A DNA stretch of 43,089 nucleotides, from positions 1 through 43,089 of the forward strand of contig NZ_JAHKRL010000387.1 of NCBI RefSeq assembly GCF_019396405.1, written 5' to 3'. This document shows, one piece after another, positions 1 to 43,089 of this stretch (position 1 is its first letter; every line of letters starts with the position of its first letter). Under the pieces are notes generated by a model. The model ran no database searches. It had not been told where the DNA came from and saw only the letters and a program-made list of their open reading frames with translations. The stretch comes from Nonomuraea rhizosphaerae (GTDB taxonomy: Bacteria > Actinomycetota > Actinomycetes > Streptosporangiales > Streptosporangiaceae). Made by a program: the position numbers and the translations under genes.

Positions 1-180
1 GCCGCTGGCCGGGTCGTACTCCAGCGGCGGCACCAGCACCTTGCCCTCGGCGGTGCGGACGCCGACGATCCGCCCGGCCCGCAGCTCGGTCAGGAAGCGC
101 CCGATCACGGGCCCGGTCGTGCGGGTGTAGCCGCCGGGGAACTCCAGTACGTGCTCAGCCACCAGCGGTTCAGATGGCAC
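1..180 (-). CDS. OB-fold (DUF35-type) acyl-CoA-associated protein, partial
   Basis: The first 60 codons are visible and the gene runs off the left edge. It begins at a GTG with a GGGAGGG ribosome-binding site about 8 bases upstream, and it overlaps the last 11 bases of the acyl-CoA synthetase gene, so the two are probably translationally coupled. The N-terminus (helix FLTELRAGRIVGV, then VLVPPLEYDP) resembles the DUF35/OB-fold family that partners thiolases, lipid-transfer proteins and MaoC hydratases in actinobacterial acyl-CoA degradation. Most members carry a CxxC zinc ribbon at the position of residues 40-50 (VRTAEGK here). No cysteine is present in the visible part, so the rubredoxin-like zinc site seems lost. 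By family habit a thiolase or lipid-transfer gene would follow outside the window; that is inference. Family call fairly sure, function unknown. Confidence 0.65.
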   Translation of the reverse strand, partial: MPSEPLVAEHVLEFPGGYTRTTGPVIGRFLTELRAGRIVGVRTAEGKVLVPPLEYDPASG

Positions 181-1720
181 GGTCGTGTCCCTCCCAGAAT
201 GGTGCGCGGAGTTTGCGTTTGAGCAGCTTGCCGTTGGGCTCGCGGGGCATCTCGGCGATGAAGTCGATGGACTTCGGCCACTTCATCCGCGACAGGCGGC
301 CCTCCAGGGAGGCCAGGATCTCGGCCGCCAGCTCCGGGCCGGGCTCGGCGTTCTGGGCGGGCTCCACGATGGCCTTGATCTGCTCGCCCCAGTCCTCGTC
401 CGGGATGCCGAACACGGCCACGTCCGCGACCTTGGGGTGGATCATGATCTCGTTCTCGATCTCGGCCGGGTAGATGTTCGCGCCGCCCGAGATGATCATG
501 TCGGCCTTGCGGTCGCACAGGAAGAGGAAGCCCTCCTCGTCCAGGTAACCGATGTCGCCTACGGTGAAGAACTCCTTGAGCCGGTTCGCGGCGGTCTTGG
601 CGGGGTCGCCCTTGTACTCGAAGCCCGAGCCGAGCATCTTCATGTAGATCGTCCCGGGCGTGCGGACCGGTACGGGTTCGCCCTCGTCGTCCACGATCAG
701 CAGCTCGCTGATCGGCCAGGCGGAGCCGACCGTGCCGGGGTGCGCCTTCCAGCCCTCGGGCGTGGCCAGGGTGCCGCCGCCCTCGGTGGCCGCGTAGTAC
801 TCGTACACGCAGTCGCCCCACCACTCGAACATCGCCCACTTCACCGGCACCGGGCAGGGGGCGGCGGCGTGGATCATCCACTTGAGCGAGGAGAGGTCGT
901 ACTTGTGGCGGGTCTCCTCGGGCAGCGCGAGCAGGCGCTTGAAGTGGGTGGGCACCATGTGGGAGTTGGTGATGCCGTGCTTCTCGCAGAGCCGGAGCAG
1001 TTCCTCGGCGTCCCACTTGTCCATGTAGACGAGGGTGTGGCCCATGTGCAGGGCGGTGCCGCCGAACTGCGTGACGGCGGTGTGGTAGTTCGGCGAGGTG
1101 ACCAGGTGCGCGTTCGGGCGGCCCGGCGTGATGCCGAACAGGCTCAGCAGGAACGTCATCAGCTCGGCGCCGTCGTCGGGGTCCATGCCGCTCAGCGGGC
1201 GCTTGACGCCCTTGGGCTTGCCGGTCGTGCCCGACGTGTAGTGCATGGTTATCCCCGCCGTGCGGTTCTCGGGCGCGGTGTCAGGCTGACCGTCGGTCAG
1301 CTCGGCGGCGTCCCGGAAGCCGTCGATGGGCCCGTGCACGAAGAAGCGCCGCTCGGGCGCTATGGCCTCGGCGCCCCGCGTCCCCTCGGTCGCGTAGCGG
1401 GGGTGCACGAAGAGCGCCTTGGCCTCGCTGTCGGCCACGATGTAGGCGATCTCGGGGCCGGTCAGGTGCCAGTTGATCGGCGTGTAGTACCAGCCCGCCT
1501 GCAGCGCGGCCAGGTAGAGGACGAGCCCGTCCGCGCCGTTCGGCACCAGGCCGCAGAGGCCGTCGCCGGGCCGCAGACCGAGTTCGTCGCGTAAGCCGTG
1601 CACCAGCCGGTTGGAGCGGGCGAGCAGATCGCCCGCGCGGTGCTCCGTACCGTCGGGGTCGACCGCGGCGATCCACTCGGGATCCGCCTGCGCCAGCCTC
1701 CAGAAACCGAGCGTGCCCAT
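170..1720 (-). CDS. Acyl-CoA synthetase (AMP-forming, FadD type)
   Basis: A 516-residue member of the ANL adenylate-forming family, expected to activate a carboxylic acid with ATP and load it onto CoA in the cytoplasm. The phosphate-binding loop YTSGTTGKPKG is at 161-171, the EYYAATEGG adenine/A5 motif at about 307-315, the hinge region GDIGYLDEEGFLFLCDRKAD at 388-407, and the catalytic lysine in PNGK at about 498. The ATG start has a GAGGAG site 8 bases upstream. Length is normal for the family. It is divergent from a crotonase gene and coupled to a DUF35 gene, an arrangement common in steroid and branched fatty acid catabolism clusters. KstR2-like and GAACAGGTTC boxes lie upstream. The substrate cannot be read from the sequence; overall it resembles FadD4-like enzymes more than FadD3 or FadD19, which is a recollection rather than an alignment. 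Confidence 0.9.
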   Translation of the reverse strand: MGTLGFWRLAQADPEWIAAVDPDGTEHRAGDLLARSNRLVHGLRDELGLRPGDGLCGLVPNGADGLVLYLAALQAGWYYTPINWHLTGPEIAYIVADSEAKALFVHPRYATEGTRGAEAIAPERRFFVHGPIDGFRDAAELTDGQPDTAPENRTAGITMHYTSGTTGKPKGVKRPLSGMDPDDGAELMTFLLSLFGITPGRPNAHLVTSPNYHTAVTQFGGTALHMGHTLVYMDKWDAEELLRLCEKHGITNSHMVPTHFKRLLALPEETRHKYDLSSLKWMIHAAAPCPVPVKWAMFEWWGDCVYEYYAATEGGGTLATPEGWKAHPGTVGSAWPISELLIVDDEGEPVPVRTPGTIYMKMLGSGFEYKGDPAKTAANRLKEFFTVGDIGYLDEEGFLFLCDRKADMIISGGANIYPAEIENEIMIHPKVADVAVFGIPDEDWGEQIKAIVEPAQNAEPGPELAAEILASLEGRLSRMKWPKSIDFIAEMPREPNGKLLKRKLRAPFWEGHDRAI

Positions 1721-1751
1721 CGAAGCTCCTCTTCAGGTGGTTCGAGGCGCC

Positions 1752-1773
1752 AAACGAGAACCTGTTCTCGTTT
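1752..1773. promoter_or_regulatory. Perfect palindrome with GAACAGGTTC core upstream of acyl-CoA synthetase
   Basis: Two 10-base arms, AAACGAGAAC and GTTCTCGTTT, are exact reverse complements around a CT centre. The site lies 32-53 bases upstream of the acyl-CoA synthetase ATG on the minus strand, a typical operator position. The core GAAC-N2-GTTC fits the inner part of the KstR consensus TnnAACnnGTTnnA as I recall it, but the outer T and A are G and C here. The same decamer core occurs again at 5763-5772. A TetR-family repressor is the likely reader; this is inference. Confidence 0.6.
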
Positions 1774-1807
1774 TGCCTGGGCAGCGTATCCCGGCGACCT
1801 TGTTGGA

Positions 1808-1821
1808 GCAAGCGCTTGGGT
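1808..1821. promoter_or_regulatory. KstR2-like operator, copy 1
   Basis: The core CAAGCGCTTG at 1810-1819 is a perfect 10-base palindrome. Compared with the KstR2 consensus AnCAAGnnCTTGnT it matches except for the last base (G instead of T). It sits in the divergent promoter between the acyl-CoA synthetase and crotonase genes, 71 bases from copy 2. Confidence 0.6.
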
Positions 1822-1864
1822 CGGCACCCCTGGGGTCATCTTCGCCGGTCCGCCGGCGGCAGGG

Positions 1865-1892
1865 TAGGATCGTCGCCTAACAAGCGCTTGAT
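1865..1892 (+). promoter_or_regulatory. Putative crotonase promoter with KstR2-like operator, copy 2
   Basis: Bases 1879-1892 (AACAAGCGCTTGAT) match the 14-base KstR2 consensus AnCAAGnnCTTGnT at every defined position. A possible -10 hexamer TAGGAT lies at 1865-1870, which would place the operator just downstream of the transcription start, a natural roadblock position. No good -35 hexamer was seen. The operator match is seen directly; binding by a KstR2 homologue is inferred. Confidence 0.6.
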
Positions 1893-1911
1893 TTGTTACC
1901 TGGAGGCGTCC

Positions 1912-2721
1912 GTGGAGCTCCTGCCGATCAGCACCCCCCACTGCCGGATCGAACGCGACGGCCACGTCGTCGTCGTCACCATGAACCGGCCGGAGGCCCG
2001 CAACGCGCTCTCCTCCGACATGCTGATCGGGCTCGCCTCCGCCTGGGCGTACGTGTCGGCCGAGACGGACGTACGGGTCGCCGTCCTGACCGGCGCCGAG
2101 GGCACCTTCTGCGCCGGGGCCGACCTCAAGGCCATGGGCCAGCCCTCCACCGACCCCGACGTCCAGGCCCGCGCGGCGCAGATCCCGAACTTCCACTGGA
2201 AGGGCCTGCTCCGCGAGGACCTGCCCACCAAGCCGATCGTCTCGGCGATCGAGGGGTACGCGGTGGCGGGCGGCACCGAGCTGCTGGTCGGCACGGATCT
2301 GCGGGTCGTGGCGGAGTCGTCCACACTCGGGCTCTTCGAGGCCAAACGCGCGCTGTTCCCCATGGGCGGCAGCGCGGTCCGCCTGCCCCGGCAGATCCCG
2401 TACTGCCACGCCATGGACCTGCTGCTCACCGGCCGCTCCATCACCGCCGCCGAGGCCCTGTCGATGGGGCTGGTCAACCGCGTCGTCCCCGACGGCCAGG
2501 CACTGACCGTGGCCCGCGAGATCGCCGACGACATCGCCGCCTCTGGGCCGCTGGCGGTGCAGGCGATCCTGCGCACGTACCGGGACACGCTGGGCATGCC
2601 GGAGCCGGAGGCGCTGAAGGTCTCCGACGAGCTGGGCTGGCCCGTCATCGGCTCCCAGGACGCCCGCGAGGGCACCCGCGCCTTCAAGGAGAAGCGCCCG
2701 GCCACCTACCGCGGGGAATAA
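1912..2721 (+). CDS. Crotonase-family enoyl-CoA hydratase
   Basis: A 269-residue crotonase-fold enzyme, expected to hydrate an enoyl-CoA in the cytoplasm. The GTG start is chosen because GGAGG lies about 6 bases upstream and the product then begins near the usual family N-terminus; the open frame extends further upstream without a plausible start. The first oxyanion-hole segment is [11 protein letters not shown] (66-76) and the second IEGYAVAGG (113-121). Both catalytic glutamates of true hydratases appear present: E123 in GGTELL and E143 in FEAKRALFP, in the places of rat E144 and E164. It is divergent from an acyl-CoA synthetase and has a KstR2-like box in its leader, which suggests a role in ring-degradation or fatty acid catabolism. 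The natural substrate is unknown. Confidence 0.88.
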
Positions 2722-2722
2722 G

Positions 2723-2755
2723 CGTGTAGCACACCGGGCTACACGGAGCTACAGT
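2723..2755 (+). promoter_or_regulatory. Toxin-antitoxin promoter/operator
   Basis: An inverted repeat with exact 8-base arms CGTGTAGC (2723-2730) and GCTACACG (2738-2745) is followed by a further GCTACA at 2748-2753. A -10-like TACAGT at 2750-2755 lies 6 bases before the antitoxin ATG, so the transcript may be leaderless. Arms overlapping the promoter of a Phd-type antitoxin gene fit autoregulation by the antitoxin or toxin-antitoxin complex; this is inferred from the family. Confidence 0.6.
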
Positions 2756-2761
2756 GAAGTC

Positions 2762-3040
2762 ATGATGAAGGTCATCACTCAGCGGGAGTTCCGCAACAAC
2801 TCGGCTGCTGTCATGGACGAAGTCGAGGCCGGTGAGGTGTTCCACATCACCCGCAACGGCGTCGAGGTGGCGGAGCTGCGGCCGCTGCCGCGCAGGCGGC
2901 GCTTGAGCGCGGCGGAACTGGTAGCAAGGCATCGCAACTTGCCTCGCGTCGACTACGAGGAGATGCGCGGAGAGGCCGACGAGCACTTCGGCACCGAGGA
3001 GCGCATCGATGACGACCCCTGGGAGCGGCGCCGTGCCTGA
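2762..3040 (+). CDS. Phd/YefM-family antitoxin
   Basis: A 92-residue protein with the typical N-terminal antitoxin core [35 protein letters not shown], split here as a DNA-binding Phd/YefM fold (about residues 4-45), followed by a charged, probably disordered C-terminus that would wrap the toxin. The start has two adjacent ATG codons (2762, 2765); the first is favoured by a -10 hexamer 6 bases upstream. It overlaps the downstream PIN toxin gene by 8 bases. Antitoxins of this fold neutralise the toxin and repress their own promoter, which carries an inverted repeat here. It could be annotated VapB although the fold is Phd-like. Confidence 0.85.
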
Positions 3041-3437
3041 GCGCCACTCTTCTGGGGTGATCGACACTTGCGTCTACATCGACCTGGACCAACTGTCTCC
3101 CGAAGCTCTGCCGGACTTCCCGGAAATCACCGCCGTCACGCTCGCGGAGCTGCATCAAGGCGTGGCGATGGCGAAGAACGAGGCGATCCGGTCCGCCCGC
3201 ATGGAGAAACTGGGCGCCGCCGCCGTCGATTTCGAGCCGCTGCCCTTCGACGCGGACGCTGCTGCCCGCTACGGCACGCTTGTCGCGCTGACGATCCATG
3301 CGAAGCGGGACCCCCGGCCGCGACGGATGGATCTGATGATCGCCGCCGTCGCGTCGAGCCGGGGACTGCCGCTCTACACCCGCAACACCGATGATTTCGT
3401 GGGGCTGGAAAGCCTGGTGAGCGTCGTTCCCGTATGA
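3033..3437 (+). CDS. PIN-domain toxin (VapC-type ribonuclease)
   Basis: A 134-residue PIN-domain protein, expected to be a Mg-dependent endoribonuclease toxin held inactive by the preceding antitoxin. The acidic quartet is visible: D11 in [10 protein letters not shown]39 in TLAELHQG, D100 in RRMDLMIAA, and D120/D121 in TRNTDDF. The GTG start is chosen because GGGAG lies about 7 bases upstream and the resulting length is typical for VapC; an ATG at 3009 in the same frame would add 8 residues. It overlaps the antitoxin gene by 8 bases and ends 3 bases before the convergent flavoenzyme gene. Target RNA unknown. Confidence 0.85.
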
Positions 3438-3440
3438 CGG

Positions 3441-4547
3441 TCAGTCGTCCGCCAGGCGGCTGAGGCGTTCCAGGGCCTCGGAGTACTCCTCCACCAGCGA
3501 GTACATGACGTCGCGCGTCGAGCGCACCGAGTTGGTGATGCCGATGATCTGCCCCGCCGGGAACGTGGCCAGCTCGGCGGCGTCCGAGCGGCCGATGCGG
3601 CGCAGGGCCTCCGAGACCAGCATGTACTGCAGCGGCATCGGCAGCGTCCCCGGCGACTCCGCCGACTCCCAGGCCTCCGTCCACTCGTTCCTGAGCAGGC
3701 GGGCCGGCTTGCCGGTCCAGCTCCGGGAGCGGACGGTGTCGCGGGAGGTGGCCTCCAGGATGCGCTTCTTGGCCATCTCGGGAGTGTCGGCCTCCTCGAC
3801 AGTGAGCCAGAGGGAGCCGGTCCAGACGCCCTCGGCGCCCAGCGCCATGCCGGCGGCCATCTGGCGGCCGTTGCCGATGCCGCCCGCGGCCAGCACGGGC
3901 ACGTCCACCGCGTCGACCACCTGCGGGATCAGCACCATGGTGGAGATCTCGCCGGTGTGGCCGCCGGCTTCGGTGCCCTGCGCGACCACGACGTCCACGC
4001 CCACCTCGACCTGCTTGAGCGCGTGGCGCGGCGTGGAGGCGAGCGCGGCGACCTTGACGCCGTGCGTGTGGGCCAGCTCGACCACGTCGGCGGGCGGCGG
4101 GCCGAGCGCGTTGGCCAGGAGCGCGATGGGGTGCCGCAGCGCCACCTCGACCTGGGGGCGGGCGGTGGCGTCGGTCCAGCCGAGCAGCACCTTGCCGGGG
4201 TCGGCGTCCGAGGACAGGGCCGGCACGCCGTGCTCGGCCAGGAGGTTCTCGACGAACTTCCGGTGGCCCTCGGGGATCATCCCCTGCAGGCGGCCCACCA
4301 GCTCGTCGGCCGCGAAGTCGGCGCCCTCGTAGGAGGCCGGCATGACGACGTCCACGCCGTAGGGGTGGCCGTCGATGTGGTCGTCGATCCACTTGAGCTC
4401 CATCTCGAGCTCTTCGGGGGAGAAGTACAGCGCCCCGAGAACGCCCATGCCCCCGGCCCGGCTGACGGCGGCGACGACGTCCCGGCAGTGGCTGAAGGCG
4501 AAGATGGGGAGATCAATTCCGAACATGTCCGTGACACGGGTCCGCAT
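3441..4547 (-). CDS. Nitronate monooxygenase-family FMN enzyme
   Basis: A 368-residue TIM-barrel flavoprotein of the 2-nitropropane dioxygenase/nitronate monooxygenase family. Visible signatures include the N-terminal IDLPIFAFSHCRDVVAAVS, GGMGVLGAL near residue 35, and the FMN-phosphate segments GTEAGGHTGE (roughly 210-219) and AAGGIGNGRQMAAGMALGA (roughly 240-260). Members oxidise nitronates, but steroid regulons also contain members used as CoA-thioester reductases such as IpdC; this paralogue is not obviously IpdC. The ATG at 4547 is preferred over a TTG at 4583 because a -10 hexamer TATTGT lies 6 bases upstream, which fits a leaderless transcript, and because family members begin MRTRVTDxxGID. 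A KstR-like box covers the promoter. Exact substrate unknown. Confidence 0.85.
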   Translation of the reverse strand: MRTRVTDMFGIDLPIFAFSHCRDVVAAVSRAGGMGVLGALYFSPEELEMELKWIDDHIDGHPYGVDVVMPASYEGADFAADELVGRLQGMIPEGHRKFVENLLAEHGVPALSSDADPGKVLLGWTDATARPQVEVALRHPIALLANALGPPPADVVELAHTHGVKVAALASTPRHALKQVEVGVDVVVAQGTEAGGHTGEISTMVLIPQVVDAVDVPVLAAGGIGNGRQMAAGMALGAEGVWTGSLWLTVEEADTPEMAKKRILEATSRDTVRSRSWTGKPARLLRNEWTEAWESAESPGTLPMPLQYMLVSEALRRIGRSDAAELATFPAGQIIGITNSVRSTRDVMYSLVEEYSEALERLSRLADD

Positions 4548-4553
4548 GTGGTG

Positions 4554-4602
4554 ACAATACGACTCGCCACAAAGAAACTGCAACGCGTTCTAGTACTAGA
4601 AC
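4554..4602 (-). promoter_or_regulatory. Promoter and KstR-like operators of the flavoenzyme gene
   Basis: On the minus strand TATTGT (4559-4554) sits 6 bases before the ATG. Bases 4579-4592 (TGCAACGCGTTCTA) match the KstR consensus TnnAACnnGTTnnA at all defined positions. Overlapping it, 4587-4602 is the perfect 16-base palindrome GTTCTAGTACTAGAAC. Together they cover the -35 region. The sequences are directly visible; KstR identity is inferred from the consensus as I know it. Confidence 0.6.
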
Positions 4603-4649
4603 TTTTAGTCGGTCGGCCGGAAAAGACCAAAAGCGGCCATATACGACAA

Positions 4650-4675
4650 GCGCCCCCGCCGACCGGCGGAGGCGC
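4650..4675 (-). terminator. Hairpin terminator after the DUF3068 gene
   Basis: Arms GCGCCCCCGCC (4650-4660) and GGCGGAGGCGC (4665-4675) pair with one mismatch around a GACC loop, 17 bases past the DUF3068 stop codon on the minus strand. T-rich sequence follows downstream within about 30 bases. It separates this gene from the flavoenzyme promoter. Confidence 0.65.
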
Positions 4676-4692
4676 CCTCGAAAAGCTCGGGA

Positions 4693-5607
4693 CTACTCGG
4701 TCTCGCGGCGGCGGCCCAGGATGACGGCGAGCGCCAGCGCGACCACGCCCAGCACCACGAGCACGATCGGGATCGTCGTCTTGACCAGCGTGATCTGGTT
4801 CTTGGCGTCGGTCGCGGTGCGGACCGTGTTCGTCACCGTCTGCGGGGTGAACGAGGCGGTCGCGACCAGGGCCTTGGCGCGCTCGACGCCGTCCTGCGTC
4901 TTGAGCGTCTCGTTCCGCTTGACCTCCTGCTTGACCGGGGCGCCGCTGGTCGGCTCGATCCAGAAGGTGTCGGTGCCCTCGTACCAGCGGTCGAGCTGGA
5001 TGTCGCCCGTCTGCGTGACGCCGAACATCGAGCCGGGAGCGGTCAGCGTGGCGATCTTGGTGGCGGGGATGGTCGACTGGAACTTGTAGACGGGCAGCCC
5101 GTTGACGTTGTCCTCGGCCAGGAACTTGGCGTCCACGGCCTTCTTGGCCGTCTGGTTGAAGACCTTGTACGTCTTCTTCTCCACGCCGAACGGGAACAGG
5201 TAGATCTGCCCCTCCAGCTTCACCGGCTCCTTGTTCACCGAGACGCCGCAGCAGTTGAGGCCGACGCCGGTGTGCCGGTCGAAGGCGCTGCGCCGCTCGG
5301 ACAGGCTGATCTGCGGCTTGTTGTTGGTGTCGTCGTCCACGACGGTGAACTCGTCCCACACGACCCGGCTGTCCGTGGCCTCCTTCACGTCGCCGCGCGT
5401 GGTGACGAGCATGCTGAGGTTGGCCGTCAGGACCTTGCCGTCGGCGACGGAGAAGTACTGGGCGCCGGGGGCCTCCAGCCGGGTGACGCTGTACTGGGCG
5501 GCGGGCGCGGATATGATCTTGTCCGCGGCCCAGAACCGGACCATGCCCGCCAACACCACCAGGAATGCGCCGACGGCTACGAGAACGAGTACGGATGTGC
5601 GTCGCAT
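4693..5607 (-). CDS. DUF3068 (PorA-type) membrane protein
   Basis: A 304-residue protein with an N-terminal membrane anchor (about 5-27), a large extracytoplasmic beta-rich domain and a C-terminal span (about 275-297) ending in RRRETE, so both ends are cytoplasmic. This layout and motifs such as YFSVADGKVLTANLSMLVTTRGDV and the paired cysteines LNCCGVSV match DUF3068, a family automatically named porin PorA and found in actinobacteria including Rv0227c of M. tuberculosis; pore activity is not shown by the sequence. The ATG has AGGAGG 8 bases upstream. It is divergent from the methyltransferase gene and its promoter region carries a GCTACT-N4-AGTAGC palindrome shared with the DUF2613 operon. 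Probable envelope role; molecular function unknown. Confidence 0.85.
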   Translation of the reverse strand: MRRTSVLVLVAVGAFLVVLAGMVRFWAADKIISAPAAQYSVTRLEAPGAQYFSVADGKVLTANLSMLVTTRGDVKEATDSRVVWDEFTVVDDDTNNKPQISLSERRSAFDRHTGVGLNCCGVSVNKEPVKLEGQIYLFPFGVEKKTYKVFNQTAKKAVDAKFLAEDNVNGLPVYKFQSTIPATKIATLTAPGSMFGVTQTGDIQLDRWYEGTDTFWIEPTSGAPVKQEVKRNETLKTQDGVERAKALVATASFTPQTVTNTVRTATDAKNQITLVKTTIPIVLVVLGVVALALAVILGRRRETE

Positions 5608-5703
5608 TCTGGGTCCTCCTGGCGGTCGAGGAATTGACGAGAACCGGTTACATCGCGAACACCCCGAACATCAGGTCGCGGGTGTGACACACGCAACATG
5701 ATC

Positions 5704-5719
5704 GCTACTGGAAAGTAGC
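5704..5719. promoter_or_regulatory. Palindrome GCTACT-N4-AGTAGC, copy A
   Basis: Exact 6-base inverted arms around GGAA, about 97 bases upstream of the DUF3068 ATG and within the divergent region shared with the methyltransferase gene. The same sequence with GGGA in the centre is found upstream of the DUF2613 gene at 13817-13832. A shared repressor or activator is likely. Confidence 0.6.
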
Positions 5720-5762
5720 ATTCGCCGACAGATCGTCGCAGCTACATCCGCATAACAAATCG

Positions 5763-5824
5763 GAACAGGTTCTCACCGGCGAACCGGTCAACCGGGGATG
5801 TTACCGTGCCGACGGAACACGTTC
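5763..5824. promoter_or_regulatory. Two GAAC-N2-GTTC boxes before the methyltransferase gene
   Basis: GAACAGGTTC at 5763-5772 and GAACACGTTC at 5815-5824 are palindromic apart from the central bases. The second, read as CGGAACACGTTCTA, misses the KstR consensus only at the first base. A looser GAACCGGTT lies at 5641-5649. The pair stands 59-120 bases upstream of the methyltransferase ATG. The 275-base gap 5608-5882 otherwise holds only the copy A palindrome and promoter sequence; no gene was seen. Confidence 0.5.
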
Positions 5825-5882
5825 TATTGTGGGACCCCGCCGGGATCGCGGGAGCCCCCTCGACACCCCTGGAGCCGCGAGA

Positions 5883-6602
5883 ATGCGCGCCGATCTGGCC
5901 AGGTCCGTCCGCCTCTTCCGCGCGTTCAGGTCCGAGCAGGCGACCCCGGCCGACTATTACACGACACTGGCCGCCGACACGCTGCAGCAGCTCCGCCACT
6001 ACGTGTCGCTGGACGGCAGGACCGTGCTCGACGTGGGCGGCGGCCCCGGCTACTTCGCCGACGCGTTCCGCCGCGAGGGCGCCCGCTGCCTGTGCGTCGA
6101 CGTGGACGCGGGCGAGCTGGCCGGGCAGGGCGCGCCGGACGGCGGCGTGGTGGGCAGCGCCCTGGACCTGCCGCTGGCCGACGGGTCCTTCGACGTGTGC
6201 TTCTCGTCCAATGTGCTGGAACACGTTCCAGACCCGTGGCGGATGGCCGCCGAGATGACCCGGGTCACCCGGCCGGGCGGCCTGATCTTCCTCGCGTACA
6301 CGAACTGGCTCTCGCCCTGGGGCGGGCACGAGACGTCGCCGTGGCACTACCTGGGCGGCCACCGCGCCGCCCGGAAATATCAGGAAAAACACGGTAAGCC
6401 AGCTAAGAACCAGTTCGGCCAGAGCCTCTATCCGGTCTCGGTGGCCGACGGGCTGCGCTGGGCCAGGACGCAGCGCGAGGCCGACCTGGTGGACGCGCTG
6501 CCCCGCTACCTGCCCTGGTGGTGGCGGCCGACGTTGAAGGTGCCGATCGTCAGGGAGTTCGTCACGTGGAATCTGGTGCTGGTCCTGCGGAAACGACCGT
6601 GA
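5883..6602 (+). CDS. Class I SAM-dependent methyltransferase
   Basis: A 239-residue methyltransferase of the Methyltransf_11/UbiE-like fold. Motif I VLDVGGGPGYF is at 48-58, the acidic residue that binds the SAM ribose is in CVDVD at about 71-75, and the DLPLADGSFDVCFSSNVLEHVPDP segment (95-118) is the typical post-I and motif II region. The ATG is chosen over an upstream in-frame GTG (5829) because it has GGAG about 9 bases upstream and gives the usual N-terminus. It resembles Rv0224c, which sits in the same mycobacterial neighbourhood; that comparison is from memory. The stop overlaps the acyltransferase start by 4 bases (GTGA), so the two are co-translated. The acceptor may be a lipid or polyprenyl-linked envelope precursor, which is inference. 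Confidence 0.85.
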   Translation: MRADLARSVRLFRAFRSEQATPADYYTTLAADTLQQLRHYVSLDGRTVLDVGGGPGYFADAFRREGARCLCVDVDAGELAGQGAPDGGVVGSALDLPLADGSFDVCFSSNVLEHVPDPWRMAAEMTRVTRPGGLIFLAYTNWLSPWGGHETSPWHYLGGHRAARKYQEKHGKPAKNQFGQSLYPVSVADGLRWARTQREADLVDALPRYLPWWWRPTLKVPIVREFVTWNLVLVLRKRP

Positions 6603-7750
6603 GGGCGCAAGGCAGGGACGCCGCGCTCGACGGCATCCGCGCCCTGGCCGCGCTCGGCGTCTGGGTGCTGCACGTCGGCGGCAACACCGGCGTCATGTAC
6701 CGGCCCGGGATGTTCGCCTGGATGACCACCCGGCTGGGCATCGCCGTGCCGATCTTCTTCCTGCTGTCGGGCCTGCTGCTCTACCGCCCGTGGGCGCGCG
6801 CGGTCATCGAGGACACGCCCCGGCCCCGCCCGGGGCGCTACCTGTGGCGCCGGGTCGTCCGGGTCATGCCCGCGTACTGGCTGGTCACCGCGGTGGCCCT
6901 GTGGGCGTGGAGCTCGCTCGACTGGACCGGCTGGGCCAAGTGGCTGCTCCTGCTGCAGAACTACACCGAGCAGACCCGCGCCCCCGACGGCCTCTACCAG
7001 ATGTGGACGATGCCGATCGAGATGGCGTTCTACCTGCTGCTGCCGGTGCTCGCCTGGCTGTTGCACGCCTGGGCGCGCGGCGGCAACCGTCCCGTCAGGC
7101 TGCTGGCGGGCATCGCCTTGCTGCCGGTGATCTCGTTCGCCAGCGTGGTCGTCTCGCACGCGGCCGACCAGCCGCAGCTCGCGCTCTGGCTGCCGCACCA
7201 CCTGATCTTCTTCGGCGCCGGGATGGCCATGGCGGTGCTGTCGGTCTGGATCGGGCAGAGCAAGGTGATCGACGCGCTGGCTCCGCAGCTGCTGGTGCTG
7301 GCGCTGCTGCTGTACGTGGTGCTGAGCACGGAGCTGGCCGGGCCGCGCACGCTGTCGCTGCCCACGCTGTCGCAGTCGATCTGGCGGATGGTGCTGGAGG
7401 CGTCGGTGGCGATCCTGGTGGTGGCGCCGTTCGCGCTGGCCTCCAGGCACGACTCGCTCAGGCACCGGGTACTGGGCAACCCGGTGACCGCGTACCTGGG
7501 CCGCATCTCCTACAGCTTCTTCCTCTGGCACGCGCCGGTCATCACGCTCTACTACAAGATCACCGGCGACCAGCCGTTCACCGGCGACTTCGTCAAGGTG
7601 GGCGTGCTGACGCTGATCGCGTCGCTGCTGGTCAGCGCGGCCAGCTACCACCTGGTCGAGGAGAGCGCGCTGCGGCTCAACGGACGCCGGTCAGCACCGG
7701 CTCAGCCACCTCCTGCTCCTGCTCCGGAGCCGGCGGCTCCGGCTCCGTGA
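6599..7750 (+). CDS. Acyltransferase family 3 membrane protein
   Basis: A 383-residue polytopic protein of the Acyl_transf_3 (OafA/YrhL-like) family, with about ten predicted membrane spans, expected to transfer acyl groups to envelope glycans. The N-terminal signature LDGIRALAALGVWVLHVGG includes the essential histidine (H25), followed by PIFFLLSGLLLYRP (51-64) and the RRVVRVMPAYW loop (about 84-94). The GTG start overlaps the methyltransferase stop by 4 bases. The C-terminus ends in a Pro/Ala tail (APAPEPAAPAP) that overlaps the convergent AftD-like gene by 74 bases. Rv0228 of the related mycobacterial locus is the same family, by memory. Acyl donor and acceptor are unknown. Confidence 0.87.
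   Translation: MRAQGRDAALDGIRALAALGVWVLHVGGNTGVMYRPGMFAWMTTRLGIAVPIFFLLSGLLLYRPWARAVIEDTPRPRPGRYLWRRVVRVMPAYWLVTAVALWAWSSLDWTGWAKWLLLLQNYTEQTRAPDGLYQMWTMPIEMAFYLLLPVLAWLLHAWARGGNRPVRLLAGIALLPVISFASVVVSHAADQPQLALWLPHHLIFFGAGMAMAVLSVWIGQSKVIDALAPQLLVLALLLYVVLSTELAGPRTLSLPTLSQSIWRMVLEASVAILVVAPFALASRHDSLRHRVLGNPVTAYLGRISYSFFLWHAPVITLYYKITGDQPFTGDFVKVGVLTLIASLLVSAASYHLVEESALRLNGRRSAPAQPPPAPAPEPAAPAP
7677..7750. other. Convergent 74-base gene overlap
   Basis: The acyltransferase (+) and AftD-like (-) genes share 74 bases, so the same DNA encodes a Pro/Ala-rich tail in one direction and a Glu/Pro-rich tail in the other. Both tails lie beyond the conserved domains. No terminator hairpin was seen between them. 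Confidence 0.75.
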
Positions 7751-10700
7751 CGAGCTGGCCGAACAGCACGCCCATCGCGGCGCAGGCGACGAGCTGCGGG
7801 ACCTGGTCCAGCAGCAGGTCCACGTCCACGCCGTGGTCGCGCAGCGCCATCGCCGTGGCCAGCGACGCCGTGGCGACGCCGAACAGCGCTCCGGCCAGCC
7901 AGTGCACGGCCGTGGCCCGCCGTACGCGCAGCAGGAGCGCCACCACGGAGGTGGCCAGGACCGCGACCATGCCGGGCCAGTCCGCCACCCAGAAGCCGAA
8001 CGCCAGGGCCAGCACGATCACGTACGGCACCCGCCAGCGCGACAGCCGCGACTCGGCGGCGGGCGCGGTCGCCCTGACGTGCTCGGGACGCGGCCCGCGC
8101 AGCGCCAGGGAGAGCAGCGCGAGCAGGGCGATCCCGGCCAGGCCGATGGCGAGCGAGAGCCAGTAGGGCCGGTCGGGCAGGTACTCCATGCGCACGGTCC
8201 CCGAGGTGCCGGCGGGCAGCTCCCAGGCCTGCTTCCAGCCGTCGACGCGCACCGGGCGCAGCGTCCGGCCGTCGAACTCGGCGCGCCAGCCGGCGTTGTA
8301 GTTCTCGTTGACGACGAGGAAGGCGTCCTTGGGCGCGCTCACCCTGGCCTCGCGCCTGGAGGCCGTCCACGAGCCCATGACGGCCGCGCCCTCCACGGCG
8401 GGCGGCCCGGCGGGCAGGCCGCCGACCACCAGGTTCTCCACCTCGAACGGGTCCCAGCCGGCCGCCCTGACCCGGTTGTCGCCCTGCTGGAGGGCAGCGC
8501 GGGAGCAGCCGCTGAACGCGACCGGCCGCTGTTCGAGCAGGTCGGCGTAGGTGCCGGTGACCTTGGTCTGGACGGTCGCCCCGTTCACCTGGAGGGTCGG
8601 CCCCTGGCCGCACGGCAGCCGGAACGGCACGCCCTCCGGCCTGGCGGCGGGCTGGACGCCGGGGATCACCAGCTCGGTGACCTGGAGCCGCCTGGAGGCG
8701 GGGTAGAAGCGGATCTTGAGCTTGGTGGTGGTGAGCGGCTTGAACGTCACGAAGCCGTCCGCGTCTGCCCTGCCGCTGCGCACGGCGCCCTTGTCGCCGG
8801 TCATGACCATGTCGAGCGGCTGCTTGTCGCCACCGGGGCGGGCGACCTGGATCCGCGAGAGCACCCGCTTCGCCTTCCAGCCGAGCGTCAGCGTGGGCTC
8901 GGGGTCGCTCGCGGCGGGCACCCACGTGGTGGCGCCGTCACCGTCGAACGCCGAGCGTGGCGCGACCACCGCGTCCTTGTTGACCTGCGAGGATCCCTTG
9001 ACGTCGGTCAGGTCGCCGCCCAGCCGGGTGAAGCGGTCCACGAGGTCGGCGTCGCGCAGGACGGCGGTGCCGCGCACGGCGACCTCGTCCTCGGACCCGG
9101 CGGTGAACGTCCGGTCGAACCCGGCGCCCTCCTCGCCCGGCCTGGGCAGCAGCGGGTTGCAGATCCAGCGGCTCTGGTTGCGCATGCAGCCGGAGCGGGC
9201 GTCCAGCCCGCGGTCCATGACGAAGGCGTCGCCGCCCTCGCCGGGCAGCCTGATCGTGCGCCCGGGGATGACCCCCGGGATCGCCAGCTCGGTGACGCCC
9301 ACCCGCTGCACGAAGCTCCACTGGGCGTTGTACGTGCTCAGCACCTTGATCCGCAGCCAGCTCGTGGCGCCGGGCGGCACCCGCAGCCACTGCGGGCTGT
9401 TGGTCTGCTGGACGTCCTGCTCGACCCGGCCGCCCTCGCTCTCCACGGCCACGCGCTTGACCGACTGCCCGAGCAGCACGTTGTTGGTGAACGTCGCCTG
9501 GAAGCGCGGGATCACCCGCCGGGTCGGCAGGTCCACGCGCAGCCACTCGCCCTGGGGCCGGTGCCAGCCGCCGCTCTCCCAGCCGGTCTCGTAGTCGCCG
9601 TCCATGGCGGCCCACGGCCCGCGGCCGGTCGCGCTGAGTCCGGGCACCGCTCCGGCGTCGGCGACCGAGGAGGAGGCGGTGATGCTGGAGATGCCGTCGT
9701 ACTCGGCCGTGGCGGCGTCGCGCAGCCAGCCGTCCTCCAGCAGGTCGAGCGTCCGGACGCCGGAGAAGTCGTCCCGTCTGTCGGCCGTGAGGGTGGGCGT
9801 CCAGTTCGAGCGGATCTCGCCGAACTCACGCTGGCGCAGCCGCAGCCCGTCGCTGGCCACCACCGGGGCCTCGCGCTTGCCGGCGTCGCCGTTGACCAGC
9901 ACCGGGCCGTCGCCGAGCAGGCCGAGGTCGCCCATCGTGAGCAGCGTGTCGGGCGCCCCGCGCACCTGTACGGCGTCCGCCGCGGCTTGCACGCTGAGCA
10001 GCTCGGCGCTCCCGCTCACCTCGTAGATCTCCAGCGCGGGGAAGGGCCAGTCCACCGACTCGATCACGTCGTCGGTGGCGGTGTCGCCCACCTCGCCGCC
10101 GAACGAGCGCACCTTCGAGATGCCCGGCGACTCGCGCAGCGCCTGGTAGACGCGCGACGGCCAGGCGCCCTGGAGGTTGGCGCGCAGGAGGTCGTTCCTG
10201 ACGACGAGGTAGCGCACGCCCATCCTGCGCAGCACCTCGGTCAGCCCCGCCGAGCCGTGCCCGGCCGTGAGCCGCTGGTCGATGGCGTCCAGCAGCCTGG
10301 TCATGCCCACCGAGCCGGCGGCGGTGACCTGGCGGGCGGTCCAGCGGGCGTTGAACATCGGCTGCATGGGGTCGTCCATGGGCCTGCCCCACAGGTACTC
10401 GCCGAACTTGGCGCCGGGCACCACCAGCACGCCGTCGTCGCCCGCGTTCTCGTTGACCCAGGCCGCCGCCTGCCGCCAGTACAGCGGCACCTCCTTGAAG
10501 TCGCCGGGGGCGCCGAGTCCCTGGTTGAAGACGGGCAGCACGAGCCCGGCGAAGGCGGCCACGGCGATGGACCGCAGCGGCAGCCGGGCCCCGGCCAGGA
10601 GGTGGGCCAGCCCGAAGGCGAGCGGCAACCGTACGAGGGGGTCGAACTTGCGCAGGTTGCGCAGCGGCGCCAGCGGCCCGTCCAGCAGCCAGCGCACAGG

Positions 10701-11723
10701 CTCGGCGAGGACCGGTTCGAGGGCGCTGATGTGCCCCGCCACCAGCGCCGCCGTGCCCACGACGAACAGCGCGAGCAGGAAGCCCTTGGCGGGCAGGTCG
10801 CGGCGGGCCAGCCCGGCCAGGCCGAGCGCGGCCAGCAGCCCGGTCACCACGACCATGAACGCCGAGGTGGCGATCGCGTAGCTCGCCGGCTGCTCCAGGA
10901 CGCCGCCGACGGTCAGGAAGCGCACCCAGTCGGAGGTGCCGCGCAGCACGTTCGTCAGCGACGTGACCTGCGTGGTCACCTCGGCCGTCTCGGTGTAGGG
11001 CAGGAACGAGAACGCGTACCGGCCCACGAGCAGCAGCGGCAGCCACCAGAACAGGGTGGCCACGCCGACCGCGCCGCTCCACCAGGCGAGCATCCGCCAG
11101 CGCGGCACCGGCCGCGGCCGGGTCAGGATGTAGAGCGCGGGGGCGATGAGCACGGCCAGCACGGCGACGGCGTTGACGCCGCCGCACAGCGCCACGGCCA
11201 GCCCGGACCTGACCGCCGCCCTGGCCCGCTGGCCGGTCTCCGACGCGGTGAGCAGCGGGATGAGGATCCACGGCAGCATCGCGGCGGGCAGCCACTCGAT
11301 CGAGATCTCGCCGATGATCGACAGCGCGCGGGGGGCCAGCGCGTACGCGAGCGCGCCGACGATCCTGGTGCCCGGCGTGCCGAGGCCGAGCTGCCTGGCC
11401 AGCCGCTCCACGCCGAGGAAGGCGACGCACATCAGCAGTGTCAGCCACAGCCGCTGGGTCACCCAGGGCGCGAGGTTGACCAGGTCGCCGAGCGCGAAGA
11501 ACGGCCCCATCGGAAACAGGTAACCGGCCACCTGGTTCTGGAGCTGCCCGAAGTGCTGCAGGTCCCACAGGTGGGCGGCGCGCTCCAGCCAGCCGATCGG
11601 GTTGAGCGCCAGGTCGAGCTTGGTGTCGGAGATAACGTTGCCGGGCTTGGTGGTGAACGACAGCACGGCGAAGCCCAGGCAGCAGAGCAGGAGCCAGAGC
11701 CGGTGCCGGGCCCGCGCGCTCAC
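7677..11723 (-). CDS. aftD: AftD-like alpha-(1->3)-arabinofuranosyltransferase
   Basis: A 1348-residue GT-C glycosyltransferase matching the DUF3367/AftD family in length (mycobacterial AftD is about 1400) and order. A membrane domain with about a dozen spans fills residues 8-450, with the acidic loop SDTKLDL (D33, D37) after the first helix, as expected for a lipid-linked sugar donor. A large extracytoplasmic part follows, with two discoidin/CBM-like modules around residues 690-830 (DYETGWESGGW) and 905-1010 (FDGDGATTWVP). Further spans begin near 1185. The GTG start overlaps the GT4 stop by 4 bases; an upstream ATG at 11822 lies inside the GT4 gene. In mycobacteria AftD adds alpha-1,3 arabinofuranose branches to arabinogalactan and lipoarabinomannan. 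The acceptor in this organism is not known. Confidence 0.85.
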   Translation of the reverse strand: MSARARHRLWLLLCCLGFAVLSFTTKPGNVISDTKLDLALNPIGWLERAAHLWDLQHFGQLQNQVAGYLFPMGPFFALGDLVNLAPWVTQRLWLTLLMCVAFLGVERLARQLGLGTPGTRIVGALAYALAPRALSIIGEISIEWLPAAMLPWILIPLLTASETGQRARAAVRSGLAVALCGGVNAVAVLAVLIAPALYILTRPRPVPRWRMLAWWSGAVGVATLFWWLPLLLVGRYAFSFLPYTETAEVTTQVTSLTNVLRGTSDWVRFLTVGGVLEQPASYAIATSAFMVVVTGLLAALGLAGLARRDLPAKGFLLALFVVGTAALVAGHISALEPVLAEPVRWLLDGPLAPLRNLRKFDPLVRLPLAFGLAHLLAGARLPLRSIAVAAFAGLVLPVFNQGLGAPGDFKEVPLYWRQAAAWVNENAGDDGVLVVPGAKFGEYLWGRPMDDPMQPMFNARWTARQVTAAGSVGMTRLLDAIDQRLTAGHGSAGLTEVLRRMGVRYLVVRNDLLRANLQGAWPSRVYQALRESPGISKVRSFGGEVGDTATDDVIESVDWPFPALEIYEVSGSAELLSVQAAADAVQVRGAPDTLLTMGDLGLLGDGPVLVNGDAGKREAPVVASDGLRLRQREFGEIRSNWTPTLTADRRDDFSGVRTLDLLEDGWLRDAATAEYDGISSITASSSVADAGAVPGLSATGRGPWAAMDGDYETGWESGGWHRPQGEWLRVDLPTRRVIPRFQATFTNNVLLGQSVKRVAVESEGGRVEQDVQQTNSPQWLRVPPGATSWLRIKVLSTYNAQWSFVQRVGVTELAIPGVIPGRTIRLPGEGGDAFVMDRGLDARSGCMRNQSRWICNPLLPRPGEEGAGFDRTFTAGSEDEVAVRGTAVLRDADLVDRFTRLGGDLTDVKGSSQVNKDAVVAPRSAFDGDGATTWVPAASDPEPTLTLGWKAKRVLSRIQVARPGGDKQPLDMVMTGDKGAVRSGRADADGFVTFKPLTTTKLKIRFYPASRRLQVTELVIPGVQPAARPEGVPFRLPCGQGPTLQVNGATVQTKVTGTYADLLEQRPVAFSGCSRAALQQGDNRVRAAGWDPFEVENLVVGGLPAGPPAVEGAAVMGSWTASRREARVSAPKDAFLVVNENYNAGWRAEFDGRTLRPVRVDGWKQAWELPAGTSGTVRMEYLPDRPYWLSLAIGLAGIALLALLSLALRGPRPEHVRATAPAAESRLSRWRVPYVIVLALAFGFWVADWPGMVAVLATSVVALLLRVRRATAVHWLAGALFGVATASLATAMALRDHGVDVDLLLDQVPQLVACAAMGVLFGQLVTEPEPPAPEQEQEVAEPVLTGVR

Positions 11724-12814
11724 CGTTCCGCCCAGCCGGGCGGAACGGTCCGCCCACGTACGAGGGCGGCCATCCGCTCCGCGCTCCGGTCCCAGCAAAA
11801 CGTCCCCGCCCATTCCCGACATTTCTTGCTATAGGTGTTGTCTTGTTCGTCGAGCGCGGCGGTGATGCCCTTGGCGAGGTCCATGCCCTCGGGGAGCAGC
11901 CAGCCGGTCTCGCCGTGCCGTACGGCGTCCCTGAGCCCGTCCACGTCGTAGGCGACGGTCGGCACACCCAGCGCGGCGGCCTCCAGCACGCACAGTCCCC
12001 AGCCCTCGCCCTGCGAGGCGTTGACCTGCAGCCAGGCGCCGGCGATCAGCCGCGCCTTCTCCTCCTCGGGCAGCCAGCCGTGCATGATCACGCCGTCGGG
12101 CAGCCGCGCGCGCAGCCGCTCCTCCTCCGGCCCCCTGCCGACCACGTCCACGACCAGGTCCGGCCACCGCTTCCTGAGCTGCTCCACCGCGTCCAACAGC
12201 AGGTGGACCCGCTTGTGCGCGACCAGCCTGCCGACGTAGACCAGCCGGGGCACCGGACTTTTCCGCACGTTCCCCACCGGGGCGACGCTCACGCCGTTGG
12301 GCACGATCCGGATGGGCCCGAGCCAGCCGAGCCGCTCGCGCATGGCGCGCACGGTCGAGGGCGACACGGCCACGCTGTCGCACCCCCGGTAGGCCCACCG
12401 CGAGGCGGGCCCCTCCAGGAAGCGCCCGAGCGCCGCCAGCCACCGCGACAGGTGCATCTCGAACTGGCGGTCGTGCACGTGGTGCACCACGCAGACGACC
12501 TTGGTACGGCGGCGCACCACCAGCGGGGCGAAGAACGGGATCCCGTTCTGGCAGTCGAGCACCACGTCGAACACGCTTCGGCGGAGCAGGAGCCAGACCA
12601 GCACCAGCGGATAGACGGTGAACGCCCCGCCCATCCTGACCAGCCGCACGCCCTCGACGCTCTCCCGGCCGCGCTGGCCGGGCGCCCGCGCGGTGACGAA
12701 CCACACCTGGTCGCCGGACGCGGCGAAGCGCCGGGCCATCTCCCAGGCGTACGTCTCGGCCCCGCCTGCCAGCGGATGCCAGGGATCACGCCAGTTGACG
12801 ACGGCGATGTTCAC
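11720..12814 (-). CDS. GT4-family glycosyltransferase
   Basis: A 364-residue GT-B glycosyltransferase. The N-domain begins NIAVVNWRDPWHPLAGGAETY, the glycine-rich GGAE acceptor loop of GT4 enzymes. The C-domain carries VYVGRLVAHKR (about 192-202) and the E-x7-E nucleotide-sugar motif EGWGLCVLE (E270, E278), which indicate a retaining mechanism. It has no signal peptide and probably acts at the inner face of the membrane. The GTG start overlaps the GT2 stop (GTGA), and its own stop overlaps the AftD-like start the same way. This puts it in a translationally coupled set that builds an envelope glycan. It is similar in type to Rv0225 of the mycobacterial locus. Sugar and acceptor unknown. Confidence 0.87.
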   Translation of the reverse strand: MNIAVVNWRDPWHPLAGGAETYAWEMARRFAASGDQVWFVTARAPGQRGRESVEGVRLVRMGGAFTVYPLVLVWLLLRRSVFDVVLDCQNGIPFFAPLVVRRRTKVVCVVHHVHDRQFEMHLSRWLAALGRFLEGPASRWAYRGCDSVAVSPSTVRAMRERLGWLGPIRIVPNGVSVAPVGNVRKSPVPRLVYVGRLVAHKRVHLLLDAVEQLRKRWPDLVVDVVGRGPEEERLRARLPDGVIMHGWLPEEEKARLIAGAWLQVNASQGEGWGLCVLEAAALGVPTVAYDVDGLRDAVRHGETGWLLPEGMDLAKGITAALDEQDNTYSKKCREWAGTFCWDRSAERMAALVRGRTVPPGWAER

Positions 12815-13614
12815 GGATATCCGACGGGATCGAGCGGCTGCTCCCATCGGGGAGAGACGCCCGCCCGCGGCGCCCCGCGCAGCCTGAGCCAGATCCTGCC
12901 CAGCTCCAGCAGGATGCCCACGCTGTGCCTGGCCGGCGAGAAGCGCGATCCGGGCATGTCCTGCCAGTTGACGGGGATCTCCAGCACGACCGCGCCCAGC
13001 GCGACGCAGCGCGCCAGCAGCTCGACGTCGAAGGCGAAGCCGAAGGTCCGCAGCCCCGCCACGGCCTCGCGGGCGAGCCTGCCGTCGAAGAACTTGAAGC
13101 CGCACTGCGTGTCGCGCACCCCGCGCACCAGGACGCCGGCCAGCGCGCGGAAGCCGACGGCGCCCAGCTCGCGCACCCGGCTGTGCCGGTTCTCCACCTG
13201 GGAGAAGTCGTGCGCCCGCGAGCCCACGACCACACGCTCACCGGACAGCAGCAGCCCGAACGCGACGTCGATCGCCTTCAGGTCGGTGGCCATGTCGGCG
13301 TCGCAGAAGCCCACGAACGGGGCGGTGGTGGCGAGCAACCCCGCACGGACGGCCGCGCCCTTGCCGGGCACCGGGCACTCGACGAGCCGGACCGGGACCG
13401 CCCCCAGCGGCCAGGTCCTGACGATCTCGGCGGTGCTGTCCGTGCTGTTGTTGTCGACGACGATGACGGCGGTCGGGAACGGCATGCGGGCAAGCTTCGC
13501 GCACAGCTGCAGGAGCCCCCCCGGGAGCCGACGTTCCTCGTTGTAGGCGGGAACGACGATCTCGAGCAGTGGTGGTCGGCTCGTCCTCTCGTCCCTTCGG
13601 CGGGAGGGCGGCAT
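12811..13614 (-). CDS. GT2 glycosyltransferase (dolichyl-phosphate glucosyltransferase-like)
   Basis: A 267-residue GT-A enzyme with the ALG5-like signature set: VPAYNEERRLP (21-31), VVDNNSTDSTAEI (52-64), GKGAAVRAGL (84-93), the DAD metal/nucleotide motif (105-107), VVGSRAHD (129-136), DTQCGFKFF (168-176) and VNWQDMPGSR (215-224). Such enzymes usually make polyprenyl-phosphate-linked sugars, which would supply GT-C transferases like the neighbours. The ATG at 13614 begins just 11 bases after the DUF2613 stop and has only a weak ribosome-binding site, so it may depend on translation from that gene. It lacks the extra membrane spans of GtrB-type enzymes. The sugar is unknown. Confidence 0.87.
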   Translation of the reverse strand: MPPSRRRDERTSRPPLLEIVVPAYNEERRLPGGLLQLCAKLARMPFPTAVIVVDNNSTDSTAEIVRTWPLGAVPVRLVECPVPGKGAAVRAGLLATTAPFVGFCDADMATDLKAIDVAFGLLLSGERVVVGSRAHDFSQVENRHSRVRELGAVGFRALAGVLVRGVRDTQCGFKFFDGRLAREAVAGLRTFGFAFDVELLARCVALGAVVLEIPVNWQDMPGSRFSPARHSVGILLELGRIWLRLRGAPRAGVSPRWEQPLDPVGYP

Positions 13615-13625
13615 AACGGCTCTGA

Positions 13626-13760
13626 CTACCGGTCGCCGTAGTTGTAGAGCGGCCTGTTGACGGGCGTCGCGGTGGCCCCGGTGAAGGAGACGGTTGTGAC
13701 CGTCGCGACCAGCGCGGCGACGGCGATGCCGATGATCGCTGCTAAGAGGATCTTTAGCAC
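13626..13760 (-). CDS. DUF2613 membrane microprotein
   Basis: A 44-residue protein: one hydrophobic segment (about 3-24, LKILLAAIIGIAVAALVATV) and a short polar tail ending PLYNYGDR. The tail and size match the DUF2613 family, to which Rv0236A, encoded beside aftD in M. tuberculosis, belongs as I recall. The GTG start has AGGAGG 6-7 bases upstream, the strongest ribosome-binding site of the operon. It heads the set DUF2613, GT2, GT4, AftD-like. The hydrophobic segment could be a signal anchor or a cleaved signal peptide. A role in stabilising or localising the transferases would suit the context, but nothing in the sequence shows it. Confidence 0.8.
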   Translation of the reverse strand: MLKILLAAIIGIAVAALVATVTTVSFTGATATPVNRPLYNYGDR

Positions 13761-13803
13761 GGGGGTTCCTCCTGGGCGGCAAATGAGCGGGCGTCCCAAA
13801 CCT

Positions 13804-13832
13804 AGAACCAATTCTTGCTACTGGGAAGTAGC
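13804..13832. promoter_or_regulatory. Palindrome GCTACT-N4-AGTAGC, copy B, and AGAA-N4-TTCT repeat
   Basis: The perfect palindrome GCTACT-GGGA-AGTAGC occupies 13817-13832, 57-72 bases upstream of the DUF2613 start, and differs from copy A (5704-5719) by a single central base. Next to it AGAACCAATTCT (13804-13815) is an inverted repeat with 4-base arms. An AT-rich run at 13840-13851 (TTATTAAGAT on the minus strand) could hold the -10 or an upstream element. Confidence 0.6.
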
Positions 13833-13868
13833 TTGCTGAAATCTTAATAAACCCGCTGATCAGGGGAC

Positions 13869-15401
13869 CTAATTGGGCGAACCCCCAGCAATCGGGGCAT
13901 CGATCCGGTACAGTCGCAGCTCTTCCGTGTCCACGAGCAGCCTAGCTGTGGACAACCACTCCTCGAACCGCCGTCGCTCCACCGGGGTCCCCGCGTCGAC
14001 CACAACGTACCGGAAACCCGCTGCCGCCAGGTTCGGTGATGGTCCTTCTAGTACGCGTTCTAGCTCGCGTACCCGGCTGTCCTCGGCCCCGACGACCATG
14101 GTCCCGACGCGTACGGAGTCGTCGGCGATCACGTCCCTGCCCGGCGTGGCGAAGTAGCGCTGGGCCGGGTCGAGCACCGCCCGCCCGCCGTTCCAGGGGA
14201 AGACGCGGTAGGACTCGAACGGCAGAACCAGTACGTTTCCTGACTCCGGATCCCGCCGGATGATCTCCCTGGCCTGGCTCCAGCTCTCCGGGTAGTCCAC
14301 CGCCCGCAGCGTCCCCGCCGCGCCCCACGCCAAGGTCGGCAGCACGGCCAGCGGCACGAGCGCCATCACGGCCGCCCACCGCCCCGCCCGCTCCGCCAGC
14401 GCCCCGAACCCCACCGCCGCCAGCAGGGCCAGCGGCGCGACGAACTGCTGGGCGTCGCGGAAGACCGCGAACCCGCCCCACACCCCGATCAGCCACTTGA
14501 ACGCCTCGCGCCCCGGCTCGGTCACGCCCGCGCACGCGATCCCGAACCCCAGGACCGCCGCCACGGCCAGTCCGTGACATCGGTCCTTGAGCAGCGCGAA
14601 CCCGGCGATCCCGGCCACCGCCAGCACCAGCCGGGCCACCGCCCCCGCCAGCGTGTCGTAGCCGGGCGGCACCGCGTACGCGTTCCAGATCCCGCCGAGC
14701 GACAGCAGGCTGCCCACCGCGCCGAACGGCCCGTCCGCCCTGGCCGCGAACGCGTCCACGCCCACCGGGTCCCCCTCCAGCCCGGCCGGCCGCAGCAGCG
14801 CCGCCACCAGCCAAGGCGAGCTGAACGCCAGCAGCGCCACGGCCACCCGCAGCCGCCTGCCCGCGACGGGCAGCGCCGTGACGGCGGTGACCGTCATCGC
14901 CGCGAACCCGCCCACGGCCGCCGGCAGCATCGCCGGGGCCAGGCCCTTGCGCAGGACGATCGCCCGCACCACCCACGGCAGCCCGGCGTACCCCAGCAGC
15001 AGCGCCCACTGCCCCATCAGCAGCCGCTCGGCCACGTACGGGTTCCACACGTAGTACGCCCCGGCCGTCAGCCGGGCCCCCGCCGACGCCTCCGGCAGCA
15101 GCCCCGCCGCGCCCGAGCACCCCAGCGCGAACACCGCCAGCAAAATCGCCTTCTGCACCAGCTGGGCCGGGATCACGGTGGACAGCGCGGTCACCACGGC
15201 GTCGCTCGGCACCACGCGCGGCGCCCCGCCCGCGAGCCCGAACGTGAACCGCGAGAAGGCCGGGTCCGGCACGAACACCATGTCCTGGTGCAGCACAAAA
15301 CCCCAGCCCAGAGCGGGTCCCAGCGCCAGGCAGCCGAGCACGAGGCCGACCAGGGCCGACAGTGCTCCCACCTGGGGTCCCACCCGGGTCGCGTGCGGCA
15401 T
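13869..15401 (-). CDS. Polytopic GT-C-like membrane protein
   Basis: A 510-residue protein with about ten predicted membrane spans in the first 380 residues and a soluble C-terminal domain. After the first helix a loop VLHQDMVFVPDPAF carries two aspartates (D40, D46) in the place where GT-C glycosyltransferases hold catalytic acids. The C-terminal part (PESWSQAREIIRRDPESGNVLVLPFESYRVFPWNGGRAVLD) looks like the extracytoplasmic domain of such enzymes. It resembles the uncharacterised Rv0226c type of membrane protein from the mycobacterial locus. The ATG start has only GCGGG nearby, so the start is less certain than the rest. It lies 108 bases upstream of the DUF2613 gene on the same strand and diverges from the next membrane protein. 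Probable envelope glycosyltransferase; no activity is proven. Confidence 0.7.
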   Translation of the reverse strand: MPHATRVGPQVGALSALVGLVLGCLALGPALGWGFVLHQDMVFVPDPAFSRFTFGLAGGAPRVVPSDAVVTALSTVIPAQLVQKAILLAVFALGCSGAAGLLPEASAGARLTAGAYYVWNPYVAERLLMGQWALLLGYAGLPWVVRAIVLRKGLAPAMLPAAVGGFAAMTVTAVTALPVAGRRLRVAVALLAFSSPWLVAALLRPAGLEGDPVGVDAFAARADGPFGAVGSLLSLGGIWNAYAVPPGYDTLAGAVARLVLAVAGIAGFALLKDRCHGLAVAAVLGFGIACAGVTEPGREAFKWLIGVWGGFAVFRDAQQFVAPLALLAAVGFGALAERAGRWAAVMALVPLAVLPTLAWGAAGTLRAVDYPESWSQAREIIRRDPESGNVLVLPFESYRVFPWNGGRAVLDPAQRYFATPGRDVIADDSVRVGTMVVGAEDSRVRELERVLEGPSPNLAAAGFRYVVVDAGTPVERRRFEEWLSTARLLVDTEELRLYRIDAPIAGGSPN

Positions 15402-15484
15402 CCCGCTATGACATCACAACCGCACAACGGCCATTCCCCGTAATTCCCACCACTCGTTACTCTTCCGGACGGGAGGGGGGCTGG

Positions 15485-17356
15485 GTGCTTACTCAGGGGG
15501 CCGGGGTGGTTACTCACGGGACGACGGCCGGGGTCCGTCAGTGGCTGCGCGGCGGCGACGCCGTGATCGCCACCGCGCTCGTGATGATCGCCGTGCAACT
15601 CGTCTGGAAGTTCGGGCTCGTCCGGCGGACGTACTTCCGCCAGGACGACTTCATGTTCATCGCCAGCGGGCTGGACAACAACCTGTCGTGGGACTACCTC
15701 ATGCGGGTCGACCACGGCCACCTGGTGCCGGGGCCGTTCGCCGTCCAGTGGGCCATGGGCCGGCTGGGCGTCTACAACGACGTCCTGGCGCACATCGTCA
15801 CCATCGCGCTGCTGGGCGCGGCGAGCCTGGCGTTGCTCCGCCTGCTGAGCCTGCTGTTCGGCCCCCGGCCGGCGATCCTGGTCCCGCTGGCGTTCTACTG
15901 CCTCACCCCCATGACGATCTCGTCGCTGTCGTGGTGGACGGTGGTGATCGAGACGCTGCCGTACCAGATCGCGCTGCCGATGGCGCTGGCCTCGCACGTC
16001 CTCTACTCGCGCACGGGGCGCTTCGGGCACGCGCTGGCGGCGGCGGGCTGGACGCTGTTCGCGATGGCGTTCTTCGTCAAGGCGCCGTTCATCCTGGTGC
16101 TGGCCGTCGTGCTGAGCCTGGGCTGGCTCGGGTGGCGGGGCCGCCGGCGCGCCTGGCCGCTGTACGCGCTGCTGCTGGTGGCGTACGCGGCCGTCTTCTT
16201 CCGGCAGCTGCTGACCTCCGAGCAGCTCACCGACGACGAGGCCCAGCCCTCGCTGCCCGGCGCGGGGCTCGCGGCGCGGTTCGCCTGGACGCTGCTGTCG
16301 GGCTCACTGGTGCCCACCTCGCTGGGCGGCCCCCTGCGGTGGCAGCCGATCGGCGAGGACTACGCGACCGCCGCGCCGCCGCCCGCGCTCGTCTGGGCGG
16401 GGCTCGGCGTCGCGGTGCTCGTGGTGGCGGCGTCGCTGCTGTTCAGGCGGCGGGCCTGGGTGGCGTGGCTGACGCTGCTCGGCTACTTCGCGCTGGCCGA
16501 CGTGGTGCCCGTCATGATCGGGCGGATCAAGGAGCTAGGTCCGGATCTGAGCGGGTTCGAGCTGCGGTACATCTCCTCCACGGCCATGGTCACCGCCATC
16601 GTCGTCGGGCTCGCGTTCATCCCCGTCGCCGGTGAGGAGCATCCCTGGCGGAGCGCCAGGCTGCCCCGGCTGCGGCCGCTGCGGCACGCCTGGATCCCGC
16701 TGACGGCCGCGTTCACGGCCGGCTCGGTCTGGTCGGTCACCGCCTACGCCCGGCTGCCGCTCGGCGAGAACGTCAGGAGCTACGTCGAGACCGGCCGGCT
16801 GGCGCTCCAGCGGGCGCCGGAGAAGGCGGTCATCCTCGACACGCACGTGCCCGCCAAGGTGGTCTACCCGATCTTCTTCCACGACTACGCGCTGAACTCC
16901 AGCGTCCTCGGCCCGGTCGCCCCGCACCCGGTGACCTGGATCCGGCGGCTCAGCGGGCCGCTGCGCAACCCGCTCACCTTCGACCCGCAGGGCCGGCTGC
17001 GCCCGGTCGGCATCGACGGGCTGACGATCCCGCAGCGGGACGGCTGCACGAAGGTGGGCGCGCGTGAGGTGCGCTTCCCGCTGCCGGTCCGCCTGCCGGA
17101 GGGCGGCTGGACCGCGCAGGTCGGCTACCTGAACCCGTCCGTCACCCGGCTGTCGGTCGGCCTCGGCGCCGGCCGCTCCGCTCCGGTCCAGGCGGACAAG
17201 GGGTTCGGCTGGACGTTCGCCACGGTCGAGGGCGGCGGCAGGGAGCTGGTGATCCGCACCGAAGGCGGGCCGGACGCGTGCGTGGGCGAGATCAGGATCG
17301 GCGTGCCGCGCCCGTCGGCCGACGGCGCCCCGAGCCCGCTCCAGCCGGTCTCATGA
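15485..17356 (+). CDS. Large polytopic membrane protein, GT-C glycosyltransferase-like
   Basis: A 623-residue protein with roughly eleven membrane spans (about 23-470) and an extracytoplasmic C-terminal domain of about 150 residues. The loop after the first span contains YFRQDDFMFIASG (D54, D55), the paired acids typical of GT-C transferases of the PMT/ArnT kind. The C-terminal domain, with strands such as GWTAQVGYLNPSVTRLSVGLG, looks like a beta-sandwich. The GTG start is chosen for the GGAGGGGGG site 5-12 bases upstream; the open frame extends to 15362 without a better start. It is transcribed alone, divergent from the preceding membrane protein, and ends at a strong hairpin. I do not recognise a named family; a sugar transfer from a lipid carrier is inferred. 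Confidence 0.72.
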   Translation: MLTQGAGVVTHGTTAGVRQWLRGGDAVIATALVMIAVQLVWKFGLVRRTYFRQDDFMFIASGLDNNLSWDYLMRVDHGHLVPGPFAVQWAMGRLGVYNDVLAHIVTIALLGAASLALLRLLSLLFGPRPAILVPLAFYCLTPMTISSLSWWTVVIETLPYQIALPMALASHVLYSRTGRFGHALAAAGWTLFAMAFFVKAPFILVLAVVLSLGWLGWRGRRRAWPLYALLLVAYAAVFFRQLLTSEQLTDDEAQPSLPGAGLAARFAWTLLSGSLVPTSLGGPLRWQPIGEDYATAAPPPALVWAGLGVAVLVVAASLLFRRRAWVAWLTLLGYFALADVVPVMIGRIKELGPDLSGFELRYISSTAMVTAIVVGLAFIPVAGEEHPWRSARLPRLRPLRHAWIPLTAAFTAGSVWSVTAYARLPLGENVRSYVETGRLALQRAPEKAVILDTHVPAKVVYPIFFHDYALNSSVLGPVAPHPVTWIRRLSGPLRNPLTFDPQGRLRPVGIDGLTIPQRDGCTKVGAREVRFPLPVRLPEGGWTAQVGYLNPSVTRLSVGLGAGRSAPVQADKGFGWTFATVEGGGRELVIRTEGGPDACVGEIRIGVPRPSADGAPSPLQPVS

Positions 17357-17376
17357 CGGCCCGGGCGGCGCCCCGT

Positions 17377-17412
17377 GGGGGGCCGGGTTCCCCCTGAGAA
17401 GCCCGGCCCCCG
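17377..17412. terminator. Bidirectional hairpin terminator
   Basis: Exact 10-base arms GGGGGCCGGG (17378-17387) and CCCGGCCCCC (17402-17411) enclose a 14-base loop. The hairpin fills the 60-base gap between the convergent membrane-protein and acyl-CoA dehydrogenase genes and can serve both strands. Confidence 0.75.
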
Positions 17413-17416
17413 CCAC

Positions 17417-19594
17417 TCACTTGCCCGGCTCGGGGTCCCGAGGCAGGCCGAGCATGCGCTCCCCGATGATGTTGAGCTGCACCTCAGTCGTACCCCCGTA
17501 GATGGTCATCGCCCGAGTGGCCAGCACCGCGCGGTTCCAGTAGCCCGCGTCGCCGAGCCGCATGTCGGCGGCCACCACCGCGGCCGAGCCCAGCAGCGAC
17601 ACCGCCGTCTCCGACACGTGCTGGGCGTGCGAGGTGGACAGCAGCTTGCGTACGGAGGCGTCCGCGCCAGGCTCGGCGCCGGCGAGCTGCTTGAGCGTCA
17701 CCCGCAGCGACAGCGCGTTGATCGAGTGCCCCTCGCAGATCACCTGCGCGACCTCGTGCGCCTCGACGGGGGTCAGCTCACGGCCGAGCCGCCCGGCGAG
17801 CCCGAGCAGGTCCGACACCGACGACCCGGTGCCGCCGGAGCCGGAGGAGAGCGAGACCCGCTCGTTCGACAGCGTGTTGCGGGCGACCTTCCAGCCCTGC
17901 CCGACCTCGCCCACGACCAGGTCGTCCGGCACGAACACGTCGTCCAGGAACACCTCGTTGAACAGGTTCTCGCCGGTCATCTCGGTCAGCGGCCGGACGG
18001 TGACCCCCGGCCCCTTCATGTCGACCAGGAAATACGTGATGCCCTCGTGCTTGGAGCCCTCGGAAGAGTTGCGGGCGATGCAGATGCCCCATTCGGCCAC
18101 GTGCGCGACCGACGTCCAGATCTTCTGGCCGTTGAGCCTCCAGCCGCCCTCGACCTTCTCGGCCTTCATCTGCAGCGAGGCCAGGTCGGACCCGGCGCCG
18201 GGCTCGGAGAAGAGCTGGCACCAGATCATCTCGCCGCTGAGCGTCTTGGGCAGGAAGCGTTCCTGCTGCTCGGGCGTGCCGTACGCGACCACGGACGGCA
18301 CCACCCACGCGCCGATGATCATCGACGGCAGCTTCACCCGGGCGGCCTTCAGCTCCTGCGCGATCAGCACCTGCTCCAGCGGCTTGGCGCCGCGGCCCCA
18401 CGGCGCGGGCAGGTGCGGCATGACGAAGCCGCGCCCGGCCAGCGCCCGCTTCTGCTCCTTGCCCTCCAGCTCCTTCAGCGAGGCGATCTCCGCGCGGATC
18501 GACTCGCGCAGCTCCTCGGCGTCCTCGGGCAGGTCGATCTCCATCTCGCGCGTGACGCCGTCCATGGCGAGCGCGGTGACGGTCGCCGCCCACTCGGCCG
18601 ACGGGCCGAGCAGCGCGCGCAGCGTGAGCGCGCGGCGGTAGTAGAGGTGGACGTCGTGCTCGTAGGTGTAGCCGATGCCGCCGAACGTCTGGATCGCGTC
18701 CTTGGCGCACTGCACGGCCGCGTCGGGGGCCATGACGCCGGCGATCGCGGCCGCGTACTCCAGCTCCTTGCCGTCGGCGCGGGAGGCGTCCCAGACGGTG
18801 GCGCGGGCCTGCTCCAGCGCCACGAGCATGCGTGACAGCTTGTGCTTGATGCCCTGGAACTGGCCGATCGGGCGGCCGAACTGGACCCGCACCTTGGCGT
18901 AGTCGGCGGCGGCCCGCACGCACCAGGAGGCCAGTCCCGCGGCCTCGGCGCCGAACAGGATCGCGGCGATGTTGCGCACGTCGGCGCTCTGGACGCCGCC
19001 CAGGACGCCCAGGGCCGGCACCGCCACCTCCGACAGCTCGACCTTGGCCGACGGGCGGGTCAGGTCGAGGGACTTCAGCTCGGTGACGGTGGCCGAGGAG
19101 GCGTCGACGATCACCCACTCCTCGCCGTCGGGCGTGGCGACCGGCAGCACCAGCACGTCGGCCAGCGAGCCGCCGAGCACGGGCTCGGCCGTGCCGGAGA
19201 CGGTCAGGCCGCCCTCGTCGTCGTACGCGCCGGTCAGCGAGCCGCTCAGCGCGACGGCGGCGGTGAGGGTGCCGTCGGCGAGCGATTCCAGGCGCTCGGG
19301 CCGCTTGGAGGCGTTGATCACGGCACTGGCCAGCACGGTCGGCAGGAACGGCCCCGGCGCCACGCGCTCGGCCAGCGCCTCGACGGCCACGGCCGCCTCC
19401 AGCAGGTCGTACCCGGAGCCGCCGTGCTCCTCGGGCAGGTGCAGGCCCAGCAGGCCCTGCTCGGCCAGCCCGGCCCAGAAGGCGGGGCGCCCTTCCGCCG
19501 CGGTCCGCAGCAGCTCGCCGGGGATGTTCCGCTCGGCCCAGCCGCTCACCGACTCGCGGAGCGCCTCGTGCTCCTCGCTCAACCCGATCGCCAT
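17417..19594 (-). CDS. Fused two-domain acyl-CoA dehydrogenase (FadE34/FadE6-like)
   Basis: A 725-residue protein made of two tandem acyl-CoA dehydrogenase units: N-domain about 1-350 (ending FGGIGYTYEHDVHLYYRRA, 304-322) and C-domain about 355-725 (FAD/substrate segment QLFSEPGAGSDLASLQ at 460-475, GQKIWTS at 489-495, IYGGTTEVQLNII at 698-710). Actinobacteria have several fused FadE proteins of about 720 residues, among them FadE34 of the cholesterol side-chain pathway. In the C-domain the catalytic glutamate place of medium-chain enzymes (YEGT) reads YGGT, so the base must lie elsewhere, as in many GGTxE enzymes. The ATG has TGGAGGA 8 bases upstream. It expectedly oxidises an acyl-CoA to a 2-enoyl-CoA with FAD and passes electrons to ETF. 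Substrate unknown. Confidence 0.88.
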   Translation of the reverse strand: MAIGLSEEHEALRESVSGWAERNIPGELLRTAAEGRPAFWAGLAEQGLLGLHLPEEHGGSGYDLLEAAVAVEALAERVAPGPFLPTVLASAVINASKRPERLESLADGTLTAAVALSGSLTGAYDDEGGLTVSGTAEPVLGGSLADVLVLPVATPDGEEWVIVDASSATVTELKSLDLTRPSAKVELSEVAVPALGVLGGVQSADVRNIAAILFGAEAAGLASWCVRAAADYAKVRVQFGRPIGQFQGIKHKLSRMLVALEQARATVWDASRADGKELEYAAAIAGVMAPDAAVQCAKDAIQTFGGIGYTYEHDVHLYYRRALTLRALLGPSAEWAATVTALAMDGVTREMEIDLPEDAEELRESIRAEIASLKELEGKEQKRALAGRGFVMPHLPAPWGRGAKPLEQVLIAQELKAARVKLPSMIIGAWVVPSVVAYGTPEQQERFLPKTLSGEMIWCQLFSEPGAGSDLASLQMKAEKVEGGWRLNGQKIWTSVAHVAEWGICIARNSSEGSKHEGITYFLVDMKGPGVTVRPLTEMTGENLFNEVFLDDVFVPDDLVVGEVGQGWKVARNTLSNERVSLSSGSGGTGSSVSDLLGLAGRLGRELTPVEAHEVAQVICEGHSINALSLRVTLKQLAGAEPGADASVRKLLSTSHAQHVSETAVSLLGSAAVVAADMRLGDAGYWNRAVLATRAMTIYGGTTEVQLNIIGERMLGLPRDPEPGK

Positions 19595-19626
19595 CGCACA
19601 TCCTCCAGCCAGGCCCGGTGTATGCC

Positions 19627-19639
19627 AGAACCATATTCT
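19627..19639. promoter_or_regulatory. AGAAC-N3-ATTCT inverted repeat upstream of the dehydrogenase
   Basis: AGAACCATATTCT lies 33-45 bases upstream of the dehydrogenase ATG on the minus strand. It is close to the AGAACCAATTCT at 13804 and to the CAGAAT-N3-ATTCTG palindrome at 20874. A CCTAGAG sequence follows at 19655. It may be an operator; the arms are short, so this is weak. Confidence 0.4.
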
Positions 19640-19655
19640 AGAGGATGCTTCGGTC

Positions 19656-20822
19656 CTAGAGGGTCCGTACGTTGGTCACGAGCGTGTTCAGGTCGCGATA
19701 GTACGACTTGCCGCTCTGCGGGATCGACGCGTACAGCATCGCCGGCTTGGTCTTGCCCACCTCGTGCACCGAGATCACGGCCCGGGACTTCTGCGCCTTG
19801 CCCTTCACCGTGTACGTGACCTCGTAGCCCAGCATCCAGCCCTGACCGACGGGGACCTTCTGCGACCCGGTCCACCTCAGCGTGGCGCCGGCCGGGTACT
19901 GGGAGCGCAGCGTCCACCGGGCGCCCCTGACGGCGAGGGCGCGGTAGTCGGCGGACGTCTTCGGCTTGGTCTTGGGCGCGTCGCCGGGCAGCATCGACGA
20001 GGCGATCACCGTGTGCGGGACGGCCACCTTGCCCACCCGCTGGGCGATGGCGAACGGCGCGAACGACTTGGCCGTCCACGGCCTGCCCAGCCTGGGATAG
20101 CTGATGCCGGTGGCCAGGTCGGAGATCGTGCCGATGACGACGGTCGGCGTGCCGGACTGGACCGGGTAGGCCAGGCTCCTCGGCGCGGCCGGCAGCGCGA
20201 CCGCGGTCGAGGACGGCTTGGGCGAGCCGGACGGGCCGGGGACCGTCGCGACCTCCGCGCCCTGGCGCTGGACCGGCACGTCCGTCTTCGGGACGTCGCC
20301 GGAGAAGATCACGAACACCAGCATCACGGCGAGCACGGTGGCGACGATCGCGCCGAGCAGGTAGACGACCTTGATCGGGACGTCGCCGACCCGCGCGACG
20401 AGGCCGCGCTTGGGCGGCGCGACCGGCGGCACGTGCGGGTGCGCCTCGGCCTGAGGCTGCGGCTCAGCCTGGGGCGGCGGCGGGGCGGGCCGGGGGTTCG
20501 CGGCGGGCTGGGGGTTCGCGGCGAGCTGCGGATTTGCGGGCTGCGGACGCGGCGCGGGCCGGGGTTGCGGGCGCGGCTCGGGCCGGACCTCGGGCTGCTG
20601 TCGCTGCTCAGGCTGGGGCTGGGGTTGCGGCTGGGGGCGCTGTTCGGGCTCCGGCCGGGGTCGCTGCGGCCGGGGCTGGGGCTGCGGTTTGGGGGTCGGG
20701 AGCCGCGGAACCGTGACCGTCCGGGTCTCCGACTCCTCCTCAGCAGGCAGAACGACCTTCCTGAACGGCGTGGTGGGTGAGTCCGAGGAAGGTACCTGGT
20801 CCTGGTCGCCGACATCCGCCAT
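19656..20822 (-). CDS. Pro/Gln-rich single-span membrane protein, function unknown
   Basis: A 388-residue protein in three parts. Residues 1-140 are a disordered stretch of alternating proline with glutamine, arginine and glutamate; a single membrane span follows (about 149-173, VVYLLGAIVATVLAVMLVFVIF); the remaining 210 residues lie outside the cytoplasm. The outer domain includes VVIGTISDLATGISYPRLGRPWTAKSF and a conserved-looking GWMLGYEVTYTVKGKAQKSRAVISVHEVGKTKPAMLYASIP, without recognised catalytic motifs. The low-complexity N-terminus is on the cytoplasmic side, with PPKRGLVARVGDVPIK just before the span fitting the positive-inside rule. The ATG has a weak ribosome-binding site. It lies 61 bases upstream of the dehydrogenase gene on the same strand and is divergent from an acyl-CoA synthetase. 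I do not recognise the family. Confidence 0.75.
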   Translation of the reverse strand: MADVGDQDQVPSSDSPTTPFRKVVLPAEEESETRTVTVPRLPTPKPQPQPRPQRPRPEPEQRPQPQPQPQPEQRQQPEVRPEPRPQPRPAPRPQPANPQLAANPQPAANPRPAPPPPQAEPQPQAEAHPHVPPVAPPKRGLVARVGDVPIKVVYLLGAIVATVLAVMLVFVIFSGDVPKTDVPVQRQGAEVATVPGPSGSPKPSSTAVALPAAPRSLAYPVQSGTPTVVIGTISDLATGISYPRLGRPWTAKSFAPFAIAQRVGKVAVPHTVIASSMLPGDAPKTKPKTSADYRALAVRGARWTLRSQYPAGATLRWTGSQKVPVGQGWMLGYEVTYTVKGKAQKSRAVISVHEVGKTKPAMLYASIPQSGKSYYRDLNTLVTNVRTL

Positions 20823-20846
20823 GGCCTTGAGGTTACGTCACGAACG

Positions 20847-20888
20847 AGCGGGATAATTCCGCTATTCCCCCTGCAGAATCTAATTCTG
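20847..20888. promoter_or_regulatory. Divergent promoter with two palindromes
   Basis: The 67-base gap between two divergent starts holds AGCGGGATAATTCCGCT (20847-20863, arms paired except one base) and the perfect palindrome CAGAAT-CTA-ATTCTG (20874-20888). The latter ends one base before the acyl-CoA synthetase ATG, so a bound repressor would block initiation on that side. The AT content stands out from the GC-rich surroundings. Confidence 0.55.
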
Positions 20889-20889
20889 T

Positions 20890-22329
20890 ATGGTCGCGGA
20901 CATGAGGGGCTTCTACGAGATCGCCACCGCCGACCCCGGACGCCCCGCTCTGCTGGGCCCTGGCGGCGTGACGTACGGCGAGCTGCTCCACCGCGTCCAC
21001 CAGGCATCCAACGGCCTGGTCGAACGCGGGGTACGGCCGGGCGACGCCGTGGTGACCGTGCTCAGGAACGGGCTCGACGCCCTGACGACGATGCTCGCGA
21101 CGTACCAGATCGGGGCCTACCTGGTGCCGGTGAACTGGCACTTCACGGCGGACGAGATCGGCTACATCGTGGCGGACTGCGGCGCGAGGGCGGTGATCGC
21201 GCCCGGCTCGCTGACGGTCGCCGACCTCGTCGCCGGACAGCCGGGGGACCCGCCGGCGCACCGGCGGGCCGGGTCGATGATGCTCTACACCTCGGGCACC
21301 ACCGGCCGTCCCAAGGGCGTGCGCAGGCGGCTGCTGGACCTGTCGCCGGAGGAGCTGTACCCGATCCTGGAGCGCAAGAGCTGGCGGCACTTCCGGCTGC
21401 CGTCCGGCGGGGTGCACCTGGTGTGCTCGCAGCTCTACCACTCGGCCCCGTACGGGCAGGCGATGATGGCGCTGCAGCTCGGGCACTCGGTCGTCGCGCC
21501 CGAGCGGTTCGACGCGGCCGGGACGCTGGCGCTGGTCGAGCGGTACCGGGTGACGAACGCGTTCATGGTGCCCACGATGTTCCACCGGCTGCTGGCCGTG
21601 CCGGAGCGGGAGTCGTACGACCTGTCGTCGATCACCCACCTCTACCACGGCGCGGCGCCGTGCCCGCCCGCGACCAAGCAGGCGATGATCGACTGGCTCG
21701 GCCCGGTGCTGTGGGAGTACTACGGCTCCACCGAGGCGGCGGTGGCCACCATGGTCTCCTCCCAGGAGTGGCTGGCCAGGCCGGGCACGGTCGGCAGGGC
21801 GCTGGACGGGATGGCGTTCACGATCGTCGGCGAGGACGGCGAGGAGGTCGCCCCCGGCGAGCCGGGACTGGTCTACATCGGCGGCGTGAACCGCTTCGAG
21901 TACCACGGCGACCCCGGCAAGACGGCGGCCTCCATGCGCGGCCGCGCCTACACCCCCGGCGACATCGGCTACCTGGACGACGAGGGCTACCTGTTCCTGC
22001 TCGACCGCAGGACCGACCTGATCATCTCCGGCGGCGTGAACATCTACCCCGCCGAGATCGAGGCCGCCCTCCTCGAGCACCCCTCCGTGGCCGACGTCGC
22101 CGTCATCGGCGTGCCCGACCCCGAGTGGGGCCAGCGGGTGGTGGCGCTCGTCCAGCCCGCGACCGGGGCCGAGACCGGCGGGCTGGCGGCCGAGCTGCTG
22201 CGGCACTGCGAGCCCCGGCTGGCCAAGCTCAAGCATCCGCGCGTCATCGAGCTGCGCGACGCGCTGCCGCGCACACCCACCGGCAAACTCAGCAGACGGT
22301 CGGTTCGGGAGGCGTATCTTTCCAGGTGA
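20890..22329 (+). CDS. Acyl-CoA synthetase (AMP-forming), second copy
   Basis: A 479-residue ANL-family enzyme, shorter than the first copy. The phosphate loop [11 protein letters not shown] is at 133-143, [10 protein letters not shown] at about 274-283, [21 protein letters not shown] at 356-376, NIYPAEIE at 384-391 and the catalytic lysine in RTPTGK at 466. It shares many blocks with the 170-1720 enzyme (for example [17 protein letters not shown]), so they are related paralogues. Two starts are possible, ATG 20890 or ATG 20902; neither has a clear ribosome-binding site and a leaderless start is possible. It is divergent from the Pro/Gln-rich membrane protein and followed after 18 bases by a protease gene that is functionally unrelated. 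Substrate unknown. Confidence 0.88.
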
Positions 22330-22347
22330 GCGGGGCAGATACCCTGC

Positions 22348-23439
22348 ATGAGCAAGATCGCCGCAGGGATCGCCGCCGGTGTGCTGGTGGCCGGATGCGC
22401 CTCGCAGGGGCCCGCCACCATGGCCGGCCCGGCGTCGCCGGCGCCCGCCACGACCACCGGCCCGGCCTCCCCCGCGCCCTCCGCCGGCGCCAGCTCGCCG
22501 GTGGCGGTCCAGCCGCTGGAGCAGACGTACGAGCTGGTCATCAAGCGGGTCCTGCCGTCGATCGTGCAGATCACCACCAAGGTGGGGCTCGGCTCGGGCA
22601 TCGTGTACGACTCGGCGGGCCACGTCCTCACGAACGCGCACGTCGTGGGCCAGGCGACCCAGATGAACGTGACGCTGGCCACCGGCAGCGCCCCGCGCAC
22701 CGCCCGCCTCGTCAAGACCTTCAGCGGCGGCGACCTGGCCGTCGTCAAGGTGGACGATCCCAAGGGGCTGACGCCGGCCAGGTTCGGCGACTCCTCGCAG
22801 CTGCGGGTGGGGCAGTTCGTCCTGGCCATGGGCAACCCGCTGGGGCTGTCCGGCAGCGTCACCGACGGCATCATCTCCGCGCTGGGCCGTACGGTCAGCG
22901 AGCCGCAGGCCCCCGACTCCCCCGGCGCGACGATCAGCGGCGCCATCCAGACGTCGGCGGCCATCAACCCCGGCAACAGCGGCGGCGCGCTGGTCGACAT
23001 GTCCGGGCAGGTCATCGGCATCCCCACGCTCGCCGCCACGGACCCCGACCTCGGCGGCGGGGCCGCACCGGGCATCGGGTTCGCGATCCCGAGCAACACC
23101 GCCACGGACATCGCCGCTCAGATCGTGCGCGACGGCAAGGTCACCAACAGCCACCGGGCCGCGCTCGGCATCCGGGGGAGCACGGTGATCGGCAGCGACG
23201 GCAAGCCGACCGGGGCCGGGGTGGCCAAGGTCGACAAGGGCAGCGCCGCCGAGAAGGCGGGGATCCGGGCCGGCGACGTGATCGTCTCGATCAACGGGAA
23301 GGAGACGGCGACCATGTCGGAGCTGGCCGAGGTGCTGACGACGCTGCGTCCGGGGCAGCAGGCCAAGGTGGAGATCGTCCGGTCGGACGGCGGCCGCAGG
23401 ACGGTCACCGTGACCCTGGGCACCCTGCCGGGCGACTGA
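22348..23439 (+). CDS. HtrA/DegP-like S1C serine protease lipoprotein
   Basis: A 363-residue exported trypsin-like protease. The first 17 residues form a lipoprotein signal with lipobox VAGC (C17), followed by an Ala/Pro/Ser/Thr-rich linker to about 50. The catalytic triad is complete: H98 in TNAHVVG, D129 in GGDLAVVKVD and S211 in NPGNSGGAL. A PDZ domain occupies about 270-355 (GVAKVDKGSAAEKAGIRAGDVIVSINGKE). Members degrade or refold damaged envelope proteins, and the lipid anchor would hold it on the outer face of the membrane. Most actinobacterial HtrA proteins have an N-terminal membrane span rather than a lipobox. It starts 18 bases after the acyl-CoA synthetase and converges on the OmpA gene with an 11-base gap. 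Confidence 0.9.
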   Translation: MSKIAAGIAAGVLVAGCASQGPATMAGPASPAPATTTGPASPAPSAGASSPVAVQPLEQTYELVIKRVLPSIVQITTKVGLGSGIVYDSAGHVLTNAHVVGQATQMNVTLATGSAPRTARLVKTFSGGDLAVVKVDDPKGLTPARFGDSSQLRVGQFVLAMGNPLGLSGSVTDGIISALGRTVSEPQAPDSPGATISGAIQTSAAINPGNSGGALVDMSGQVIGIPTLAATDPDLGGGAAPGIGFAIPSNTATDIAAQIVRDGKVTNSHRAALGIRGSTVIGSDGKPTGAGVAKVDKGSAAEKAGIRAGDVIVSINGKETATMSELAEVLTTLRPGQQAKVEIVRSDGGRRTVTVTLGTLPGD

Positions 23440-23450
23440 CCCGCCTGTTC

Positions 23451-23987
23451 CTACTGCTTCACCTTGAAGATGATCTCCACCCGGCGGTTCTTGGCGCGGT
23501 TCGCGGCGACGGGCCGGCCGTCGACGAGGTTGGGGGCCTTGGGGCGGCTCTCGCCGTAGCCCTTCGACTGAAGGGTGGTGTTCGCGCCGGTCAGCAGCCC
23601 CCTGACCGCCTGTTGCACGGCCTGCGCGCGGCGCAGCGACAGCGTGTTGTTGTAGGCGTCGGCGCCCTGGTCGTCGGTGTGGCCCTCGACCCGGACCACG
23701 CCCCCCGCGCCCTCCTCGTTGATCTTCGCGGCCACGTCCCGGAGCCGCTGCCTGGCCTTGGCGGTCAGCACCCACTTGTCCACCGCGAACAGCACGTCGC
23801 TGGTCAGCGCCACCGTCACCTGCTGCCCCCGCTTGGTCTCGCTCTCGGTGCCGTCGAGCGACTCGACCTCGCCGATGATGTCCTCGACCGGCAGGACGAG
23901 GTCCTCCACGACGCCGGTGGCGTTCTGCGGCGGGGCGGGCGTCGGGGACAGGGCCAGTGCCAGCGCGACGCTAAGAGATCGGAACAT
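23451..23987 (-). CDS. Exported OmpA-domain protein
   Basis: A 178-residue protein with a short N-terminal hydrophobic signal (MFRSLSVALALALSPTPAPP), a linker and a C-terminal OmpA/MotB domain (about 60-178). The peptidoglycan-binding signature is clear: LTAKARQRLRDVAAKI, VRVEGHTDDQGADAYNNTLSLRRAQAVQ, and NRAKNRRVEIIF, with the D and R that grip diaminopimelate. The ATG lies inside the end of the preceding lipoprotein gene (17-base overlap), so the two are coupled. The domain would bind the cell wall. OmpA-like domains are unusual but known in monoderm actinobacteria, where they link envelope proteins to peptidoglycan. No outer-membrane barrel is present. Confidence 0.88.
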   Translation of the reverse strand: MFRSLSVALALALSPTPAPPQNATGVVEDLVLPVEDIIGEVESLDGTESETKRGQQVTVALTSDVLFAVDKWVLTAKARQRLRDVAAKINEEGAGGVVRVEGHTDDQGADAYNNTLSLRRAQAVQQAVRGLLTGANTTLQSKGYGESRPKAPNLVDGRPVAANRAKNRRVEIIFKVKQ

Positions 23988-24612
23988 CGGTGAACACGCC
24001 CATCATCGGCATCTCGACATTGATCTTCGTGACGTCAGGAGGCGGGGCGGCGAAGACGGCGTAGAGCGTGGCGGCGTCGCCCTTGTCGAGGAACTGGCCC
24101 TGGGTGTCGGAGCAGACGCACTCGGCGCTGTCGCCGGTGCCGTTGCGCGCCACGCGGTAGCGCTTGGCGTTCACCGGGTCGATCAGGGAGACGGCCGAGA
24201 CGGTGAAGTCGAGCTGGCCCGTGCCCATGCCGTTGTGCAGGCTGATCTTGCCGTCCGTGACGGTGACGGTCCAGTTGAGGCTGATCGTCCTGCCCTGCCG
24301 CTTGAGCACGGTGATGTCGACGCGCGCCCTGCCGGACTCGCCGCCCTTGCCGGTCCTGACCTCCCGGCTCACGATCGCCTTGACCTCCTGGGAAGGCTCG
24401 GTCTGCTGCTCGCCGGGCCTCGTGCTGTCCTCGGCGTCGGCCGTCGGGGCGGCCTCGGTGGCGGTGTCGGCCGCCGGGCTCTCCTGGGTGGCCTGCGTGG
24501 TCTGCTCGGACGCGTTCTGCTTCTCCTCGCCGCCCCCGCCCTGCTGGCCGGGGAGCATGCCGCAGCCGGTCAGCGCGACGGCCGCGACAGCCAACGCGAT
24601 CGTCTTTCGCAT
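23971..24612 (-). CDS. Secreted lipoprotein paired with the OmpA-domain protein
   Basis: A 213-residue lipoprotein: signal MRKTIALAVAAVALTGC with lipobox LTGC (C17), then a low-complexity stretch rich in Gly, Gln, Glu, Ala and Thr (20-75), then a beta-rich domain of about 135 residues (REVRTGKGGESGRARVDITVLKRQGRTISLNWTVT...). Two cysteines in AECVCSD (about 165) could form a disulphide or bind metal. The ATG has AAAGGTG about 8 bases upstream. It overlaps the OmpA-domain gene by 17 bases, so the two probably act together at the cell wall. I do not recognise the C-terminal domain family. Confidence 0.82.
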   Translation of the reverse strand: MRKTIALAVAAVALTGCGMLPGQQGGGGEEKQNASEQTTQATQESPAADTATEAAPTADAEDSTRPGEQQTEPSQEVKAIVSREVRTGKGGESGRARVDITVLKRQGRTISLNWTVTVTDGKISLHNGMGTGQLDFTVSAVSLIDPVNAKRYRVARNGTGDSAECVCSDTQGQFLDKGDAATLYAVFAAPPPDVTKINVEMPMMGVFTDVPIS

Positions 24613-24679
24613 GATGTGATCACCTTTGTCGCTGGGATGGAACTTCGCGGCCCGACGCTAGCCGGACGACCTTCAGAAT

Positions 24680-24750
24680 CCGCATAGTCGGCTATGCGGG
24701 CAGATCGGCCTGCGGGGCCAGAGTCAGCCTGCGCGGCCGGGACAGGCCGA
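24680..24750. terminator. Hairpins between SARP regulator 1 and the lipoprotein gene
   Basis: A perfect hairpin has arms CCGCATAG (24680-24687) and CTATGCGG (24692-24699) around TCGG. A wider inverted repeat TCGGCCTG (24705-24712) / CAGGCCGA (24743-24750) lies next to it. Both are within the 146-base gap downstream of the regulator and upstream of the lipoprotein start. They could terminate the regulator transcript, or the first could be an operator for the lipoprotein gene. No T-run follows. Confidence 0.45.
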
Positions 24751-24758
24751 CTGCCAGG

Positions 24759-27626
24759 TCAGCCCGCCGGCAAGCCACGGCGTCTGCGCGCCTCCTGCGC
24801 GAGCCGCTCCGCCTCGGCGCGCCCTTGCTCGTCACCGAGGCTGTCAAACTCTCCCATAACTCGTGTAACGCTCTCAACCGCCGCATCAACCTCATCAAGG
24901 TCGAGATGCGCTCTAGCTTGGACAATCAGGGCGTACGCGGCACCGCGCCGATCACCGTGCGCCTCGAAGGTCTCCCCCGCCTGCTCCGCCATTCTGACGG
25001 CGACCTCCGGAGCGCCCTCCGCCGCCGCCACCCTGGCCAGCACCAGCAGCCCCGCCGCCTCCGGCAGCCGATCGCCGAGCCGCCCGCTGATCCTGACCCG
25101 CCGCTCGGCGCACTCCCTCGCCCGCGCCAGCTCCCCGGCGTCATGGTGCCGCTCGGCCAGGTCGAGGTGCAGCCGGGCCAGGTCGAGCAACGCCTCGGCC
25201 TCACCGCGCGGGTCCCCCAGCTCGCCGTACGCCGTCAGGCTCCGCTCCAGCAGCACCAGATCCCCGCGTACGGCCCCCAGCGCCCTGAGCGCGTCGGCCC
25301 TGCCCCGCCGGTCCCCCGCCTCCTCGAACACCGTCAAGCACCGCACCAACGCCCGCTCCGCCTCGACCGGCCGCCGCTCGACCAGCCCCAGCCTGAGCAT
25401 GATCCGGGCCAGCTCCACCCCCTCCACCAGCGGCTGCGCGGCCCGCAACGCGGCGGCGGCGGCCTCGTGCCGCCCCTCCGCCCGGTGCAGGTCGGCCAGC
25501 CCGCGCAGCAGCAACGCCTCCCCCTCCCGGTGCCCCGCCGCCCGGGCCGCGTCCAGGCCGGTCGCCGTGGTGGCGTGCCAGTCGTCGTGATGGGCGCCCA
25601 GCTCGAACAGGGGCGTCAGGTAGAACGCCAGCCGCCACGCCGCCTCGTGCAGCCCGGCCCGGTGGAAGTCGGTGACGGTCGCCACCAGGAACCGCCGCTC
25701 GGCGCTCAGCCACCGCGCGTCGTCCCGCAGCCGCCCGGTCGTTCCCGCGTCGTGGAGGTGCTCCTCCGTCCGGGCCAGGGTCCGGCCGGAGCCGGGCTCG
25801 GCGGGGAGGAGGGCGGTGCGGGCGTGCCTGGTCCTGTCGAGGATCTCGCCCGCGATCCCGGCCAGCACCGCGCCCGGCCCTCCGTCCTCGGCGGCAAGGC
25901 GTTCGGCGGCGTAGAGCCTGGTCAGGTCGTGCCAGCCGTACCGTTCGCCGCCCGCCTCGTCCAGGCCGAGCGACTGGAGCAGCCCCGCCTCCGCCAGCGG
26001 CTCCAGCTCGGCCCCGAACGGCCAGGACGCGAAGTCGGGCGCCGACAGCGCCCCGAGCCTGCGCAGCAGCAGCCGCTCGGGGCCGGCCAGCCCGTCGTAG
26101 CCGAGCGCCAGGCTCCCGCGTACGGCCAGGTCGCCCGCGCTCAGCTCGTCCAGCCGTCGCCGCTCGTCGCCCAGCCGTCCCGCCAGGTGGGCGAGCGTCC
26201 ACCCCGGCTTCCTGGCCAGCCGGGACCCGGCGATCCGCAGCGCCAGCGGCAACGCGCCGCACAGCCGCACGATGCGCAGCGCCGCCTCGGGCTCGGCGGC
26301 GACCCGCTCGCGCCCGGCGACCTCGGCCAGCATGGCGACGGCCTCGTCCGCCTCGAACACCCCCAGCTCGTACGCCCTGGCCGCCTCCAGCCCCGCCAGC
26401 GGCGAACGGCTCGTCACCAACGTCACGCTGCCCGGCCCGGTGGGGAGCAGCGGCCGCACCTGTCCTTCGTCGGTGGCGTCGTCGAGCACGAGCACCAGGC
26501 GCCGGCCGGCGGTCATCCGGCGGTAGAGGCGGACCCGCTCGCCCAGCTCGGCGGGCACCCCGCCGTCCGGGCAGCCGAGGGAGCGCAGCAGGTCCTCCAG
26601 CACCGCTCCCGGCGGCCGGTCCCGCAGCGACGCGTACAGACGACCGCCGGGCAGGTCGAGCACGGTGGCGGCGCGGATCGCCACGGCCGACTTCCCGCAC
26701 CCGGGCGGCCCGTGGACGACGAGGTGGACGGGCGCGTCGTGCCGCTGAGCGGGGGTCTGCCCGTGCGTCGCCGCCCTCTCGTCCCGGCTCGCGGCTTCTC
26801 TCCGGTGAGGGGCGTTCGCGGTGATCCAGGCGAGGACGGCCACCCGGCCCGTGAAGTCGGAAATATCGGGCGGCGTCTCGTTTATGGGCATGCTGGACGG
26901 CGGCGCCTCGCTCGACAGCACCCGTTGATGCGCCTCGACCAGCTCGGCCCCCGGCTCCAGGCCCAGCTCGTCCACCAGCACCCGGCGGGCCTCCCGGTAC
27001 GCCTCCAGCGCCTCGGCCCTGCGCCCGGCCTGGCCCAGCGCGTCGAGCAGCAGCCCCCACGCCCGCTCCCGCAGCGGGTAGGCCGCCACGAGCGCCCGCA
27101 GCTCGCCGACCACCTCACCGCCCCTGCCCAGCCGCAGGTCCAGCCGCACCCGCTCCTCCAGCGCGGTCAGCCGCAGCTCCTCCAGGGGGACGCCCCACGT
27201 CCTGCGCAGGTACGGGGACTCGACGCCGGCCAGCGCCTCCCCGCGCCACAGCGCCAACGCCTGCCTCAGCTCGTCGGCGGCGACCTCGTCCCGGCCCGCG
27301 TCCCTGGCCCGCCGGGCCTGTCCCACCAGCCGCTCGAACCGGTGGCAGTCCACCTCGTCCGGCTCGACCGCGATCAGGTACCCGCCGGGGACGGTCCTGA
27401 TGCCGTCGACCAGCTTCCGCAACGCGCTGACGTACACCCGCAGCACCGGCTCCGCCGACGCCGGCGGCCGGTCGTCCCACACCACGGCCATCAGCCGCTC
27501 GATCGGCACCACCCGCCCGGCGGAGACCAGCAGCGCGGCCAGCACCGCCCGGTGCTTCGCCGGGCCGGGGCCGGGGCCGCCATCGGCCTGCAACGGCCCG
27601 AGCATCCGGAACCGCAACGGCTTCAT
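24759..27626 (-). CDS. AfsR/SARP-type regulator with NB-ARC ATPase and TPR domains (regulator 1)
   Basis: A 955-residue regulator. An OmpR-like winged-helix DNA-binding domain (about 12-88) is followed by the bacterial transcriptional activator domain (95-240), a linker, an NB-ARC-type ATPase with Walker A GPPGCGKS (306-313) and Walker B RLVLVLDD (376-383), and a helical TPR-like region from about 600 to the end. This is the AfsR layout; such proteins bind direct repeats near -35 boxes and recruit RNA polymerase, with ATP binding and kinase phosphorylation as switches. The ATG start gives the usual MKPLRFRMLGPL beginning; the ribosome-binding site is weak. It lies 50 bases downstream of kinase 1 on the same strand, so the kinase is a natural partner. 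Target genes are unknown. Confidence 0.88.
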   Translation of the reverse strand: MKPLRFRMLGPLQADGGPGPGPAKHRAVLAALLVSAGRVVPIERLMAVVWDDRPPASAEPVLRVYVSALRKLVDGIRTVPGGYLIAVEPDEVDCHRFERLVGQARRARDAGRDEVAADELRQALALWRGEALAGVESPYLRRTWGVPLEELRLTALEERVRLDLRLGRGGEVVGELRALVAAYPLRERAWGLLLDALGQAGRRAEALEAYREARRVLVDELGLEPGAELVEAHQRVLSSEAPPSSMPINETPPDISDFTGRVAVLAWITANAPHRREAASRDERAATHGQTPAQRHDAPVHLVVHGPPGCGKSAVAIRAATVLDLPGGRLYASLRDRPPGAVLEDLLRSLGCPDGGVPAELGERVRLYRRMTAGRRLVLVLDDATDEGQVRPLLPTGPGSVTLVTSRSPLAGLEAARAYELGVFEADEAVAMLAEVAGRERVAAEPEAALRIVRLCGALPLALRIAGSRLARKPGWTLAHLAGRLGDERRRLDELSAGDLAVRGSLALGYDGLAGPERLLLRRLGALSAPDFASWPFGAELEPLAEAGLLQSLGLDEAGGERYGWHDLTRLYAAERLAAEDGGPGAVLAGIAGEILDRTRHARTALLPAEPGSGRTLARTEEHLHDAGTTGRLRDDARWLSAERRFLVATVTDFHRAGLHEAAWRLAFYLTPLFELGAHHDDWHATTATGLDAARAAGHREGEALLLRGLADLHRAEGRHEAAAAALRAAQPLVEGVELARIMLRLGLVERRPVEAERALVRCLTVFEEAGDRRGRADALRALGAVRGDLVLLERSLTAYGELGDPRGEAEALLDLARLHLDLAERHHDAGELARARECAERRVRISGRLGDRLPEAAGLLVLARVAAAEGAPEVAVRMAEQAGETFEAHGDRRGAAYALIVQARAHLDLDEVDAAVESVTRVMGEFDSLGDEQGRAEAERLAQEARRRRGLPAG

Positions 27627-27676
27627 CGACGCCGCCCGGCGGGTCGCGTGGTGCTCGACGGCTCCATGCGCGCCAC

Positions 27677-29308
27677 TCAGCTCTTCGTGCGGGCGATCGT
27701 GAACGACTCGAAGCGTACGCGCAGCGACTCCTTGGTGTCGGGGGCCGCGTGCACCCCGGCCTCACCGGTCCCGAGCGGGTCACCACCGTCGGTCACCTCG
27801 GCGACGAGACGGTCGTCGACCCACATCCGGAGCGCCACCCGACCGGCGTCGCCGCCGCCGCACTCGGCGACGATCCGCTCGTACCCCGTCGATCCCTTGA
27901 TCGCCGCCGGGCCGTACAAGGGCGTGCCCTTCTGCCCGGCACGGCGCTTGACGATCGTGGCGCGGCCCGCGCCGTTCACCCCGAACTCGTAGCGGTCACC
28001 TGAGCCGGTCGAGCCGTGGCACCAGACGCCGTAGTCGCCGGAGCCCTGTTCGAGCCGGGCCCGCGCGGTGACCAGCACGCCGCCGTCCGGCTCGCTCCTG
28101 GGCGCCGACTTCCACAGCCGCCAGCCCGGCTCAGCGGTCAGCACGTAACCGGTCCCCACGACCCGCGCGTTCCCGCCGCCGGAGGTTCCCGTCGCCCACG
28201 AGTCGGCGAACTTCGCGTCGTACGGCCACCGCTCGGCCAGGACCTGAGGCACCACGACCACCCCCACGGCGAGCGCGACGACCAGCCCGGCCGCCCCGGC
28301 CACCCACGGCCACCGCCGCCGCACTTTGGGAGCAATCGGCACATCAGCGCCCATCTGCGGTGCTCGTCGCACGTCGGCGCCCTGCTGCGGAGCGGGCCGC
28401 ACGGACGGGGCAGGCCGTACCGGGGTGGCGTCCGTGGCCGGCAGGCCCGGCCCCGTCCACGTGCGCTCCACCACCTCCGTTGCCGAGGCGGGGCTGAGCC
28501 GACGTCCGCCCATCAGCGACTCCAGGAGCTGCTGAGCCGTCGGCCGCAGCCGCGCGTCCTTGGCCAGGGCCCGCTCGACCACCTCCCGCAGCCCTTCGTC
28601 GAGCCCGTCGAGCCGCGGCCCCTCGTTGACGATCCGGTACAGCACCTCGGCGGGAGCCCCGCCCCCGAACACCAGCCGCCCGGTCCCGGCGAACGCGATC
28701 ACCCCGCCCCACGCCCACACGTCCGCCGCGGGGCCGAGCGGCTCGCCGCGCACCTGTTCGGGCGCCATGAACGCGGGCGTGCCCAGGATCGACTGGCTGA
28801 CCACGCTGTCGCTGTCGACGAGCCGCGCGATGCCGAAGTCGATCACGCGCGGGCCGAGGGGGGACAGCAGCACGTTCGACGGCTTGAGGTCGCGGTGCAC
28901 GACTCCGGCGCCGTGGATGGCGGCCAGGGCCGTGGCGATGCCGACGGCCAGCGCCTCCAGGTCGGATCCTGACAAAGGCCCGCGTTCGCGTACGGCCTGC
29001 GCCAGATCCGGTCCCTTCACGTACTCGGTGACGAGATAGGCGACATCCCCGTCCATCCCCGCGTCCAGCACGGGAGCGGTACAGAAGCGGGCGACCCGCC
29101 GCGCGGCGGCGACCTCCCGCTCGAACCGCCGCCGGAACGCCGGGTCCCTGGCCAGCGACGGATGGATCACCTTGACCGCGGCCAGGCCACCGGCAGGCGT
29201 GGTGGCCAGGTGCACCTCGCCCATGCCGCCCCGGCCGAGGACGCGCCGCAGCACGTACCCGCCGACGACCCGCTCACCGCTCACCGCAGACACACTAGCC
29301 CCAGTCAT
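27677..29308 (-). CDS. Membrane Ser/Thr protein kinase 1
   Basis: A 543-residue Hanks-type kinase. The glycine loop GRGGMGEVH is at 25-33, the ATP lysine K46 in AAVKVIH, the catalytic loop VVHRDLKPSN (136-145, D140), DFG at 157-159 and the APE-like MAPE at 181-184. A Pro-rich linker leads to a single span (about 335-355) and an extracytoplasmic domain of about 185 residues. That domain has two cysteines (C430 in VWCHG, C483 in AECGG) and looks like a beta-sandwich sensor (DYGVWCHGSTGSGDRYEFGVNG). The ATG overlaps the regulator 2 stop (ATGA). It likely senses an envelope signal and phosphorylates one or both SARP regulators beside it, which is inferred from AfsK/AfsR. Confidence 0.9.
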   Translation of the reverse strand: MTGASVSAVSGERVVGGYVLRRVLGRGGMGEVHLATTPAGGLAAVKVIHPSLARDPAFRRRFEREVAAARRVARFCTAPVLDAGMDGDVAYLVTEYVKGPDLAQAVRERGPLSGSDLEALAVGIATALAAIHGAGVVHRDLKPSNVLLSPLGPRVIDFGIARLVDSDSVVSQSILGTPAFMAPEQVRGEPLGPAADVWAWGGVIAFAGTGRLVFGGGAPAEVLYRIVNEGPRLDGLDEGLREVVERALAKDARLRPTAQQLLESLMGGRRLSPASATEVVERTWTGPGLPATDATPVRPAPSVRPAPQQGADVRRAPQMGADVPIAPKVRRRWPWVAGAAGLVVALAVGVVVVPQVLAERWPYDAKFADSWATGTSGGGNARVVGTGYVLTAEPGWRLWKSAPRSEPDGGVLVTARARLEQGSGDYGVWCHGSTGSGDRYEFGVNGAGRATIVKRRAGQKGTPLYGPAAIKGSTGYERIVAECGGGDAGRVALRMWVDDRLVAEVTDGGDPLGTGEAGVHAAPDTKESLRVRFESFTIARTKS

Positions 29309-32300
29309 CCCGGCTGACCTGGGGTCGCCAGCAGGTCGTCCTGGCCGAGCGAGCCGCCCTGTTCGTACGCCTTCGCGAACGCCGCCTCCCCCAGCGCGGC
29401 CCTGGCCATGGCCGACACCCTGGCCACGTCCCGGTTGCCCGCCAGCGCCGTCCCGCGCCAGGCCCGGCCCGCCCCCAGGAGCGCGGCGGCGCGCTCGTAC
29501 GCGCCCGTCAAGGCCGCCGCCCCCGCCAGCCCCTCGACCGCCAGCGCCACGAGCGGCCGGCTGCGCAGCTCGAACGCCCGCCGCAACGCCTCCCGCTGCA
29601 GCTCGGCCGCCCGAGCCGGGTCGCCGTCCTGAGCGGCGATCCACCCCAGCCCGATCAGCACCCGCACACCACCGAGATCGGCCCCGAACGACCCACCATC
29701 AGCGGAGACGACCGCACGAGTCCCGAACGCCCCGCCATCGGCGGCAACGACCGCGGCCTTTTCCGACAGGAGCCCCTCGTACGCCCGCCGCGCCCCCTCC
29801 CCGTCCCCCGACAGCCGAGCCACCTCGGCCAGCCCGTGCCGCGCCCGAGCGGCCGCCTCCAGCGCCCCCACCCGGCGAGCCAGGTCGAGCGCCTCCTCGT
29901 ACCCGGGCCGGGCCGCCGCCGGCTCGCCCAGCAGCAGGATGCCGTCGGCGCGGCGGCACAGCAGGTCGGCCCGGTCCTCCACGGCCCCCAGCTCGTCCGC
30001 CAGCCGGATCGCCTCCGACATCAGCGCCTCGAACCGCGTCCGGTCGCCGCGCCACGCCACCAGCTCGGCCAGCTCGGCGAGTGACGTGAGCAGCCCCCAC
30101 CGCTCCCCGAGCGCGCGGAAGCTCTCCAGCGCCAGCTCGAACGACCGCTCGGCCGCCACCACGTCCCCCGCCACCATCTGGGCGAGCACGCCGCGCCCGA
30201 CGTGGTCGAGCCCCTGCCGCCACGGGCCTTCGCCGGGACGGACGTGTTCCGTCATGGCGTCGCGGAGGTCGGCCTCCACCGGCCCGGCGAAGGTCGCCCA
30301 GAGGAAGACGAGCTGCGGGCGGTCGGCGACGAGGTCCGCCGAGACCATGAGCGCGGTGGCCGTCCGTACGTGCTCCCGCAGGTCGAGGCCGCCGCCGTGG
30401 ACGGCGCTCAGGACGCACAGCACGTACTCGCCGGCCAGTTCCGGGGGCGGCGAGGCGCCGACGGCGGCCAGCAGCGCGCGGGCGGGCGCCACCCCCTCCG
30501 TACGGCGTCCGCGCAGCCACCAGTACGTGGTCAGGTCCGCGACCAGCCGCAGCCCCAGCGCGGGATCGGCGTGGCGGAGCGCGGTGAGCAGATTGTCGTG
30601 CTCGGCGTCGAGCCGGGCCAGCCATTCCAGTTGCTCGGCGCGCAGCAGATGCGGCGCGGCCGTCGCCATGAGCGCCTGGAAGTGCGCGGCGTGCGCCGAG
30701 CGCAGCCGCGCGGTCTCGCCGGCCTCCTCCAGCCGTTCGGCGCAGAAGGCGTGGACGGTGCGCAGCATCCGGTAGCGGTCGCCAGCCACCTCGACCAGCG
30801 ACTTGTCGGCCAGCCCGGCCAGCGCCCCGACCGTGTCGGCGACCCCGCACACGGCCTCGATCGACTCCAGCCGGGCCCCTCCGGGGAACACGCTCAGCCT
30901 CCTGGCCAGCCGCTGTTCCTCCGCCTCCAGCAGGTCCCAGCTCCACGAGACCAGCGCGCGCAACGTCCTGTGCCGCGGCCCCGCCGTGCGGCTCCCCCTG
31001 GACAGCAGCCCGAACGCGTCGTCCAGCCGCGCCGCGACCTCGCCCACCGGCAGCGACCTGAGCCGGGCGGCGGCCAGCTCGATGGCCAGCGGCAGCCCGT
31101 CGAGCGCCCGGCAGATCCGCAGCACGTCCGAGGCGTTGGCGTCGTCGACCACGAACCCGGGGCGCACGGCGGCCGCCCGGTCCGCGAACAGCCGCACGGC
31201 GGCGGCGGACAGCGGCGCGGCGTCCGGGGACGGCAGCTCCAGCGGCGCGACGGGAAGGAGCGCCTCGCCGGTTATCCCGAGCGCCTCCCTGCTCGTGGCC
31301 AGGACGCGCAGCTCGGGGCAGGCGCCCAGCAGCCGGTGGACCAGGGCCGCCGCGTCGTCCACGACGTGCTCGCAGTTGTCGAGGACGATCAGCGCCGGCC
31401 GGTCGGACAGCGCCGCGACGAGCCGTTCGCGCGGGCCGCGCTGCTCGGTGGACAGGAGGCCGTCGCGCAGGCCCAGCGCGGCCAGCACGGCCTGCGCCAC
31501 GTCGCCGCCCTCGGGCAGCTCGCCCAGCTCCACGAACGCGGACCCGCCCGGCCGCCGCGCGGTCGCCTCTATGGCGAGCCGGGTCTTGCCCGCCCCTCCC
31601 GGCCCGATCAGCGTGACCAGCCGGGACGAGGCGAGCCGCTCGGCGATCGCGCTCATCTCCGCTCGCCTGCCCACGAAGCTGGTCAACTGGGACGGCGCCC
31701 CGCGCGGGACGATCAGCGCCTCCCGAACGACCGGCAACTCGTGGGAGACCGGCAGCTCGCGGGAGACCGGCAGCTCGTGGGAGACCGGCAGCTCGCCCCG
31801 GAGCACGGCCAGGTGCACGGACGCCAGCTCCGGCGACGGATCCACCCCCAGCTCCTCCGCCAGAACGGCCCGGGCCTCCTCATAGGCGCTCAGAGCCTCG
31901 CTCTGCCGCCCACTCCCGTACAGAGCCCGCATGAGCTGCCCGCGCGGCCGCTCCCGCACCGGGTGGGCCGCGACCAGCTCCCGCAGCTCGCCGACCAGCT
32001 CGCGGTGCCGGCCCAGGGCCAGCTCGGCCTCGATCCGCTCCTCGGTGACGTCGAGCCGCAGCTCCTCCAGCCGCGTGACCTGCCCCTCCGCGAACGGAGC
32101 GGCGCGTACGTCCGCCAGCGCCGGCCCCCTCCACAGCCCGAGCGCCCGCCCGAGCAGCCCGGCCCGCTCCACCGGGGTCGCGGCGGCCTTGCCCTCATGC
32201 GCCAGCCGCTGGAAGACCAGCGCGTCCACCTCGCCGGGGTCCACGGCCAGCCGGTACCCGGCGGGGTGGAACTCCACGGGCGCGTCCGTCCCGAGCCCCC

Positions 32301-32508
32301 GGCGCAGGCGGGAGACCTGAGACTGCAGGGCGTTCACGGCACCGGAGGAGTCGCCGTACAGGCCGTCGATCAGGCGTTCGGCGGTGACGATCCGGCCGGC
32401 GTCGAGGAGCAGCAGGGCCAGCAGCGCCCGCAGCCGTGGCCCGCCGGTCGCCATGGGGCTGCCGTCGGCCCGGCGCGCCTCAAGGGGACCGAGTATCCGA
32501 AACCGCAC
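29305..32508 (-). CDS. AfsR/SARP-type regulator with AAA/NB-ARC ATPase domain (regulator 2)
   Basis: A 1067-residue regulator: winged helix (about 1-92), bacterial transcriptional activator domain (95-237), a linker with four copies of a six-residue unit (ELPVSH, ELPVSR, ELPVSH, ELPVVR; 239-262), an ATPase with Walker A GPGGAGKT (302-309) and Walker B ALIVLDNCEH (372-381), and a long helical repeat region to the end. The GTG start fits the family N-terminus VRFRILGPLE; a -10-like CACAAT 7 bases upstream suggests a leaderless transcript, and the frame extending to 32553 is not needed. It is coupled to kinase 1. The ATPase part is closer to the LuxR/MalT-like large regulators than that of regulator 1. 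Targets unknown. Confidence 0.88.
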   Translation of the reverse strand: MRFRILGPLEARRADGSPMATGGPRLRALLALLLLDAGRIVTAERLIDGLYGDSSGAVNALQSQVSRLRRGLGTDAPVEFHPAGYRLAVDPGEVDALVFQRLAHEGKAAATPVERAGLLGRALGLWRGPALADVRAAPFAEGQVTRLEELRLDVTEERIEAELALGRHRELVGELRELVAAHPVRERPRGQLMRALYGSGRQSEALSAYEEARAVLAEELGVDPSPELASVHLAVLRGELPVSHELPVSRELPVSHELPVVREALIVPRGAPSQLTSFVGRRAEMSAIAERLASSRLVTLIGPGGAGKTRLAIEATARRPGGSAFVELGELPEGGDVAQAVLAALGLRDGLLSTEQRGPRERLVAALSDRPALIVLDNCEHVVDDAAALVHRLLGACPELRVLATSREALGITGEALLPVAPLELPSPDAAPLSAAAVRLFADRAAAVRPGFVVDDANASDVLRICRALDGLPLAIELAAARLRSLPVGEVAARLDDAFGLLSRGSRTAGPRHRTLRALVSWSWDLLEAEEQRLARRLSVFPGGARLESIEAVCGVADTVGALAGLADKSLVEVAGDRYRMLRTVHAFCAERLEEAGETARLRSAHAAHFQALMATAAPHLLRAEQLEWLARLDAEHDNLLTALRHADPALGLRLVADLTTYWWLRGRRTEGVAPARALLAAVGASPPPELAGEYVLCVLSAVHGGGLDLREHVRTATALMVSADLVADRPQLVFLWATFAGPVEADLRDAMTEHVRPGEGPWRQGLDHVGRGVLAQMVAGDVVAAERSFELALESFRALGERWGLLTSLAELAELVAWRGDRTRFEALMSEAIRLADELGAVEDRADLLCRRADGILLLGEPAAARPGYEEALDLARRVGALEAAARARHGLAEVARLSGDGEGARRAYEGLLSEKAAVVAADGGAFGTRAVVSADGGSFGADLGGVRVLIGLGWIAAQDGDPARAAELQREALRRAFELRSRPLVALAVEGLAGAAALTGAYERAAALLGAGRAWRGTALAGNRDVARVSAMARAALGEAAFAKAYEQGGSLGQDDLLATPGQPG
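31731..31802. repeat. 18-base tandem repeat, four copies, inside regulator 2
   Basis: Units begin at 31731, 31749, 31767 and 31785 with CCGGCA(A/G)CTCG, followed by TGGGAGA or CGGGAGA; the fourth is diverged after the first 11 bases. They encode the ELPVSx linker repeats between the activator domain and the ATPase. Exact in-frame period points to recent copy-number change by slippage. Confidence 0.8.
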
Positions 32509-32578
32509 GACACCGATTGTGCCCGCCCCGCCGCGACCGGCGGCCACCGTCAACCAGGACCCGCCGATCAGAGCCGGC

Positions 32579-32629
32579 CATCAATCAGGACCGGCCATCA
32601 GTCAGGACCGGCCATCAATCAGGACCGGC
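32579..32629. repeat. 17-base tandem direct repeat upstream of regulator 2
   Basis: Three units of CATCA(A/G)TCAGGACCGGC run at 32579-32595, 32596-32612 and 32613-32629; a degenerate partial copy (GATCAGAGCCGGC) comes just before. They lie 71-121 bases upstream of the regulator 2 start and overlap the 3' end of a possible small membrane peptide gene. SARP proteins bind direct repeats, so autoregulatory sites are possible. The period is not 11 or 22 bases, which weakens this. Confidence 0.65.
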
Positions 32630-32740
32630 CACCATGAGGAACACCGTCAACGCCACGAGCAGCAACAGCACCACACCGACCAGCACCGCCCCGAAAACCA
32701 GCGCCCGCCGGTGCTCCTGGTCCTGTTCCACGGCCGTCAA
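32615..32740 (-). CDS. Possible small single-span membrane peptide
   Basis: An open frame of 41 codons from a TTG (or 38 from a GTG at 32731) encodes TAVEQDQEHRRALVFGAV followed by LVGVVLLLLVALTVFLMV and a short end AGPD. The charged head and 23-residue hydrophobic stretch are typical of a small membrane protein, which is unusual for random high-GC sequence. A GGGTG lies about 7 bases upstream of the TTG. It is on the same strand as its neighbours, 33 bases after the nitroreductase stop. No family recognised, so coding is likely but not certain. Confidence 0.45.
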   Translation of the reverse strand: MTAVEQDQEHRRALVFGAVLVGVVLLLLVALTVFLMVAGPD

Positions 32741-32773
32741 CCTAACACCCTTGACGGGAGATGTCAGTTTTGG

Positions 32774-33427
32774 TCACGCCCACCGATCGAGGTGCAGCAC
32801 CTCGTCCAGCGGCACGCGCGGGGCGGGCCTGAACGTCTCGCCGGTGTAGTACGCGGTGGGGAGCAGCACGCCCTGCCGGACGTCGTCGGGAATGCCGAGC
32901 AGCTCCGCGATCTCCCGCTCGTACGCCAGGTGCAGCGTCGTCCACGCGGTCCCGAGCCCCCGCGCCCTGGCCGCCAGCATGTAGCTCCAGGCGGCAGGCA
33001 GCAGCGACCCCCACAACGACGCCTGACTGCCCTCGGGCAGCCCGCCGGTGGAGAGCCGGAGGCAGCCGATCACCAGCACCGGCACGTCCCCCATGTGCTC
33101 GGCCAGGTGCAGCGAGCTGTCGGAGACGCGCCGCTGCGTCTCGGCGCGGACCGGGTCGTCCTTGAACAGGCTGGTCGCCGAGGTGCCCGACCGGTAGTAC
33201 GCGTGGAGCGAGCGCTTGTAGTAGTCCCCGATCCTGCCGCGCAGCTCGGGGTCGGTGACCACGATCCAGTGCCAGCCCTGCCGGTTGCTGCCGGTGGGCG
33301 CCTGGAGGGCGATCTCCAGGCATTCGCGGACGAGCTCCATCGGCACGGGACGCTTGAGGTCGAGCCGCTTGCGCACGGTCCGCGTGGTCGTCAGCAGCTC
33401 GTCAGGAGCAAGTGGTTGCTGGGTCAT
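32774..33427 (-). CDS. Nitroreductase-family flavoprotein
   Basis: A 217-residue FMN-dependent nitroreductase-fold protein, expected to reduce nitro compounds or quinones with NAD(P)H. The N-terminal FMN phosphate-binding segment is TTTRTVRKRLDLKRPVP (about 13-29), followed by LQAPTGSNRQGWHWIVV (41-57), the typical APSxxNxQ motif. The C-terminal part has RGLGTAWTTLHLAYEREIAELLGIP (about 155-180), the usual dimer and FMN contact region. The ATG lies 12 bases after the kinase 2 stop, with AGGAGTGA about 13 bases upstream overlapping the kinase end, so the two are cotranscribed. Why a flavoenzyme lies between a kinase and a regulator is unclear. Confidence 0.88.
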   Translation of the reverse strand: MTQQPLAPDELLTTTRTVRKRLDLKRPVPMELVRECLEIALQAPTGSNRQGWHWIVVTDPELRGRIGDYYKRSLHAYYRSGTSATSLFKDDPVRAETQRRVSDSSLHLAEHMGDVPVLVIGCLRLSTGGLPEGSQASLWGSLLPAAWSYMLAARARGLGTAWTTLHLAYEREIAELLGIPDDVRQGVLLPTAYYTGETFRPAPRVPLDEVLHLDRWA

Positions 33428-33439
33428 GCTGCGATGATC

Positions 33440-35014
33440 TCACTCCTGGGCGCTGCGGCCCTCGGTGCGGGCGATGCCGATCGTGCCGGTCGATCCGCGC
33501 AGGCCGAACCCGTACCGGTACTGCTGCCGCGCCTGCGGAGTGCCGAGCACGTCCCCGATGGCGGCCGTTCCCAGGCGGCGCCACGTGCCGCCGCTCTCGG
33601 CGTACGAGGTGATCCTGTCGCCGGACAGTTGCAGCGCGAAGCGGTCGCCCGGCTTGAGGGTCAGCGGCGACGAGCCGGGCGTGCTGACGAACGCGCCGTC
33701 CACCCGCACCTCAAGGCCCGATTCCTTGCGGGTGTGGTTGTACCAGGCGGTCACGTAGCTCTCGCCGTTCTTGACCCAGCCGACGAAGAGACTGTCCTCG
33801 AACTGCCCGCTCCCCGCGAACGCGCCCGCGGTCAGCACGCTGACGGCCGCGCCGGACGGCGGCAGGGCGCCCGGCCCGGCGACCAGGCCGAAGTACGGCG
33901 TGGTGCCGGTCGCCGCGTACGTCCCCTGGCCGGCCTTGATCGCGGGCACGGCCTCGCCGCTGTGCGGCTGGTAGGCGGCGTACCGGCCGGAGGTGTCCTC
34001 GGCGAACCGGTCGTCCACGTCGACCCGCGGGAAGGAGGCCAGGTCGAACCCCTTGGCGACCGGCTGCTCCGCCGCCGTCAACCGGGGCACGTACAGCACC
34101 CCGGCCGTCACGGCCAGAGCCGCGGCGACGGCCACGGCGGCGAGCGCCGGCCACCGTCCGCGCCCGCGCCTGGCGGGCCGCCGTTCGATGATCGTGGGGC
34201 CGCCCGACGGCGTCTGGCCGGTGAGGTCGCGCAGCAGGTGCGCGGCGCGGGGCCGCGCGTTCGGGTCCTTGGACAGGCACGCGGCCACCAGGCTCCGCAG
34301 CGGCTCCGGCACCCCGGACACGTCGGGCTCGGCGGACAGGATGGCGTGCAGGACGGCCGGCACGGCGGCCCCGCGGAACGGCGTGTGTCCCGTGGCCGCG
34401 AACACCATCGTCCCTGCCCAGGCGAACATGTCGGACGCGGCGCTCACCGCCTGGTCGGTGAGCTGTTCGGGCGACATGTACGCGGGCGTCCCCGCGACGT
34501 GGGCGTGGCTGGTCATGTGGTCGAGCGCCCTGGCGATCCCGAAGTCGATCACCACCGGCCCCTCGGGGCCCAGGATCACGTTGCCCGGCTTGAAGTCGCG
34601 GTGCACGATCCCGGCCTGGTGGATGGAGGCGAGCGCGGTCAGCGTGCTGACCGCCAGCCGCTCCAGCCCGCTGCCGCTGCGCGGCCCGTCCCTCTTGACC
34701 AGGGCGTCGAGCGAGGGGCCCGGCACGTACTCGCTGACGATGTACGGCCGGTCGCCCAGCATGCCGGTGCCGAGGACCCGGGCCGTGCAGAAGGCGGCGA
34801 CGCTCGCCGCGACCTCCGCCTCGCGCAGGAACCTCCGCCGCACCTCGGGGTCGGCCGCGAGCCGGGCGTGCAACACCTTGATCGCCACCGGCGCCCGTCC
34901 GGGCGACTCGCCGAGGTAGACCACCCCCTGGCCGCCCTCTCCGAGCAGCGCGGAGATCCGATGGTCACCGATGGTCTTCGGCTCGTCGAACCCCAACGCG
35001 CGAGGAACCGTCAC
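33440..35014 (-). CDS. Membrane Ser/Thr protein kinase 2
   Basis: A 524-residue Hanks-type kinase related to kinase 1. The loop GEGGQGVVYLG is at 25-35, K46 in VAIKVLH, the catalytic loop IVHRDFKPGN (136-145, D140), DFG at 157-159 and YMSPEQ at 179-184. A single span (about 289-311) leads to an extracytoplasmic domain of about 210 residues that resembles a lectin or laminin-G-like sandwich (FEDSLFVGWVKNGESYVTAWYNH, LEVRVDGAF, FALQLSGDRITSYAESGG). The GTG at 35014 gives the usual distance to the kinase domain; a GTG at 35044 in frame has GGAGGG directly against it with no spacing. Kinase 2 and the nitroreductase are separated from regulator 2 by the small-peptide frame. It likely senses an envelope ligand. 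Confidence 0.87.
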   Translation of the reverse strand: MTVPRALGFDEPKTIGDHRISALLGEGGQGVVYLGESPGRAPVAIKVLHARLAADPEVRRRFLREAEVAASVAAFCTARVLGTGMLGDRPYIVSEYVPGPSLDALVKRDGPRSGSGLERLAVSTLTALASIHQAGIVHRDFKPGNVILGPEGPVVIDFGIARALDHMTSHAHVAGTPAYMSPEQLTDQAVSAASDMFAWAGTMVFAATGHTPFRGAAVPAVLHAILSAEPDVSGVPEPLRSLVAACLSKDPNARPRAAHLLRDLTGQTPSGGPTIIERRPARRGRGRWPALAAVAVAAALAVTAGVLYVPRLTAAEQPVAKGFDLASFPRVDVDDRFAEDTSGRYAAYQPHSGEAVPAIKAGQGTYAATGTTPYFGLVAGPGALPPSGAAVSVLTAGAFAGSGQFEDSLFVGWVKNGESYVTAWYNHTRKESGLEVRVDGAFVSTPGSSPLTLKPGDRFALQLSGDRITSYAESGGTWRRLGTAAIGDVLGTPQARQQYRYGFGLRGSTGTIGIARTEGRSAQE

Positions 35015-35101
35015 CGCTTCACCCCGTACAGATCGGATGATCACCCTCCGCCGCGCTCAGGGTAGTCCCTAGCCGAAGATCCATGCCGGATATCACCGAC
35101 A

Positions 35102-35147
35102 TTTCCGCTTACCGGCGTTCCCGCCTGCCAGGGTTTCCGCTTACCGG
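35102..35147. repeat. Direct repeat TTTCCGCTTACCGG upstream of kinase 2
   Basis: Two perfect 14-base copies at 35102-35115 and 35134-35147 are 32 bases apart (three helical turns), in the gap between the acyltransferase stop and the kinase 2 start. Direct repeats with helical phasing in a promoter region are typical for cooperative activator binding. The surrounding 139-base gap (35015-35153) holds nothing else recognisable. Confidence 0.6.
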
Positions 35148-35153
35148 GCGACC

Positions 35154-35861
35154 TCAGCCAAGGCGGCGCAGATGACGAGGGCTCACGTCGCCCACCGGGA
35201 GCAACATGAAGAAGTCGGCGGCCCCGGCGTCCGGGTCGTGCGCGGGCGCCCCGCACACCCACGCCCCCATCCGCAGAAAACCACGCAACAAGGCCGGCGG
35301 CACGAACCGGCCGCCGCCCACCGCCTTCCTCCCGCCCCGCCACGGCCGGCGCGGCGTGACCCGATACTCCTGCGGCCCCAGCCCCACCCGCTTCACCACG
35401 CCGTTCGCGGCCACGCCGCCGTCGCCGAGCGGCACCGGGCAGCGGCCCGCCAGCCACTCGTGCCCGCCGCTCAGCAGGTAGCGCGCGATCCCGGCCCACA
35501 GCAGCGCGACCACGGCTCCGTCCCGGCGGTCGCGGTGAACGCACATGCGCCCGCCCTCCACCAGCCCCTTCCTGATCCCGGCGAGGGCGCCGAGCTCGAA
35601 CGCGCCGTCGGAGAGCAGCCGGTCCGTCCGCCCGGCGGGCAGCAGCCGGCAGGTGGCGACCACCTCCCGGCCCTCGCGGACGACGAGGTGGTCGCAGTAG
35701 GCGTCGAACCTGTCCACGTCGAGACCGGAGACCGGGCTGTCGAGCCGCGCCCCCATCTCCCCGGAGAAGACCTCGTGCCGCAGCCGCTGCGCGGCCTGCA
35801 CGTCCCGGGGACCGACGGCCAGGCCGACGGTGTGACGGCCGGTGTCCAGAGAGATCGTCAT
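35154..35861 (-). CDS. GNAT-fold acyltransferase (OlsB/Acetyltransf_5-like)
   Basis: A 235-residue GNAT-superfamily protein of the Acetyltransf_5 type, the family of ornithine lipid N-acyltransferase OlsB and autoinducer synthases. Visible blocks are QAAQRLRHEVFSGEMGA (about 23-39), DRFDAYCDHLVVREGREVVATCRLLP (about 50-75), and GRMCVHRDRRDGAVVALLWAGIARYLLSGGHEWLAGRCPVPL (about 104-145), matching the family order. The ATG has GGGAAGGA about 9 bases upstream; the longer frame to 35930 is not needed. If it is OlsB-like, it makes lyso-ornithine lipid from 3-hydroxyacyl-ACP, but no OlsA partner lies next to it. Gene stands alone between the kinase and LysR genes. Function tentative. Confidence 0.75.
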   Translation of the reverse strand: MTISLDTGRHTVGLAVGPRDVQAAQRLRHEVFSGEMGARLDSPVSGLDVDRFDAYCDHLVVREGREVVATCRLLPAGRTDRLLSDGAFELGALAGIRKGLVEGGRMCVHRDRRDGAVVALLWAGIARYLLSGGHEWLAGRCPVPLGDGGVAANGVVKRVGLGPQEYRVTPRRPWRGGRKAVGGGRFVPPALLRGFLRMGAWVCGAPAHDPDAGAADFFMLLPVGDVSPRHLRRLG

Positions 35862-35966
35862 GGGCGCGCGTCCTTCCCTGAAAGGGTCTCGCGACCATGT
35901 CGTCATGCGGAAATGACGACGGACCCTCACGTCAGGGGCGGCGAGGCATCCACGTGGTGAACCTGG

Positions 35967-36023
35967 GACGTCAGGGCCCCAAGCAGACGTCAGGGCTCGA
36001 ACCAGACGTCAGGGCTCGAACCA
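35967..36023. repeat. 19-base tandem repeat across the LysR stop codon
   Basis: Three units of GACGTCAGGGCTCGAACCA run at 35967-35985 (diverged in the last nine bases), 35986-36004 and 36005-36023; the last two are identical. The LysR stop codon (36009-36011) lies in the third unit, so the repeats supply the final codons and the 3' flank of the gene. Slippage expansion of the gene end is the simple explanation. Confidence 0.8.
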
Positions 36024-36908
36024 GTGGTCGTGCCGCTTGAGCGCGTCCGTCACCGCCTGGATCGCGGTCCGCATGTGGGGCGCGTCGCGCCGGTTCCTGG
36101 CGCAGAACACCGCGGTGTCCCACCAGACCGGGTTCCCGGCGATCGGCGTCCAGGCGTACTCGGAGTGGCGTTCGGCCCGGTGCCTGACCCCGAACATGAC
36201 CGCGCCGGTCTCGGTGAGCTGCGCCTGGACCATGAGGCTGTCCATGAGCCGGATGCCCTGTTTGATGTCCGACGGGTGGTACCCGCCGTCGTGGCAGGCG
36301 CGCAGGAGGGCGTCGTAGAGGTTCGGCGCGATCTCGCGGCGGAACAGCAGCAGGGGCTCCCCGTTCAGCTCGGTCAGCTCGATCGGCTCCGTACGCGCGG
36401 CGATCCAGTGGTCGGTCGCGGTGATGGCGCCCAGCGTCTGCCGCAGCGGCGGGCCGGACCACAGGCCCTCCACGCTGAGCGGCAGGCGCATCACCGCCAG
36501 GTCGATCGTCCGCTCGGTGAGCAGGACCTGCAGCTCGGCGGTGGACGCCTCGTGCCAGTCCAGCCTGAGCCCGTGGCGCTGGAGCGCGGCGGCCAGGTCG
36601 CTGACCACCCCCGGCGAGGTGTCGGTCGGGAAGCCGGCGCGGACGATCCCGAGCTGCGTCTTCATCACCTCGCCGACCGCGTCGAACGCCTCGACCGCCG
36701 AGCGCGCCAGCGGGACGAGCGCCTCGCCCGCGGGGGTGAGCGTGACCTTGTGGTGTTCCCGGGTGAACAGGCACAGGCCCAGCTCGCGTTCGAGTCCGGC
36801 GATGCGCTGGGAGAGCGGCGGCTGGCTCATGTGCAGGCGGGCGGCGGCCCGGCCGAAATGGAGCTCGTCGGCCACCGCGAGGAAATACCGCAAATGCCTT
36901 ATCTCCAC
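36009..36908 (-). CDS. LysR-family transcriptional regulator
   Basis: A 299-residue LysR-type regulator. The winged helix-turn-helix is at 2-60 (EIRHLRYFLAVADELHFGRAAARLHMSQPPLSQRIAGLERELG) and the effector-binding domain at about 88-295. The GTG at 36908 gives the classical start VEIRHLRYFL; a TTG at 36917 in frame would extend it by three residues. A -10-like TATCTT 7 bases upstream points to a leaderless transcript. It is divergent from the ABC transporter operon, and the shared region contains T-N11-A boxes, so it probably controls that operon and itself. The inducer would be the imported substrate or a CoA intermediate. Confidence 0.92.
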   Translation of the reverse strand: MEIRHLRYFLAVADELHFGRAAARLHMSQPPLSQRIAGLERELGLCLFTREHHKVTLTPAGEALVPLARSAVEAFDAVGEVMKTQLGIVRAGFPTDTSPGVVSDLAAALQRHGLRLDWHEASTAELQVLLTERTIDLAVMRLPLSVEGLWSGPPLRQTLGAITATDHWIAARTEPIELTELNGEPLLLFRREIAPNLYDALLRACHDGGYHPSDIKQGIRLMDSLMVQAQLTETGAVMFGVRHRAERHSEYAWTPIAGNPVWWDTAVFCARNRRDAPHMRTAIQAVTDALKRHDHWFEP

Positions 36909-36915
36909 GCAAGTC

Positions 36916-36995
36916 AAGATATCAGCCCGATATCGCTGCGGGTCGGAATTGGTGTTGGACGGTTCTTCTCAGCCGCGCCTAATGTCCCTGACATT
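36916..36995. promoter_or_regulatory. Divergent LysR/ABC-operon control region
   Basis: TATCAGCCCGATA (36920-36932) is an inverted repeat of T-N11-A form, the classical LysR box, and it overlaps the LysR -10 (36916-36921), so bound LysR would repress itself. GATATC occurs twice exactly 11 bases apart (36918, 36929). A second perfect palindrome AATGTC-CCT-GACATT lies at 36981-36995, 35-49 bases before the solute-binding protein ATG, where it would overlap the promoter of the operon. Together these fit an activator/repressor region. Confidence 0.65.
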
Positions 36996-37029
36996 GAAGG
37001 TCGGTGGATCGGTGCGAGAGGAACCGGCC

Positions 37030-37887
37030 ATGATAAAGCAGCATAAATCACCAAAAATCCTATCAATTTCGTTGGGGCTCGCCCTGGCCGCCACGACGGC
37101 CGCGTGCGGCGGCTCCGCCCAGGCGAACGGCGACCTGATCGCCGCGATGAAGCAGAAGGGCTGCGCCAAGGTGGCGCTGGCCGAGGCCCCTCCGTACAGC
37201 ACGATCACCGCCGGCGGCCAGGCCGGCGGGTACGTCCCGGCGGTCACCGAGGCGGTCCTCGGCAAGCTCGGGGTGCCCAGGCTGTGCGCCGAGTCCGCCA
37301 CGTACGACGCCATGATCCCCGGCCTCCAGGCGGGTACCTTCGACGCCCTGCCCGGCGCCCTGAACATCACCGCCGAACGCTGCGCGGTGATCGCGTTCTC
37401 CCAGCCGGTGACCGCGCAGCACGAGGCCCTGGCGGTCACCAAGGGCGACACCCACGGCATCACCGATTACGCCGCCATCGCCAAGAACCCGGAGGTCAAG
37501 CTCGCGGTCTTCAGCGGCTCCGCCCAGGAGGCGTTCGCCAGGAGGCGGGGCGTCCAGCAGAGCCAGCTCGTCACCGTCCCGGACTCGCAGACCGGGATCG
37601 CCGCGGTGAAGAGCGGCCGGGCCCACGCGTTCGGGGCCGGTCAGTTCACGCTGCGCAAGGTGGCCGACGCCTCGATGGACGTGCGGGTGGACGCGTCGTC
37701 GCCGGTCTCCATGATCGGCATCGGCTTCCGCAAGAAGGACGTCGCGGCGCGGGACGCCTTCGACGCCGAGCTCGAACGCATGCGCGCGTCCGGCGCGCTG
37801 GCCACCCTCTACACCAGCCACGGGTTCCCCAACCCCGAGGAGATCAAGTCGATCAGCCGCGCCCTGGTGTCGAAGGCGTGCGTGTGA
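37030..37887 (+). CDS. Family-3 solute-binding lipoprotein of an ABC importer
   Basis: A 285-residue periplasmic-type binding protein anchored by lipid. The signal MIKQHKSPKILSISLGLALAATTAAC ends in a lipobox (C26). The mature part follows the SBP_bac_3 fold used for polar amino acids and ectoine: CAKVALAEAPPYSTITAGGQAGGYVPAVTEAVLGKLG, DAMIPGLQAGTFDALPGALNITAERCAVIAFSQPV and GIAAVKSGRAHAFGAGQFTLRKVA. It resembles EhuB-type proteins in general form, but the downstream enzymes are not those of ectoine degradation. The ATG has AGAGGA about 7 bases upstream. The stop overlaps the first permease start by 4 bases. Ligand unknown, probably a small zwitterion or carboxylate. Confidence 0.9.
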   Translation: MIKQHKSPKILSISLGLALAATTAACGGSAQANGDLIAAMKQKGCAKVALAEAPPYSTITAGGQAGGYVPAVTEAVLGKLGVPRLCAESATYDAMIPGLQAGTFDALPGALNITAERCAVIAFSQPVTAQHEALAVTKGDTHGITDYAAIAKNPEVKLAVFSGSAQEAFARRRGVQQSQLVTVPDSQTGIAAVKSGRAHAFGAGQFTLRKVADASMDVRVDASSPVSMIGIGFRKKDVAARDAFDAELERMRASGALATLYTSHGFPNPEEIKSISRALVSKACV

Positions 37888-38588
37888 ACGAGATCATCCC
37901 GTACCTGCCGAAGATCTTCGAGGGCTACGCCACGACGGCGCGGATCGCCGTGCTGAGCATCCTGCTGGCCGCCGTCGTGGCGGGCGTGCTGGGGACGCTG
38001 CGCGTCGGCCGGTCGCGCGCCGTGCGCGTCTCGACCGCGACCGGCCTGGAGCTGCTGCGCGGCACCTCGGTGCTCGTGCAGCTCTTCTGGGTGTACTACG
38101 CGCTGCCGCTGCTGCCCGGAGGGGTGATGGTCGATCCGGCGTTCGCGGCGGTGTTCGTGCTCGGGCTGAACGGCGGGGCCTACGGCGCGGAGACCGTACG
38201 GGCGGGCCTGCGCTCCATCCCCCACGCCCAGGGCGACGCGTGCCACGCGCTCGGCCTGTCCCGCGCGGTGACGCTGTTCAAGGTCCGCCTGCCCCAGGCG
38301 TGGAGCCAGATCGTGCCCGCGTTCGGGAGCATCGCGGTGGACATGGTGAAGTGGACGTCGATCGTCAGCTTCGTCACCGTTCAGGACGTCCTGTACTGGG
38401 GCAACACCGCACGGGCGCACACGAACGAGACCATCCCCGTCTACCTGCTGATCGGGGCTCTCTACCTGCTGCTGTGCCTGGCCGTCGCCGGGATCTTCCG
38501 TACGGCCGAGTACTTCCTGCCGCTGACCCGCAGCGTCCGCGCCGTCCGCAGGGCCGCGACGGCGGGCGCGTTGGGGGGTGCCCGGTGA
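37884..38588 (+). CDS. ABC importer permease, first
   Basis: A 234-residue amino-acid-type permease (HisM/GlnP family) with five to six membrane spans, beginning YLPKIFEGYATTARIAVLSILLAAVVAGVLGTLR. The EAA loop that docks with the ATPase is ETVRAGLRSIPHAQGDACHALGLSRAVTLFKVRLPQA (about 98-134). The GTG overlaps the binding-protein stop (GTGA) and its own stop overlaps the next permease start the same way. It pairs with the second permease as a heterodimer. Confidence 0.9.
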   Translation: MNEIIPYLPKIFEGYATTARIAVLSILLAAVVAGVLGTLRVGRSRAVRVSTATGLELLRGTSVLVQLFWVYYALPLLPGGVMVDPAFAAVFVLGLNGGAYGAETVRAGLRSIPHAQGDACHALGLSRAVTLFKVRLPQAWSQIVPAFGSIAVDMVKWTSIVSFVTVQDVLYWGNTARAHTNETIPVYLLIGALYLLLCLAVAGIFRTAEYFLPLTRSVRAVRRAATAGALGGAR

Positions 38589-39244
38589 CGTGGGACTGGC
38601 AGTACGCCTGGTCGATCATGCCGGCCCTGCTGAGCGGGGTGCGGGAGACGTTCGTGGTGACGCTGGCCGCCGGCGCGCTGGCGCTGGGGCTCGGCATGCT
38701 GATCGCGGTGGCCGGATGGTTCGCGCCGGGACGGGTCAAGCTGCTGGTCCGCGGCTTCGTGGAGCTGGCTCGCGGGCTGCCGATCCTGGTGCTGCTGTTC
38801 TTCGCCTTCTACGCGCTGCCGCAGTACGGCGTGGTCCTGTCGCCGTACACGACGGGGGTGCTCGTGCTCGGGGTGGTGTACGGCGCGTACTGCTCCGAGG
38901 TGTACCGGGGCGGCATCGTCAGCCTGCCGCGCGGCATGTGGGACGCCTGCGCCGCGCTGAACCTGCCCAGGCGCACGACCTGGGCCCGGGTCATCCTGCC
39001 GATGGTCGTGCGCAACAGCGTCGGGGCGCTGGGCGCGTACATCATCGTCATCTACAAGCAGACGGCGCTCCTCGTCACGATCGGCGTGCCGGTCCTGCTG
39101 ACGACCGCGCAGACGGCCGGGTACGCCTCGTACCGCTACCTGGAGCCGTACACGCTGGCCGGGGTGCTCTACCTGCTGCTGAACCTGCCGTCGATGTGGA
39201 TGGTCCGCGCACTGGAGAGGAGGGTCGCCCGTGGCGGGTTCTAA
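38585..39244 (+). CDS. ABC importer permease, second
   Basis: A 219-residue permease of the same family with about five membrane spans, starting TWDWQYAWSIMPALLSGVRETFVVTLAAG. Its EAA loop is SEVYRGGIVSLPRGMWDACAALNLPRRTTWARVILP (about 99-134). The motif FVELARGLPILVLLFFAFYALP is typical for the polar amino-acid branch. The GTG start overlaps the first permease stop by 4 bases, and the 3' end overlaps the ATPase gene by 14 bases. Confidence 0.9.
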   Translation: MTWDWQYAWSIMPALLSGVRETFVVTLAAGALALGLGMLIAVAGWFAPGRVKLLVRGFVELARGLPILVLLFFAFYALPQYGVVLSPYTTGVLVLGVVYGAYCSEVYRGGIVSLPRGMWDACAALNLPRRTTWARVILPMVVRNSVGALGAYIIVIYKQTALLVTIGVPVLLTTAQTAGYASYRYLEPYTLAGVLYLLLNLPSMWMVRALERRVARGGF

Positions 39245-39986
39245 GCCGCCCGCTCTCGACTTCCGAGGAGTCGGGAAGGCGTTCGGCGACACGGTGGTGC
39301 TCGACGACTTCACCCTGACCGTCGCCCCCGGCGAGACGGTCACGCTCATCGGGCCCAGCGGCTCGGGCAAGACGACCGTGCTGCGGCTGGCGATGCTGCT
39401 GGAACGGCCGGACCGGGGCGACATCCGGGTGCTCGGCGAGAGCATCACGAACGTCTCGGCGAAGGAGTCGCGGCGCATCGCCCGCAACCTCGGCATGGTG
39501 TTCCAGCAGTTCAACCTCTTCCCGCACATGACGATCCTGCAGAACCTCGACCTGGCCCAGCGCACCGTCATGCGGCTGGGCAGGAGCGCGGCGAGCGCCC
39601 GCTCGATCGAGCACCTGGAGATGGTCGGGCTGCGGGACAAGGCCGACTGCTATCCGCTGCAACTGTCCGGCGGCCAGCAGCAACGCGTGGCGCTGGCCCG
39701 CGCGCTGACGCTGCGCCCGAAGGTCCTGCTGCTGGACGAGATCACCAGCGCACTGGACCCGGAGCTGGTCGGCGAGGTCCTGGAGGTCGTACGGAAGGTC
39801 ACCGCGGAGACCGACATCACGACCCTGCTGGTGACCCACGAGATGCGCTTCGCCCGGGACATCTCCGACCGCGTCGTGATGATGGACGAGGGCCGGGTGA
39901 TCGAGGAGGCGCCGCCCAGGACGCTGTTCACCAAGCCGTCGTCGCCGCGTACGCAGGCCTTCATCCGCCGAGTCCTCGACCACTGA
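39231..39986 (+). CDS. ABC importer ATPase
   Basis: A 251-residue amino-acid-type ABC ATPase (GlnQ family) that powers uptake. Walker A GPSGSGKTT is at 41-49, the Q-loop FQQFNLFPH at 91-99, the signature LSGGQQQR at 145-152, Walker B VLLLDE at 165-170 with D-loop SALD at 173-176, and the switch histidine in VTHEM near 204. The GTG has AGGAGGG about 7 bases upstream and lies inside the end of the second permease gene. Coupled translation of all four transporter genes gives balanced subunits. Confidence 0.93.
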   Translation: MAGSKPPALDFRGVGKAFGDTVVLDDFTLTVAPGETVTLIGPSGSGKTTVLRLAMLLERPDRGDIRVLGESITNVSAKESRRIARNLGMVFQQFNLFPHMTILQNLDLAQRTVMRLGRSAASARSIEHLEMVGLRDKADCYPLQLSGGQQQRVALARALTLRPKVLLLDEITSALDPELVGEVLEVVRKVTAETDITTLLVTHEMRFARDISDRVVMMDEGRVIEEAPPRTLFTKPSSPRTQAFIRRVLDH

Positions 39987-40011
39987 GCCCCTTCCGAAAA
40001 GGAGACCTGTT

Positions 40012-40773
40012 GTGGGCCAGATACTCGCGCGCCAGGAATCAGGGACGCGCGTCATCACGATCTCCGCTCCCGGGCGGCTCAACGCCTGGACGCGGGCTAT
40101 GCGCGCCGACCTGTCGGCCGCGCTCGCGGACGCGGCGGCCGACCCCAGCGTGTCCGGCGTCGTGTTCACCGGCGACGACGGCGCGTTCTGCGCGGGGCAG
40201 GACTTCAACGAGGTCGTCACCTGGGGCTCGGACACGGAGTGGATCAGCGAGATCCACGAGCTGTACCGCCAGGTGCTGACCCTGCCCAAGCCGGTCGTCG
40301 CCGCGGTCAACGGCGTCGCGGCCGGGTCCGGGCTGCAGTTCGCCCTGCTGTGCGACTACCGGGTGGCCTCGCGCGAGGCGCGCATGGGACAGACGGAGGT
40401 CCGCTGGGGGCTGGCCAGCGTGACCGGCACGTGGCTGCTGGAGGAGGTGGTCGGCCCGCTGCGGGCCAGGACGCTGGCGCTGAGCGCCGAGCTGCTGCCC
40501 GCCGGCCGCCTGCTCGCCGAGGGCATCGTCGACGCCGTCGAGGCGCCCGACCAGGTGCTGCGCGCGGCGCTCGCCCAGGCGGAGCTGCTGGCCTCCTACC
40601 CGTCCGCCACCTTCGCCGCGACCAAGGGATGGTGTTACGAACGGCTGCGGCCCCGACTCGACCAGGCCTTCCGCGACGCCCACACGCTGCACCACGACGC
40701 CTTCGAGGCGGGCGTCTCGCGGGAGGGCGCCGAGCGCTTCCTGGCCCGCCACCGCGCCGGGACGGCCCGCTGA
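40012..40773 (+). CDS. Crotonase-family enzyme, variant active site
   Basis: A 253-residue crotonase-fold protein. The oxyanion-hole segments are FCAGQDFNEV (59-68) and VNGVAAGSGLQFALLCDYRVAS (99-120). Where enoyl-CoA hydratases have a first catalytic glutamate (rat E144) this protein has Q109 (GSGLQF), while the second (rat E164) is kept as E129 in MGQTEV. Loss of one glutamate is seen in isomerases, dehalogenases, decarboxylases and hydrolases of this superfamily, so simple hydration is not assured. The GTG has AAAAGGAGA about 8 bases upstream. It follows the transporter ATPase by 25 bases and overlaps the racemase-like gene by one base (TGATG), so it belongs to the uptake operon. Substrate unknown. 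Confidence 0.88.
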   Translation: MGQILARQESGTRVITISAPGRLNAWTRAMRADLSAALADAAADPSVSGVVFTGDDGAFCAGQDFNEVVTWGSDTEWISEIHELYRQVLTLPKPVVAAVNGVAAGSGLQFALLCDYRVASREARMGQTEVRWGLASVTGTWLLEEVVGPLRARTLALSAELLPAGRLLAEGIVDAVEAPDQVLRAALAQAELLASYPSATFAATKGWCYERLRPRLDQAFRDAHTLHHDAFEAGVSREGAERFLARHRAGTAR

Positions 40774-41528
40774 TGGGGCCTTTGACGGATCTACTGACGG
40801 GCCCCCAGCTGCTCCAGCCCGGCAGGCGGTTCTACGGGGTCGACATCGGCGTCCTGGTCACGGACGTGACGCTGCCGCGGCCGGTCGGGGACGTCGGCAA
40901 CGCGCGCACGTTCGACTTCCCGGTGCTGTACCACGCGGTGGAGGGGGCCCCGCCCGACCGCGTGGTGGAGGAGGATCCGCGCGCCCTCCTGGAGCCGTTC
41001 CTGTGCGGGGCCGCGAAGCTGGTCGCGTACGGGGTCGCGGGCATCGTGACGACCTGCGGCTTCCTCGCCTCGATCCAGCCGGAGCTGGCCGCGGGCGTCA
41101 CCGTGCCGATCATGACGTCCAGCCTGATGCAGATCCCGGCGGCGCTCAGGTCCATCGGCCCGGGGCGGCGGCTGGCGGTCGTCACGGCGAACGGGCGCAC
41201 GCTGGGCGAGTCCCACTTCCTGGGCGCCGGGGTCACGCCGGCCGAGCGGGAGCGGCTCACGCTGATCGGCCTGGAGGACTGCGAGCTGCTCTACCCGCAC
41301 CTCATGAACCGCTCGCCCGGCCCGCTCGACGTGGCCGCCGTCGGCGAGGAGGTGACGCGGCGGTGCGTACGCGTGGCGCGGGAGGACCCGACCGTCGCGG
41401 GCTTCGTCCTGGAATGCGCGAACCTGCCGCCGTACGCCGCATCCGTCCGCGCCGCGACCGGTCTGCCCGTCTGGGACGCCGTGAGCATGACCGTGCAGCT
41501 CTGGCAGGCGGTACGCCGCCCCTGCTGA
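40773..41528 (+). CDS. Asp/Glu racemase-superfamily protein
   Basis: A 251-residue protein of the aspartate/glutamate racemase superfamily, which also holds hydantoin racemase, maleate isomerase and arylmalonate decarboxylase. Two cysteines lie in the typical positions in the two halves: C95 in GIVTTCGFLAS and C215 in GFVLECANLPPYA. The presence of both suits a two-base racemase or cis-trans isomerase rather than arylmalonate decarboxylase, which has one. LVTDVTLPRPVGDVGNARTFDFPV is an N-terminal stretch common in a poorly described subfamily. The start codon overlaps the crotonase stop. In this operon it could isomerise the imported compound before CoA activation; this is inference. Confidence 0.82.
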   Translation: MGPLTDLLTGPQLLQPGRRFYGVDIGVLVTDVTLPRPVGDVGNARTFDFPVLYHAVEGAPPDRVVEEDPRALLEPFLCGAAKLVAYGVAGIVTTCGFLASIQPELAAGVTVPIMTSSLMQIPAALRSIGPGRRLAVVTANGRTLGESHFLGAGVTPAERERLTLIGLEDCELLYPHLMNRSPGPLDVAAVGEEVTRRCVRVAREDPTVAGFVLECANLPPYAASVRAATGLPVWDAVSMTVQLWQAVRRPC

Positions 41529-41553
41529 CCATCCGAGGAAAGGTTATTGCCTG

Positions 41554-43089
41554 GTGTTGACGATGATCGAGGCTCTCCAGGAGAGGGCCGCGAGTGAGCC
41601 CGGCCGGGTGTTCTGCCGCTTCGAGGGCGAGTCGCTGACGTACGGCGACTTCGTCCGCCGCGTCGGACGCTGCGCGGCCGGCCTGTCCGCGCACGGCGTC
41701 CGCCCCGGCGACCGGGTCGCGGTGATGCTGCGCAACCATCTGGACCACGTCGTCACGGTGTACGCGCTGGCCTGGGGCGGGGCGGTGCACGTGCCCGTCA
41801 GCACGCACCTCAAGCGGGCCGGGCTCGCCACGCAGCTCGCGGACGTGCGGGCGGCGGCGATCGTCGCGGAGGCGGAGTTCGCCACGGAGATCACGGCCGC
41901 GCTGCAGGAGTGCGGACAGGCGCCCCGGCTGTTCTGGCACGGCCTGGCCGACTCCCCCGACGCGCACCTCGGCGGTGGCGTGCCGCTGGCGGCGGCGCTG
42001 GACAGTCCCGCTCCCCCGGGGCCGCCCGTACCGCACGACCTCGACCGCGAGGTGATGATCTCCTACACCTCCGGCACCACGGGCCCGCCCAAGGGGGCCG
42101 TGCTCAACGAGCGCTTCCTGCAGCTCGGCGCGGCCAGCGCCGCCGAGCTGGCCGAGGTGGGCCGCGACGACGTCCTGTTCCTGTGGGAGCCCTTCTACCA
42201 CATCGCCGGCTGGACCACGCTCTACATGGCGGTCAACTGCGGCGCCCGGGTGGCGATGGTCGAGCGCTTCAGCGCCTCCCGGTGCTGGGACCAGATCCGC
42301 GCGGCCGGCGCGACGAAGCTGCACTACCTGGGCGGCGTCCTGAACATCCTGCTCGCCCAGCCGCCCCGCGCCGACGACCGCGACAACCCGGTGACGATCG
42401 TCTGGGGCGCCGCCGCGCCGCGCGACAGGTGGCGCGAGTTCGAGCACCGCTTCGGCGTCCAGCTCCGCGAGGGGTACGGCCTGAGCGAGGCGGCCAACTT
42501 CGCGCTGCTCAACACCGACGGCCCGCCCGGCTCCATCGGCCGGCCGATCCCGCAGTTCGACGCCTGGATCGCCGACCCGAGCGGACGCGGTCCCGCCGCG
42601 CCCGACCAGGTGGGCGAGATCATCCTGCGTCCCAAGCAGCCCGGCCTGACGATGGTGCGCTTCTTCGGCGACGAGGAGAGGACGAGCCAGACGCTCCTGC
42701 ACGGCATCGTACGGACCGGCGACCTCGGCTACGTGGACGGCGACGGCTACTTCTACTTCGCCGGCCGGGCCACCGACAGCCTGCGCCGCCGCGGCGAGAA
42801 CGTCTCCGCCTGGGAGATCGAGCGGGTCGCCAACGAGTGCCCCGGCGTGGTCGACAGCGCCGCCATCGCCGTCCCGTCGCCGGTCGGCGAGGACGACATC
42901 AAGCTCGTCGTCCACACCTCGGACCCGGCCGCCCCGGCCGCCGCCGACGTGTACGAATGGTGCAAGGAACGCCTGGCGTACTACCAGGTGCCGCGCTACG
43001 TGGAGATCGTCCCCGGCCTGCCCTACGGCCCCACACAACGGGTGCAGAAGAAGCGGCTGTCACGCTCGGTCGACGGCGTCTTCGACGCC
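41554..43089 (+). CDS. AMP-dependent acyl-CoA ligase, cut by the window end
   Basis: 512 codons without a stop run to the last base, so only the extreme C-terminus is missing. The protein is an ANL ligase of the CaiC-like branch: phosphate loop YTSGTTGPPKG (171-181), LREGYGLSEAANF (about 306-318), VRTGDLGYVDGDGYFYFAGRATDSLRRRGENVSAWEIE (about 387-424). At the end PTQRVQKKRL stands where most members have a GK or EK catalytic lysine, so the usual lysine place is arginine (about R498); two lysines follow. The GTG start (ATG 41563 is an alternative) has GAGGAAAGG upstream. It is the last visible gene of the uptake operon, 25 bases after the racemase-like gene, and would activate the imported acid as a CoA ester. 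Confidence 0.85.
   Translation, partial: MLTMIEALQERAASEPGRVFCRFEGESLTYGDFVRRVGRCAAGLSAHGVRPGDRVAVMLRNHLDHVVTVYALAWGGAVHVPVSTHLKRAGLATQLADVRAAAIVAEAEFATEITAALQECGQAPRLFWHGLADSPDAHLGGGVPLAAALDSPAPPGPPVPHDLDREVMISYTSGTTGPPKGAVLNERFLQLGAASAAELAEVGRDDVLFLWEPFYHIAGWTTLYMAVNCGARVAMVERFSASRCWDQIRAAGATKLHYLGGVLNILLAQPPRADDRDNPVTIVWGAAAPRDRWREFEHRFGVQLREGYGLSEAANFALLNTDGPPGSIGRPIPQFDAWIADPSGRGPAAPDQVGEIILRPKQPGLTMVRFFGDEERTSQTLLHGIVRTGDLGYVDGDGYFYFAGRATDSLRRRGENVSAWEIERVANECPGVVDSAAIAVPSPVGEDDIKLVVHTSDPAAPAAADVYEWCKERLAYYQVPRYVEIVPGLPYGPTQRVQKKRLSRSVDGVFDA

Follow-up and report, generated by a model that had tools for sequence, protein, structure and literature searches.

A conserved KinB–SARP2–LipoP–OmpA gene unit with a 21-bp DNA box is kept in most of the genus Nonomuraea

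A membrane Ser/Thr kinase gene (KinB), an AfsR-like SARP ATPase gene (SARP2), a lipoprotein gene (LipoP) and an OmpA-domain gene form the conserved unit in a 43,089-nucleotide stretch of Nonomuraea rhizosphaerae DNA (contig NZ_JAHKRL010000387.1, here called the window), and this module, together with a newly noticed 21-bp DNA site, is kept in most of the genus. We put at roughly 60% the probability that the four genes act as a functional unit, an AfsK/AfsR-like cell-envelope switch. In such a switch the outer domain of KinB, lectin-like by prediction, would probably bind cell-wall glycan or LipoP itself, and its kinase domain would alter the state of SARP2, possibly by phosphorylation. SARP2 would then sit on the LipoP promoter, where the 21-bp box would span the −35 region and the spacer, and help RNA polymerase to start LipoP–OmpA transcription. 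The two products would act at the envelope and may feed back on KinB; the OmpA protein presumably binds peptidoglycan. KinA, the nitroreductase gene, the small ORF and SARP1 would be an upstream addition present in few genomes, with putative coupling to the unit.

SARPs with STAND ATPases are mostly interpreted as antibiotic regulators. Three single-contig genomes of the genus hold 29–52 BTAD matches each, and for most BTAD proteins of the genus we know of no target or kinase. The locus assigns to one SARP ATPase what are probably its kinase, its 21-bp operator and its target operon, and adds a small number of remote candidate targets; fusions of LipoP to kinases hint at what a KinB-like kinase may sense.

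Table 1. Features of the analysed locus (positions in the window).
Feature	Position	Strand	Basis
KinA, membrane Ser/Thr kinase, 524 aa	33440-35014	-	Pkinase E 4.5e-37; GTG start as in the initial annotation
Nitroreductase-family gene, KinA/SARP1 interval	32774-33427	-	Pfam Nitroreductase E 2.9e-22
Small ORF, 38 codons + stop, one predicted TM, KinA/SARP1 interval	32615-32731	-	
SARP1, AfsR-like SARP, 1067 aa, including a STAND-type ATPase part	29305-32508	-	BTAD E 4.7e-46; start by homology
KinB, membrane Ser/Thr kinase, 543 aa	27677-29308	-	Pkinase E 6.6e-40
SARP2, AfsR-like SARP with NB-ARC ATPase, 955 aa	24759-27626	-	BTAD E 4.6e-42; NB-ARC E 2.6e-08
Distal DNA word around ATGGGAGAGTTTGAC, within SARP2 3' end	24841-24860	-	codon-level constraint
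21-bp conserved box CTATGCGGATTCTGAAGGTCG, putative SARP2 operator of LipoP–OmpA	24667-24687	-	conservation
Predicted −10 element TAGCGT, 6 nt past the box	24655-24660	-	sequence; TAnnnT kept in alignment
LipoP, lipoprotein, 213 aa	23971-24612	-	LPAM_1 20 bits, equal to its cut-off
OmpA-domain protein, overlapping the LipoP end	23451-23987	-	Pfam OmpA E 9.9e-13

The initial annotation had described two membrane Ser/Thr kinases and two AfsR-like SARP ATPases on one strand, and the Pkinase and BTAD matches bear this out (the longest frames of KinA, KinB and SARP1 were used in the domain scans). The junctions also agree with it: the SARP1 stop overlaps the KinB start in ATGA, and 50 bp separate the KinB stop from the SARP2 ATG. 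The nitroreductase gene, the 38-codon ORF and the downstream LipoP and OmpA genes were absent from that annotation. A 78% relative of the nitroreductase gene lies directly 5' of KinB in genome G008, and in genome G005 a loose tblastn search (E up to 10) gave a 60% match to the small ORF between KinA and KinB.

The lysine, HRD and DFG motifs are the hallmarks of Hanks-type kinases. Besides their Pfam Pkinase matches, KinB carries HRDLKPSN and DFG, and KinA carries HRDFKPGN and DFG. The most hydrophobic stretch of KinA spans residues 291–309, which gives a layout of kinase domain, one predicted transmembrane segment and extracytoplasmic domain. Bacterial Ser/Thr kinases with extracytoplasmic sensors, e.g., those of the PASTA type, share this layout; however, Pfam gives no match at E <= 1 for the outer part of either KinA or KinB, and both parts are predicted to be lectin-like jelly rolls. 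The model of the KinB domain (pLDDT 90.5) matched the CBM66 structure 4azz at Z 20.7, and that of the KinA domain (pLDDT 88.4) is a predicted ConA-like jelly roll, so on these models both would be concanavalin-A-like. The KinB fold alignment was made without loci L020 and L037, which have odd tails, and with L046, a 37% relative outside the orthologue count; that of KinA was made without L060, a repeat of L027. The extracytoplasmic domains had been called different, and this stands for their sequences, between which no similarity was detected (hhalign probability 0.2%), but not for the predicted fold.

SARP2 passes the Pfam cut-offs for the domains of a large SARP (Trans_reg_C 29.6, BTAD 144.3 and NB-ARC 33.9 bits). 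In SARP1, Trans_reg_C (E 4.7e-08) and BTAD pass, NB-ARC scores 20.9 against a cut-off of 23.5, and AAA_22 scores 27 against 27. Both proteins resemble, in size and in N-terminal domain order, the large SARPs of about 1000 aa with SARP, NB-ARC and TPR parts described in PMC10972967, but TPR_12 (22.8 bits in SARP2 and 27.6 in SARP1) stays under its cut-off of 30.1, and no biosynthetic cluster was found among the genes scanned at about 19.6–37 kb, as the initial annotation had held. All four proteins fall far under the NCBIfam equivalog cut-offs of AfsR and AfsK: SARP2 and SARP1 score 421.2 and 214.8 bits with NF053617 (cut-off 1430), and KinB and KinA score 203.3 and 207.5 bits with NF053615 (cut-off 1300), in the kinase domain only. 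Where the DNA-binding half of SARP2 can be seen in relatives (35 loci), it is 68–82% identical. An apparent replacement of this half in genome G020, where SARP1 seemed the better match, was a split-alignment artefact, and the half is 79% identical to that of the window. Upstream of SARP1, no conserved motif was discernible in an alignment of seven genomes.

SARP2 is present in 38 of the 54 genomes (37 orthologues and one copy at a contig end, in G044; the site survey left out G011), and KinB is followed by SARP2 in all 36 KinB loci. In a single genome such an adjacency means little, because a hand calculation for G012, which has 29 BTAD and at least 61 kinase matches in 9.1 Mb, gives about one kinase–SARP pair within 2.5 kb by chance. 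It is the conservation, 36 of 36, that carries the argument that the KinB–SARP2 adjacency is not due to chance. This also bears on the likeliest alternative, namely that SARP2 responds to ATP and a ligand of its TPR/NOD part, with KinB co-inherited or acting elsewhere at the envelope. As described in PMC10936776, AfsR is activated by binding ATP, whose effect its phosphorylation opposes, and phosphorylation barely affects activation in vitro. Against ligand and ATP control stand the invariant adjacency and the fusions that link KinB-like kinases to the LipoP domain (see below), and we regard it as unlikely, at about one chance in four. The same behaviour of AfsR suggests that, within the proposed switch, KinB may damp rather than activate SARP2.

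Behind SARP2, the 21-bp box was found in all 38 SARP2-bearing genomes at <=5 mismatches (36 of them at <=3), with LipoP following as the next gene in all but one; the exception among the 38, which leaves 37, is G015, which has lost LipoP–OmpA there. The seven LipoP-bearing genomes that lack SARP2 have no box 5' of LipoP at <=5 mismatches and none anywhere at <=3. Against the proposed switch counts that LipoP–OmpA is kept in seven genomes without KinB–SARP2, so that neither its expression nor its use there depends on them. Traces of loss are seen as a decayed SARP2 3' end and box in G052, a KinB fragment in G024 and an OmpA fragment in G025. On a single-protein gene tree, in which 16 of the 50 inner branches are open, the losses give few independent contrasts, five in all with three of them supported (p 0.25); the agreement of box and SARP2 in this test is given in advance, since box presence was entered from scans in which it already coincides with SARP2.

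At <=3 mismatches, the box scan of the 54 genomes gave 50 matches, 36 behind SARP2 and 14 elsewhere, and the reversed-pattern control gave 4. Four of the 14 lie before lipoprotein genes, one (G026:C1) before a short frame that soon stops, and nine before neither. The four remote boxes start 41–60 nt 5' of their lipoprotein genes (in G014, G015, G017 and G042, all SARP2-bearing). Three of these genes encode an OmpA domain (E 1.3e-17 in G014), and those of G014, G017 and G042 are 71–74% alike. Such a lipoprotein–OmpA gene occurs in five of the 54 genomes, and a box at <=3 mismatches precedes three of them; the gene of G016 has a box at 4 mismatches and an in-frame stop, and that of G012 has no box upstream at <=7. 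Box-like matches at 3 mismatches also lie over open frames in the SARP2-less genomes G013 (two) and G025 (one), and at <=5 mismatches three chance-like matches appear in loci (L048, L056 and the + strand of the window). The adjacent LipoP–OmpA pair is the likeliest target of SARP2. The suggestion that targets may be remote thus fails for the most part in the case of SARP2, and survives in the few remote copies of the box.

The arrangement resembles that of AfsK–AfsR–afsS of Streptomyces coelicolor, where PMC10936776 describes a Ser/Thr kinase gene near a SARP–NOD–TPR activator and a 22-bp box over the −35 and spacer of the target promoter. That afs box, at −40 to −19, overlaps a poor −35 (PMC10936776). 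At our locus the order is a conserved block, about 6 nt and then TAnnnT, a putative −10; the register would equal that of the afs box if transcription starts 7 nt past the predicted −10. The two systems differ in that the proposed targets here are lipoprotein and OmpA genes rather than afsS, that KinB adjoins SARP2 whereas AfsK lies two genes from AfsR (PMC10936776), that the KinB outer domain is, by its model, ConA/CBM66-like, and that the sequence of the 21-bp box is unlike CGTT(T/C)ATCGNN (PMC10972967). Among the literature titles listed, from a collection that lacks most subscription papers, none concerns a module of the kind proposed here.

The box may instead be the site of another regulator, or an independent promoter that moves along with SARP2. 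Binding by SARP2 is our inference. An afs-type operator would have two 11-bp direct repeats, and in the 21-bp box such a repeat is weak (offset 11 scores 3.2 of 7 matches; free placement favours offset 9, with 4.1 of 7). Moreover, the box region is complex, as the 3' end of SARP2 holds another DNA word under constraint. At <=3 mismatches this distal word gave 48 matches, 36 at this locus and 12 elsewhere, all of the latter at 3 mismatches, with 3 in the reversed control. Its codon count covers 32 of 38 loci tried (four had no match at <=4 mismatches and two short frames were dropped), with a slight bias toward the codons found, as loci were picked by match. However, the absence of the box before LipoP in the SARP2-less genomes, its predicted afs-box-like placement and the confinement of the four remote lipoprotein boxes to SARP2-bearing genomes argue against this explanation, to which we would give about one chance in five.

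Returning to the envelope switch, KinB-like kinases of five genomes (G004, G009, G012, G022 and G023) carry the C-terminal domain of LipoP as their outer part, with no SARP neighbour within the 8–10 kb searched; a weak LipoP match in a kinase frame of G013 was not recovered by tblastn. Because these fusions suggest LipoP as the partner or ligand of the kinase, the switch could be extended to a closed loop, an AfsK/AfsR-type phospho-relay that serves envelope homeostasis instead of antibiotic regulation, with LipoP as both the product of the SARP and the partner of its kinase, and with a small remote OmpA–lipoprotein regulon. We propose this extension tentatively, with odds of about one in three.

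The initial annotation had also proposed that both kinases feed both regulators, with cross-talk. The kinase–SARP partnership holds for KinB and SARP2, but its doubling is weakly supported, as SARP1 is absent from 31 of the 36 KinB loci. The four-gene order occurs in three of these loci and is thus rare, yet not unique to the strain: it is contiguous in the window and in G043, and interrupted in G020, with about 5 kb from KinA to SARP1. At the same site, SARP1 has no kinase match in the flanking stretches searched in G003 and G032, and in G005 both kinase genes occur but SARP1 does not. Neither a SARP nor a KinB gene adjoins, on the same strand, any of nine further KinA orthologues (near that of G042 a SARP-like gene lies on the opposite strand, about 5 kb off), and among 79 SARP1-like loci in named actinomycete genomes a kinase match lies within the searched flank in one, about 8 kb away. 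Selection of the double relay as one unit is therefore the least probable reading and quite improbable, despite the shared strand, the ATGA coupling and the precedent of AfsR, which is phosphorylated by AfsK, AfsL and PkaG (PMC10972967), and we reject it as a general state because SARP1, KinA and KinB–SARP2 come and go independently. The four-gene set is mostly a clade-specific assembly.

Several related genes were seen near the site in other genomes. In G016, a shorter SARP-like gene ends 2 kb 5' of KinB; it matches SARP1 at about 43%. In G029, G033 and G035, which lack SARP2, an ATPase gene resembling the middle of SARP1 (43–44%), with no match to its DNA-binding part, ends about 1.8 kb 5' of LipoP. 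A SARP2-like ATPase fragment (34%) lies about 8 kb from SARP1 in G003, and in G040 a KinB-like kinase gene lies on the opposite strand, about 5–6 kb from LipoP.

On the minus strand of contig C197, from an assembly of 5.9 Mb that is 64% complete, the genes run in the order KinA (a membrane Ser/Thr kinase with an outer domain), a nitroreductase-family gene, a small ORF predicted to have a single TM segment, SARP1 (an AfsR-like SARP ATPase), KinB and SARP2 (a second kinase and a second regulator of these kinds), LipoP (a lipoprotein) and OmpA (an OmpA-domain protein). The initial annotation had described the two kinases and two regulators as a double AfsK/AfsR-like relay. Re-reading of the junctions confirmed its coordinates, as well as the SARP1/KinB ATGA overlap and the 50-bp gap ahead of SARP2, but its gene set had overlooked the nitroreductase, the small ORF and LipoP-OmpA. 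By NCBIfam cut-offs SARP1 and SARP2 are not AfsR, and KinA and KinB are not AfsK; they may function like an AfsK/AfsR pair and are not counted as members. Judged from its sequence, SARP2 matches the large-SARP class; its TPR score falls below the Pfam cut-off.

We compared 54 genomes of the genus, the window's own counted. SARP2 is present in 38 (37 found by search, and G044, at a contig end). KinB, tallied by its outer domain, occurs in 35 of 53 relatives, or 36 loci with the window, and SARP2 lies directly 3' of it in all 36, with no case of KinB without SARP2 among them. In the remaining SARP2 genomes, G004 and G048, the contig starts within SARP2. LipoP and OmpA follow SARP2 in every genome bearing it except G015. 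The site is marked by an HtrA-like protease gene at its far end in 53/53 genomes examined (G011 lies outside this count), and an acyl-CoA-ligase-like gene is found somewhere in 43/54. LipoP-OmpA stands without KinB-SARP2 in seven genomes, and the site retains a KinB fragment only in G024 and an OmpA fragment in G025. On the tree of the neighbouring protease gene, 11 changes are required for SARP2 and 5 for SARP1. A second, diverged LipoP-OmpA pair (40% and 45% identity) was seen in G028 (L166 4613-4966, minus strand), and OmpA is flanked by two LipoP copies in G034 and G001 (L024, L025).

SARP1 precedes KinB in 5/36 loci (window, G001, G020, G034, G043) and KinA is upstream of KinB in four (window, G005, G020, G043); all four genes occur together in three of the 36. 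In G003 and G032, SARP1 occupies the same site with KinB-SARP2 absent. Since the presence of SARP1, KinA and KinB-SARP2 varies among genomes, the four large genes are separable. The segment from KinA to SARP1, with the nitroreductase and the small ORF, is an upstream addition in the window's clade, with SARP1 also in a few others. KinA and SARP1 are ~5 kb apart in G020 (L027/L060). The tandem unit between the small ORF and SARP1 (TGATGGCCGGTCCTGAyT, ~3 copies by eye) could not be discerned in G020 or G043 when the upstream regions were aligned.

Alignment of LipoP upstream regions revealed a conserved block, (A/G)CTATGCGGATCCTGAAGGTCG, followed after ~6 bases by TAnnnT; this 21-bp box is the proposed SARP2 operator.

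Features of the LipoP upstream region and its surroundings
Feature	Position	Strand	Basis
Box	24667-24687	-	LipoP upstream alignment
Predicted -10, TAGCGT	24655-24660	-	TAnnnT position of alignment
LipoP ATG	24612	-	window sequence
Distal word, SARP2 3' coding end	24841-24860	-	
Genes for an AMP-binding ligase and an HtrA-like trypsin/PDZ protease, convergent to LipoP-OmpA	20890-23439	+	
18-bp tandem unit, small ORF/SARP1 interval	~32560-32630	-	by eye
OlsB/autoinducer-synthase-like GNAT, upstream of KinA	35154-35861	-	Acetyltransf_5, E 3.5e-24

The box lies 3' of SARP2 in 38/38 genomes at ≤5 mismatches (37 at ≤4, 36 at ≤3), and LipoP comes next after it in 37, LipoP and OmpA being gone from G015. 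It was not found in any of the seven SARP2-less genomes bearing LipoP, at ≤5 mismatches in the locus and ≤3 genome-wide. The genome scan gave 50 matches, 36 of them 3' of SARP2, and the reversed pattern gave 4; 9-10 of the 14 matches elsewhere look like chance. In G052, the end of a SARP2 gene since lost is still recognisable upstream of LipoP, as is a box in decayed form. SARP2 losses supply three supported independent contrasts, five in all (sign test p 0.25), too few for significance; the agreement of the contrasts is a given, because in all genomes scored the box and SARP2 are present or absent together. The direct-repeat character of the box is weak. In the excerpts of the AfsR study considered (PMC10936776), the afs box spans 22 bp with its centre at -29.5 and overlaps a poor -35 element; our box would share this register if transcription starts 7 nt after the predicted -10.

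Remote boxes start 41-60 nt ahead of lipoprotein genes in four genomes. The gene is LipoP-like in G015 and encodes a ~395-aa lipoprotein in G014, G017 and G042; the G014 protein carries an OmpA domain at its C-terminus (E 1.3e-17), and its G017 and G042 counterparts share 74% and 71% identity with it across almost full length. This lipoprotein-OmpA gene occurs in 5/54 genomes, every one with SARP2. In G016 the gene contains an in-frame stop and its box has 4 mismatches, and no box was found upstream of the G012 copy.

No sequence relation is detectable between the KinB and KinA outer domains. Their models are confident (pLDDT 90.5 and 88.4, respectively), and both predicted domains fall in one concanavalin-like class. 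The KinB model matches CBM66 4azz (Z 20.7, 156 residues, rmsd 2.2), while KinA's gives near ties between phage TM4 gp23 tip (Z 17.5), CBM66 (Z 17.1) and ERGIC-53 (Z 16.5); sharing a fold is not proof of sugar binding. The LipoP C-terminal domain (~residues 95-213) has no Pfam match and forms the outer domain of kinases in five genomes (G004, G009, G012, G022 and G023; tblastn E 9e-22 to 2e-15). The kinase domains of these proteins share 58-63% identity with that of KinB. Fusions of this kind suggest a joint function of LipoP and KinB-type kinases.

We propose that an envelope glycan or LipoP would be the KinB stimulus, and that KinB would alter SARP2, putatively by phosphorylation. Together with RNA polymerase, SARP2 would then switch on LipoP-OmpA, and in some species also OmpA-domain lipoproteins encoded at other sites. 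As far as the same AfsR excerpts go (PMC10936776), ATP is activating and phosphorylation counteracts it, so the KinB effect could carry either sign.

The distal word ATGGGAGAGTTTGAC in the SARP2 3' coding end is preserved at the codon level. Among 32 genes, from loci picked by a distal-word match at ≤4 mismatches, its Phe codons are TTT in 26/27 cases versus 16/410 elsewhere in SARP2, and its Gly codons GGA in 25/25 versus 260/3668; these rare codons are near-fixed genus-wide. At ≤3 mismatches, 36/48 matches lie at the SARP2-LipoP locus (reversed control, 3). By eye the word partly resembles the box (CTATGnG, TGA, GGTC), and it may be either a remnant or a further regulatory element. G052, which lacks SARP2, has an exact copy upstream of LipoP, and less exact copies stand there in G022, G029, G033 and G035.
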